Below, piece by piece: positions 1 to 64,000 of a DNA stretch of 64,000 nucleotides (position 1 is the first letter of the stretch; every line of letters begins with the position of its first letter). A program made the translations under genes and the position numbers. Below the pieces are notes generated by a model. The model saw nothing but the letters and a program-made list of their open reading frames with translations, did no database searches and was not told where the DNA came from. This stretch comes from Fragilariopsis cylindrus CCMP1102 (taxonomy: Eukaryota > Bacillariophyta > Bacillariophyceae > Bacillariales > Bacillariaceae). Location of the stretch: the NCBI GenBank assembly GCA_900095095.1, contig FMBT01000334.1:186001-250000 (forward strand), given 5' to 3'.

Positions 1-1
1 A

Positions 2-3000
2 TCGGATGTTCCAATGAATTGTTTAAATGTCCTAGCATTGGAAAGCTTGCTGACTATAATTGAATCGATTTCTCGTCGATGCAAGAATCACAACAACAAC
101 AATCAAAGTGACGGTGCAAGTGCAAGTAGCGCAACAAGTAATAGTGTTGCTGCTGCTGAAGGTGGTCCTCGCCAATCCGAATCATCGGGAAAGAGCAAAG
201 CTCGTTTCTATACACATTCGTCATCTGCCTCTGTGGATTTCGATGATTTAGAAATGTCAGAAGATGACCTTCAAGAAAGAAAACGAAGAAAAGCTGCCTT
301 AGCACGTCTCGCTAAAGTATTCAACACGGATCCATTCTCAAAGGAATGGATCAATCTTGGAATCGAGTTAAAGATATTAGAGGAAACTCCCGAAAGCGTA
401 GCCCTGGCTTTATACACTGCACCGGGATTAGACAAAGATGAATTGGGTACATATATGGGGAAGGGTCCCGTAGATAAATATCCATTCCTGCATGATGTTC
501 GACTAGAATTTGTAAAACATTTTGACTTCTCTAATTGTGGACGATTCGCCTCGGCTCTTCGAGTATTCCTACATAAGTTTCGATTACCGGGAGAAGCTCA
601 ACAGATTGACCGAATCATGGATGCTTTCTCCAAGGAATACTACAAACAACAAGGCAGTAAAACTGTCTTCAAAAATTCTGATTCTGTATTCGTATTGGCT
701 TTTTCCACTATTATGCTAAATACTGATCTGCACAACCCAAATATTAAAAACATGAAAAGAATGACCCGTCAACAGTTCATTCGTAACAATCGAGGAATTA
801 ATGGAGGGGGCGATCTTCCCGAAGCTATGCTTGCTTGGTTATACACAGATATTCGAGAGCAAGAATTGCAGGTTCAACGAGAGATCGGTGAATTCATTAG
901 CCATTCCGATGCCTTAGATGCGGAACACTTCCGTGGAGCGTGGGGAGATATGTTGCGGAAAAACGTTGCTGCTGCTGTATTTACAACCGCAGACGAAGCA
1001 CGTCGAACCATGTTTGAAGCAGGAGTTCACGAGAAAGATATGTTCCTTGTCATATGTAAACCCGCTTTGCGCGCAATTTCAAGTGGTTTCGTTCGATCGT
1101 GGGATGATGGCAACATAGTTTCTGCTCTGAAAGGATTGGAACAAATGGCAAAGATCGCTACATTCTTTGCTTTGGACGATCTATTGAATGAAATTATATC
1201 GTTTTTATTGGTACAAGGACGGGATTACATTGTTGGCTGCGTCGCACTCGAATACGCTGGAATTGAAAGCGGGGCCCCAATTAATCAAGACAGTAATGAT
1301 GATGAAAGTACTATGGCCTCGATGAGTATTGTCGATCCCGACTCTCCGATCCCATATGCTCTACTTCGTGTTAGAGAGATCGCTAGGGTGGATACCAAAA
1401 AAACTGATATCAATGGTGCAGCTGCTTATCGGGGACTTCTTGCTCTTAATATGGGATTGAGAATCGTACGAACACTTTTTCCTCGAGTCCGTCAAGCATG
1501 GCCTGAATTAATCGAGGTTTTTGGTTCTCTTCGCGATGCCCGGGCTTTACCCGCGGGTCTATCAGATCTCGATGATTTTGCTGATAGCGATGGTAATGTC
1601 CTTCGCTTGTCTCTTTTTGCACGAAATTCCCAAAAGAGACTCGATGACAACTATCGAATCAAAGCTGGGAAAAAGGGAACTACAAAGCAGGGATGGTTTG
1701 GCGGAAGGCTTTCTGTCTTTGGAAGAGCAAAGGGCAAAGAAGTTGAAGCTGCAGGGAGCAAACACATCATCAATCGAGGACGGCAAAAATCTCGCCAAAT
1801 GCCAAGATTTTGTTACAAATAGCTGAATGGACAGAGATTGAAAAGTTTATGGTTCTCGGTCCTCATCTGCGAACACAACTAGTAAAACAAAGTCTAAAAG
1901 GATTATGGATTCCATTGATGAAATTCCCATGAAACCGTCCCCTACGTATGAGCAACACCACGCATTCGCTCTAGAACTTGCAGCACGAACTCTATTGGAG
2001 TCAAACGAGGAGCGAGCGCAAGAACTATTCCCCTCTTTCTGACTAAATTCCATTCAATCGCACAGAAATTGAGTAAATTGGAAAGACCTGTTCCAGTACC
2101 ATTTCTGGTGGAAAGAGTTGTTGTGACAATCCTGAGATCGAGTATTCACCTATACAAGATGCCACAGTAAGTCGTCTATTTTTCCATGTGTATATGTATG
2201 TGACCTGCAACACTGTGAAGTCTCAAACTAACACGAATTTGAATGCATTCACTGTTTTGTTTCTTCATTCTCTTCAATTTCCTCAGATGCGTCAACAACT
2301 TCGAACATCTCTCTCCTTAATATTGTCATTCCCCAAGCCCTTTCTTGGTCATATTGCTGATCGTACAGCATGTGGTATGGCTATCATCTGGCGCTCATCA
2401 TTCTTTTTCTTCAATGCGCCGAAGGATTTGAAGTTCATCGGCGATATCTTTAACACTCTTGCAAGTTTTCAACTTGGACGAGGACTGATCTTCGATGGTA
2501 TCGCATCTACTATTGAGTTCACACTCCCGGATTCATCAATTACAATATATTAGAATACGAAGAAAAGGTGCAGGAAACGACGACACTTTCCATACCTGCC
2601 TGTGTTACCATACAGCAAGTTTTATTTATGTATATTACGGTTCATACGAAACGGACTATTCACTAGCTGTCCCAGCAATGGTCTGCGTTGAGAAAGTATA
2701 TAAGCACATAGTCCAGCTCATGCTCATCAACAAAAAGAATGACCCTAACCGCGATCCCGAAGATTTGCTTCCTCTGTTCCTGATATAGATCTATGGTACA
2801 ATGTATCTGTTGCGTTTTACGGTATGTGTATTAACGTAGACGAAGAAATATCCAAACAGGGGTTGGAAGCCTGTCAACGACATATAATTGTTTCCGATTT
2901 GACCGAAATTCCTGACAATAAATGGACCAATCTTTTCATGTACATGATCCTTAAGCAACCAAAGATTTCGTCAAGCATGTCCCGTATCAATGCATTATCA

Positions 3001-3369
3001 ACTATTGCCCAACTGATGTTGAAGCTCTTTCCGAGTATGACCACAAAAGAAAGCAATTGGAAGGCATTGACCGAGATTACCAAAAAGTTTGTAGTCGTTG
3101 CCGATGAAAATATGGAGAACCGATGTTCTCCGGATATGTTATTTGATTTGACTGCGGCAACAGTAACTCATCTTTCCGACCAATTGGCATCTCCTAAGTT
3201 TTCCAGTGAAAGAAGATATTGTAAATGGGCTAGTGCCTCGTTAGTGAAGGTATTAGAGAAAAATGGAGCAGCTGGAATGAGTAAAGTGTTGCCAAAAAAG
3301 AAGAATGGCGTTAAAGATAATGATGATGGGGGTGATGATAATGATGATGATGATGGGGATGTGATTTGA
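2..3369 (+). CDS. ARF guanine-nucleotide exchange factor, GBF1/GNOM-type Sec7 protein (5' partial, frame-broken)
   Basis: Large ARF-GEF that loads GTP on ARF GTPases for Golgi/ER vesicle formation. The window opens inside the gene: the frame is open from base 2, so the DCB/HUS N-terminus lies upstream. The Sec7 domain covers about residues 95-285 of the visible part; the glutamic finger is in FRLPGEAQ and the motif FAFSTIMLNTDLHNP-like (seen as VLAFSTIMLNTDLHNPN) follows. HDS-type helical repeats come after it, with an Asp-rich C-terminus ending at 3369. From 1745 to about 2800 the frame steps 2-1-3-2, then (after an intron at about 2167-2286) 1-3-2-1. Every step matches one missing base, e.g. 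at CCC (about 1928) and TTT (about 2037). Even the donor reads CA/GTAAGT where CAG/GTAAGT would restore the frame. Family call is firm; whether the gene is intact in the organism is not known. Confidence 0.88.
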
Positions 3370-3914
3370 GAATGAACTTCTAGTCAGTAGTGAATCAGTC
3401 TTATTAATCTCATCATGGGGTCTAATTAAATCCGCGCATTATTTATCAGGTATATTTATTCAATTTGGTCACACACACACACACACACACACTATAGTAA
3501 TATATATAAAGAGCAAATTGTACTATGTTGGCTTCTACATCATACATACTATCAAGTTATTATCATATTGTCTGTGCGTAAAATTTGTTCATTAATGTAC
3601 TAGTACTTGCGTACCTACGGTACATACCTATGGTGCATAACTATGGTGCATACCTCCGTCAAGCCACAAAATTGGAATTTTTCAGGCTTCTCTCGTCATG
3701 CAAACACATCATGACATAGGAACATGATAATACTACTAGTAGTATCTTGTTTCTTGTCGCGATGGAATTCAAGAATTCAAGTTCACCATCATTCTAACTT
3801 ACAGTATATGCTTATCGCAAAAGAAAAGGCGTCGTGCTCGGTCTACATTTATACTAATAGCTACTAGTTGTACAAATTAAAGCTTTTTCTTGGCTGATAT
3901 TTCGGCCTGGTTCA
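3370..3914. other. Intergenic, with a CA microsatellite and a 13-bp triplicate
   Basis: No gene seen between the ARF-GEF stop and the SulP start. It holds a CA dinucleotide run at 3470-3492. At about 3612-3650 there are three head-to-tail copies of a 13-bp unit of the form TAMCTAYGGTRCA. Presumed 3' end of the first gene and promoter of the second. Confidence 0.6.
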
Positions 3915-6900
3915 ATGATGGAATCACTTTCAAACGAGACGCAAACTTTGTTGGGCAATACGCGTGGTTTGGATGAGAAGAAGGATGATGATTATGATGA
4001 TGATGATGATGATGATGATGAAGAAGAAGAAGAAGATCGTGAATTTATCCCAATTAAGGACAAGACATGGTCCTTTAGTCATTCACGTCGTCTTGTAGCA
4101 ACAACTGGAACACACGAAGAGACGTATAGCAAACCACCGGTTGTTACTAAACTACGCGATGGTGTTGACGGTGTTGTCATCGACGAAGATACTACTTCGA
4201 ATAGACAGCAAACGATTAAGAAAAAGGGTGGTCAACATTACATATTTTGTTTAATATATGCTATTGTTAATGTTGTTATTGCTGTTCCTGGTCTTTTTGG
4301 TTATGCAGCTGTTATCTTTAATCATCCTATCTACAGCAATCATATGAATGCATTATCAAAGTGTAAGTTTCAGTTTTTAATTTTACTAGCTTGATTGATG
4401 TTCGTGCAGCGCTCTGCTACAATATGTGCATGATGTATGTACATGTGCAGATCAAATAAATAATACGACATGACATGACAATATTGTACAAACTCAACTG
4501 CTCTGCTCCTTTTTTATCTTATTTTATTCTTATAGTGCTTATATTTTCATCTATGGTGCACCAGTTTGGTTTTTTACTATTTTCTTCTCTTCCCTTTGCG
4601 ATTGGTTGTGTCCAGGATGCTGGTTTGATTTTCCTATCAGATATGGCAAATACAATTGCCAACACTATGATTGATGATGGACATACCGAATCTGAAATAT
4701 TATCCACTGCATTAGCATTACTTTGTTCGGGAACAGCTTTACTAGGATTAGTGTTAGTTCTTATGGGTAAATTTAAACTTGCTGATGCTGTTAGTCTTTT
4801 GCCGATGCCTGTCGTTGGTGGATATTTAGCATATATTGGATACTTTTGTGTTGAAGCTGGTACAGCACTTTGTATTTCACAACCAATGATGAACATAAGA
4901 GATTGGGATCTACTATTTGATTGGTCCAATTTACAATTGGCACTTCCAGGTCTTATAACAGGACTTGTATTGGCGATAACCAGTCGTATCGCTACAAGTT
5001 CAACGACTCTACCACTTGTTATGGTACTAATTCCAGTTCTTTTTTATGTAATTGTTGGGATATGTGGCTCATCAATAGAGGAAGTACGAGAACAAGGCTG
5101 GGTCGGACAAACATCACCAACAGTACCCATATCAGATTTACTTCACATCATTAAATTTGAACAAGTTCGTTGGGATTTGATATCTGAAATAATCCCAACA
5201 TGGTTTGGTATGGTCTTTGTTGTATCCTTTGCATCTTGTCTTGATGTTGCAGCTATTAGTATCGATATGGGAAAGCCCCTCGATACGAATAGGTACGTAT
5301 GTTGTATGTTATGTTGTGAGATCTGAATGCAACAGTTATTCATATTCAGGTGATATGATATGATATGATTTGATATGACATGATGTACACTAGGTATACT
5401 TGATAGGTTCTAACGCATGCAGTGTCTCTTTTCAAAATAATTTATATCTATGTGTTTAGGGAGCTAGCCACTGTAGGAATTTGTAATTTCATGTCCGGTA
5501 AGTTTCTCTCTCTCCTACTCTCTCAAGATATATGTTCTATGTATTGAATTTACGAATCACGATACTGGTAGTTTTCTGACTTGCTTCTACACCTCCCCCC
5601 TCTCGACCAAACAATTTTCATTCAATCACGTATATAGGCATAACCTTGGGGTTTACTGGATCCTATATTTTTTCTCAAACAATCTTCACGTATCGTACTG
5701 GTATTCATGATCGATGCGTCGGATATATGATCATGATCGTATACATGTACATCGTCGCATCTCCGGTCAATATCTTGGAGGTTGCACCGCTTTTCTTCCT
5801 GGGATCAACACTCATTTTCATCGGTTACGATTTAATGTTTGAATGGTTATGGGAAGTTCGTCACCAAGTATTTCTCTCCGAGTACTTCACCGTTTGGTTC
5901 ACATTCGCCTCTATTCACGCTGTTGGGATCAACTTTGGTATTTTGATGGGTATACTCATTGCAATATGTGATCAAGTCTTTACAACTGCCCAATCGACGG
6001 GTCTTAATCGCATAGAAAAACGCTCTCGAGCTGTGTATACTCCAGTTGACGCTAAAATTATCCATGAAAGAGCTTACTGTAGCTTTGCTCCCAAGATTGT
6101 CACCCTAGAAGTAATAGGGAATCTCTTCTTTGGATCATCACTAAGTTTGCTGAATCGAGTGTACGAAGAGATCGGACTTACATCGGACGGGGAAACAAAA
6201 GATTCACCCCAGAACGAGGCTCTCTCAGTTAGAGGGTTAACCATACCTCCAAAGTATGTTGTCCTAGACCTTATGAGAGTTACTCACTTGGATGCATCGG
6301 CTACACGAGGCTGCTTCCTTCAGTTGGCAAAGATGGCGGCCAAAAAGGACATTACTGTTTGTGCTTCAGGATTGAGTCCTCGGATCGAATGGATGTTTCG
6401 TAGTCACGAAGTTGCTTTTGATACTGCGGAAGATGAGGGCAAAGAAAAGGCAGAGCTTCTAGATCCTAGAAAGAGAGTGAGTGATGACGAAGAACACGAA
6501 CGAATATTACTATTCACCACAGCTGCAGAAGCCCTTGAATTTTGTGAATCGCTTCTTCTCCAAGATATCAATGGCGGTACTGCGAAACGTAACAGTTCGT
6601 TTTCTCTTATGTCTCCTATTAATGAGGGCTTCCTCGAAGAAAAATCCCGGGCGCACACCATATCACATGTTCTATCAAATTTCCTTGGAAGTACAAATGA
6701 TCAGGCACATATTTTGGAGAAGCTCATGGATCTACGCTGGCACAAAGAAGTTACCTACAATTCAGGGCAAGTAATATTTCATAAGCGTAGCGATTCCGAT
6801 GCTTTTTTTGTTGTTCTGCATGGGTGTGTTGCTAATAGTACTTCAAGCAATATTCAATCGATGAGGCAGAAACAGTCTGTGGTATCAGGGGCGGGAAAGG

Positions 6901-7160
6901 TTGCTTCAACTCTAGGTACGTCGTCCCATAACCACACTCTTTGGCAGGCGGGTGCAGTATTTGGCTTCAACGACTATTTGCTTGGTCGAAAAAGACTTTT
7001 TGAAACGGTCGCAACAATTGATACAAAGCTTGCTATATTCTCTCGCTCTGGAATGAGTACTCTTTGCACTCAGGACCCTGAACTCTATGCAATGATGCAG
7101 CAGGTATTGTTACGTGCCAGTACCCTCGATTTGGCAAACTGCACCTGTCATGACGTCTAG
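3915..7160 (+). CDS. SulP/SLC26-family transporter with STAS and cyclic-nucleotide-binding-like domains
   Basis: Model: exons 3915-4362, 4536-5292, 5460-5497 and 5638-7160. All junctions are GT-AG and all phases agree (codons split as t/tg, ag/g and g/gc), with no frame break. The product has an acidic N-terminal tail with Asp/Glu runs, then about ten membrane segments of the SulP fold, including the RELATVG-type loop at the tiny third exon. A STAS domain follows (VVLDLMRVTHLDASATRG) and then a C-terminal Crp-like cNMP-binding fold (YNSGQVIFHKRSDSDAFFVV...GAVFGFNDYLL). This architecture is known from fungal vacuolar SulP proteins such as yeast Vsb1 and is frequent in algae. The substrate cannot be read from sequence (sulfate, another anion, or a basic amino acid as for Vsb1). 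Likely in an internal membrane. Confidence 0.88.
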
Positions 7161-7681
7161 ATTTTTATCAACACAAATGGATACTGAGCGAATGTGTTAG
7201 GAGTAAGTCCTAGGTAAAATATCAGAAAATTATAGATGTTTACTCGTGTAGTTTAGTTCAGAGTTCGTAGCTTTTTAAGTGATCAATAGATAGTTGCACT
7301 AGCCTAAAAACCCGCTTACGGTATGATATTAATTGGTGATGCAGATAATATAAAAGAATCGTAAGATTTTTAGTCACCATTGCTCCACCATACTATTAAG
7401 ATCCTACATCAATCAAAATCATTATGAAGAGGAAAAAAAATATGTGGGTGCATCGCAAATTTCCAGTGGTAGTACATGTTAACTTAGCTATATTAATGTT
7501 ACAGATATGAAATAGTGATCTAAAGACTAAGTACGGATACAAAGAAACGGAGTCACCGTAACAAATTCAAATGCCCTAAGGATCGATAGTACATTTATCG
7601 GGCTGCTACTAAATGTAGCCACTGATTGTGATTTCGAAACGTCAAATAGTTTCGGCTTTGAGTAGGATTTGTGAATAAAAA
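7161..7681. other. Convergent intergenic spacer
   Basis: AT-rich spacer between two convergent genes; it should hold both 3' UTRs. No further gene or repeat seen. Confidence 0.5.
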
Positions 7682-8995
7682 TTAGGCCCCCCCGTGCCGT
7701 GATAAGGTAACACCGGCAAGACTGAGATTAGCCACTTCATCAATCGGTGTATGCATCATGATTTCAACATTTGCCATGGATTGCATTAATTTGTCGTGAA
7801 TAAAGTCAGTTTCATCTTTGGGATTGAAAGGTGTGTCTCGCAATGATCCGGGGAGAAAGTCACTTGGTAGTCTTTCCATCAGTAGGAAGAAGTAGAGTCG
7901 ATCCTTTTCTACGGTCGTTAAGGTTGGATCACTGCTCAAGAGAAATAGGAATACTCCTTGAGCTCCCATGTTATCGATATCGAAGTCTCGAAATTCTGTC
8001 TCTGGATTTCTCAAACGACTTTCCATTATTCGATCAGCCTGGTATCCCATGATATCTTCAATGTTAAGAACATCACTTGAGGGATTGATTCTTATCAAAT
8101 TGTTCAGTAAGGTATCATCAGTTTGTTTTGATTTGTTGAATCCAAAAAAACTGTCAGCTCGAAACATACTGGCCTCGTGTTCTTCACAATTGTCGTCAAA
8201 TAATCTATCGATATCTATCCTGATATTTCCACTTTCATCTTCGTAAGTTTGATTACAATCAATTGCCAATTGAATCGGACCATCACGAAGAAATCCTGCA
8301 TCTACGTTATATATTAATTCCATCTTATCAGCCATGTCAAGTAAATCGACGAAGGTACCATTACGATTAAGAAAACCATGATTGGACAATGCATTCACAA
8401 AAGGACATGGACTTCGTTGATCGTTATCGCCAGGAGCAATCCATCGATCCATCGTTGGAATTGTTATATCGAAACAGTTTGTACCAACAGTGAAAGTTTC
8501 TGTATGGGCTTGCGCATCCAGGCCTGCACGATCACCGGATACAACCACCACGTAGTCACCATAGTCTAGTTCGTCTGTGGGGAAGTGAACCTCTCCCCGT
8601 TGTGGCCACCATATACAGTTGTCTCTAGTACCACATGACAACACCCATGACGATAGATATCCTTCCGCAAATCCGGGAAGATTTGTAAAATCAGAAACCC
8701 GATTCTTTGGATATAGTCCTATCCAAATACCTGTCCCTGTTATATTGTCAAATTTTGCAGTGATTAGCTCTCCTTTTCTAAAACATTCTTTGCCAACAGA
8801 AACGTCGGAACCCGTTACGTGTGATACGAAGAAGGTAGTGAAACTAGGAACAATATGATGGATAAAAAGCAACGGATCATGTTTGATTCTTAATGTAATT
8901 CTCCTTGTCTCTGATGACACTTTAGGATAGTGAATGCAGGAAACACAATGAAAGAAGAAAAGTAAGAGTTACGGCATTAAAGTAGTGAAGAACAT
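7682..8995 (-). CDS. Heme-thiolate peroxygenase/chloroperoxidase-like protein with N-terminal beta-sandwich domain
   Basis: Proposed exons on the minus strand: 8995-8973 (ATG, MFFTTLM) and 8843-7682, joined by a 129-base intron (GTAACT...CCTAG), 394 aa. The long reading frame itself has no early ATG, which is why I propose the short first exon; that exon is the least certain part. The N-terminus may be a short signal peptide. Residues of about 20-130 form a Trp/Gly-rich beta domain (GIWIGLYP, SSWVLSCGT, GDYVVVVSGD). The C-terminal half is Peroxidase_2: SPCPFVNALSNHGFLNRNG carries the proximal heme cysteine (about residue 154), and EEHEASMFRADSFFG corresponds to the EHD/EGD motif with E in place of D. 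Further on comes IMESRLRNP. By family, it would use peroxide to oxidise or halogenate organic substrates. Substrate unknown. Confidence 0.72.
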
Positions 8996-9775
8996 TCGTT
9001 TACATGATAGTATCCATTATACAATTATTGTGTAACAATAGTACATGTGTAATAGTCCACTCCTTTAGCGTTAAACCCTATCGCCATAGTACTGTATTAT
9101 GATGAACAGTAATTCCATCAACCAAAACGGATGAAAATCAAACTGTGATAGCATTTGTTAAAGCCCCCAACGTAAAGGAGCGCGCAGCGCGCTGAGAGGT
9201 GCACACTAAGGGTGTTTGATAAACTACATACAAATAGCTTTTTAACCATTGCAGTGTTTTACTAGACGTCTAATGGCTATGGCGAAATAACAAAAATCAA
9301 AACTTATTGAATAAATGACCCCCCCCCCCTCGACAGGCGATTATATCACATCTAAATCAATGAGTTAAATTAACTTCCAGGCCCAAACATTTCGTCGTGT
9401 GGAATCATCAAATCCAGTGTTAGTACGCCCGTGGTCAGTCTCACGTTGCGACACGTGGAAAACCAATCACAGCGACAAACGGCTTGAAGGCAGAGAATCT
9501 AGTACAGTATTTTTCGGCATTGCGCGGTGTAAGCAAACGTTGCTTGTTTGCAACTACAACATCCATCATCAAACAAGAACAGAGACCTGGTCACTCTACT
9601 AACGTACACAATCTTCATTATTTTTGTTTTCTTTAAACCGTAAGACGACGACGAGGGAAAGTTTAAAAAAAAACGAATAGAAAGAATAGAATCGACACAA
9701 GCAGTATAGCTAGGCACTGCATCAAACCCCCAACATTTAAGCAAAATTTAAGCACCCAAACACAACACAAACACA
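8996..9775. other. Divergent promoter region of the peroxygenase-like gene and SEC63
   Basis: No gene seen. It contains a GC palindrome of 15 bp at 9179-9193 (AGCGCGC-A-GCGCGCT), striking in AT-rich surroundings, and a C-run near 9320. Both flanking genes are transcribed away from this region, so it probably carries both promoters. Confidence 0.5.
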
Positions 9776-11980
9776 ATGTTGCAATACGATAATTCTGCAT
9801 TCTATTTTTTTGCCTTGAGTTTTATCACTCTATATTTAATACCATGTAAGTTAGTTAGTCCAAAGTTTTTGTATTGTTGTTTTCGTTTGGTTATTCGTCA
9901 ACAACGGATCAGATCCTTTCAAATAATCTAGAGGATGAGATAAACAACTCCGTCGTCCAAGAAGTTCTTATTTATCTAAGAAAAAAGTAAAATGACCGTC
10001 CACTTTAAAGTTATCGTATATTTTCAACTCTGGTGATGATTTTCTGATTTTTATTTTGCTATTCTCCTCTCTCCCCCTTTTGTTCTTTTTCATTTTTCAG
10101 CTTGGTTTATTATTCTTAATAAGGTCCGGAATGTCGTATTTGTGAATGACGAGGCTATTGGTGCCGTTTCCCGTACCGGTGCCGAAAAGAAAAAGGCGGA
10201 AACAATCAAGAAGGAATCTCATGGTATCTCCTCCCTATTCAATTCAAGAGGATTTGTAATCAATTTCGGTATCACAGTGGCATTAACGATCATCGCAATT
10301 TGGTTGCTGTTTAGTGTCTCGACCGATGGGGAAGTTAATTCATTCGATCCATTTGTGATTTTAGATATTGATTCAGGAGCTGATGCGAAAGTAATTAAAA
10401 AGGCCTACCGGACCTTATCGTTGAAGTACCATCCCGATAAGAATCCTGGTGATCGTGTCTCTGAAGCGAAGTTTATGATGGTGTCTAAGGCCTATGAGGC
10501 ACTCACAGATGAGGCAGCGAAAGACAATTGGGAAAAATTCGGTAATCCGGATGGGAAACAATCACTAGAAGTTAGTATTGGCCTACCTGCTTTTTTGTTA
10601 GACACAAATTACCGCAACTTGGTATTACTTGTTTACCTCATTTTTATGGTGGGTGTCATCCCATGGTGTGTGTACACGTACTATTCGGATTCCTCCAAAT
10701 TCGGTGAAAAGGATATCATGTACGATACGTACTCGTGGTTCCAAAATACCTTAAACGAGCACTCACTTATCAAATGGCTACCGGAAGCGATGGCAGCATC
10801 GGCTGAATTCCGGAAGCACAATGTACCAAAAACTGCACAAGATAAAGCAGCTGTTAGTCAGGTGATGTCATTAGTGAAAACACAAATGCAAAAACCAAAA
10901 ATTAATCACCCTGCAGTGGTGAAGGGTAATGTCTTGCTACACACGCATCTATTACGTAAATCGGAACAGATTGAATCGCCTCAATTAGTCGATGACTTGA
11001 AGCATATGTTGCGATTATCTACATCCTTAAATGATGCTATGATTTCTGTCTGTCAACATTCAGATTATTTACAAACTGCAATGAATTGTATCGAATTTGG
11101 ACAACATGTAACCCAAGCCATGTGGGTTAAAGATTCATCACTATTACAACTCCCTCACTTTACCGACGTAGAGGTAAAACATGCCGAGAAGGGTAAGGGT
11201 AAGGCCACTAACATTCTTGACTATAAAGCATTGGAAAATGACCAAAAGAAGGGTATGGCTGATTTCACTGCTGAACAAAAAAAAGATGTAGTCAATTACT
11301 TAAAAATAATTCCTGATATTACAGTTGAAACGAAAGTATTCGTCGATGACGATGAAGATAGTAATGTCTACGAGGGTGACCTTTGTACCGTCCGTGTTAG
11401 AATCACACGTAACAATTTGGAGAAAGGTGAAAAGGCAGGCTTTATCCATGCACCTCGATTCCCATTCCCCAAACTGGAAGCATGGTGGATTATTCTTGGT
11501 ACGAAGGAGGGTAAAATTATCCACATCGAAAAGGTCGGTGACCCTAGTCGAGTGGTGGAACATAATATCAAATTTTTGGCACCTCGTGTGGGCGATTACG
11601 ACTTTGATCTGTTTGTGAAGTCCAATGCGTACGTAGGACTTGATCAAAGTATGAAGGTCAAATTGACAACGATGGACAATTCAGTCCTAGAGGAATACAA
11701 AGTCCATCCTGATGATGCAGAATTGGATGATGAACCAACATTATTTGAAGAAATGTTGAATGCGAATATTGAAGACGATTCAGACGATGAAGGTGACGAC
11801 GATGATAGTGACTCAGACGACGACGATGATGATGACGACGATAAGAAAACCAGCACTAAGGATGCGATTGCTCCAAAATCGGAGGCCGATATGAAGAAGG
11901 ATCGTTTGAAAAATGCACGTAACCAGGACGATGATGACGATAGTGATGATGATGAGGCAGAAGAAGTCTACGCCGATTAA
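9776..11980 (+). CDS. SEC63: SEC63, ER translocon J-protein
   Basis: Exons 9776-9845 and 10101-11980 (GTAAGT...TTTTTCAG; split codon t/ct), 649 aa. The first exon supplies the true ATG (MLQYDNSAFYFF) and the first membrane helix, which continues over the junction. Order: TM1, TM2 (about residues 75-97), J domain with the HPD tripeptide in KYHPDKNPG (about residue 134), TM3 (VLLVYLIFMVGVIPW), then the Brl (Sec63) domain and a long acidic Asp/Ser tail. This is the standard SEC63 layout. The protein recruits the lumenal Hsp70 BiP to the Sec61 channel and drives protein import into the ER. The acidic tail is the part that in yeast binds Sec62. No frame break. Confidence 0.95.
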
Positions 11981-12473
11981 GATTCTAATTCATTAAACCA
12001 ATTATATGTAGAAGGGGCCCAATTCAATGCATTGAAGAAAAGAAAGAGAAACGAATACTTTGATAGTCTTTATTATTATTTTTACAAGAACACAGAAAAA
12101 AATCATTCTCATACAATTAATAAATAATTGCAATACAATTAGCTGTAATTGAAATAAATAAATAAAACAAACATACACACACTTTTAGATATATATACTC
12201 TGCTCTCCCCTTAACAAGTAGTTGCTAGGCAGATATAAATTAGAACAATTCACACAAATATTACAGTCATGAAAACAGTTTCGCACAAGTAGTGCCGTAG
12301 ATCACGTACAACACTTGACAACTACCAACAAATTTTAAAAAGGGCATGTGTGCTAATAGCTTGGAGATACGATGATTAATTTATGTTTGAATACATATTT
12401 ACAAATAAGTATCACAAATCTATATATTATAAGTCCTCGATTTCTTTATTTTATCTTTCTAATTTAGTTCTTT
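11981..12473. other. Convergent intergenic spacer
   Basis: AT-rich spacer between the 3' ends of SEC63 and the Mpv17-like gene. No gene or notable repeat seen. Confidence 0.5.
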
Positions 12474-13605
12474 TTATGCTTCTTTTTCGGTAGTAGGAAC
12501 GGATGATGCTGTCGACCAGCTAAGAATTGCATTCCATATAACACCGAATGCCGCTGCAAATGTCACTTGTAAATCTGGCGCTATGTAATTGAATTGGACG
12601 AACTGAACTGGTAACCAAAAGCACCAATTTCTTAGTAACGTTGCTGGAATTTTACCTGCCACTTCCGAGAACAATTCCTTCTGTCTATCGGATGCTTCTC
12701 TGATCCGAATTCTGATTCCCATCCAGCTCTTAAAGCGGGGACCATCAATAAAAATGTAGGATAATAGCAAAAGGGAATGAAGCCGAATTGTGCCAAAGCT
12801 AACCGAGTTAATGGTTCATCAAAATTATCATTCAAGAAACCAAATATGAAATGCTGTGCCTAGAAATAATAAGTAAAAAGGAGAGATAAAAGTGTAGTGC
12901 ATAAGAGACGTACGAGAATAGTGAACAAATTACTTTATATATTGCTTTTTTAAAATCATCTGCTTGCTTACCCCACCAGTATATATAGCACCGAATGCAA
13001 CGAAGGCTGCCGTCCGAACTTTATCCCAGTCAGCTGGTGGGAATGATTTCTCTTCATCTTCAGACAGCAATGATTGTGCAATTACGTCTCCCGCCAATGC
13101 AAGAATACTGTAGAAAGGAAAGCGACGACGTGATTTAAGTTAAAAGACGAATAAATATAATTCACGTTTAGGAAGACAAAAAAACCAACAAAAGATTCAA
13201 TCGACGAAATGTACGGTATATCCAGCAATTACCCGCACATCAATCCATCCGCACAGTCAGTAGTTAGTTCATATCATTATATAACAACCAACAAAAAAAA
13301 TTCCTTACGTACCCTCCCGTGGCTATGTGCTGAATTAACAATGGATTAGTGAGCTGCTCAATGATCGAAACGGATTCTGACGCTGCTGATAGAACCGTCA
13401 GGCCAACTGATGACGTTTGTCGGTTCGTGGTAAAATGGTGATGATGACGATGATGATGATGACTAATTGTTGGGTGTTCAAAAGAGGCGGTAGGTTTTGT
13501 CGTCGTCGTCGTCTTCTTGTGCATCGGCGCCGTCGTTGCTGGGACAAATCCCAGCAATTCTTGCGGTAATAGCAATAGCAGTAGTGACAACAAAGAAGAT
13601 TTCAT
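12474..13605 (-). CDS. Mpv17/PMP22-family membrane protein, probably plastid-targeted
   Basis: Exons 13605-13313, 13107-12972 and 12859-12474 with matching phases (GG/T, then phase 0). The N-terminus is a signal peptide (MKSSLLSLLLLLLPQELLG) followed by FVP, the plastid-targeting pattern with Phe at +1. A His/Thr-rich linker follows, then the Mpv17 fold: GDVIAQ, DWDKVRTAAFVAFGAIYTGG, FYP-like CYYPTFLL, and the C-terminal signature WLPVQFVQFNYIAP...VIWNAILSW. In mammals and yeast these proteins form small organelle channels (Mpv17, Sym1); the role in plastids is not established. The third exon changes frame near 12735 (VPAL to KSWMGIRI), which one missing base in TTTAA would explain. Confidence 0.82.
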
Positions 13606-14269
13606 TTTGACGGTAAGATTGAAGACTTGACTACTTATATACTGTAGAATGATTATGATGTAGCATCAACTCTGCTGATGCCGATCAAAGTAAGAAATAA
13701 GATTTATTTGAGAAAACCATCACCCTTTATTCGCACCATGCACATTCGAATATATCGGCATCATATATTGTCGAGCGTCGATATATTATTATATTTCCGG
13801 AGCGTATGACCGGTCCTGAAATTCTCATTCGATGCTATCATTGAAATAAACGCTAAACGAATATCAAAACTTTAATTCTTTTTTTTTTTTTTTTTTAGAT
13901 TTACGATAGCCGGTCATAGCTCGTAGTAGTAAATAGAACTCAAAATAGAACACATCAGGCTTAATAAAGATCGATTGGAATACATCACTCCCCTAAATAA
14001 ACAATCCCCCTAACTACAACGTTTCCTCTCCTCTCCCTTTCCCCCGAAATTATTGAGTTGTAAATGCGTGAAAATCATCGTACGCTACGGGTAACCACTA
14101 GTCCGGAATCAAATCGAAGAATAAAATAACAAAGAAAACAACACATCATGCTCGAAGTTAGTACTTGTACTTCAAAGTAGCATACAAGTACAATTACATC
14201 GGCTCAACTTGAAACAGTGAGAATGATAAATTAATATTCCATTTTTTTTAGTACCTCGAACCAAGAACT
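13606..14269. other. Divergent intergenic region
   Basis: AT-rich region with a T-run near 13880. Probably holds promoters for both neighbours. No gene seen. Confidence 0.5.
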
Positions 14270-16009
14270 ATGATTATGCGTCGTGCTACAACTTTATCGC
14301 CATTATGGAGAAGGAAGATTTTATCGTCCTCCTCGCCGACTGTAAATAATAGAAACATATTCCCATCGATATCGACCTTGTCTTCGTCGGCGACGTTGAT
14401 CAACCAACAACAACAACAACCCGCTGTATCTTTTGTATCGGCTGTAAAATCACGCTCGTATCATCATTATACCCACCACCACACCAGCAGCGTTTTTTCT
14501 CCTGGGAATATTATTCTGCTCTAACTGCTGCTGCTGCTGGCATCAGCAGTTTTACTAGCAACAACGACATCCTTTTCGACAACAACAACTCGATGTGATG
14601 ATGATGACGACGACAATAACAGTAATAACAATAAGAGTAACGAAATTGAAACTGACACTGAAATTGACCCCTACGACAATCTACCAGAAAAGGATGAACC
14701 AACCAATTGTTCGATTTGTTTAACATATCGTCAGGTAAGGACATAAATATAGAATCATTGCTATTAAAAAAAATTCTTCCTTTCGGAAATAATAATATTG
14801 TACCTTTTTCTCGCCTAATTCAATTCATTCCAAAAAACACTACTTTTTCGCACGCTCGTTATCTATAGGGTCCATGTCGTCCCTATTGGCGCAAGGTTGA
14901 AGCCTGTACGAAGGAAAATGAAGAGAAAATAAAACAGGAAGAAAGAAGAAGAAGATTCGAAGAAAGAATATAATGATAAAATAATGAGGAAGAGGAAGAT
15001 CAACGAAGTAGTGATCCAAAATGTTTTAAATATATGATGCCATGGATTGATTGTGCATCACGTTATCGTAATTTGTATAATTTAATTGAAATGGATATGA
15101 ATTTTACAGAAGGTGTAAAGGATTTAGAGGCAACATCATTGCATTTTGATTGGTCGTCTGGTATGGAACCAAATATCGATTGGACGAATTATAGAAGTCA
15201 TGTACTTCTTGCGGATATAGATGATGGTGATGTGTCAGAATCATCGGAATCAAATAGTAATCAAGAATCACAAGCGCAGCTACCACAACTTTCTTCTTCT
15301 CCTATTTATGCCACTGGTACTACGACTGCTACTACTTTATGGAAGACGTTCGATACAACATTAGGTGATCCAGAATTAATTACCGTTGAAGCAAAAGTCC
15401 CCGCTACGATGGGAGGTGGTATATTAGAATGTGCCTATGCACTCGATCAACACAATAATGTGATTGGATTTGCCTATGGGACTAAACCTAGTGATGCAGT
15501 TGCAGTACAACAACAGCAACAAATTAATGAAGAAAATGATAATAAGGATGAGATGGAGATGGAGATGGTTCCATTGGGTATCAAACTAGCTGCTTCACGG
15601 ACAGAACATATTACTCTGGCCGCATCGTATACGTATCCTTCTCCTGTTGGTAACAAAGAAAAGAAAGATAATGGCGTTGAATCACATCTGTACAAATCAC
15701 AATCCTTATTCTTGGACGTAGAGTCAAAGAAGCAGCAGATCGCACCGGCAACAACAACACCAACACCAAAAAGACCAGAAATCAAAACAGAACGTTACAA
15801 TGTGCGTAAAGAGTAGTAAGTTAATAGAATATTGCTTACACAGTCTCTCTAATTTAAAAAAAAAATAGAAATTAATTTCAGAATTATTAGAAAAGTTAAA
15901 TATGGTTATTATTCCAGTATGTATATATTCTATATCAGTGCTTTATTTTGTACTATGGAAGAAGGATTATATTTCTTCAGACATCCGTTCGATTGCGAGC
16001 GAATATTGA
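14270..16009 (+). CDS. GCK-domain (twin CX9C) protein, probably mitochondrial; frame interrupted
   Basis: Exon 1 14270-14734 and exon 2 from 14869 (CAG/GTAAGG...CTATAG). The N-terminus (MIMRRATTLSPLWRRK) looks like a mitochondrial presequence and is followed by a Leu/Ala-rich helix. The recognisable domain is CSIC...GPC-x9-C (PCRPYWRKVEAC) and then C-x9-C (CFKYMMPWIDC), the cysteine spacing of GCK/CHCH proteins, which fold by disulfide relay in the intermembrane space. Two interruptions lie in the same frame: TAA at 14522 inside the Leu run, and a TAA-TGA-TAA stretch at about 14970-14978 between the two CX9C halves. The simple reading frame ends at 15816. A donor at 15806 (GTAAAG) would join an exon at 15882-16009 coding a hydrophobic segment (MVIIPVCIYSISVLYF). 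A second reading of the same DNA uses a donor at 16035 and an acceptor at 16380. The 3' end is therefore uncertain. Confidence 0.6.
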
Positions 16010-16570
16010 AAAAAAGGAATATCGAGATGGTCAAGTAAGTGACTGCCTACTGTAGCTAGTAGTGGAGTAGAAAGAGAACGGCATACAGTACCACGACATA
16101 AATTTACTATGAAATACGGAGGAGAAAGCAAATGAGAGAGGCATTATTATTTCATGACTGTCTATAGGAGCTACCACTACACAACGTTCAGTAGCTCATT
16201 TGGATGGTCAATGATAATGATGCATTAGACTGAAAAGACTGAAGGTATATGTAATATTCACAACACAGAACTGCTAGGCATGGGGAATACATGAGTTGAA
16301 AGGATATTTCCATGTAGAATAATTTCTGTTTGTTTTGTTAAAAGTACGGTTTAGAGATAATAGATTATTAATTATTCTAGGGATCAAATAGAGCTATATG
16401 AGGAGGACAGATCAAGACCACCAAATGTTTTGTTATTTCCAAGAGTTCTGTGGAAACCACTGGGGGTGAAAGAGAGATATTTATGTATATATGTAGTGAC
16501 TGTTGTCATTCATTGTATACGATCGTTTTTGTTATGTTTTTTGGGGGGATTTTAAATACAACGTAAACGT

Positions 16571-17466
16571 TTACTCGTCATCATCACCAGCAGCGGCACG
16601 TGATGCGGCACGTTTCTTAGCGACACGTCCTGGTGGACCTTGTCCGTATGGACTATTTACAGCAAAATCAATGTGCTTTTCACTGGAGGTACGGACATTG
16701 AATGATGGTACATTCACAAGTTGAGATCCGACACGGATATGACGTTGACGGATTAAGACACGTGCATGATGGATTGATTTCGCTAATCCCTGTTTGTATA
16801 CCTTCGTTTGAAGTCTACGTTCCAATAACTTTTGAGTCGTCAACTGTAATACAGCATCCAATTCCAATTCATCGTCCGCCAATAGACCGTATCGGGACAT
16901 TCTTCGTAGAAGAGCAGTACCCTCAAAGATACGTTTAGGATCCTTAGGGTCTAATGTAAGAAGTGTACGTGCTGACTTTCGAAGTTTCGCAAGCGCATAC
17001 TGGACACGCCAGATTTCACGCTTACAACGTAATCCGTATTCACCCACCAACTTTAATTCAGCATCTAGGGTTTCCTTTTCGTATGGTCGACGTGGAGTAG
17101 TAAACGTCTTACGGTCTATTACAGTTATTTATTTATTTGTGTATCGTGTGTAATTGTGATAATTAGTTCGTTCGGGGGCGGAGAAGAAAACAAAAGAGAA
17201 ATATCAGGTAAGAAAATATATATAAGGAAGGAAAAACAAAAGAGAAATTTAATTCATTTCATCCTCCCGTCTTTCACTCATGATCGAAACATATAAATCG
17301 GTATCGTATATCGATGCTTGTAATTGAAGCACCTATCGCTATCGCTCGGTCAAGAACAACCAGATAAAATATCGATACAGTACTATTAATCGTCTCTCAA
17401 GTTAATATAAAACCATCGTCTCATTGCTCTCTACTTACAGTTTCTGTGGATGGCGCAAGAAGGCAT
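16571..17466 (-). CDS. RPS9: 40S ribosomal protein S9 (uS4 family)
   Basis: Exons 17466-17439 and 17115-16571 joined by a 323-base intron (GTAAGT...TAATAG; split codon T/AC), 190 aa. The protein starts [14 protein letters not shown], then [22 protein letters not shown] and the S4 RNA-binding domain ([26 protein letters not shown]), and ends in a basic and then acidic tail. This is the eukaryotic S9 pattern and length. It binds 18S rRNA in the small subunit early in assembly. An intron only nine codons into the gene is common for ribosomal protein genes. No frame break. Confidence 0.95.
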
Positions 17467-19139
17467 GGTATAATTCTATTCTGTATATGGGTATAATAAG
17501 GGGATAGTATATTAATCGAACAGAACTTGCTATGGTGCAGTATACAGATAAGGTAATAGTATATTGTTGTTGGTAGTAGGTTTGTAATTTGAGTAACATC
17601 AGCAGCTTCAGCGAGCTTAGTCAACAACAACGCGCAGAATTTACGCGAGGAATTCTAAAATAGCACGACACAACTTGTACTAGAAATGGTGTATAATTTC
17701 TACGACGGAAAATTTAAGTAAACAGTGTTTTGAGGTACATATTTATTTTACCGCTTACCGGTGGCACAAAAAATAGTACATTTTTTAGTACTGAAATAAG
17801 GTTTAATTATGGTACTGACATAGCTTTTAAAATAAAAATTGCAATAATACTATTACTTACTACAAGTCAGAAAGAGATCTGAATGGAAGACCTGCTTGCA
17901 TGTCTTCCAATTCCATGCTTCCTGTTACGTATCAGGGGGTTCTTACAAAAATGAAGCATGTGATGCAATGTGATGTGTTATCTAGGAGAGGTAGGCAATT
18001 ACTGATAGTCAGCAGTGTAAATGATAGTCCAGCAGTGTACATTGTCAAAGGCAACGTCACCACAGAGTATATCCATCGCCTAAAATTTTATCCCATTGCG
18101 TGCTTTATAAGTGCTATCATAAAGTACTTATAATCAGGCTATTAAGAGATAGTATGCCTAATTATAAAATCAAATAATAGAGTAATATAATAACCAAAGT
18201 AATAGTAGGGATTGTCTAGTCAGTTTATTGTCAGAGCCTTGAAATGAGATCCCATTACCAAAGGTTCTGTATGGCATGTATTTTCAAAAAATATCCGATC
18301 ATGTGTCTCTTTTTCTATAAGCAAGCCTGTATGGTTAAAATTTGCTATTCTTTTTCCACAGCTCTAAAAGCCGATGTATAAAGGCCTGCATCAACCACTG
18401 AAGATTAATCTACAATATGATGATGTGGTTTGAATGGTGCAAGAAGTACATCGCCAAGAATATATTTTTTCTGTAGGTAGGTGCGTGTTGTTCTTAGTAT
18501 ATTTTTGATTTGATTGGTGACTTGTGGAATTAATAAATTGTATGTGACTCCACCACCTAACTGTTCCCAATTCCCTGTTTTAGTAGATGGCAAGATGCCT
18601 TCTTGTGTTATCTTGTGTTGTAGGGTGAAAACCGTCCGTATGCAGACAGGCTTCATACTACAACATTGCTTGCCTCTTCTTACTGAAGACTATCACTATT
18701 ACTCACAACATGTGATCCAAAGTCTTTGTATGTCTCATTGTTAACATACTACACAGTACATTAGAAAGTATTGTCCTCTGTGGCATTATTGATTGGTGCA
18801 GTGGCTCAAGCTCACAAGCTTGCATGCACAATATGATGATAAATATAAATCGAACTTGATTGACAGCGTGGACCTGTTGTCTCTTATTGTCTATTGTTGT
18901 CTCTTTTGTTCTAACACATAAACTACTAGCTATATCCCATCCAGTAGTACAAAAATATAATGGAATAGAGATATTGGAAATAATTCCCATTAGACTATGT
19001 TTAATAGGGGAGGTTCCATAGTATAGAGAATATCAGCGTCTAAAAACCATAGTCGTTAATCATGGAAATCAAAAAGAAGAGAGAATGTTCATTATTTGTT
19101 ATATGGCATAATATTTTACTACACTATACTCTCATATTA
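17467..19139. other. Gene-poor stretch
   Basis: No supported gene in about 1.7 kb. The longest reading frames are short and lack family signatures. One minus-strand stretch at about 18405-18656 (TKTGNWEQLGGGVTYNLL...) reads like protein but has no start context or neighbour exons; it could be a relic of something mobile. Confidence 0.45.
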
Positions 19140-21210
19140 TTACTTGCCTATGCAAAAATCTGTGAACAGTACATCCAAAACATCTTCTACGTCAACTGCA
19201 CCAGTAATCCTACCCAGTTCAGAGGCTGCCAGTCGTAATTCTTCAGCTGCCATATCAACCGCCATACTTCCCTCCCTGCTCAAAACTGAAAATCGTTCCA
19301 GTGCCATGACAGCTGCTTCAACATGTTGCCGATGTCGAGCTCTTGTGATCAAAGCGCCTTCACCTGTACTGTCAGAAGAATCACTCCCCCTTGTTCGAGC
19401 AACAACATTTTGAGTTAATGCATCAATAAACGTATCAATTCCATCCTGGGTGTAACATGAAATATCAAATGTTCCTTCTTCTCCAAATACCATATGTTGC
19501 CGATCTCTATCGTCCTCATTTGTAGTTGAATGTGTTGCATCTGAATTCTTTTCTTCCATCAAATCTAGCTTATTTCGAACTAAGAGCAATCTTTGAGGAT
19601 CAATTATACCATCATCAGTTGTATCAATGTTGTTACTATTATCATTACTGTCACCAATTATATCGCATTCCGTCAAGACAGATTGAACAATTTCTAAACC
19701 ACTCGAGGCGTTAGTAGCATCAATCATTGCCACAATTAGATCCGCTTCTTTGATTGCTTTTTGTGCTCGCTTTATACCCTCTAATTCTAATACATCTGTT
19801 GTTTCAGTCCGGACGCCTGCAGTATCTTGTAATGTACATTTAATTCCACCTAGATCCATGGATACTTGCAGTACATCCCGGGTCGTACCAGCGATCGGTG
19901 AAACAATAGCTGCATCACGACGAGCCAATAGATTAAAGAGACTCGATTTTCCAGCATTTGGTGGACCTGTATAGAATGTGTAGTAGTTCGGGGGGGGGGG
20001 GGGGGGGGGTTAGATAAAATGGGAAATATTGTACGACAAAAGCAAAGATTGTATTATTTATTTTCAAAGCACAACAGCGTCTACTTACCGACAATAGCGA
20101 CCTTCATACCTTCTCGAATAAGCTCGCCTCGTCGACCATCTTCTAATTGATCTTCCATGGATCGTTGTAAGTATAACATTTTTTTGGTAACATCTCCCCA
20201 TACCAGTTGTTGTTGTCGCTCTAAAGTCTCTTCGTCCATATCTTCCATATCGTCGTCATCATCTCCTAGTAATAGATGTTCATCGTCACCGAAATCAATT
20301 ACGGCCTCAGCGTGGGCTAATCCTGATATTAGTTGCTTTCGCCAATTTTCATACGTTTTTGAAACCTTCCCATCTAAAAGTTTAAGACCTTGTTCAACCT
20401 GAAGATGTGTTTCGGCACATAAAATATCAGCAAGTGCTTCAACTTGCACCAGATCTAATTTACCTTGTGAAAATGCTCGTTGGGTAAATTCACCGGGCTC
20501 CGCCATTCTACAGCCTAGGTGTGGTAATACCTCGTTCAGTAGTCGTTCAACAATAACTGGACTACCATGACATTGTAATTCCACCAAATCTTCACCCGTA
20601 AATGAATTGGGCCCTTTGAATGACAAAACAAGAGCGTGATCTAGAATACTGTGATCCATCGGATGATATAATTTTTTCAATGCGGCCTGACGATATTTTG
20701 GTAGGCGGGGTTTGCTTGATGGCGATGTCTTTAGTAGATTTTCCAGCACGGTGTTGGCTTGAGGACCAGAAATCCGAATCACTGCAACAGCCGTAGCCTG
20801 TTTACCCGTAAATCCAGAGGACAGTGCAAAGATAGTGTCATCGATTGCCGTCGCCATCGTTGATGGTTCTACTTTTGCGTCGTCATCGGCAGTGGACGAC
20901 GCGTCGTTCGAATCTTCTGCAATATCCGCCCGCATCGAATTTAATATAGTGGAATGAGATGACGATGAGGTGGATAGTAGATTTTTTTTGTCCTAAACAA
21001 TGATGACGATGGTGATGTTGTCGATAATGTTGTCGGTGATATCGTTGACGAACTTTTTCGTTGTTCAAGTAGGAATCTTAAATTGGTGGATGATATCCTT
21101 GCATGGGTAGTTGATAAAATTCGTCCGCGTAAGGCAATCCCTCCCCGAAGAGGAAAATGACGGCCTGAAAATCCCATAACATGAATTCGTGACGACGATT
21201 GTATATACAT
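19140..21210 (-). CDS. mnmE: tRNA modification GTPase MnmE/TrmE (GTPBP3/MSS1), organellar
   Basis: Exons 21210-20089 and 19966-19140 with a 122-base intron (GTAAGT...ATACAG) that contains a run of about 20 G. With MnmG it installs the 5-aminomethyl-type modification on wobble uridine of organellar tRNAs. Domains: a presequence rich in Arg/Ser, the folate-binding N-domain (DTIFALSSG...AVIRISG...SFTGEDLVELQCHG), helical domain, then the inserted G domain with GPPNAGKSS, TTRD, DTAGVR and NKLD, and the C-terminal FCIGK whose Cys is catalytic. The presequence (ATG at 21210 or 21177) and the enzyme body are in frames differing by one base at an A8 run near 20985; A9 would join them. Without this, translation would begin at 20935 and lack a targeting sequence. 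Confidence 0.9.
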
Positions 21211-22606
21211 GTCCCTTGCTGTACAATTAATATTAGAGAACAATAGTAGATGAAAAATTGTATTCTCATTACTGAAGCAGGCAGGACCATCGGCTTCGAT
21301 CTTCTTTCACGGATGTAAATTAATCAATCTTGACGACACGTAAAGATTTATGTTTGATAGTATCGTATTGTAATTTTCAAAGGAGCAAAATCTAACGCAT
21401 CGGACAGATTAGATCTGATTTACAAGTAGGACCCTACTGTCGATTTGGATTAAAGACAAAGATATGATATGATGTTGTTTGTATTTGTATTTTCTTATTT
21501 TATTTTTAAATTGAAAGATTTTTTTTGATGGATGCAAGAATTGTTTGATGCTGATGCGAGTCACGAACACTGACTGGCCTGAAAAGAAGTTACTTTTTAA
21601 TTAAGAAGTCACCATCTAACTTACCGGTAAACCACTGGTTATAAATTTTCAGATGATACTGTATATATTATTTGTTAGTTATCAGGACAAGATATTATCA
21701 CTATTACAATGTTATTAATATTTATTCATCATTGATATGTCATAGTTGTTGTTAGCTGTCGTCAAGGTACATGGTAGTAGACTGTACTATTATATTCATA
21801 ATTTATTTATAACCAACGATATTGTATCATCCACCCTCGCCATTGATTTTGTTGAATGTAAATGAATGATGGAGTAGTAGGTAGGTCCAACACTTCTACT
21901 GTAGGTAAGCAAAGAGAAAGTGTGGCACTATGCCTATGTTAGCAACCTCAATTTCCATTTAGGGTAAATAGGAATCAATCAACAACCAATGGTGCCGATT
22001 TTTCTTTTGTTCATTGCTGATGAAAGCTTTCTAGAGGCCAGCTTTTTTTCTCAAAAAATGCAACTAAATTTATTATTTGTGTAATAAAACACACACAATT
22101 ATCTTCTGGACCTTCATTAGAAAAGCTGGCCTCTGGAAACACTAGGACCAAGAATTGACTGTGTGCCTGAACTCTATGGAAATTTCTGGTATAGAATAGG
22201 CTCAAACTCCTTTTAAGCTAAGAAAGAATATAAACAGAGTAGAGTGGAATAAAAACAAGAAAAATACAGAGAAGAGGAAAGTAAATTGTTACCAAAATTA
22301 GCGGTTATTAATATTATAGTAAGATATTATGTTGGATAGCAATAGACTAGCACATGCTGATTGAACCAAACAGTAATGATATAGGGGTACTGGATGGTAC
22401 ACTTTTGCTCTGACATTTCCATATCTCAAAAGTAATTGTAATACTTCTACCCTTATTAATAAGCTTGCATAAGATCCACAGAACTGACACGTGGAAAGTT
22501 ATATATCTATGCAGTAGGATAAATTTTGCAAGATGTTTGATAATGGAGACGTACAGAAAATGCCAATAAAGGAAAGATAAAACTCATTGGCGTTTTTTCT
22601 GTCTTG
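21211..22606. other. Intergenic region with a 112-bp snap-back repeat
   Basis: No gene seen in 1.4 kb. Inverted arms of 19 bp (18 matching) at 22028-22046 and 22121-22139 enclose a loop of 74 bases. The rest is AT-rich with no other obvious structure. Confidence 0.55.
22028..22139. repeat. Inverted repeat, possible MITE or hairpin RNA
   Basis: Left arm TTTCTAGAGGCCAGCTTTT and right arm AAAAGCTGGCCTCTGGAAA pair over 19 bp with a single T/C difference. Homology stops sharply outside the arms. Size and symmetry fit a small foldback element or a transcribed hairpin; sequence alone does not decide. Confidence 0.6.
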
Positions 22607-23583
22607 TCATACTATGGTGACTCGTTCTGTCTCTCCGTGTTCATCGTCGTCGTCTTCGCCATCATCTTCTTCCTGATCGTCTTCATCTGTATTGTCTGTT
22701 GGTACTACTTGTTCTGGAGGTGATGCAAATCGTGAATATTCGAAATCAGCTCTTGTACCCCAATTTATTCTAACTGCCAGTATCGATAACGAAATAAATA
22801 CAGTGAAAGCCAATGAAATTAAAAGTGCCAACGAACCATTGGTAAGTTGTACCGGACCGTCCTGAAATTCAAATACAACCTGCCCGGAAACATGGACATG
22901 CTGTCCATTCTGGTTACAATTCGCTAACATAACTTCGTAGTATCGATCTTTTGGGACATGGAACTTTCCATTCGTAATATGGTTGGGCATCGGGGACTCT
23001 CTTGGTATCATTAGTTGTGTATGGAAACCATCAAAAATATTGTGATCAAGCATCAGCCTTCCGGCTTGGCATAAACTCAGATAGGTTGCTCCCTGGAAAT
23101 GAGTCAATGATCCGACTCCATACTATTTAGCGACCAATCGTTACATTACGATTAAGGAGAGAGAAAGAATAAAAAGTTGGTAACGTAAACTTTAATATGA
23201 ATTGAAAATGAAAAGATGAAATAATATACAACAGCGTATGAATATGGAAGAGCGAACGAAAGAGGAAGAACAACATAATTCACCTTTGAAAGATCACAAT
23301 TTCGACTAGTGCAATGCTCTGGTACTTCGAAGACAGCAACATCAAGAAACGATTCTACGCCATCTTGTATTTGCACTCCTTTATGGTATTTAGAAAGTGA
23401 AGAAGCAAACCTTAGAAAAGAAATGTCGATATATCCATTTTGTGACATATAGTGAACGGCTTCTTCCACCTGCCCAGGAGATATGTCACTCGTTGGTCTA
23501 TCAGTCTGGTCCTGATTATTGTTGTCATCTTCGTCATGATCGTTCCTATTAAAATTCGCTATCTGATTCCGAATGAAGTCCAT
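22607..23583 (-). CDS. Single-pass membrane protein with a lumenal beta domain, function unknown
   Basis: Exons 23583-23284 and 23122-22607 (AAAG/GTGAAT...AAATAG, phase 0), 271 aa, no frame break. An acidic, Asn-rich N-terminus leads into a mostly beta region (GYIDISFLRFASSLS, FLDVAVFEVPEHC, VPKDRYYEVMLANCNQNG, VHVSGQVVFEFQDG). One membrane helix follows (LALLISLAFTVFISLSILAV), then a strongly acidic cytosolic tail. The beta region with a Cys pair, followed directly by a membrane helix, recalls the lumenal part of GPR107/TMEM87-type proteins, but only one helix is present. No signal peptide is visible in the first exon, so an upstream exon may be missing. I do not recognise a family with confidence. 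Confidence 0.72.
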
Positions 23584-24074
23584 AGCTCACTATAACCGTA
23601 GATGCATCAACAACAATAGATGTTGCTGATGTCTATTCTTTTTCTTCGCCGTACTCCTTGTTATGTCATTTTCAATAGATCTGCTTTTACTACTAGTATA
23701 TCATCGACTAGAGTTCTACTCTTATTTTTTTATACATCTATGCCGATTGATGCAAGCATAATGGCGTGCCCATCTCAATTTTCGGCCAACATCCTCAATG
23801 TACTATGGTGGAAATCACTGTTGCGGTTCGACGAAAATCTGAAAATTTGAAAGCCTCGCCCCGCGAGAAAGGTTTGGGGGGAGACGATTTTCGGATTTAT
23901 TTCGTTATCAATTTTTGTTTTTTTCGCCTTATGGATGATGTAAATGTTTTCGACGTACGGACGTCCGTAAATTCCATTCAACAATAATTCGAAAGTATTA
24001 AAAATACCGGTAATGCAAATGGGGGTAAAAGGAAATCAGAACTAAGATCATTAGCAAGAGTAAACAATATCATC
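23584..24074. other. Divergent promoter region
   Basis: Lies between the start of the minus-strand membrane protein gene and the plus-strand ArgRS gene. No further gene seen. Confidence 0.5.
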
Positions 24075-26936
24075 ATGGCAGAGGAACCTTCCAAAAACGA
24101 ACTTAAGAAGCTTGCTAAAAAGGCTGAAAAGGCAGCGAAGAAGCAAGCCGTAGCCGGTGCCGCCGCCACTACTCCTGGTCAAACTGGAAAAACTACTAGT
24201 GGTCAAAATAATAATACCGGTAATACTACTACGTCATCTGCGACGACGACGACGACCACCGCACCCACCCCGATTCCAACCGCATCATCATCACCACCAA
24301 AGGTCCTGTTATTTCAGGGTGCTCAAGATGATTCCGCAACATTAAAGGTTGTATGGGCCGCTATTCATTACAAAATTAAAGTAGGAGTGGCCAAACGCAA
24401 AGATCTTCCTGCAGGGTGCACACCCAGCAAGAAATCTAATAAACCAATTTTGATTTATGGACATGGCGATTACGTACTTGGAGGTGGCGGTAACGCTATG
24501 TGCAAGGCCGTTGCCCTTATGGGGGGAGAAGCGCTTTCTTTTGAAGCAGACGAATGGTGTGAGGTAGAACGAAACACATTGCGCGTACACGATGGTGGTG
24601 CGAAAAACTTGAAACTCGATGCATTAGCATCTGCATTGGATGCCTCTGCAACGGGTGTACATTTGGTAGGAGAATCGGACACAATCGCCGATATTTGTAT
24701 CATTGTTACGTTGTCGAAATACGCTACAAAGGAGAATATTTTGTCCTGGCCGAGTAAGTCTCATTATGTAATTATCTATATCTATATATATGAATGAAAA
24801 TGAATGTCTTTTTGGGAGGTTTTGTCAGCTGAAAAATCTCGGTCTAACTGACATTTTTTATTAATTAACATCATTATCCTGATATATTCGACGTTGAATG
24901 AATCCACACTAACACTCATTATCTTTCTATGGAATCCATCAGACGCTGTTAAAAAATATTACAATTGTCACGTAGAAGCCTTAGAACGTGCTCGAGCAGC
25001 CATCACAAGTTACTGTCCTGGTCCCACCATCGACTTGAAGACGAACCCTAGTCTCCTTAAGGTACTAACTTCTGTATTTACCAACATTGTTGAAGATTTA
25101 GTCCCAGATTTCAACCTACCTTCATCTATAATCAAAAAATGCGACAGTACAAAACATGGTGATTATCAATGTAGTGTTGCCATGCCAGCATTTGCTAGTT
25201 TGAAAAAATCTGGACGACCAATGCCTGCAGACATGAAAGGACCAACACAAGTTGCTCAAACTATCATCGATCTGGTGGGAAAAAATCATCCGGTTATATC
25301 TGAAATGCGCATTCAGGGACCGGGATTTATTATGTGTAAAATTTCACCCCTATATTTACAAGGTCATATTGATACCATCATGTGTACAAAGTCACTGCCC
25401 AAACCACCACAAGTGGGACCACAACAAACGTGTTTGGTTGATTTCTCCAGTCCTAATATTGCTAGTAAGTGTTATATTACAAGAAGGATTTTCTTTCGTT
25501 TTAAACAAGTACTAACATCCACATACTTTGATATCGGATTATTGTTTCTCTTTGTTAAATTTTTGCTGCAATCTTAAAGAGGAGATGCATGTAGGGCATT
25601 TGCGTTCGACCATCATCGGAGAGTCCGTTTGCCGTATTCTGGAATATGTTGGATTCAAAGTAGAACGTGTAAATCATGTTGGCGATTGGGGGACGCAGTT
25701 TGGTATGCTTATTCAATTTCTCAAGGAAAAATATCCCGATTTCAAAAATAGTATGCCTAACATTACAGATCTAACCGGATTTTACAAGGCTGCCAAGGAG
25801 CGATTCGATGAAGATGCAGTCTTCAAAAAGTTGGCTCAACTTAACGTTGTGAAACTCCAATCAGGAGACGTCGAATGCTTGGAAATTTGGAAGATCTTGT
25901 GTGATGTGTCACGACTCGAATACCAGAAGATATACGATCGATTAGATGTAACGATAGAAGAGTATGGAGAATCCTTTTACAATGATAAGATCCCGCCTGT
26001 CATTGAAGAATTCGAAAAGGCCGGTACTTTGTCAATCGAAGAGGGTGGGGCAAAGTGTGTCTTTGTTGATAAATTCAAGGTTCCACTCATGCTCCAAAAA
26101 TCAGATGGCGGATATGGGTACGACAGTACAGATATGGCCGCCCTCAAGTATCGTTTGCACACTGTCAATGCGATGCGAATTGTTGCCATTACAGACTTTA
26201 CACAAGGGGATCACTTTACTATGTGTAATCAGGCGGCACGTGATATTGGTTGGGTCGATAAAGGCCAAAAGCTCCAACATATCGGCTTTGGTACCGTACA
26301 GGGCGAAGATGGCAAGCGATTTAAAACTCGTTCGGGTGTTACCGTTCGTCTTGTTGACTTGTTGGATGAAGCAGTTAATAGAATGGAAGCATCATTAAAT
26401 GAACGTATCGAACAAGGAAAGGCCAACATATCACCAGATGAAGTACATGGTGTTGCGGAGGCTATTGGATATGGTGCCGTTAAGTACTTTGACTTACGAA
26501 GAAATCCAACCTCCAATTACAAGTTTTCGTACGATGCCATGTTAGATACTAAGGGAAACACAGCCGTATATCTCTTGTATGCACGTGTTCGTTTTGAAAG
26601 CATTATGAACAAGGCCAAAGCTGAATATTCTATTGATGTTGAGGAACTTATCAAGTCGGGTGAAAAGATTGTGATTGGTCATGAAGCAGAACGGAATCTT
26701 GCCTTACAAATCCAATCATTTGCCGACGTACTTGATCTAACTTTGGATGACTTACTACCATATCATATTTGTGATTATGTTACGACCTATCGATTGCAGG
26801 ATCGAATTTTGTAACACAATGCCGAGTTATGGGTAGTCCTGAAATGAAGAGCCGATTGATGCTTTGTTATGTTACCGCTATGGCCATGCAGCAGTGCTTC
26901 GAGTTGTTGGGAATCCGTGAAGTGAAGAGAATCTAA
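24075..26936 (+). CDS. RARS: Arginyl-tRNA synthetase, cytosolic type
   Basis: Exons 24075-24753, 24943-25464 and 25580-26936, split codons a/ac and a/ag. Charges tRNA-Arg with arginine. A Lys/Ala-rich start and a Thr-rich linker precede a GST-C-like region (about residues 75-225). The Arg-specific N-domain follows, then the class I catalytic core: FSSPNIAKEMHVGHLRST has the HIGH-type motif formed exactly over the second intron, with VNHVGDWGTQFG next. There is no KMSK lysine motif, as in many ArgRS; FKTRSG stands at that place. The C-terminal helical domain ends CFELLGIREVKRI, close to other eukaryotic ArgRS. The frame breaks once near 26778: CDYV is followed in another frame by YDLSIAGSNFVTQCRVMGSP, one missing base. 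No organelle signal seen. Confidence 0.93.
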
Positions 26937-28074
26937 ATCTAGTTATGAAGTGAGTGAGTGATTGCTGCTACAAACTCAGATGAAGGAAGAATATAATGAT
27001 TAAATTTGTAAATATTAATTAGCATCAATAACATAAATGTTGAAACAACTTTGTATCAATTATTTACTCATACGCATGCATATATGTCATTTGATTGTAT
27101 TTTCAATCAACTTTAGCAAATAATCATGTATTTTATTTTGTGATTGCCCCCGCCCCGTCAAAGCTACTAGCTAGTGTATCAGAAATTTGAACGGCATGAT
27201 GCTACTCAAGTTTTGTTTGAAACGTCCATTTTTGAGGCACGATGCATTGTGCTCGGACTCTTTGAAAACATGATGTCTTTTTCTGATCGAATCAATTTAT
27301 GGTTAAGTCGCACGCACCACAAACAGAATTAAAATGAATGAGTCTATCTTTTATATAATTGCAAGCAACCTACTATGACACACTACCTACATTGTGCACA
27401 CTACTAAAAAAATAGTCCGTTCGTTAATAGAAAGCATAAGTTACATGAACACGGAATAGTAACGACAATGAATTTATATTACTTATTCTGTTCAATTATT
27501 AATTTTTATTTATATTGTGTAACAAAGAAGGCAATTCACCCTAGGAACAAATCCAATCCAATCCATCCAATCCAATCCAATCCAATAATAACTTCAACTC
27601 ACAGCAAGGTAATTGAATCAAATATTAATTAGTAGTATCGATAAGTAGTATAGTAGTTTGTGTATGAACCCTGTAATTAATTACCTCCTTTAATATTTGT
27701 GTGACTATATTTTCATTTTATTTTTCGTCGTGTCCTTACATCCATTTTTTTTAATTTTTCGTTTTCCATTTCATTTTTCGTATATAACAATAATAATTTC
27801 AACTACAGTACTAACATCGCCCCCACCATTCAAAAAACAAACAACAACAATGGAAGCAGATAAAGCAAAGTATAGTAATCTCTTCTCACTCTTGCCCTCA
27901 AGAGAGAAAGAATAAATTTTGTATCATAAAACAATAGTCTCTTCATGTGTGTATGTGTTGATACATACATACATACATACATACATAAATATGTATGTAT
28001 ATAATAACAACACAGCACAGCACAGCATTAATCAATATATTGTTTCTTTTCTGGTTTGTCTCAATTTTTTTTGT
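26937..28074. other. Convergent intergenic spacer with short tandem repeats
   Basis: No gene seen. It holds a pentamer repeat of TCCAA type at 27550-27586 and a tetramer ATAC repeat at 27961-27987. Confidence 0.55.
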
Positions 28075-29123
28075 TTAACGATAACCCGAGTAAACCTCGT
28101 TACGACGATTACCACCGTAGGTATAATCACCACCATCCATATCACCATACGTCCAACACGTCCACGACGAGAATCACGGTACATACCACCCCGTTCCACC
28201 GTGTATGGTTCTACCACAGCGGTGATAGGGAATTCCACAGTTCCAGTATTCACAATACGGACCACATTACCAATACCAGGCGTTTCAATAACAGCAAAGA
28301 AGGGATGTTCAATCCCATCTTCCGTATAAACTTCCACAACTTGCTTGTTGTTATTAGGACCTTGTAAGAGTTCAAGTCGTGCATTTAAGGGACGACCATC
28401 CGTGCGCAATAAAACAGCGACCGATGCCACCGATGGTGGAAATGGCACCGTATGGATGGCACCACCCTGCATCACCTTGGGGATATCTTCACCAATATTA
28501 CGTGTAATATCTTCCAGACTTTCATAATCCGGTTCCACCGCCGCCTCAATTGGATATTCCAATGTTTGGGTGTTGCGGATGGACACAGAATTGGCATTGA
28601 AGCGTGGTGTGGCAATCACCGCCGAGAAGGGACGGAAATCTCCATCTTCTAAATAAACCGCCATCTTATGTGGCGTGGAGTCCGGTCCGTGCCATAATTC
28701 CACATTGGCGGTTAAGGGTGTACCCTCCGTCTTCATAAACACTTGGACACTATCCACATTGGGGTCCGGGAAGGACCAGGTCTTGAGTGCACCACCTTGA
28801 ATATTCTCCGTGGCTAACATATCACGATAACCACGTCCTCGAGGACGATCCATATTACGTGATCCAGGACGTGCCAAGGCAGAGGAATTCTCATCTGGAT
28901 ATCTCATCGGTGCACGTGCTAATGGTGACGATGTACGTCGTAATTGACGTGCACCAGAGGATGATCTCATCGAAACATCATCATCACCGTAATAACGGCT
29001 CGAATCAAGTGCTGTTGTTGCTGATGATGGAGTAGTCACAGCAACAGTATTTCCTGGAAGAGTAAATGCTGTTGCAGTTTGTGCACAAAGTGCAATTAAA
29101 AGTGCGTTGCGATAAAAGAACAT
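28075..29123 (-). CDS. Plastid-targeted protein with two tandem beta-rich domains, function unknown
   Basis: The signal peptide MFFYRNALLIALCAQTATA is followed by FTLPG, the diatom plastid motif with Phe at +1, and then a Ser/Arg-rich transit-like stretch. After an Arg-rich low-complexity linker come two copies of a domain of about 85-90 residues. Each begins GGA(L/I), has P-(L/L)-(T/N)-A-(N/R)-(V/L)-E-L-x-(H/Q)-GP, then V-Y-x-EDG, FxAVI-x-TP, N-T-x-T-(L/V)-E-(Y/F)-PI, and ends AVVEP-type. The copies clearly share ancestry. The C-terminal tail makes sense as a Gly/Tyr/Arg-rich end (RYGDMDGGDYTYGGN...YSGYR, stop at 28075), reached if one base is restored near 28140; without it the frame runs to 28032. 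No enzyme motif is visible; a structural or binding role in the plastid is a guess. Confidence 0.78.
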
Positions 29124-30608
29124 ATTTTCCTTATTATTCTTATTAATAATAATACTATCGATGAATTCCTGATTGATTGATTACACAAGAAGAGACTTGG
29201 TTTAGACTAACTACAAACGACAAGTGTGTGTTTGGAGAGGAGGGATACTGTAGATAGTACCGTAGGCTGGGATGCAAAATCTAACGTTAACTTACTCTTG
29301 TGCAACTACTTCAAAAAAAATAGAGGATCCATGTACCAGTTGTTACTGTACCAAAAAAAAAAGCGACTACTGTCTGCTAGTAGACACGCAGAAAACGTCA
29401 TAACCACGTTGAACGTATTCTTGTCGTTCGCGCAATTCTCGTGGTGTGCGTTGAGAATTATTTTCTTTCTTTTTTTATTTCCGTGTAGATAACTTTACAT
29501 GTGTTTGAAGCGTTGAGAGGGAAAAGGATTTTTTAGAGTCATCTCAAAAAGAGATTCAACCAATGCTTTTACAGCATAATGCATTTATTACACACAATGA
29601 GCCTTTCTAGCGCGTACCAGTCTCTTACGTTCTTTTATTGTTACGTCAGTGTAAAAATGGTGACGTCATATTTTAGGGGTATAAATGGTGACGTCGTAGT
29701 GTATATCTGTCCCCCCTCTCTTCAAATGCCTTCCTTATTAACCTTTCTTCCAAAAAATAAAATTCGGCAACCATAAAGGTCACATGAGAAAACAAAAAAA
29801 TCCATTAGTTTTCAATTATAATACAAGTACTGTGTACAGTATAGTACAGTGCAGTACAAGTACATAAAAGAAGACTAGGGTAGCCGTCACATCTAAAGAG
29901 TTTTTGTGGTGACTTTTGCCAAACTTTCTTCGTGCTAGCCTAGTAAACTGTGCAGGTGATAAAATACTTTAGTACAATCTCACCAGGATGTGTAGGTCCT
30001 GCCGAAATTTCAAATCATTGTTACTTAGGAAGAACACATTCGCGGGTATTGAAAATAATATGTGCCTAATGGAAATCGACATCATTATTTCCCCGAATAA
30101 TGAATAATGTGTCTTTGGGAGCATATTCAAATCCTTCAATGCTTGAAAGTTACCATTTGGCAATATAATGGTTCCTTATACACAAAAGCTCCGGTAGAGC
30201 CCATACAAGTTTAAGGGCTAATGATACCAACCAATTTTGGACACTCTTGAGCAAAAACTAAAGCAAGAAAACACACGCAATAACTTGTACTTTTACTAAC
30301 AACAATAAGGAATTCAGTTGTCCCAATGCTTGCTACTGTATGGGCTCCCTGAGATCTCTACTCTGGAATTCTCTATGACAAAACACATGCCTTACTTGGG
30401 AATTAATTTTTTAAAAAGAGTGAAGCAAATTGAGGCATTTTTGACCCTTCCACCTAGTATAGTACAAGATCACGTACTGTTGCTGCAAGTACTGAAGGTA
30501 GTGTGTGCACTTTTTGGAAAGGGAATAACACTCCGATACAGTTCCAAACAGATTATACCTTAATTCAAATAGTGAAAAATCAGCACTAAATTATAATTTA
30601 CGAAATTT
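29124..30608. other. Intergenic region with TGACGT-type elements
   Basis: No gene seen in 1.5 kb. At 29643-29695 there are three TGACGT/ACGTCA elements and a TATA-like ATAAAT; another ACGTCA stands near 29396. The rest is AT-rich. Confidence 0.5.
29643..29695. promoter_or_regulatory. Cluster of CRE/CCRE-like bZIP sites
   Basis: ACGTCA at 29643-29648, the palindrome TGACGTCA at 29661-29668 and TGACGTC at 29689-29695. The last two sit in a repeated AATGGTGACGTC block. In Phaeodactylum, TGACGT and ACGTCA are the CO2/cAMP-responsive elements of pyrenoidal carbonic anhydrase promoters. Here they lie about 0.5 kb upstream of the minus-strand plastid protein gene starting at 29123. Function is inferred only. 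Confidence 0.4.
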
Positions 30609-30680
30609 GGCTCTGTAGTGTAGGTGGTTATCACTCGGGGTTCTGATTCCCGCGACGGGAGTTCGAGTCTCCCCAGAGCC
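30609..30680 (+). tRNA. tRNA-Gln (anticodon CTG)
   Basis: 72 bases folding as a full cloverleaf. The acceptor stem is GGCTCTG with CAGAGCC. The D arm is GTG...CAC. The anticodon stem is CGGGG/TCCCG around loop TTCTGAT, giving CTG at positions 34-36. The T arm is GGGAG/CTCCC around TTCGAGT. A TTTTT run follows directly, as expected for a Pol III terminator. No intron. Confidence 0.93.
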
Positions 30681-31243
30681 TTTTTAATTCAATATTTTTT
30701 ATTTAATGTTGTCATAGTTGTTGAAAAACGAATTTATTTGGTGCGTAAAATGTTGACGACGAAACATAGCAGGAATGATGATTCACCTGAATTAGGCTAC
30801 AGTAGTGCACGCAATTGTCTGACTGCTACCGTGCGGTATATTAATAGTATCAGGGGTAACAATGTGAATAGAAGCACTATTACCATGGTCAGGCTGATGT
30901 ACTACTACAGGTTGGGGTACGATGTGTTCATTATGTATGTATGATAATCTAAAAAAACTCGTTTATTTTGAATAAAATGTTATGTATTATATCATGTATG
31001 GGATTTATTAGTAGATAAATGTTAATATTATTGAATACGATCTGCACCTTGAAAGGTTATCGCATGCAGAAGGGAAGTAATAGAAAGTTGTTAATTGTTG
31101 TCAATGGTAGATGGTTATATAGATAGATATCTATAAAAAGAGTTCTTGGTTGGTATTAAGGAAGATTCGTTGTGCTATGTCTCCACTACTTTGCGAATTA
31201 AGACTTGGAAGGCCACTGCCACTGATCCTCAATAGCACCAAAA
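30681..31243. other. Spacer with a relic duplicate of the adjacent gene's end
   Basis: Between tRNA-Gln and the small beta-barrel-like gene. At about 31160-31200 is a degenerate copy of the last coding bases of that gene (shared 21-base block AAGGAAGATTCGTTGTGCTAT begins both copies, minus its first base in strict count). No other gene seen. Confidence 0.5.
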
Positions 31244-31804
31244 TTAGTCCTGACCCCAAAAGTTAAAATCAAGGAAGATTCGTTGTGCTATTGCTCCAGT
31301 ACTACTATTTGGCGAAGCGTCACGACCAGCAACTGTAATAACTTCAACCGAACCTTGAATTCCCGATAAAAATCCAGTACCTCCAATGATAGTACCGGGA
31401 TAAGATGGAGGAAGTTCGTTTTGGTTGAAGGAAGGTGTATATACAAATGGACTACCAGAGTAAATGTTGACACAAGTGTCAAATTCAGGGCATATATTAA
31501 TGAAACAAGAATGAGCAAGGATTGTTCCTGTTTCTTCGTCGACAGATGTAGCAGTGCATTGTCCGTCAATGGTACCTTCAATTTGAGCACCTGAGGCCAC
31601 AAAGGGTTGAACACCACCGCCAAAATTTCCTACAGTGTCTACAATAGCAACATCTTCCGGACGATAAAGTAGTCCAGATTGAGACAAGATTGATCCTTGT
31701 ATAATTTTGGTATCTGGGTCAGAAAGTTCAGTGAACAACTTTTGGGCAATACCAGCTGACTCAAAAACAGCAGTAAATTCGACGGAAAGTACACCAAAAC
31801 TCAT
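31244..31804 (-). CDS. Small beta-barrel-like protein (dirigent/allene-oxide-cyclase-barrel type), tentative
   Basis: Single exon, 186 aa, ATG at 31804, no frame break and no signal peptide. The sequence alternates short beta strands with Gly turns. The C-terminal third (YPGTIIGGTGFLSGIQGSVEVI) resembles the GTG-x-F-x-G-x-x-G strand pair that dirigent and allene-oxide-cyclase-like barrels share; FVYTPSF and CTATSVDEETGTILAHSCFI fit earlier strands. Such small barrels occur in diatoms and often in several copies, but their roles are mostly unknown. A broken partial copy of the 3' end lies just downstream. The fold call is inference. Confidence 0.55.
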   Translation of the reverse strand: MSFGVLSVEFTAVFESAGIAQKLFTELSDPDTKIIQGSILSQSGLLYRPEDVAIVDTVGNFGGGVQPFVASGAQIEGTIDGQCTATSVDEETGTILAHSCFINICPEFDTCVNIYSGSPFVYTPSFNQNELPPSYPGTIIGGTGFLSGIQGSVEVITVAGRDASPNSSTGAIAQRIFLDFNFWGQD

Positions 31805-32276
31805 GATTATTTAATTTTGCAGAAACGTTATGGATTGTGGATTGTAAGAGTTTTGAAAGTTCTTCTTGGTTGATAAAGGCCAAAAAGAAAACAGAAATAT
31901 TGTGCGTCTTTCGTTTATTTTATGTCGTATTTTGAGGCGGTGCATAAAAAGGAAGGAAAATTTGCTTCGAAAAGAGAGAAACAGCCAAATCTAATATTGT
32001 AGAATAAATAATTATTAAAAAAGGCCCTACAGTCTCGCGTGCGGAAAAAGGCCCAAAATCTTCGTTGTTAACATTAATTCGTAGTTTCTTAAAAATAAAA
32101 ACAAATTGTATTCATTTAAGCTGAATTCAGACGCTAGTGAATGCGCGACACAGTAATGCGCGTACCGAATGAATGACTTTTTTAGTCGAACTAGTCGAAT
32201 GTAAATAAATATGGGCGAACAATAATTTATGCCATGTTAGCAGCACACACTCGTAAGTCAGTGCAAGTCAAGTACA

Positions 32277-32824
32277 GTATCAGGGCCTTTGGTGCCTTAA
32301 ATCCACCACTCTTTTCGACCAAATCCACTATTTCGCGCACCCCAAATCCACCATTTTTTTCCTCCAAGTAACACTAAAACTTTCATTTTGGCACAACACC
32401 CGGCCCAACAACAAGCAATACAAATCTATGTGTCGATCACCTGTTACACTGCAAACCAAACATGTATCTAAAAAATCTCAAACCCAGTGAGACATGGAAG
32501 CCGCAAGATGATGATGATTGTACGTGTTATTAACGTGACTATCTTGTAAAACTAAAGTCTAAGTACAAATTACCTTAATGAATGGTGTGGTAAAAATTAG
32601 GTAACTAGCGTAGTGCAGTGGCAAATAGTGCCAATAATAGAATGAGGTCTGTAGTTCGAGTTGGTTGTGCGTCAGGGTTGCGAAAGGTGGGTGCAGCAGG
32701 TAGTAAGAGAAAAGGGGGAAGGAGGAAGAAGAGGCGTTACTTTAAAATTCTATTATTGAAATTAGTGGATTTGGTATAAAAAAAAATGGATTAGACCCCC
32801 CCCCCCCCCCACCGTATCAGGGCC
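32277..32824 (+). repeat. Candidate SINE-like or non-autonomous element
   Basis: The 11-base direct repeat GTATCAGGGCC occurs at 32277-32287 and 32814-32824. Just inside are the inverted segments CCAAATCCACTATT (about 32321) and ATTAGTGGATTTGG (32761). The interior has an A-box-like TAGCGTAGTGCAGTGG (32606-32621) and a B-box-like GTAGTTCGAGTTG (32651-32663), spaced as in a tRNA. These suggest a tRNA-derived short element, but no second copy is in this window. Confidence 0.35.
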
Positions 32825-32896
32825 ATGCGGCACTAATAATTTTGGGGGGTTTGGTAGGAACTAAGTAATTTGTTTTTTTGAAAGCATGTTTTACAG

Positions 32897-33180
32897 CCCG
32901 CTTTGAAAAAAGCAGGTATCCATACCGCTTTGCTTACTACCCGCTTTGTAAAAAAAACAGGTATCCATACCCGCTTTGCTTACCTGCTTTGTAAAAAAGC
33001 GGGTATGCTACACGCTGTAGAAACACGCTATAAAATGATTTCTCTACCCACTTTCCCAAAAAGTGGGTACTGCAGGGATATCTGCTTTGAACACCCGCTT
33101 TGAAAAATGCAGGTATTATAATATCCATACCTGCTTTACTTACTTGCTTTGTTAAGAAGCGGGTATGGGGTACCCGCTCT
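32897..33180. repeat. Cluster of about six short hairpin units
   Basis: Repeated units of the form (T)ACCCGCTTTG-A(n)-AGCGGGTA. Each is a near-palindrome of 22-27 bases with an A-rich loop, e.g. near 32897-32918, 32938-32963, 32981-33007, 33044-33072, 33092-33116 and 33141-33168. The fourth unit has changed on both arms together (ACCCACTTT with AAAGTGGGT), so pairing is kept. Confidence 0.6.
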
Positions 33181-33763
33181 TGAAGAATTGATATGATTAT
33201 AAGTTTTCAATCAACCCCCATGTTATTTACAGTGCTGGAAGGCACATCATGCGGCAACTGCATGATAGCTATCGCAATCTAAACTCAGTATTACACTACA
33301 ATTGCAACACAATTGCCATTCCCTCTGTTCAATAACTGAGAAACGTCATAGTATTGAACTTGTAACCAAACACCAGCATCAACAGCAACTATATTTCTAT
33401 GTCATGCCCACACCATTCTCCTCCATCTATCCTCTAATTCTTCCTTGGCTTATGTGAATTAATAATATCAAAACGCATCAAACACTCATACACATTGATG
33501 AAAGATTCCAGTGCCTTCTCATTAAGTTAAAGTAAGTCCCAGTTGGTTTGTATAGTGCCGTATCTACACTACAAACTAGGGTGTAGCATCTCCGTTCAAA
33601 CGCACGTGCTTTCTTAGTAACAGCTTTCAAGCTAAAGGGAAATTTGTGATATTTTACGCATATAAAAAACACGCGATAATTTACATATAAAAAAGACAAA
33701 AAATGATGTAAATCTTGGAGCTGGGAATGAAAGTGAAGAATTGGACAAAATTAATTGAGTTTT

Positions 33764-33834
33764 GCTCCTGTTAGGGATCGAACCCAAGCCAATTGACTTG
33801 AATTAGCAGCACATTTCCACCTACAGTATGCTAC
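33764..33834 (-). pseudogene. tRNA-like relic
   Basis: Read on the minus strand, GGGTTCGATCCCTAACAGGAGC gives (split here as GGGTTCGATCCC then TAACAGGAGC) a good B-box/T-arm and 3' acceptor strand. CTGCTAA resembles a Ser(GCT) anticodon loop. The matching 5' acceptor strand and D arm are not present, so this is a decayed tRNA or part of a tRNA-derived element. Confidence 0.35.
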
Positions 33835-35014
33835 AATACATGTTACGTTGTTCGGTTATAAGATTATTTTAAGGTATTTTTTGCATGTAAAATACACGCA
33901 TTATTTTGCAGTAAAAACGATTATAAAAAATGAAAATCTTTGGAGATCAGATATATTAAAGATATACGATAAAAGGCTTGACTCGAGATAAGAAGATACG
34001 AACCAGCAATTGAAAAAGTGGATAAATAGATGGAGACCGGTCATAGATCACAGCATGAAATGAGTGAAGGAGCTGGCACAAGACAACAGCAAACCCATAT
34101 GGCAACACTTTACAGCAACCAAACCAGCCAAGACTAAAGTATCACGGAAAATACCAACAAGAAAACAAGCAAAGAAAATGTTAAACAACCCATTGACAAA
34201 TGTGTACACATGCCTCACGAAGAATAGATCAACAAGGAGACCAATACCAACTACGAAGAAGAAATATAGAAAGACTACACTAATATCACAAATGTATCAG
34301 ATGAAGAGAACACAGGAATCAATGAGCAGGGATACAGCAATCACAGAAGTAGAAACACAGATAATTGAGGACAGAATGGGAGATGTCTCAAATGTAGACC
34401 GAATACAATAATATACAATAATTGGCAGGTTGACTGTTGGCTTTTCTGTCTTTCTAAGGCGTTAAGGAGCAAAGCGGCAGCTATTAAATAATAAGTTATA
34501 TAACTTTCTTTGCATCTCACTTGTTGTGCTTTGATTTTTTGAAAATGTCAAAGTTTTCACAACTCATTGTCAATTTCTCATTCTTAATATACATAATACT
34601 AGTACATACATATTATATACATACATACATACATACATATATACTAGTAGGTCCATAGGACCTACATAGCTATACAGTACCATACAGTACTGTTATACAC
34701 ATGATTTATAAAACACAACAGGGACTATTTTAGTCAAACCATTTTGTCTGGCCGGCTGTCGTGTCCTTAATCCAACAATTTCAAATTTTAATTCGTTAGC
34801 TGTACATTTGTAACTGTAACAAACGCACGGTCACCATCAGTCAGTGTTGTTTCTGATCTATCTTTTTCTATTACTACAACATCATCATCAAGCATCATCA
34901 TCAAAGATAAAAAGATCATACAGTAGAACGTTCAATACTAGCAAATTGGTAGAGCCTGACGCTGTGTCTGAAGAGAAAAAGAAGATATATATTAAAGTTA
35001 CCCACTCTTCGATC

Positions 35015-36144
35015 ATGAATATTGTAACCTTGCCTTTACTATTCTTTGCCGTATTGCTGATTGGCATCAGCGATGCCTTTTCTACGAATAAGAATCATCG
35101 ACAACAAATAATGCAATTGCATCATGGATGTTCTGCTGCTACTGCTACTGCTGCTACTACTACTACGCTATTAATGTCGGAAGAAGATCAACAACAGGAA
35201 GAAGAACAAGAAACAACCACATCGTCCTCGGAGGACAGTACAGATGATGAGAAAGAAGAAGAAGAAGAAGAAGAAGAAGAGAAGAAACCAGAAGAGAGTC
35301 CAGAGGTTACAGATCTCAAGGAAAAGATTGCAAAATTAGAATCTACAGTAGCCGAAAAGAAATCCTCATTGCAATATAATTTAGAACAAATTGAAGAATA
35401 TTCAAAAAGTGGTTATGCAAGAAAGGTCGCTGAAATGGAAAATATGAAACGTGTTCGAAGTGTAAGTTTATTTTATTTTTTTAAATCTATTAACACAAAC
35501 TATCTATTTATTTTTGGTGTGTGTGTGTGTTTGTGTGTGGTATGTTTCGTCAATCTTCTGTTGTTATTGTTATTGTTTCATCGTCTCCTTCTATTCGCCG
35601 GTTTTGTTGACTGTTGTTTATGTAGTGCGATATGGTGTCCAATTAAATTAAATGCTTTGGCTTAGTTTATGTTTATCTCATCCACTTCTTTTTTTTTTCC
35701 TGTACTATTGTATATATATATATATATATATATATTTAGAATATTGCATCGACTAGTCAATCAAGTGCAACTGCAGCTGTATTAAGAGATTTTTTACCGA
35801 TGTATGATACATTCAATACTTTGAATGAACAGTATGGTGATGATGAATTTGGTACGAAATATAGTGAATTGAATCTACAACAAACTTTTACAACATTAGG
35901 TGTAACACCATTCAATGTTGTTCCTGGTGATAAAATTAATAATTTTCGTATGAAAGTATTAGAAAGTGAAACTTCAACAGAGCAACCCAAAGAGACAATT
36001 TTACGGGAGGTTGCATCAGGATTAGAACTTTCTGGTAATGTTATCCGTCCTGCATCATGTATCAGTAGCAATGGTGCAGGTGAAGATAAAAATGAAAAGA
36101 AGGATGATGATGAAACAGCTGCTGATGATAGTGGAAGTGAATAA
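35015..36144 (+). CDS. grpE: GrpE nucleotide-exchange factor, plastid-targeted
   Basis: Exons 35015-35461 and 35740-36144 (AGT/GTAAGT...TTTAG, phase 0), 283 aa. GrpE releases ADP from Hsp70 (DnaK). The start MNIVTLPLLFFAVLLIGISDA is a signal peptide with FST behind it, the plastid pattern. A Glu/Asp-rich low-complexity run (about residues 55-100) leads into the coiled coil (LKEKIAKLESTVAEKK...EEYSKSGYARKVAEMENMKR). Exon 2 holds the core, LRDFLPMYDTFNTL... then the beta domain with GDKINNFRMKVLE and the final GNVIRPASCI. The intron carries TG and TA runs. No frame break. The partner would be the plastid Hsp70. Confidence 0.9.
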
Positions 36145-36846
36145 AGATAATAAGATCTAAAATAGAATATTTCGATCAATAAATTAGGAAGATTATACGA
36201 CATCTACTACTAACTTAGTAGTAAAAATACAACAAAACAAATAATAATTAGTTAGAGGATACCGGTATATAACATTTTTTTAACATACAAATTACTTCAA
36301 GTTAGTTCTAATTCTTAAATAATTAATTATTAAATTAATGCTCTACTACTGTGATAAAGTTCTACGACTGAACAATGACAACTTGGTTGTTGTTCCCAAT
36401 ACAAGCCTCACACCTAGCTAGCTAGTAACTATACAAATAGATTGGCTGACTATAAAAAGACGAAGAAGAAAAAGATCGATGGTAATTTAGTATGATTAGC
36501 CAGTCAAATAATTCAAACAAATGAATAGTAGTCATCGTTTTACTTAGTCGTTGGTGCGTCCAGGAAATTAATTATAGTCGTCACTGTATTATTTGATAGT
36601 TCAAATAATAACATGTGTATTAAAATTGTGTCGATCCCGAAGACGATGACAAAAACAAGAAATGGTAAACGTGTGCAGTTGTTTTCAATATTTATGTATG
36701 TGTGTACTCTTAGTTTAAGATAGAGCATAGCACCGCCCAACTGTATCAAATAGCCAAGGGTTCATGTCATACTATGTTTGGTATATATTATTTAAAGAGG
36801 CATTTTAGTTTTTTTCTCTCTCACTGGCATTATTCGTTCGGATAGA
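36145..36846. other. Convergent intergenic spacer
   Basis: AT-rich, no gene or notable repeat seen. Confidence 0.5.
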
Positions 36847-37996
36847 TCATCCGTTGGAATGTTTCATGGAGAAAGATCCAACAATCAAATATTTGTGTTG
36901 TTTCCTGACACCGCTTCCTGATGAAAAACTTTCATCATCTTTCTCATCTTGATAATAGGGAATGACCAAGGATCCTTTGGGGGCAGTCGTTACACCATTG
37001 TCGAACGTCAAAGAGCCCTTGAGTGGAAGCAAACGTTCCAATTGTTCTTGGCGATAGTCAAGTGATGACTCATCGTCGACGTCGTCGTCATTGTTATCGG
37101 TTTTCTTTTTACTTCCAAAAAACAACCATTTTCTCAGAAAGGATTTCGATTTCGATTTGTTGTCATTGTCATTGTCATCAAAACTAGTATTAGGATTCAT
37201 GGGGTCGTATTCATCTTGGCGGTTCTTCTTCGTCGTCGTCTTCTGTTTCTGTTGTTTTTCCTGTAATATTAATGTTTTCGTAGCCACCAATTCTTCCTCC
37301 AGTCTTGTAATTTGAGCCGCTTGGTCCCAAATGGGAATGGTACCAATGATACGACTGAAGGGCTTCAATTCGACATCATTTCGTTTGGCTCCACTGGTAC
37401 AATCGATCCAAAATCGTAACAGAAATCGAGGTTTGGGTATCCCTTCTACTATTCCAAGGACTGTAAGGTCGTCATTTTTGTTGTACAGCGATGATCGCTC
37501 CATGGAGTATCCACCTCCAACAAATGATACGCATTCCTGCCCTCGTTCGGATACAAATGTGCTATTTATTGTCATCGGTGACACTTCAACTCGTCGAAAC
37601 GTTGGAATACTAGTATTGACTTTGACTTGACTTTGTCGTTGTTGCCGACGCCGAATAGTGCAGTCACATTATCTGGAACTTCTGCGACGATATTGTTTGT
37701 AAACCATAATTCCACCGGTACGCCCAAGCGAGCACCCGACACAGCCCATTCCGGAAATCTTTGGGGCATGAACGAACCAGGTTCTAATCCAAAATCAAGC
37801 CGAACAATCCATCGCGAATCGACGAAAGGAGATATTATTATTTTATCCTCACCAATATTATTGTTATTATCTCGTGTGGTCAGTGATAGTGACTGCTGCG
37901 TCAAGGCATGGGAATAATCCGTCGTCCAGTAGACGACCAAAATGGCGGCTACTACTACATATTGGTCCACGACACAGTATTGATTGTCAACACCAT
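36847..37996 (-). CDS. Conserved-looking secreted or plastid protein, function unknown (frame-broken)
   Basis: The coding potential runs on the minus strand with two frame steps, each matching one missing base: near 37955 (after an ATG at 37996, start MVLTINTVSWTN) and near 37630. The N-terminal stretch VVVAAILVVYWTTDYSHA fits a signal peptide. The next part has compact, conserved-looking blocks: SRWIVRLDFGLEPGSFMPQRF, then VPVELWFTNNIV, FVGGGYSMERS and RFLLRFWIDC. A coiled coil (QITRLEEELVATKTL) and a Lys/Asp-rich low-complexity linker follow, then a last beta block (LLPLKGSLTFDNG...KYLIVGSFSMKH). No enzyme motif is recognised. An alternative start uses an upstream exon joined at the acceptor near 38073. 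Confidence 0.6.
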
Positions 37997-39470
37997 TGCG
38001 CCACTGACTGAAGTACAATGTATTATTATTTGATGATGTGCGTAGTACAGTATGTATACATAGTCGTATTACCTGAATATGAAATGAAGAAGTAATGAAG
38101 TGTGTAAGATTTTCATTCACATTTATTTTCAATTTACGCGCCAAAATTTTCACAAAATCCCCAATTTCGTCGTCGAGAAAAGTATTATTTTATTATATCA
38201 TTCTTTCATTCTTTAAAATTGATATATCAACAAATCGGTAGCGACAGTTCTTACAAACAAGCACTGCCACACACAAGTACCGTCACAATCATCAAGAGAT
38301 GCAGTGTTATACCGAATTGTCAATCAGCAATACGTTTGAGGAGTAGAAGAAGAAGAAAAAACGAATCAAGCAGGAACTATGGGTATAAATGATTAATGGA
38401 ACGACTATTGGGAGAAATTAAGCGTCGATATTGCTAATTGGCCTAACTTACTCCGACTGATGGTAAATTAATACTCTCAAACTGGAAGGACCAATGATCC
38501 ACGGTAGCAACGCCGGAGAGATAAGTCGATCCCGTCGTAGGAATATAATACGATTGGAGGACGCAGGATACACGAGATATAGTTCATCTGAATGTTCATT
38601 ATAGTTGCTGTGTTGATACAATCCAACCTGAGGCGACTAAAGCTCTTACCAGAAATGATAACTATTTTTATGCGCTTTTACGTAATTTAAGCCTATACGA
38701 TATAGATAATTGTATCTTAAAGACAACGATATTCAGTATCCTTCTCAGTCGTTACTAAGATAAAATTCCCTCGACTGTACAAGTAACTTGCGTTACCTCC
38801 TTTAGGAAATAACCTTTTAACGATGATGCTGCTAAGTCCTTCTTCAACTGGTCCGTGGTCTCCAAACGGTTTTAATATTAAACTTGAAGATCAGTTTGTG
38901 AAGTAAAACTGTACCGAAACAGGTTAAACTTCAGGCAGAAATTAACTACTATGATACATTAATGGACAGATTTTCTGATGATATTCCCATGTCACTATGG
39001 TCAAATATATTTTCAATTACAAGTATTTATTAAAGTACCAAGCAACAATTTTGACTTCAGTTTCAATTTTCTTGCTCATTGTTCCTTCTTCTACGAGGAC
39101 GTCGTTCGATACTTTTCTGTAGCTGTATCTATGTCGTGTTTTGTGCGCGTTATACTATACATACTACATAATACTGATCTAAATAAAGAGAAAGATGCCC
39201 AAGAATCATTGCCGAGTTTCTTCCCACGGACTATATAATCTACTTCCTAATGTCACCTACGATTTCGAATTCCTTGTCTTGTCTTTAAATCAATAGGTTT
39301 TCAAGTAAACATTTTTGGAAAAGACATCTATCTTTTAAGTTTTTCATAAACAACTTCTCCCAAGACACAATACTTGATCAATTCTTCAAATTCCACTTAA
39401 TCCGGTGCAATCGATATTTTTGTTCTCGATCAGTTGGAGGGGGGGGGGGGGGGGGCGCAAACTGATTCGT
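37997..39470. other. Intergenic region ending in a G17 run
   Basis: No gene seen in 1.5 kb. A run of 17 G lies at 39439-39455, directly after the stop of the SMG7-like gene on the other strand. Confidence 0.5.
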
Positions 39471-42400
39471 TCATTTCTCTGCCCAAGGATTATTAGTCTT
39501 ACTTTCATCCATCCACAAACTATTTAACAGTCCAGCATTCAGAAACTTTGTAACGTCGGTATTGTTATTTTCATAATTATTTGGAACAGAAGAAGAATCA
39601 TGATTTCCATTAGAAGTAGCCGCGTTTGACATGGATAATGATGGAGCAGGATCGACAACAAAGGGATTAGCAGTTTGAACATCTCCGTATTCTCCAAATA
39701 TACGGCTAGAATCTGCCTTACTATTCAATAAATCAGAGCCGACGTTGTTCGATGGATACAACGATGCTTGAGCAGAATTCGGTGGTAAGTTTAAGCCAGG
39801 AATTATCGAATGTTGTTGTTGTTGTTGTGGCAACTGGTATAATGACGATGAATGATCCGCAGCAGGAGCTAATCCATGTAAAGGAAGTAAGCTAAGTGCT
39901 GGATTAGTGGGGACTGGGTTATATGTCAATGTATTATACAGCTGATCAGGCATGGTAACAGAACCACCGAAACCAGGAGGTGGCTTAACAACGTCAGGTA
40001 GAGACGGAGCAGGAGAATGATGATGGACCATATTATTATTGATTCGATACGATGAAGTCTTTTCCGTAGCATCCGTCATACCAACATCATTAGCAAATGC
40101 AACTTGGGATTCGGTAGGTTGTGGAACGGTGTCCATAATAGCATTAAGTAGTGTAGTCTCTATTGACTTGTTTTTGTTTTCTGTACTAACGGAAAAGGAC
40201 GGACGTGGTGGTGGTGCAGCCACAGATATTTCCACACCAGGCGGTACCGGCACAATCGGCAGAGTTAACGGTTTGTCGCTAGTTCCTATTCCTACAGCAG
40301 TAGATTTGATGAGAATTACGTCACCAGCTTCATCGTCAGAATCATCATCATCATCATTATCATCATTTGATTGCATATCAAAATCTCCTCCTTCTTGTTC
40401 TTCGTCCTCCTCATCACTTCCCCCAACGTCATCAATTATCTTGTCTTCATTTTTTTGACAATATACGTAACTTCCATCATTAGTCTTAATTGTTAGAGGA
40501 GCTGCTGAGCTTGAAGCAGCAAGACTATCGCAAATTTCTAACATTCGAAGCAATTTAGCCTTGTTTTCTTCGATACCACCATTGCTACCTGTACCAGTGC
40601 TAATAGTCGATACTGCAGCCGTATCTTGAGATAGAGTAGTTGTTTGCGTAGATGTCGACGAAAGCTCCAAAACTTCAATCGCCTCTACAGGTTCAATATA
40701 CCCATCTTTGTTTTTGATAGATGACATATACTCCTTATTGACGATTGAAAAGGGACGATATCCCTTCAAAAGTTGATATTCTTTGATTTGTGAACAATAT
40801 TTTCCACCATGCCAAAAATTTTGTTCAATTTTATATCCCTTAACAATTTCTTTAATCAAATTTCCTACTACCAATATACGTTTCCAGAATACATCTTCAG
40901 TAGTAGTAGTAGTAATGTTGGATTTCTTCTTCTGATGTTGTTGTTCATCCTTGTTCTTGTTCTTGTTGTCGTTGTCAACAATAATAATATCTTCCAATAC
41001 AAAATCTAATAACATTTCTAATGGAATTAGATAACGAATGGATGGTGTCGTCTTTGGCATATTATTGGATGCTGCGGATGCCTTGACCTTCTCCAACACC
41101 TTCATTAAATTTCCTTCAATGTGTTCGGCAAATACAATACCAATAGAAAATAATAATTCTTTTGATAATCGTTCCGAGGATGATAACGTTTTGGAACGTT
41201 CCAACGAAAAATTATTAATAACAACCATCTTACAAAGTAAGGAATCACTAAATCCAGATGCTTCGACAAGAGACTTTAATGATGCAATTACATTCGAAAT
41301 TTTTTCTTTCAATTTATTTTCAATTTCATCATCATCATCATCATCACCATCGTCATTATTATCTTGTTCTACTTGCTTATGAAGAAGTTGTTGTTGTTGA
41401 TAGAAGTAATAATGCAGGTCCACAAAATGGGCCAAACATGATTTACTAGCAGCAGCCTTTTGTGCTCGTACCATAGTTGAATTTGAATTGGAGGATGTTT
41501 TCTTGTTATTCTTCTTCCCGTTATTATGGTGGTGGTTGTTGTTGTTGTTGTTGTTAGTAGTATTAGTATTAGTGAAACTTGTAGTGGTTAGGGACAATAC
41601 TGTGGGTATAGTTTCACGGCCATGTTCCATCAAATACTCATGATTTTTTTCAAATAAACGTTCTAAATTCGTCGAGGATGTGGAGAATTTTTCATGTGTA
41701 GCCAATATTGATCGTGAATACCAATATAATGACACACAATACGCCTCCTTGGTAAAAGCAACCACCGCCAATTGATTGTATGGATTACCAAGACCAGGAC
41801 CTAACTTGGAGGCATTTAAATAATTTATTTCAGCCTTATTGTATGCTTCTGCATACCGATGTAAGTCACCTAAAAAAATATACAATTTATACAATCCACG
41901 AACAACACCATCTAATGATTGAGATGATTTCGTTATTGAGGAAGATGAATCTTCAGTTGCTTGACTTGATTCAAACGCCGTTGTTGTTGTTGTTGTCGTT
42001 GTACTGCTGCTATCTTGTGTCTGTGACGGCTGCGTCGTCGCTGATGGGCATAACTTGGACAGGTACTGTATCACTAAATAATCAAACAACTTAATTGCTT
42101 CGGATAAAAAACTTTTATACCCCTCCTGAGATGTTGCTAAATTCGGTGAACGTTTCCGTTTTTCTTTCGATACTCGTTGTCTCCAAATTGAGATTGGTTT
42201 ATAAAAACAATTCCTCCATAATCGTTGAAAGCAATCATTGTCTAATGCTAATTTTGGATTTAATATTAAGACATCACTCAGCACTTCACAATAATGTGCT
42301 CGAAGTTTATAGGCCTTAGTATCATCATTATCTGGTTGGCTTAATTGTGATTCCAGATCAGTAGCACGTACCAGTAATTTATCTAGTTTTTGTAACCTTT

Positions 42401-42479
42401 CTTTTTCGATATCCTTTGGAGACTTGAAGACTTTTGCTCCTGGTCGTTGCCTTTGGCTTCTACTAGTACTCGATGGCAT
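39471..42479 (-). CDS. EST1/SMG7-like nonsense-mediated decay factor
   Basis: Single exon of 1002 aa, ATG at 42479, no frame break. The N-terminal 300 residues carry the EST1 14-3-3-like/TPR fold: LWRNCFYKPISIWR, FLGDLHRYAEAYNKAEINYLNASKLGPGLGNPYNQLAVVA and LYWYSRSILATHEKF. The block GPGLGNPYNQLA is the best-known family signature. The rest is a helical region broken by Thr, Asn, Lys and Asp/Glu runs, then a Pro/Ser/Gln-rich disordered C-terminus (PPPGFGG, LPLHGLAP) like that of SMG7. No PIN nuclease domain is present, which argues against SMG6. SMG7 binds phosphorylated UPF1 and passes the mRNA to deadenylation and decapping. Confidence 0.78.
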   Translation of the reverse strand: MPSSTSRSQRQRPGAKVFKSPKDIEKERLQKLDKLLVRATDLESQLSQPDNDDTKAYKLRAHYCEVLSDVLILNPKLALDNDCFQRLWRNCFYKPISIWRQRVSKEKRKRSPNLATSQEGYKSFLSEAIKLFDYLVIQYLSKLCPSATTQPSQTQDSSSTTTTTTTTAFESSQATEDSSSSITKSSQSLDGVVRGLYKLYIFLGDLHRYAEAYNKAEINYLNASKLGPGLGNPYNQLAVVAFTKEAYCVSLYWYSRSILATHEKFSTSSTNLERLFEKNHEYLMEHGRETIPTVLSLTTTSFTNTNTTNNNNNNNHHHNNGKKNNKKTSSNSNSTMVRAQKAAASKSCLAHFVDLHYYFYQQQQLLHKQVEQDNNDDGDDDDDDEIENKLKEKISNVIASLKSLVEASGFSDSLLCKMVVINNFSLERSKTLSSSERLSKELLFSIGIVFAEHIEGNLMKVLEKVKASAASNNMPKTTPSIRYLIPLEMLLDFVLEDIIIVDNDNKNKNKDEQQHQKKKSNITTTTTEDVFWKRILVVGNLIKEIVKGYKIEQNFWHGGKYCSQIKEYQLLKGYRPFSIVNKEYMSSIKNKDGYIEPVEAIEVLELSSTSTQTTTLSQDTAAVSTISTGTGSNGGIEENKAKLLRMLEICDSLAASSSAAPLTIKTNDGSYVYCQKNEDKIIDDVGGSDEEDEEQEGGDFDMQSNDDNDDDDDSDDEAGDVILIKSTAVGIGTSDKPLTLPIVPVPPGVEISVAAPPPRPSFSVSTENKNKSIETTLLNAIMDTVPQPTESQVAFANDVGMTDATEKTSSYRINNNMVHHHSPAPSLPDVVKPPPGFGGSVTMPDQLYNTLTYNPVPTNPALSLLPLHGLAPAADHSSSLYQLPQQQQQHSIIPGLNLPPNSAQASLYPSNNVGSDLLNSKADSSRIFGEYGDVQTANPFVVDPAPSLSMSNAATSNGNHDSSSVPNNYENNNTDVTKFLNAGLLNSLWMDESKTNNPWAEK

Positions 42480-43203
42480 GATTTTTTTTCCTGTGTTTGT
42501 GTTGTTTTGTTTTTTTGTGTTCGATATCTACTACTACCGTACCTACTAAAGACTTTTTGTATCGATCAACGATACTCAAACTCAACAACCACAAACCATT
42601 GTTACTTGGTACGAATTTAATTTAAATGAGAAAATGCTACGCTATTTATTAGCTGGCTTCGAAGTAATTTTCAGCTTAATAATAACTAAAACGCAAAACA
42701 GCAGCATCCTCACACAAAAACACGTGAAACTCTTCCATACGCGGCCGCCAAATTTCACAGTTCAGGCGGTAACACGTAAGTTTTTATGTTGCTGCCTTAC
42801 AAGTAGTACGTACCATACTATCTTATCCTTCCTATAGTACATACGTATGGTATGTGTTCAAGCAAAAAATAAATAAAAAAATACAGTAACGTTACTGTAG
42901 TTGAACTTTTTTGGTCTGCATGTAGATCAATATATACTCCATCCCATGCTATCCAGAACTTGAACTTTTTCTCAACCACAGGAAAATAATATGGAATGAC
43001 TTTCCAGTGAGCGATAGGGTAGAGTGTACCATTATTAAAAGGAAGAATCAGTACTTGAAGTAGGTAATACGAATGGATGATACTATTTAATCATAGGTTC
43101 TGCTAATGTTGACTTACTTCTGTCTATAACTAACTAACTAACAGCAGTCATGTTATATGTTATCACTATACTGTGTTTTAGCTATTTCATTCCATATATT
43201 TAT
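42480..43203. other. Intergenic region
   Basis: AT-rich promoter region of the SMG7-like gene plus the 3' flank of CysRS. No gene or strong repeat seen. Confidence 0.5.
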
Positions 43204-45006
43204 TTATGATTCTATTTTAGTCACTATCGGATCTCCTCCCTTCACATCCTTCACAACGAAACCCAATTCAACAATTCGAGTACGTAATGAGTCTGCAAGA
43301 TCCCAATCTTTTGCTTCCTTGGCATCAGTTCGTTTTGCTACTAAATCCATTACCTTGTTCATAACTTCCATATTATTATTATTGGAATCGGTATTATTAT
43401 TATTATTGTCATCTTCTGATGCAGCAGCTGCTGCTGCTGCTTCCTCTTCTTCTTTAGTTAATGGGACATCATAAAAAATTCCAAATATTTTATCCATCTG
43501 TAAAATAGCATTTTGAATATTTTGTAATCCAATCAAATCAAGTTTGGTATTATCATCATCATCATTATTATTATCTGCTGCTGCTGCTGCTGCTTTTTTT
43601 ACACGTTTAAATTCATTTTCAGCGATTTTAATTAATGAAAACAATGAAGCAGATGCACGAGGCATACTTAGATCATCTAATAACGCTTTCTCAAAATTTT
43701 CTAAATTCTTTGCTATATCATTGTCCAACAGAGATTTCTTCTGCTGATCGTCGCTTTCAGTATCAGTAGTATCACTCTTACGGATGATAGAATCATTAAT
43801 CTGTTGCATCACTTTATCGATTCGTTTTAATGCACGTTTTGATGCGACCATTCCATCTGATGTATAACTTAATTGTTTTTGATATTGAGAACTCATTATT
43901 AAGAAACGAAATGCACGAACGTCATCGGGTTTCGGACATGCTGTTCGTAACGTGAGAAAGTTTCCTAATGATTTTGACATTTTTTCATCATTGATATTTA
44001 CAAATCCATTATGGACCCAACAATTACAAAATGTTGTACCGGTCGCACCCTCCGATTGTGCAATTTCATTTTCATGATGTGGAAATTGTAAATCACAGCC
44101 ACCACCATGTATATCGATCGTATCACCTAAATATTTTCGTGCCATGGCACTGCATTCCACATGCCAACCGGGTCGACCTTTTTGAATCTTACCAGGTAAT
44201 TCCCATGTGGCATCCTCACGGTCTACATTTTCTTTATAGGCCTTCCATAATGCAAAATCTTGATAGTTGCGTTTCATATCATTCCCAACTGACTTTGTAC
44301 TCATTTCCATTTCATCACGATTCAACTGAACAAGTTGCTCACCATACCCTTCTTTGTTCGATGTTGCAAAGTACCAAGACCCATCATCTGTTTCATATGC
44401 CAAGTCTTTATCGGCTAATTCTAATATCATATCCATCATTTCTGGTATATGTTCCGTCGCACGGGGATATTTATCAGCTAGTATCACATTTAATGCCTTT
44501 AAATCTTGAAAGAAGTAATTTTCAAATTTTAATGTCAATTCTGATATTTTACCATTTGGTAATTTGTTTTCATTTGCTCGATTAATAATTTTATCATCCA
44601 CATCTGTTAAATTACATATATGTGTTACGTCATATCCAAAGTATAAGAGTACACGTTTCACTAAATCATACGTGAGGAATGCACGAAAGTTACCCACATG
44701 TGCATAATCGTATACAGTTGGTCCACATGTATACATAGATACTTTCCTTGGAACTATTGTCTTTAATGATTCCTTTGATCGTGATTTAGTATTAAATAGA
44801 ATCAGGTCAGGAATATCATCATTAGTACGTATAGTGTCTGTTGTCGATGTCGATGTCGATGCCGATTTCAGTAGTACTGACGATGACGACGATCGATGTT
44901 GATGAGATGATGTCGTCGTCCATGCTTCAGAAAACAGCGTATGACTTAACATTATACAAAGTATGATCGATAAGCATGATGATATATATGATGATGGATA
45001 CACCAT
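43204..45006 (-). CDS. CARS: Cysteinyl-tRNA synthetase, organellar (plastid-type presequence)
   Basis: Single exon, about 600 aa; the first in-frame ATG is at 45006. The start [28 protein letters not shown] is (in two parts) a signal peptide, followed by WTTTSS; Trp at +1 is one of the aromatic residues accepted in diatom plastid targeting. A Ser/Thr-rich transit stretch follows. The class I core shows [16 protein letters not shown] (zinc Cys and HIGH motif), [28 protein letters not shown] with the remaining zinc ligands, and KMSKSLGN. The anticodon-binding part contains Ala and Asn/Asp runs that are absent from bacterial enzymes. The C-terminal [17 protein letters not shown] is typical. Dual use in plastid and mitochondrion is possible, as often seen in algae. 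No frame break. Confidence 0.93.
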
Positions 45007-45518
45007 GATAGACGAGAAGCAGCGGTCGTGCGTCGAACGAGAGCTAGTGAATTTGATAATAGTTGACACTCAGCTCTGATGATTGTTCAATTGAGTAGTA
45101 AGTTATCAATTCCCCGTCGTTCTTGTTGAGCGTTTTTTTTTTCTTCACCTCTTTTAGATATTTGATAGTCTTTCCTTGCTCTGCTTTCAAATTTCAAATC
45201 AAGTCGCAATCAATATCTTCACGCATCAAACTCATCATCATCGTTATCGACGAAAGCGATGATGGGTGGACGCACGGATTAAAATAAAGGGGGAATTTGA
45301 AAATAATGAATAAGGGGAGAAAATTTAAATTCTAGACTAGTTCTAATGAAACTAACTAACTAACTAACTTAAAAAGCTCAATTAGAGAACACAATCAGTA
45401 TCAAACTCAAACTGATGTCCTCTACTCTCTACTAAACTGTATCTTTGATAGAAAAGGAACGGATTTTCATTGTAGCAACGAAAACAAAAATAGACGTAGG
45501 ACGGTGGCGAACAAGAAC
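45007..45518. other. Divergent promoter region
   Basis: Lies between the starts of CysRS and the amino-acid transporter gene. No gene seen; an ACTA repeat near 45350-45370. Confidence 0.5.
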
Positions 45519-47332
45519 ATGTTTTTTAGTCAACAACTATTCGATGCCATGCATCGAAAAAAAAGTATATCTCAAGCCAGATTTGGTGTCGGTGGTAGTG
45601 GAGACGAGACGACTACCACTAACGGTACTACCAGCCTGAAACGTTCACTGACTGCAGTTGACTTAATATTATATGGACTAGGATCCGCGGTCGGAGCAGG
45701 TATTTATATCTTAGCAGGTATCGGTGCAAAACTTGCTGGCCCTGCTATTACTGTAAGCTTCTTGGGTTGTGGCCTCTCTTGTTGCTTTACGGCATTTGCC
45801 TATGCTGAATTCTCTAGTTTGATCCCCGTGAGTGGTTCGGCATACATCTACACGTACGTGGCATTTGGAGAAATCTACGCCTTCTGTATAGGATGGAATC
45901 TAATTCTTGGTTATGGATTCACTGCCAGTGTTGCCGCCCGTGGTTGGGCAGACTACGTTGGCGATTTTCTTGTCAAGGTTACCGGCCAGGAGTGGATCAT
46001 CACGTACTTGACTGAGGTACCACTCTTCGGAGAAGATATAAACTATACATGTTCGCCGCTTTCGACTGTTATTGTTGGATCAGTACACTTGTCTTACTTC
46101 GAGGTGCCAAAGATAGTAGCAGTTTTAACAACATAATATGCATCATAAATCTTTCAATATTAGCATTGGTGGTTATTTCGGCTATGGCTACAGGATCTAT
46201 ATCACACGACAACTTGATACCATTTGCTCCATCGGGTGTACCAGGAATTTTAAGAGGTGCCGGACTTGTGTTTTATGCTTTTATTGGATTTGATATGGTT
46301 GCCAGTTTATCAGAAGAAGTGGTTCATCCAGAAAGGAATATGCCCATAGGTATTATAGGTTCGTTAGTACTATCAACTTTGATTTATTGTGGTGTTACAC
46401 TCGCAGTTGTTGGAATGACTCCTTTGCAATTTTTAGGAGAGAAAACACCGTTAGTGAATGCAATTTTGGCCAATGCATGCTGTACGCACATGGATCAGAT
46501 GCAGGTAGAGAATGATGTGAACGAATGTCTGAGGGGATGTCAGGTATTTGAAAGCCCGATGTTGTCGGTCGTGAGTAAAATTGTATCCAATGGGGCAGGG
46601 TTAAGCTTATTTGCCGCGTGCTTTACAAGCTTGATGGGACAGCCTCGAATTTTTTACCGAATGGCACAGGATGGATTATGGTTCAAGCTTTTTGCAAGAA
46701 TCAACCCTGAAACACAGACTATGTCAGAAGGAATAATAATGACAGGATTCGTAGCGGCTTTGATCGCTTGTTTCGTGCCACTTGAAGCTCTTGCAAATCT
46801 TATATCTCTAGGCACTTTGATGGTTTTCACATTTGTGGATGCTGGACTTATTATACTGAGACTAGAAAGTGTGGCAAAGATATCCTACGAAACTTTAAAC
46901 TCTGAAGAAATGGACGAAGCAAAAATGACGACATGCAGAAACCAAAAAAGAGTCGTTAACTTACTTCTTTTGTTTACTACTTCCATTCTCGGAGCATCGT
47001 TCATTTTATCAAATCGTCCAAGCTCACCAAAGTTTCCAATTCTGTTATTGTCGACAGTTGCATTAATATGTGGAATACTGATTGCCTACACACCAAATTC
47101 TTGGACAAGGAAACACCGAAGCACTTCTTCATCAAACAGCAGTGTGTACTTTGAATGTCCACTATTTCCTGCTATCCCGCTCTGTGGCGTTGCCTTGAAC
47201 ACATTACTTATGGGAAGTCTCCCCTTTTCTTCCTGGCTTCTTTGCGCACTCTGGTTGACTTTTGGACTTGTTATATACTTCAACTACGGTATAAAACAAT
47301 CGAAGCTTGGAGATCAATCTGTACAAATCTAG
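45519..47332 (+). CDS. APC-superfamily cationic amino acid transporter (CAT/SLC7-like)
   Basis: ATG at 45519. About 13 membrane helices. The signature helix 1 is DLILYGLGSAVGAGIYILAG, and SGSAYIYTYVAFGEIYAFCIGWNLILGY, GFDMVASLSEEVVHPERNMP and QPRIFYRMAQDGL (each a known CAT block) follow in order. The last helices match the CAT C-terminal domain (VYFECPLFPAIPLCGVALN). Family members carry arginine, lysine and ornithine across the plasma or vacuolar membrane; the substrate here is not proven. The frame changes once near 46074, between TVIVG and ISTLVLLRG, one missing base in GG. Otherwise single-exon. Confidence 0.88.
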
Positions 47333-47720
47333 ACACAGATCGACTTATCGATAATAAAACCGACTATAAAAGTATTGGTCAATGAGACCAATCTAAATAT
47401 TTAAGATTAAAAATGATATAAAGAGTTTATCCTTTCAATGTAATACTGGTAGAGTAGTAATGAAAAATAATGAATCATTATTGTATTAGTAGTAGGAACT
47501 ATTTGCTTATTGACAATTGTGTGCAAGTGCAAGCGCAATTCGTAATGAAAGTTGGTGACCGTACGAACCGCTTCCTGTTTGAAGTAATCGATAAATGTGA
47601 CACGTCGATCTTTCATCGTTACTGCTGCTATTATTGTTGGACTTCTTTATCATTGGTTTTTGTTAACAACTGATGTACATACTACTAGTTATTAATTTAT
47701 TTCGCATTACACACCAGCTC
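47333..47720. other. Convergent intergenic spacer
   Basis: 3' flanks of the transporter and Pol I subunit genes. No gene seen. Confidence 0.5.
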
Positions 47721-50700
47721 TTATTTTACTAGCACAGAAAAGGCACCAGTGCCATGCCGAATCGGACGTCCAGCTACGATGTTGGAACTTGGACTATTCA
47801 TCTCGTCAGAAGATCCTGTCAGAGCAGCTTGGGTTAGGAACTGAGCTGTTGTTTCAAAACTCATTTGTAGGAATGGGGAGCTCATCGTTTGCATTCCATT
47901 ACGGTTCATAGCCGTGTAATCCCCTCCAAATGTCATATAGTCAGAAATCAAACTCAAATGACGTGGATCGACATTAATACCATATACTCCAAACACAGAA
48001 CGAATTTGGTCAACAATGGTACTGCGAGCTGCCTCGACACCGTACGTGCACCGAACTGCCCAAATATCATTCGACATGAGTCGGTTATGGTCCACATTTT
48101 CTAAAAGCCACATCTCAGTAAAATTGATACCAGCAGTTTGTAGGCATCGACCACGCCCTTCCTCGTCGTTGATAAAAGCTTCATTGATATTCTTCTTAGC
48201 TCGAACTAACGTTTTCATCGCTGCTTTTTCAACAAGGCCGATCATCAACAGAGGACGGGAAGAAGGATCAACCCGAAGTGGTTGGAGTTGAATAGTATTC
48301 TGCTTGACATCAATCTTAACCGAGTCACTCAGAAACGCCATTTCAGCGGATTCGTCATCACTCATTGCGTCATCGATGATAACATTTACACCAGCACCGT
48401 CGTCGTCATTGCTGTCATCCTCGTTGACATCATCATCGCCGTAGTTTTCTGATTGAGTTCTCGAAGCCCTAACCCCGTCTTCTTCGTCCACTTTCTCATC
48501 ATTTTCGTCATCGTCGTTTTCTTCCAACAAATCATCGTCATTTCTTCCACTAGCTTCTTCTTTCTTGCCTGTATGCGTGTAGTTAGAAGAATCACCACCC
48601 TCAACAGCAATATCTCCATCATAATCAGAAGAGGAACGCCGTAGTTCTAGTTTCATTTGATAGGATAGACCCGTAACAAAAGTCTTGGCGACAACTTTGG
48701 CAATATCTTGAAGAGTTAGACCAAAAGCAGTTTTGATTCTTTCTGCTGGATGTAGCTTGAGTGTCACGATATATGCACGTTGCCAAACTCCACTGTCACC
48801 TCGCATTAGTGTCTCTGTAGTTGTCACACCTTCTTTAGCAGCAATCAACTCGTTAAGAGTCAGCTTCGTAAATCTTCGAGTCAATGACACAGCGTCGACC
48901 TCAGTGACTTCCTTGTGGAGAGGAACGGACATGGTTGGAGTTTTCAATTCTCTTGAAGCAGTCATGATGATCTCTCGTAGTCGAGGGATACCTAGAGTAA
49001 CGTTAGCACCGGATCCTGCCAAATGGAACGTATTTAAAGTCATCTGCGTGGAGGGTTCGCCGACCGACTGTGCAGCAATCGCCCCTACGGCTTCGCCGGG
49101 ATCTACTAACGCGGCTGTAAATTTGGCAGCAACCAAGGAATCAAATTCGACGTTTGAAACTTCGTTACTTTTCATGGCTTTCTTCAATTCATCATTTTCG
49201 GCCATACTCTTGGATGCCATGTCAGCAATTCGTTCCGATACACAAAGTCCACTGCTCCCTACCCTACGAGACCCTTGAGCTAACGATAAAACTGGATCGG
49301 ATGTAGCAGCTTTAAGAATCACACATATATTGCATGCCGCCTTATTCCTAGTAAACTCTACCTGCATCGGCACATTCTTAACTTTTTGTCCGTCCTTGAT
49401 ATACGTAATGTCGTAGGTGCCATTCTTCTTATCAGTTCGAATAACTGTGGCATCGAACCACCCATCGCAAATTGCGCCTCTAACCCATTCTGATCCGAAA
49501 CGTAGTTTCCTAGCAAGAACAAAGTCGCCAACTTGCATTTTCTTTTCAGGATCCCGTATCAGTTGCTCTGACCTCTTAGCATCTTTAGCAGCAACCTTGA
49601 GTGATGCATCTGGCAAAGGAGTCTGACCTTTTTTAAGCGACGCATGATTTCGAGCCATGAAAGTGAAAGATTTATCAGAACAGTCAAGGTATGATGCCTT
49701 AGTCGGATCAAGCCCATCTTCGCCATAAAGAAACTGAACAACACCACCTTCGCCATTCCTCACAGTATGATCATAGCATACCTTCAATTCCTCAAGGTGT
49801 TTGACAAGGCATCGTTGAAGATAACCAGAACGAGATGTTTTCACAGCCGTATCAACCAAACCCTCTCTACCCGCCATACAATGAAAATAGTATTCTTGGG
49901 GTCTAATACCCGTCAAAAAGCGATCCATCACAAAACCATCTGCTCTTGGATTTACATCATATGGGGCGAATGAAGGTAAGGTTCGTCCACTACTGAGTCT
50001 TGGGACACGCCGTCCTTCCAGAGCTTGCTGCCCGAGTGCACATGACACTTGTGACTGGTTGACGATTGAGCCTTTCGCCCCAGTACCACACATAATACCG
50101 AAGGTATTTTCTGGAAAGGCACAGCCAATCCATTTGGTAGACATACTTTGACAATGTCTGATGCAAGTGGATTCAGTTTTGACATCATAAAACCATCTAG
50201 AGCCGCGTGGTTAGTCGGTCCTTCGCTCCCAGAAAGTAACTGTCGAACTTTCGACGAAGCAGAAGCAGCTTCTACTGGCTTCAGTTGCCTATGGCTTATT
50301 CTCCCATCAACGTCCATTGCAACTTTACCGCCTTCCGAGTCGGCCCATGCCTTGGCTGCGCGCGAACCAGTATTGTATGCTTTCTTTATGAGATCTCGAC
50401 GAGTTCGATCGGCCTCTTTGGTCAATATAAGATCTTCCATCCTACACGAGTGGCCAGAATAGAATTGGATATAAGCGGTAAATAGTTTACCAAGAGAATT
50501 CAGCAGTAGACCAGCTTTTTCAGGTCCGTATGCTTCGAACACTGCATGCACTAGGCAGAAATCCGTCGCACCAAATGCCGACTTGTCCAGTATACCACGA
50601 AGTAATTCTCCGTCACGAATAATTACTAGATGCTCCTCTAGATTCATTCCAAATGCTGCGCCTGATGTCTTGGCTTTGCGCTCCATAGATATCCCTGGCA

Positions 50701-53464
50701 TCGGTCCACGACCGGGCGGATCTCTGTCGTTTCCTTTCCTAAGATGATTCAATAATGTTGAGATAACTTGCTTTCCGGTCCACAATTCCTTAGGTTTGAT
50801 AATGGCGGGAGGTAATAATTCAATTCTTGCATCAGAACGAATCAATTCTAGTCGAGGTAGACTGGCCAATGCTGCAAACAAAAGTTGCTGGTACTCCCAT
50901 TTTTCCAAAAATGTATCTCGTTTCGTTAGCTTCACACCAGCTACAACGTGGTCCTGGATGAGCCCTCGCAAAGGTGAACCATCAGTTGGTACAATAAATT
51001 GGAGATCAGTTTTAGCAATGTATTCGGACTCGGCTCGACCAAGATCACTCTGTGGGAAGTGACAATTCATCTCATCACCATCGTAATCAGCATTGTATGT
51101 ATTACAGTCTGTATATGAGGAGAAATTATAGAAGTCAGTCAGCAAGCAATAAAATATGCGAGTTTTATAATGGTAACAATAAACGACACAGTTGATAACT
51201 TACTTGCGTAGTGCATTCGAATTGTCTTTTGTTTTGGGTCATGTAAAACACGCACTGAGTGTGCCATGATTCCTGGCTTATGCAAAGTAGGCTGCGCATT
51301 GATTGAGTAGTAATAAGAATGGAAGCGTACAAACATTATAGGATTAGATTCAGTTCGATTTCTTTTTTTTTAAAATCTCGCATTATTCGAATAAAGATGC
51401 GAAAAATGAAATACACAATAAGTATATTTAAAACGGTCAACAATATGTTTCAGATCAAAAGATACCAATTAAGTCTAACACTCTCACACATACCTGTCGA
51501 TTCATTAAAACCATATCTCCATCTCTTAATTGTCTACCAACTATAGCTGGCTTACTTCCCCTCTTCGCGTATGTTAACAATCGAGCGGCAACCGCCTCTC
51601 TTTTGTGGTCATCCATCTTAGTCAGATCGATTCGTCGATCTGGAAATTCTACCCATCTTGCTCCCGGATATTGAAATGCCCCTCGTTCAACCAATTTTCG
51701 CATTTCTCCAATGTTGATATCAGTCACAGGTGTTGGATAGGTAAGCGTCTCGGCAAAGTATCGTGGCAGACCAATCTCATTCGTTCCAATATACGGGTCG
51801 GGAGAAATAACTGAACGACATGAATAGTTGACACGCTTACCCATCATATGCTTTCTAAATATTCCTTCCTTCCGTTCGAGTAATTGTCGTATCCCAAGTG
51901 GTGGGTTAGGATCGGAAGTTGGATCCTTGGAGGAATCTAATAGGCAATTAAAATGAGTTTGTAGTTCAATCCAGGTCGTGTAAGCATATGCTTCGTTTTT
52001 GGAAGCAACATTATTTCGTAACTGTTCATTCGCTTGGAGAATTTTATTTAGGTGTCCATTTTGAATGTGCTCCACTACCATACCACCCAAATGCATTGGT
52101 GGACGGAATCGATTAGGCGGAACTGGAACAGCTTGAATAAAATATATCTCAGGACCCTGTACAGCGAATAGTGCGTTCATCAATACAACGTTGGTTGCCC
52201 ATGTACGTCGAATTTGGGCTTGTACTTCAGATGAGTGCATGTAGTTATCTTTTGAGACTACTTCGTTTGTTTCATCATCATCGTCGTCGTCGTCATCATC
52301 ATCATCGATATCCATATTATCGGATTCGTCAGAGTCTGATCCATCATTGGTGTCGTTAACATCATCGTCGTCATCATCGTCGTCATCAGATACGACATTG
52401 TCGTCGGTTAATAAACCGTTGTTGTTGCTACGTTTCTTCTTCGACGATTTTTTGAGAAGAGCCGGCAATAATTTAATACCCTCAGCTGCATTAGCACGCT
52501 TTCCTGTCAGAGATAATGGTGATTGAAAGATTTTGTTGCTAGAATCTTGTCGAATTTTAGGTGAAAATGCACCACAATGAGGACAAGATTTAGCTACCTT
52601 ACAGGCTGATATGATCTCTTTGACCAGTCGACGTTTATATGTCTGTTCGAACACCGACATATTCTTGCTTCTCTTTTTATTTGATCGGCTTCCGCTACCT
52701 CCGTCAGAATATTTACTTTGAACTTCGGCAAGTAATTCATCAATTGCTAATCCTGCATTGTGTATGGATAGGGCCTTCTGTGCTGTTCCTAATTTTTTTC
52801 CTTCAATATTATCTGTACCATTCCCCTCTCGAGTTTCTTTCATCCGTGCAGACATACGATTATCTAAATCTTGTACTTCATGATATTCACCATATTCCAA
52901 TAAAAGTAGTTTCGTCTTATATACGTTCAATTCACGTGCAGATATTGTCAATTTGTGACAATTTAAACATTTCATACGTAACATTTCAACTAGTTGACTA
53001 AATAATAATGGATGGTATAACGGTACGCACAATTCGATATGTCCAAAATGACCAGAACATGTCATGTACCGTTGAGAACACGTCGTACATGGCGGGTCAG
53101 TGGCTGATGTTGGTCCCAATCGAGGATCGTATACACCATTCGGTATTGGACTACCAAGTGGATCCACGGCCATACTAGACGTGATTTCGCAAACACTTCT
53201 ATTTCGAACATCCTCATCAGTATAAAAGCTATTGTTGAGTATAACGTAGAGAAAAAATGCGCAGTCGAGGAAGATATATTAAAGAATAAATAAAGGTAAA
53301 AATCGGTTAGCGTTCATTCATTCATACGTTCGTTCGATCGATTGATCGATCAAGAACATACAAAAACAAAGAATGCAGGACGATATATTTTTTGTTTTGC
53401 TTACGTACCCGAAGTGGATAGCCTCGATCTGTTTTCTAACAATTTCTTTGCCAGGATTCATCAT
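47721..53464 (-). CDS. RPA1: RNA polymerase I largest subunit (RPA190/POLR1A)
   Basis: Exons 53464-53409, 53228-51494, 51291-51204 and 51108-47721, phases GG/C, 0 and A/AC. With one restored base the total is 1756 codons (1755 aa), right for the family. The start is [15 protein letters not shown]; then FYTDEDVR and the zinc region [21 protein letters not shown], whose wording is Pol I rather than Pol II. The catalytic loop [10 protein letters not shown] lies at the exon 4 start and binds Mg through its Asp residues. The bridge helix region follows ([16 protein letters not shown]), as does a long acidic insert of Asp/Glu before the end, typical of Pol I. A C-terminal jaw block ends [13 protein letters not shown]. 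The frame breaks near 50115 (AVPF to [16 protein letters not shown]), one T short. It transcribes rRNA genes in the nucleolus. Confidence 0.95.
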
Positions 53465-53984
53465 GATGCCTCTTCTTCTTCTTAACAACTTTTTCTCTGA
53501 TTTTTTGCTTCAGTCGGGAAGAGCTGCGAAAACCTGCACTTCGTTTTGTTGTTGTTACTTGAAAAACGGCAGATCTAGCTAGCTATTTGCGACGATAGCG
53601 AAGCAATTTGATTTATTTGATGTTAATACGGTAGATAGACAAATTGAAAATGTGTTACACTTTATTTGTAGGATAACTCTCGCGGCTTTTTTGTTTTGTC
53701 ATCACAGATTTTCACTGGCTACGAATTAATCCAAATCCAGTCCCGTACTAAAGACTACATATAGTAGTACTTAAAATCTAAACTTGATTTCACATTACCC
53801 CTCCCCCGAATTGATTGGCGATTCTACAGATAGTAATCACCATTTTTCGGAGTTTTTCTATTTTGCCCATCTTAATCTGTGACTCTTTGACGACTAGTCT
53901 ACAAGTAGTACTGTACTGTACATCGTCATTGTAAGTTGTAGATGACACTACACATACAGAACGAACGACAACAATAACGACAGC
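53465..53984. other. Divergent promoter region
   Basis: Lies between the starts of the Pol I subunit gene and the GH47 gene. No gene seen. Confidence 0.5.
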
Positions 53985-54224
53985 ATGGCAAAGTCTGCCT
54001 TAAAACGTCGTCGAGGTCAAAGAAGGGGATCTCGATCATGTTTTTCACAGCGTGGTTGGATCCAGGCACTGCTTGGTGGATGTGCATTACTAGTATTTGG
54101 ACTGGCAGCGGGGGTCATATTTGGTCTAATGGCATTCTCAAACACCGGACCGGACGGAGGAGCATCACCATCTTTACGTAATAGTAAGGTTTTTGATATA
54201 AATCATATAGTAGCGAATACAGTA

Positions 54225-54257
<33 letters not shown>

Positions 54258-56170
54258 AGTCCGGCACAACAACATGATATATCTTTGGGTACGTACACTA
54301 AAGCTACCATAAAGAATAAAAAACAATTTCTAAAACATGAAATGCAATTGGGGAATGCTGATGGAGGATTTCCATATTATCCTAATGATGGTGCATTAAT
54401 TGAAAAAGATCATGACTTTAGTACCTTTGAGGCACCTGGTGGGAACCGATTTGAGGAATATATGCATGGAGATTCTCCCTATTCTCTTTCAATATCACCG
54501 AATAATAATGAATCCGATGAATTGGCACGTAGTCGTCGGTACCATGTCAAGAAAGCGATGCAACATGCGTATCATGGGTATGAAAAATACGCATTTGGTA
54601 TGGATGAATTAACACCAATATCAAAATCGGGACATAATAATTGGGGTGGAATCGGGACTACTCTTGTGGATAGTTTAGATACATTATGGTTAATGGATAT
54701 GAAGGATGAATTTTATCGTGCCAGAGATTGGTGTAAAACATCATTGATCATGATATACATAAAAAGGTGAGTGTATTTGAAACAACAATCCGATCTCTTG
54801 GTGGTTTATTATCTGCATATGATTGGTCCGGTGATCAAGCCTTCTTAGATCAAGCCAATGATTTAGGTGAACGGTTGTTTAAGGCATTTGATACAGAATC
54901 AGGAATCCCACGTGGTCAAGTCAATTTAGCATCCGGTCATTCTGATAATATTGCATGGACGGGTAGTTCTGCCATCCTATCCGAATTCGGTACTATACAA
55001 TTAGAGTATCGAGTACTGGCACGTCTTAATGGTCGTAAAGATTACAAAGATAAGGTAGAAAAGATTTTTGAAATTATGGATGAGATGAACCCCGAAGACG
55101 GTCTATATCCATATTTCATTCGTAATACTGGTGATAAACCAGAATTTGCAAATAAAAAGATAACATTTGGTGCTATGAGTGATTCGTTTTACGAATATAT
55201 GCTAAAAATTTGGATTCAAGGTGGAAAAACGGAACCATTATATAGAAAGATGTACGATAAATCGATTCAAGGTATGCATGATGAACTTCTTTCAGTTTCA
55301 ACACCGTCGGGGTTAGTATTCATCGCCGATAAGAATAGTGGTACTATGGACTATAAAATGGACCATTTAGTTTGTTTTATGGGTGGATTACTCGCTCTTG
55401 GTGCGTACACTGATCCACAAGGATTACAATCAGATCGGGCACAACGAGATTTGAAAACTGCTAAGGTGAGTTTGTTTTGTTTGTTTGTTTTTGATGAGCT
55501 CTTAAATTGTACGACAGTATGTAAAAATTAATACACCGTACATAGATAGCAAGGATTGTGTGTGAAGAAATAAAAAAACACGACTCGACTCGACTGACGA
55601 TGACTCGACATACCAATGATTTGCACTTTTATCTCATCCAACTTGAATCATTATAATAATTCTGTTCATCATTATTATTTCCTTCACTGCTTTCGATTTT
55701 TCAAAAAAAAGGCCCTGACGTACACGTGTTATCAAATGTATGCCAGAATGCCAACAGGAATTAGTCCAGAGTACATCCAATTTCGTAAGGATAATGACTT
55801 TGAAAGTGGAAGAGGTGCTCCTCATTATCTTTTGCGACCCGAAACCGTCGAGTCATTTTTTGTACTATATCATTTAACTGGAGATCCCGTTTACAGAGAA
55901 TGGGGATGGGAGGTCTTTCAGGCCATTGAACGTTACTGTAAAACTGATGCTGGATATGGTCAATTGAAAGACGTTCGGAGGGTTGGACGGCCCGCTGAAG
56001 ACAAAATGGAAAGTTTCTTCCTTGCAGAAACATTGAAATATATCTACTTACTATTTGATCCGGAAACACCTATCGATTTATTGAACAAACATGTTTTTAA
56101 TACAGAGGCCCATCCCGTGCGGACGTTTCCTGCTATGGATAAAGATGGCGTTATCGATTTGTTAAAATAA
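53985..56170 (+). CDS. Class I alpha-1,2-mannosidase (GH47), type II membrane protein
   Basis: Exons 53985-55465 and 55712-56170 (AAG/GTGAGT...AAAG, phase 0). It trims alpha-1,2-mannose from N-glycans in the ER or Golgi. A basic cytosolic start (MAKSALKRRRGQRRG) precedes one membrane anchor (ALLGGCALLVFGLAAGVIFG). An Asn-rich stem follows and then the catalytic barrel: HNNWGGIGTTLVDSLDTLWLM, FETTIRSLGGLLSAYDWSG, RPETVESFF and the end motif FNTEAHPVR (where the Thr binds calcium in family members). Acidic residues in these blocks are the catalytic ones known for GH47. One frame change near 54746 (WCKTSL to HDIHKKVSVFE) matches one missing base; without it exon 1 stops at 54770. Confidence 0.92.
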
Positions 56171-56569
56171 ACTTTAGAATTTATATCAATAAAAATGAGA
56201 AATAAAAAAAGAAGTCTACACACATCTTCCAAGATCCTATTTTCTTCACTCAAAACTTAGATTTCAACAGTTTGTAAAATACTAGAAAAGAAATAAATTA
56301 TAGGACACAAAAGGCGCTTATTTGTTGTGGAAATAGATGGATGTTGATGCATTGTACAACATACCCATATAGTACAAATTATAAAATCTAGTTCTATCCC
56401 TGTTGGTTTGCTCAAAGAACCACTGGAGTTCCATCTACTGTCTATGCATCAACAAAATCACTGAAGTCATCCTCTGTCCATTGTAATATAACCATATGCT
56501 TTGTTTCTACATGCCGCGTTTGTCTTGTTGGTTGATGCGCATTAGCTAATCTAACTGTACCTTGATTAT
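56171..56569. other. Spacer between GH47 and the retroelement fossil
   Basis: 3' flank of the mannosidase gene. No gene seen; the edge of the fossil cannot be set exactly. Confidence 0.4.
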
Positions 56570-59260
56570 CAGCTTAAATTGGTGTTGGTTTATCCATAAT
56601 AATACCAATTTCTACTATTATCCACATGGTAAATTTAATGCTGCCTTACCTGCACCTGCCATATTAGTGAATTCAGCCTCCATTGAACTTTGTGATATTG
56701 TTGGTTGTTGTCTTGTTTGATGATAGACTGCAGCTACTCCTGCTAACATCATAACAATACCTCCCATCCACATCATAACAATACCTCCCGTCCCATCAAT
56801 CTCCATTCAGTCTGGGCTGATGCCCATGTTGTATTGCAAGATCCTGTGATAATCTACTGCATTCCATTGTTCATCAAATTTATAAAGCTGTGATGGTGCT
56901 GATATTGGAGCTGGATCTGGTGCAATAGGCAGGTCCATTTTTTACGGTTGAGGACAGCAATAAAATGTTAGTAAACCACCTCTTTTGGTTGCCTTGAGAT
57001 ATGTAAATACTGTGTCACAGCGTCATAATGGATCTGAGCTGGATGATGTGAAGAATGCTGCTGACTTAATGTTATTACTGTAATTGGTATATTAACTCTA
57101 CAAGATGAATAGATTAATCCAGCTCCAATTGTATCTCTATAACTAGATCTCATTCAACGTTCTACTTCCTTTTTTGTGCTTTTTACTGACTTGGGACCTC
57201 TGCTTGTTTGTATCTGAGCTTGGAACTTTGAGTAACATTTCACTGGTGTTCTTTTCATTGGTGTTGGTGGTAATCTTTTTTTAGCTTGTCCCAGCCTCCA
57301 TGATGTGAAACAATCTTTCCAATGTATGTTTTACAGTGAACATTGTGAACACAATGATCGTAATATCTTGATTGTTCTACAGTGACACCATTAAATTTTC
57401 ATATTGTTCCTAATTGATTTAATTGTCATTAGGGCCTATACTATTTCTCCTATCTGGTCACTTTCCTTCAAATCCTTGCTTGCTTGCAACTAGAAAATCT
57501 CCACTTGTCTAAGAATTAGAGTTAGATTATCCTCTTTATCTTGGTTGTCCTTGTAATGCCTTTTGGACTGGTATTAAATATCCATCTGGGATTGGATCCT
57601 TTCTTAAAATTAATGCTGCTCCCACCACTGTCAAAATTGTGCGTCCGGTTTCATAAAGAATGGAGATGTTGGTGCTGGCGCCTCTGCAGGAACGTTACCA
57701 ACCTTGTATCCCTTACAAATTAAGATTCATTGCTGCTGGAATGTTTTGCTCATGTGATAGCTGCTCCATACTGGGGTCTTCCATCATTACATGTCCCTCT
57801 CAAATTACGTATTGTATCTCCTGTGAGTGGACCTTCCTTGTTTACATACGTCCATACCCACCACAGTAGTATGGTCATCCATTGATCAGCTTTTGCCTGT
57901 TCTCCAAACATAATGACTTTTGCATACCTGTCTAGTTGAAAATTGTCCCATTCCGGCATTAATTTTAGTTGTGAATCCTCTTCATGATGTTCACCTTCAC
58001 TTTTTCTGTGATTGCTTGTACTGAATCGATTGGTTGTGGCCATACCGTCTTACCCATCGATATAATATCTTAAATCTCACTATCAATTTTGTTAAGATGA
58101 TGATGTGCTGCAGCAATTACATTTAGTTGGTCTGATAGTTAAATGTTGGTACACCTTCTCCACTCATTGCAAATCCAACTAATGCTCCAAATTTGATTTT
58201 AATTGTTGTTTGTTTGTTGTTTTGTGCTTGTTGAATCATTATTAATTGTTGTTATTAAAGTATCAATCTCCATTTCCACGATCTAATTTGCCTATGAGTT
58301 AATAATGTTCCAACTTGGAATTCTCCTAATTCAACTGCATGTTGTTTCATATCAGGGTGTGATACTACTATCATTTGGAGTGTTGGATGGTATGTTTTCT
58401 CATTCAGAGGGATGGTATGGTGAGAGACGTTATATGAACATACTTCTTTGATGATACATTTAATGTTGATAGTTCATATAATGTGACAAGTCTCCTTCCT
58501 CTATCCAGTCATCTTAATGTTGTTTCAATTTTTCTATCCATCCACTGTTGCGGTTTTATTCAATACTTTCACAGCTGCTGCTAATACTGTGTATGGATTA
58601 GAGGGAGATATTAGCTTTTTCTCCAGTATATCTATTATTGCTGATGCTCTCATAGTCTGGTCTTTTCCATAAGTTTGGGTGCTGTAGCTGTTATATGACT
58701 TGTATTCCCTGGAATATACCTCTATTAGTTAGATGCTTTGATGCTGGTGATTGATTCAATGGATTGTCTCAGAATTGAATTTCATCCTTTGAATCATATT
58801 TAGCTGTTTTAGTTGCTCCTGTAGTTGCATCCCCAGTACTTGATGTTGTGCATTCTATTTCCTACAAAAATATACCGTCATATGATCACGGATTCAATGT
58901 TGTTGGTCTACTACCAGGTTTCTTTGCTGTTATCTTTGCTCCAAAAATGTTATTAGGCCGGCTGTCAAGTGCTGGCAAGAATACCTATTAATAGTAATAT
59001 CATTTTGATCTTACTATGATATGTCCAACTATATAACCATGCTGCATGCATTATTAGTGCATCGGCCCAGAATTCTGTACCCAATCTTGCTGAATACATC
59101 ATACACATATCTCATTCTTTCCTTTAATGTTCTGAGGGGTCTTTCTCCTATTTCATTCCGTGATGATGAGTCTGCAGCTGCAGAGTTGACTTCATAGCCA
59201 TGTGAATTGCATAGCCATTCATCTCATGTGTCTGGACTATACCTCATTTCAACCTAACTG
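56570..59260 (-). mobile_element. Ty1/copia LTR-retrotransposon fossil (CoDi-like), broken
   Basis: A decayed copy on the minus strand. Recognisable parts in order are integrase (about 59.2-58.9 kb), reverse transcriptase (about 57.7-57.0 kb, with the diatom-type block PVQKALQGQP) and RNase H (about 56.8-56.6 kb, QPTISQSSMEAEF). Integrase before reverse transcriptase is the Ty1/copia order, and the reverse-transcriptase wording resembles diatom CoDi elements. Gag and both LTRs were not recognised, so the ends are approximate. It is clearly broken, with well over ten interruptions spread through all domains, which suggests an old insertion. Confidence 0.75.
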
Positions 59261-60681
59261 AATAATAAACTACAAGTGACCACTACATATGATCTATCTC
59301 ATATCACTTGCATGATGAGAAAATATGATGGGTTCAAAGTTCAGATTTAGACCCTTTATACCTGTGCAAAAATCAGTTGAAATGCCAGTACATGAGATAA
59401 CCTACCCCAATATTGGTGGAGGCTATTTCATGTACTCTTTTTTACCTTGTACTTCTGGTCTGCCATGAGTACGTGTCCCCCAGTCACTTTTTATTCTCAT
59501 CAAATCCCGCCCATTAACAATCTTGTTTTTACAACTACAAGTACTAGTAGTACCAAGCAAATAAATAGGACAATGGATTTGAGATAAGTAAACCATCACA
59601 TAATACTGTGGGTGGAAATGCATGGAGATGATGGTCCACCCAGCGGCATGGAGGTGCGACAATTGATTACTTAGTGGGGGTCAATTCTACAAAGACACGA
59701 ATGATTTTATTTCTTAAGAAACATGTCCAACATACCCGTTGATAATGGGTCCTATCTTTATATAAGAATAACAGTAAAAATCTTCGCATTCACTAATAGA
59801 ACAATAATAGACACATCCGTACCATTAATTATCTATTTATCCATTATTTGATTTTTCTATCCTCCTCTCTTTTGCACCTCTTCCTGGCAATTAGAAATTT
59901 GCCTGCCACCATACATCCATGAATTTTTCCCAAACGACCAAATCCAACTGGAACTTTTTGCCCTTATTAAGGGTATTTTTGTCATATAAGTTTTATTAAA
60001 TAGATAGATACCTATGGAGGTTCGATTCATTACATTCCTACTGTATGCATTTGATGGAAAATAATTTTCCATCTTAATTCTTACTGCATAAAAAAATGAT
60101 AAAAATGGGGGTTAAAAAAGGGGTTGTTTGTTTTCACAAGAAATACGAAAAGAAAAACAAAAAACCATTTAAAAAAGTACTATACAAACCATAAAATTGA
60201 TTCATAGTGTCATAGAGTAGTCATAGTACTTCAAGTACCCAAATAAGTACACTGATTTGCCACGAGTATAACGGTTCTTAGAAAAAGAGATTTAAAAGAA
60301 AGATCATAAAGTTGACTCACATTCCAGACCCGCGGGTCAACACATAAAACTGCCTCCTCGCGCGACCATAATTACATAGACATTTCGACCGTTATGATGA
60401 CTCACAAAAAGGCTGTTCGCCCACACATAAAAATTTGAATTTTTGAATTTTATTATTTGTATTCGGAGAGTGAGAAAAATCCATACTCAATAAAATATGC
60501 GTACGCCACAACATAAACACTCTTACTCGACATTTAATTCACATACCAGTATCGTCATTCCCTCATAAAACTAACTTTACTTTGCTTTCACATTCTATTC
60601 ACAAGTTCAAATTTCGTAAGAACGTTCGTAAGTAAGTAAGTAATTTAATAAATCAAACTAGCTACCCCTAACTTGTTAGCC
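59261..60681. other. Intergenic region
   Basis: No gene seen in 1.4 kb. It separates the copia fossil from the KGSK-repeat gene and should hold that gene's promoter. AT-rich, with short A and T runs only. Confidence 0.5.
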
Positions 60682-63275
60682 ATGACGATCACCAATGTCA
60701 ATGTTGCGCCAAGCAACGAGAAGAAGAAGGAGGGTCATTCCATGACCACGAAGTGTGCGTTGGCGTTCCTCGTCGTACTTGTCGCCGCTGGTGCCACTGT
60801 TGGTGGATACTTTCTTATTCAACAGCAAAAAAACAACAACACCAAGAGCAATCAAATCCAAGGTGATGGGGGGTGTCAACCTACTATCAAGGAATTACAC
60901 AAGCCTGTTTTAGAAATTACACTTGCCCCCTCAGCACAATCGAAACAATTGATGGATGAGACGGAAACTAAGGATCTTGAACAAGCCATACTCGAAGCGT
61001 ACAATCAGGCATCAAATGGTTGCTCTGATGAATACCAACGTTGGATGTATGGTGTTAACATTATTGATCAGACCTTACTTGAAAAAGCTGTTATGGACAA
61101 AGAGGTCGATTCGTCGTCTATTTCCCATAATTTCGAAGAAGAGTTTAATTTGGTACTACGATTGGAAACCACAATTTCATGTGATGGTTGTACCAACGAT
61201 GAAGCATTTGCTTCCGTGTATCCATCATCGTTTGGAAAACGAGCAACCACCAACAGACGTCAGTTGAATGAAGACCTTTTCGACGCAAGTTCTGTCTATA
61301 ACGGCGTTGTAGCGAAGTTTGGTGGAACAATTTCCCAGATGAAACTCACTACAGAATCCGATATGGACCACACCTCTTATTACGACGGAGAAGCAGCCAC
61401 AACTGGTTGGGATGACGTCCAAGATGCATCTGCTGTAAGTTTCTGAAAGATATGATTATTATTATTAATTACTGCTTCTAATTTAGAAAAATCCGGGAAA
61501 AATGATACTGCATCATTCACTCACCACACGCTGACTCTTCTAAACTTTTATCGTCTTCCTATATCTATTTCTTGTTTGTTCTCTTTTCTCAACAAATATG
61601 TATTAAGACGCCTAATTCTGGAGGTAAAGGTAGCAAAGGTGTTGGAATGGCATCAGTCAGTTTTGCTAATAGTGATTTACTTGGTAGCAAAGGAGGTAGC
61701 AAAGGAAGTAAAGCAGGTTATTATGAGGATGCAATGGCAGATGCCGGTTCTGACTCAGGTAGCAAAGGAAGTAAAGCAGGTTCAGGTTCTTATGGGGTGC
61801 AATGATAGATGCCGGCGCTAACTTTGGTAGCAAAGGGGGTAGCAAAGGAAGTAAAGTAGGTTATTATGAGGATGCAATGGCAGATGCCGGCTCTAACTAT
61901 GGTAGCAAAGGAGGTAGCAAAGGAAGTAAAGTAGGTTATTATGAGGATGCAATGACAGATGCCGGTTCTAACTTCTTCGGTAGCAAAGGGGTAGCAAAGG
62001 CAGTAAAGGCTTTGCTTCAGGTTTGGTTGAAAGTGCTGAAATGCAAGGTACTAAAGGATCAAAGTCGTATTTACTCTGCGCAACAACGCCACCCTCGATT
62101 CAACCGCAGTATCACCAACTCCAGCACCAGTTGCTGGACGAGTTCCCTACACTACCCCCGCCCCATCCAGATTTGTTTATACTCCTCAGCCAACTAAGCA
62201 GCCAACACCGTTGCCTACTCCGTTACCAACACCTAGACCTACGCCCGATCCAACACCATTGCCCACGCAAGCTCCTGTGGTACAAGCTACTCAACAGAAG
62301 AGCCGACTGAACCACCAACACCGTTACCTACACCATTACCTACACCATTGCCAACACCATTGCCAACACCATTGCCAACACCATTGCCAACACCATTGCC
62401 AACACCATTGCCAACACCATTGCCAACACCATTGCCAACACCATTGCCTACTCCTCAACCAACGAATGCACCGGTCGCAGAAACACAGACAGAACAACCG
62501 ACTGAACCACCAACTCCACTGCCCACTTCAGTCCCAACTCTCCACTACTCCAGTCCCAACGGATCAACCCACGCCGTCGCCTACTCCCCCGCCTACTCCA
62601 GGACCATCTAGATTTATTTATACTCCTCAGCCGACACCGTTACCTACACCGTTACCTACACCGTTACCTTCGCCAAGACCAACACCTGATCCCACACCAT
62701 TACCTACACCTCAACCAACGAATGCTCCATCAATGCCTCCCTTTGAGGAAGCACAGACGATTCCTCCATCTACTGCCCCAACACCTACCCCATGCCCTGA
62801 TAATCCCTGCGAAATGCATTTCATGAGTGAATCTGCTGTAATTGAAGAAAGTTGTGATCCACTGGTCGGCAAAATCATTGAAATTGATAGTTGGTGTGGA
62901 CAGAGATGGGATGAATATTGCGTCGTTGCATACAATGACTGTTTTTCGTTTGATACGGGATGTGACGAAGATAGTGTCACCGCGATTGCAGAAGCAGCTA
63001 ATGTTGATAGAACTAAAATTGAATGTCCAGCAGATGAAACCGAAGTCTTTACAAATCCTCCTATCCTCATACCTGCAACACCATCACCAGGCGGTACGAC
63101 AGCTGAAGCCATCTGTCCTAGCCAATTCCCGGGTACCGGTACAGAGTGTAGCAACACAAATTTGCAATGTGTCTACTACCTATACACTGACCCGTCAGGA
63201 GAAGGAGGAGGAGAACAATGGCTGTGCAACTGTGGAGATGAACCTCAAGAGTTTTTCTGCAAACAAAATGAATAA
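60682..63275 (+). CDS. Silaffin/pleuralin-like secreted repeat protein: KGSK repeats, PTPLP tract and Cys-rich C-terminus
   Basis: Exon 1 60682-61434 and exon 2 61608-63275 (GCT/GTAAGT...TTAAG, phase 0). ATG at 60682. A membrane anchor or uncleaved signal is at residues 24-46 ([19 protein letters not shown]). Next is a unique domain of about 200 residues with Cys pairs. Exon 2 starts with repeats of [10 protein letters not shown](A/V)GYYEDAM-x-DAGS (lysines spaced as KxxK, as in silaffins), then TP/PTPLP repeats in two blocks with SRF(V/I)YTPQPT at each start, then two Cys-rich domains ([27 protein letters not shown]...CNCGDE). The frame changes about five times, at roughly 61795, 61985, 62060, 62297 and 62550, mostly like one missing base and all in repeat DNA. 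The deep conservation of sense on both sides argues for a live gene. A role in silica cell walls is inference from composition. Confidence 0.75.
61614..61995 (+). repeat. Coding tandem repeat of GGTAGCAAAGG units (KGSK)
   Basis: Nested repeats: short GGTAGCAAAGG units that encode GSKG, inside a larger unit of roughly 81-90 bases encoding the [10 protein letters not shown]...YYEDAM-x-DAG block. About four larger units, the last three nearly identical at the DNA level, suggesting recent expansion or homogenisation. Confidence 0.8.
62326..62460 (+). repeat. Coding 12-base tandem repeat (PTPL)
   Basis: About ten perfect or near-perfect head-to-tail copies of CCAACACCATTG, encoding the PTPL tetrapeptide. 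The lack of silent changes between copies shows recent amplification. Confidence 0.85.
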
Positions 63276-64000
63276 ATAGATCTTTCATTTCTCCACCAGA
63301 TTTTAGTATACGATCACTAGTGGCTGAGCTCAGTCCTGGTTAGATAAAATAATAATAATAATGAACAATACAAGTAGTAGTAACATATAAATAATATATA
63401 GTAAGTAGATGGATCAAGTTTTCTAGAAGAAATTCTGCTACATTGTACTTTTAATCTTGATAGACAAGGCAGCCAATTTTAGTGTATTGTGTGTGTGTGA
63501 TGCTTTGCTTGAGATTTATATCTTGATAACTACCATTTTCTAGTGAAAGATTGCTAATCATTATGAAGTAACAAACACACCTACAGACATTATGGATTTT
63601 AGTTCAACACAGTTCAACATAGTAACCGTGCAATGGATGATGGCAGAGGATACACCAATCAGCAAAACATTATCAATGTGTGCGAGTCTATCTTGAGAAA
63701 AACTACTACCATGTATTATTATGAAATCTGCAACAAAAGTGAAGTGATGAAGTAATTGATGGAGAATAGGACATTTGTTGCTTTTGTTGCTACAATATAT
63801 TGCTATTTGAGAAAGAGAGACAAAATCTAAGGAAATGGAAGGAAGAAAGCAAGACAATTGAAGAGGGGGGATATAGTAGTAATGTTAGTTAAAGAAATCA
63901 ATGACAACCGGGGGGGGGGGGGGGGGGTGATGGGATGGTGGGCTTCTCCAAAATTGAAACAAGAAAAAGGGCCAGAAGGGAAGTAGTGAAAGGTGGAAAT
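63276..64000. other. 3' flank of the repeat-protein gene, with a G18 run
   Basis: No gene seen. A run of 18 G lies at 63910-63927. The window ends here. Confidence 0.5.

Follow-up and report, generated by a model that had tools for sequence, protein, structure and literature searches.

Does a single living gene occupy positions 60682-63275 of the window (the whole 64,000-nucleotide stretch of DNA analysed here), and would its product belong to the silica wall of a diatom? The host is indeed a diatom, as indicated by its silicon transporters: in searches of its own genome (67.9 Mb in 818 contigs) PF03842 was matched 27 times when exons were counted separately, with a best score of 757 bits, whereas only one of 14 control genomes responded, and that below the cut-off. 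Some of these matches occur in pairs of contigs (C581/C268 and C331/C90) whose scores and layout are nearly the same, which would fit an assembly that retains both haplotypes. An earlier note on the locus had assembled a membrane anchor, an N-terminal domain said to be unique, lysine-bearing repeats, proline-rich tracts and two Cys-rich end domains into one candidate biosilica protein, and every one of these modules is present at the place and in the order given there.

Layout and reading frame of the locus

The features referred to below, all on the forward strand, are as follows.

60682-63275, +, whole gene, from ATG at 60682 to TAA at 63273-63275
60682-61434, +, exon 1, 251 open codons ending at a GTAAGT donor (61435): short tail, hydrophobic anchor or signal, N-domain
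60754-60819, +, hydrophobic segment (Kyte-Doolittle), residues 25-46, a signal anchor or cleaved signal peptide
60964-61386, +, N-domain, probably diverged from the LE-A-YN / C-GC domain also present in locus L038, from alignments of mixed strength
61258-61266, +, R-Q-L tripeptide (RXL-type, within NRRQL), residues 193-195, from the sequence
61435-61607, +, predicted phase-0 intron of 173 nt with pyrimidine-rich 3' end, from donor and acceptor sequences
61608-62067, +, K[GS][GS]K / GYYEDAM / DAGSN repeat zone, in frames 0, 2 and, as read by eye and by the low-penalty path, 1
62121-62780, +, Pro-Thr (PTPLP) tracts, in frames 0, 2, 0
62152-62266, +, PT unit copy 1, 77% identical to copy 2
62593-62707, +, PT unit copy 2, from comparison with copy 1
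62793-63041, +, Cys domain A, core DSxCGxxWDxxCxVxYNDC, related to loci L005 and L004
63105-63263, +, Cys domain B, CPxxxPxxGxxC..., with weak relatives L017 and L018
63273-63275, +, stop codon TAA, from the sequence

The borders of the segment separating the two exons, with a GTAAGT donor at 61435, an AG acceptor at 61606-61607 and exon 2 in phase from 61608, suggest a phase-0 intron at 61435-61607. Were it retained, a stop would be met three codons past the donor, giving an exon-1 protein of 254 residues that ends at 61446. That stop invites another explanation, in which exon 1 is by itself such a 254-residue protein and the repeats belong to a neighbouring gene or were joined to it by misassembly, and in keeping with this the genome searches gave no other link of the N-domain to Cys domain A or B. 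On the other hand, the consensus donor, pyrimidine-rich acceptor and matching phase speak for splicing, and in another gene of this genome (L038, below) a single frame runs through what is probably the same domain, a KxxK tract and PT repeats. In addition, no hydrophobic segment was found in the exon-2 pieces, where the best 19-residue Kyte-Doolittle mean is 0.61, so that exon 1 would be needed for their secretion. We therefore regard a division into two genes as very improbable.

In exon 2 the order runs from 75-nt units through PT tracts and Cys domains A and B to the TAA, and here the view of the locus as one gene fails in so far as it implies a readable frame, the 173-nt intron being followed by four or five frame changes. 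A codon-usage path begun at 61608 and traced over a range of shift penalties placed five changes near 61788, 62012, 62095, 62295 and 62540 (frames 0, 2, 1, 0, 2, 0) at penalties of 2-5, and four at 61788, 62087, 62295 and 62540 (frames 0, 2, 0, 2, 0) at penalties of 6-15; judged by eye from the repeat motifs, the second change lies near 61988 and the third near 62070. Further introns were discarded as a cause, since the breaks fall inside continuous repeat units without spare sequence.

At the other end of the gene, residues 25-46 reach a best 19-residue Kyte-Doolittle mean of 2.23, compared with 0.76 at most beyond residue 60. A hydrophobic segment near the N terminus is thus confirmed, but its assignment as a membrane anchor is not compelling, since a cleaved signal peptide would fit as well if translation began at Met21, the hydrophobic stretch containing an A-G-A site (both judged by eye).

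The N-domain and its relatives in the same genome

Exon 1 encodes five Cys residues, four of them in the domain that follows the hydrophobic segment. A search of the genome with exon 1 returned only itself (three candidates scored), no PDB sequence matched it up to E 1, and structure prediction for the domain was uninformative (mean pLDDT 33.8, with one sequence in the alignment). Among viral contigs, two stretches matched the N-domain and one was called a relative, corresponding to no distinct locus. A different entry was provided by a working consensus of a diatom domain. Used as a genome query, it found two strong places each on contigs C293 and C457 (E 8.7e-9 and 2.5e-7) and three weak matches besides, the last of them exon 1 of the window at E 0.47 (all seven candidates scored).

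The loci on these contigs, L038 and L039, contain open frames of 940 and 944 residues, which begin with what by eye resembles a signal peptide and include the domain twice, together with a KxxK tract (KDDKSSKKDSKSSK...GKGSTEGKGS) followed by long PT/PSISD repeats; the tract seems to be set inside the first domain copy, after its C-x-GC half. The first of these frames, which gave a match to Pfam LED_rpt below its cut-off, is

L038:1967-4786, +, open frame of 940 residues with KxxK tract and PT/PSISD repeats

Alignment of the window N-domain with the first L038 copy brings together LE-x-A, YN, C, Y-x-R, C-x-GC and F-x-K, covering three of the four Cys residues, with a local score of 47 that was reached in 5 of 2000 shuffles. 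The score against the second copy was reached in 110 of 2000, and the two L038 copies score 74 against each other (0 of 2000). A profile of both copies gave the window domain 10.3 bits, a value attained in none of 5000 shuffles, the best of which reached 10.1; the working consensus gave 16.9 bits, with 8.0 for the best shuffle. The hhalign probability for the L038 profile was only 2.5%, at E 0.018. The window and the fetched loci supplied 390 ORFs 80 or more residues long (a set in which some loci were excluded or overlap, and L015 is the same stretch as the window). When these were ranked, the window came first under the L038 profile (E 0.019) and again under the working consensus (E 2e-4), and was the third distinct ORF with L038 copy 1 alone (E 0.69). 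Genome searches with each L038 domain copy did not retrieve the window. From these alignments, we consider that the N-domain probably belongs to the L038 domain family, and the description of it as unique is accordingly not borne out: a probable relative lies in an intact 940-residue ORF of the same genome. The two genes would thereby share a succession of N-domain, KxxK tract and PT repeats, and differ in that L038 and L039 have a signal-peptide-like start, two domain copies and no Cys domain A or B that we could see.

Cys domains, repeats and known diatom proteins

The Cys-rich nature of the two end domains is clear, with 14 Cys in the last frame-0 piece; each domain occurs once in the gene, and their Cys spacing differs. 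Relatives of domain A were found on C451 (L005, E 5.4e-7) and C23 (L004, E 5.0e-7), which are 98% identical in DNA and have in common with the window the core DSxCGxxWDxxCxVxYNDC. The contig of L004 ends soon after this domain, so the remaining layout is visible in L005 only: a signal-peptide-like start (by eye), domain A, a GSPTGSP and PTPxP linker, GGKGGKGSKG and, once past a frame break, SWGGYYDMDG repeats with a hydrophobic tail behind them. Judged by these sequences, L005 is the same module kit as the window gene in another order, alike in Cys domain A, PT linker and KxxK with Tyr/acidic repeats, and unlike it in its leading Cys domain, signal-peptide-like start, hydrophobic C-terminal tail and Trp-containing repeats. 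For domain B there were weak relatives only, on C265 (E 0.003) and C367 (E 0.06). Loci L017 and L018 are Cys-rich and apparently secreted, with domain-B-like modules (CGTTAPENGSVC..., CPSLYPQSGNDC..., CPVDIPLAGDEC...).

Patterns of domain A matched 47 times in a collection of genome contigs and 28 times in viral contigs, with none confirmed in either, and structure prediction for this domain was uninformative (mean pLDDT 55.9, three sequences). The C-terminal part matched no PDB sequence up to E 1, and no Pfam family exceeded its cut-off with any piece of the window gene; MHC2-interact (E 0.022), YbaB (E 0.029) and ABC_export (E 0.033), all below their cut-offs, were taken as chance.

The 75-nt unit, which encodes the GSKGSK repeats with Tyr and acidic residues, has a Tandem Repeats Finder score of 346, and the PTPLP tract, with a 12-nt unit in 11.2 copies, scores 233. 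Five K[GS][GS]K motifs lie in the two surest pieces and seven when the third is counted, numbers reached in none of 10000 residue shuffles of either set (at most 4). Their gaps within pieces are 21, 17, 21 and 15 residues, all outside the range of 1-6. Nor do L005, L020 or L021 have KxxK pairs with a gap of 1-6, their motifs overlapping or standing at least 20 residues apart, and L038 has two such pairs. Pentalysine clusters (five spaced Lys in 12-14 residues) are found in no scanned segment of the gene's pieces and in 3-21 such segments of L005, L020, L021 and L038. The repeat pieces contain 7 Tyr in 146 residues, with YY in the full units, and no Trp.

These values bear on the likeness to silaffins and pleuralins proposed in the earlier note, which we compared with the available text of the papers cited here. 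The new screen of PMC5501833 selected proteins that begin with a signal peptide and whose KXXK motifs are separated by 1-6 residues; the paper lists PT repeats in 14 SFLP/KXXK proteins of T. pseudonana, TPSIL1 included, and suggests hydroxylation of these repeats. Such proteins resemble the window gene in KXXK with G/S between the lysines, in PT repeats and in an RXL tripeptide, and differ in that the window gene has perhaps an anchor, two Cys domains, motifs 15-21 residues apart and no pentalysine cluster, which serves silaffins as a targeting element according to PMC9650480. On account of this spacing and the missing cluster, we do not class the gene with the silaffins or SFLPs, although its product may still function like a silaffin, a kind of protein defined also by lysines carrying polyamines and by silica precipitation. 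Cingulins, in which KXXK alternates with Trp and/or Tyr-rich regions (PMC4557024), are alike in their alternation of Lys repeats with Tyr-containing stretches, from which the window repeats depart by their few Tyr and absent Trp. In the same genome, L020/L025 (C80/C249) and L021/L022 (C26/C563), on paired contigs with frame differences, contain SWGGYY and GGKGGKGSKGG repeats; L020 and L021 have signal-peptide-like starts (by eye) followed by RKL or RDL, dense KxxK, 15.9% Tyr and 2.3 and 2.8% Trp, respectively, and are much more cingulin-like than the window gene.

The KxxK repeats with Tyr and acidic residues uphold part of the proposed likeness, and the pleuralin side rests only on "proline-rich plus Cys": pleuralins also set a proline-rich part beside Cys-containing domains, but consist of multiple repeats of a 90-residue PSCD domain (PMC4557024), as opposed to two different single Cys domains here. 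No protein with exactly this module order was found described in the open-licence literature, which is a weak indication of novelty, and proteins that pair KxxK motifs and PT repeats had been described before (PMC5501833). Together with the N-domain probably shared with L038 and the domain A shared with L005, this makes the novelty weaker than first stated, and the layouts of L038 and L005 argue that the gene newly combines parts of a kit used elsewhere in the genome.

Possible role of the protein

We incline, with some reserve, to the reading that the locus is a genuine diatom gene whose product is a modular protein of the extracellular frustule matrix. Our best guess places the protein in the wall or the silica matrix, a role that is likely given the diatom host, the KxxK/Tyr/acidic repeats recalling cingulins and silaffins, and the recurrence of these kinds of module in L005, L020/L021 and L038/L039, where they follow what by eye looks like a signal peptide. 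The hydrophobic N-terminal segment would direct entry into the ER and either remain as a type II anchor or be removed as a signal peptide. In the lumen, the N-domain and both Cys domains would form disulfides as they fold and could act as docking or cross-linking ends. The GSKGSK/YYED repeats would be a charged, disordered tract whose lysines, possibly modified, may bind silica, polyamines or other matrix proteins; the PT tracts would form stiff spacers, perhaps hydroxylated. Expression, secretion, contact with silica, cleavage and lysine modification are all conjectured in this scheme.

A location at the SDV membrane is possible, as is cleavage at the RQL after the N-domain, which would free the KxxK-PT-Cys part into the SDV lumen or wall. 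Release at an RXL motif is proposed by analogy with Sin1 and the SAPs, whose lumenal part is reported or proposed to remain in silica after cleavage (PMC5525289, PMC5647440). An RXL occurs by chance in 3170 of 10000 shuffles, and the single RQL here is weak evidence of a processing site. A single membrane segment and an RXL motif are likewise features of Silicanin-1 and the SAPs in the available text of these papers; there, however, the segment lies towards the C terminus, where the last piece of the window gene has a best mean of 0.61, the SAPs have a conserved cytoplasmic domain unlike the window gene, and the term KXXK is absent from the available text of the Sin1 paper. A more specific version, in which a type II membrane-tethered, silaffin-like precursor keeps its N-domain at the SDV membrane with a cytosolic tail, is cleaved at RQL and locks its chain by the Cys ends, appears rather improbable; if true, it would represent a membrane-to-silica route unlike that of Sin1 and the SAPs.

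The absent pentalysine cluster and wide KxxK spacing are also compatible with a cell-surface or secreted adhesive or linker, a glycoprotein rich in PT and ending in Cys domains that would have no contact with silica and whose Lys/Tyr/acidic repeats would serve adhesion or coacervation. The hydrophobic tail of L005 could then be a surface anchor, and Y/K-rich modular proteins of Amphora with proline-rich modules were first chosen as adhesion candidates, according to the available text of PMC4220933. One of those candidates, AC3362, nevertheless proved to be a wall component (PMC4220933), and other KxxK genes of the present genome look cingulin-like, with RXL tripeptides and dense KxxK. An adhesive seems unlikely to us, if far from negligible.

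The comparisons suggest that one diatom genome draws repeatedly on a small kit, comprising the LE-YN/C-GC domain, KxxK-Tyr-acidic repeats, PT spacers and the CGxxWD Cys domain, and varies both the order of the parts and the way they are attached to membranes. Such reuse would allow one to ask if a protein's place in the wall is set by the end domains or by the repeats.

Frame breaks and the integrity of the gene

There remains the matter of whether the frame changes of exon 2 reflect a decaying pseudogene, with real indels and a protein no longer made, or errors of assembly in a living gene. Four or five changes in 952 nt would fit decay, and the genome search with exon 1 (three candidates scored) gave no second copy of the locus as a check. 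Yet an open frame is kept across exon 1 (753 nt) and over the final 712 nt, and with random placement the chance of all breaks falling in the 952-nt zone is about 0.009 for five and 0.024 for four, the zone having been chosen post hoc.

The two PT copies provide a separate line of evidence. Their 26 differing sites fall 4/3/19 on the three codon positions (one-sided binomial p = 4e-5 for third-position excess over one third), with 16 synonymous and 5 nonsynonymous codon changes, a bias that argues for a real protein. The GSK units lack this pattern (synonymous/nonsynonymous changes of 2/3, 0/4 and 2/2 in three comparisons), nonsynonymous changes outnumbering synonymous ones overall, so that selection is supported for the PT tract only.

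Breaks that may be errors of the kind supposed are found elsewhere in this genome. The window also contains the largest subunit of RNA polymerase I, identified by PDB rpa1 matches (E 9.9e-74 and 1.8e-145), and its frame switches at rpa1 residues 932-933, near 50120 (50115-50125, - strand). The matching codons of both frames overlap in the DNA, no residues are missing and no intron fits. This one-base (or two-base) break at a conserved site of a housekeeping gene is probably an assembly error.

Best alignments of contig pairs with similar repeat genes, which look like haplotigs or recent duplicates, show 13 gap openings and 7 mismatches in 2613 columns (L020/L025), 44 and 116 in 3234 columns at 92% identity (L021/L022), and 7 and 22 in 1818 columns (L004/L005), with one-base gaps frequent and some gaps longer. 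The KxxK protein open in L021 is split in its partner L022, L025 has a stretch out of frame between two compensating indels, and L004 is one base short within Cys domain A at a place that is open in L005, whose own repeats contain a frame break as well.

The Pol I break and the many one-base indels between paired contigs make assembly errors in a living gene the most likely cause of the exon 2 breaks, even though four or five in 952 nt are denser than the single break of Pol I, and we find a pseudogene hardly probable. As a caution, repeat-rich silica genes can look broken in draft assemblies when they are perhaps intact.

As a separate observation, runs of poly-G or poly-C of 15-20 bases occur in the window at 19990-20009, 39439-39455, 63910-63927 and 32796-32810. 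The first sits between two ORFs that resemble a single gene, which we take from its sequence to be MnmE-like.
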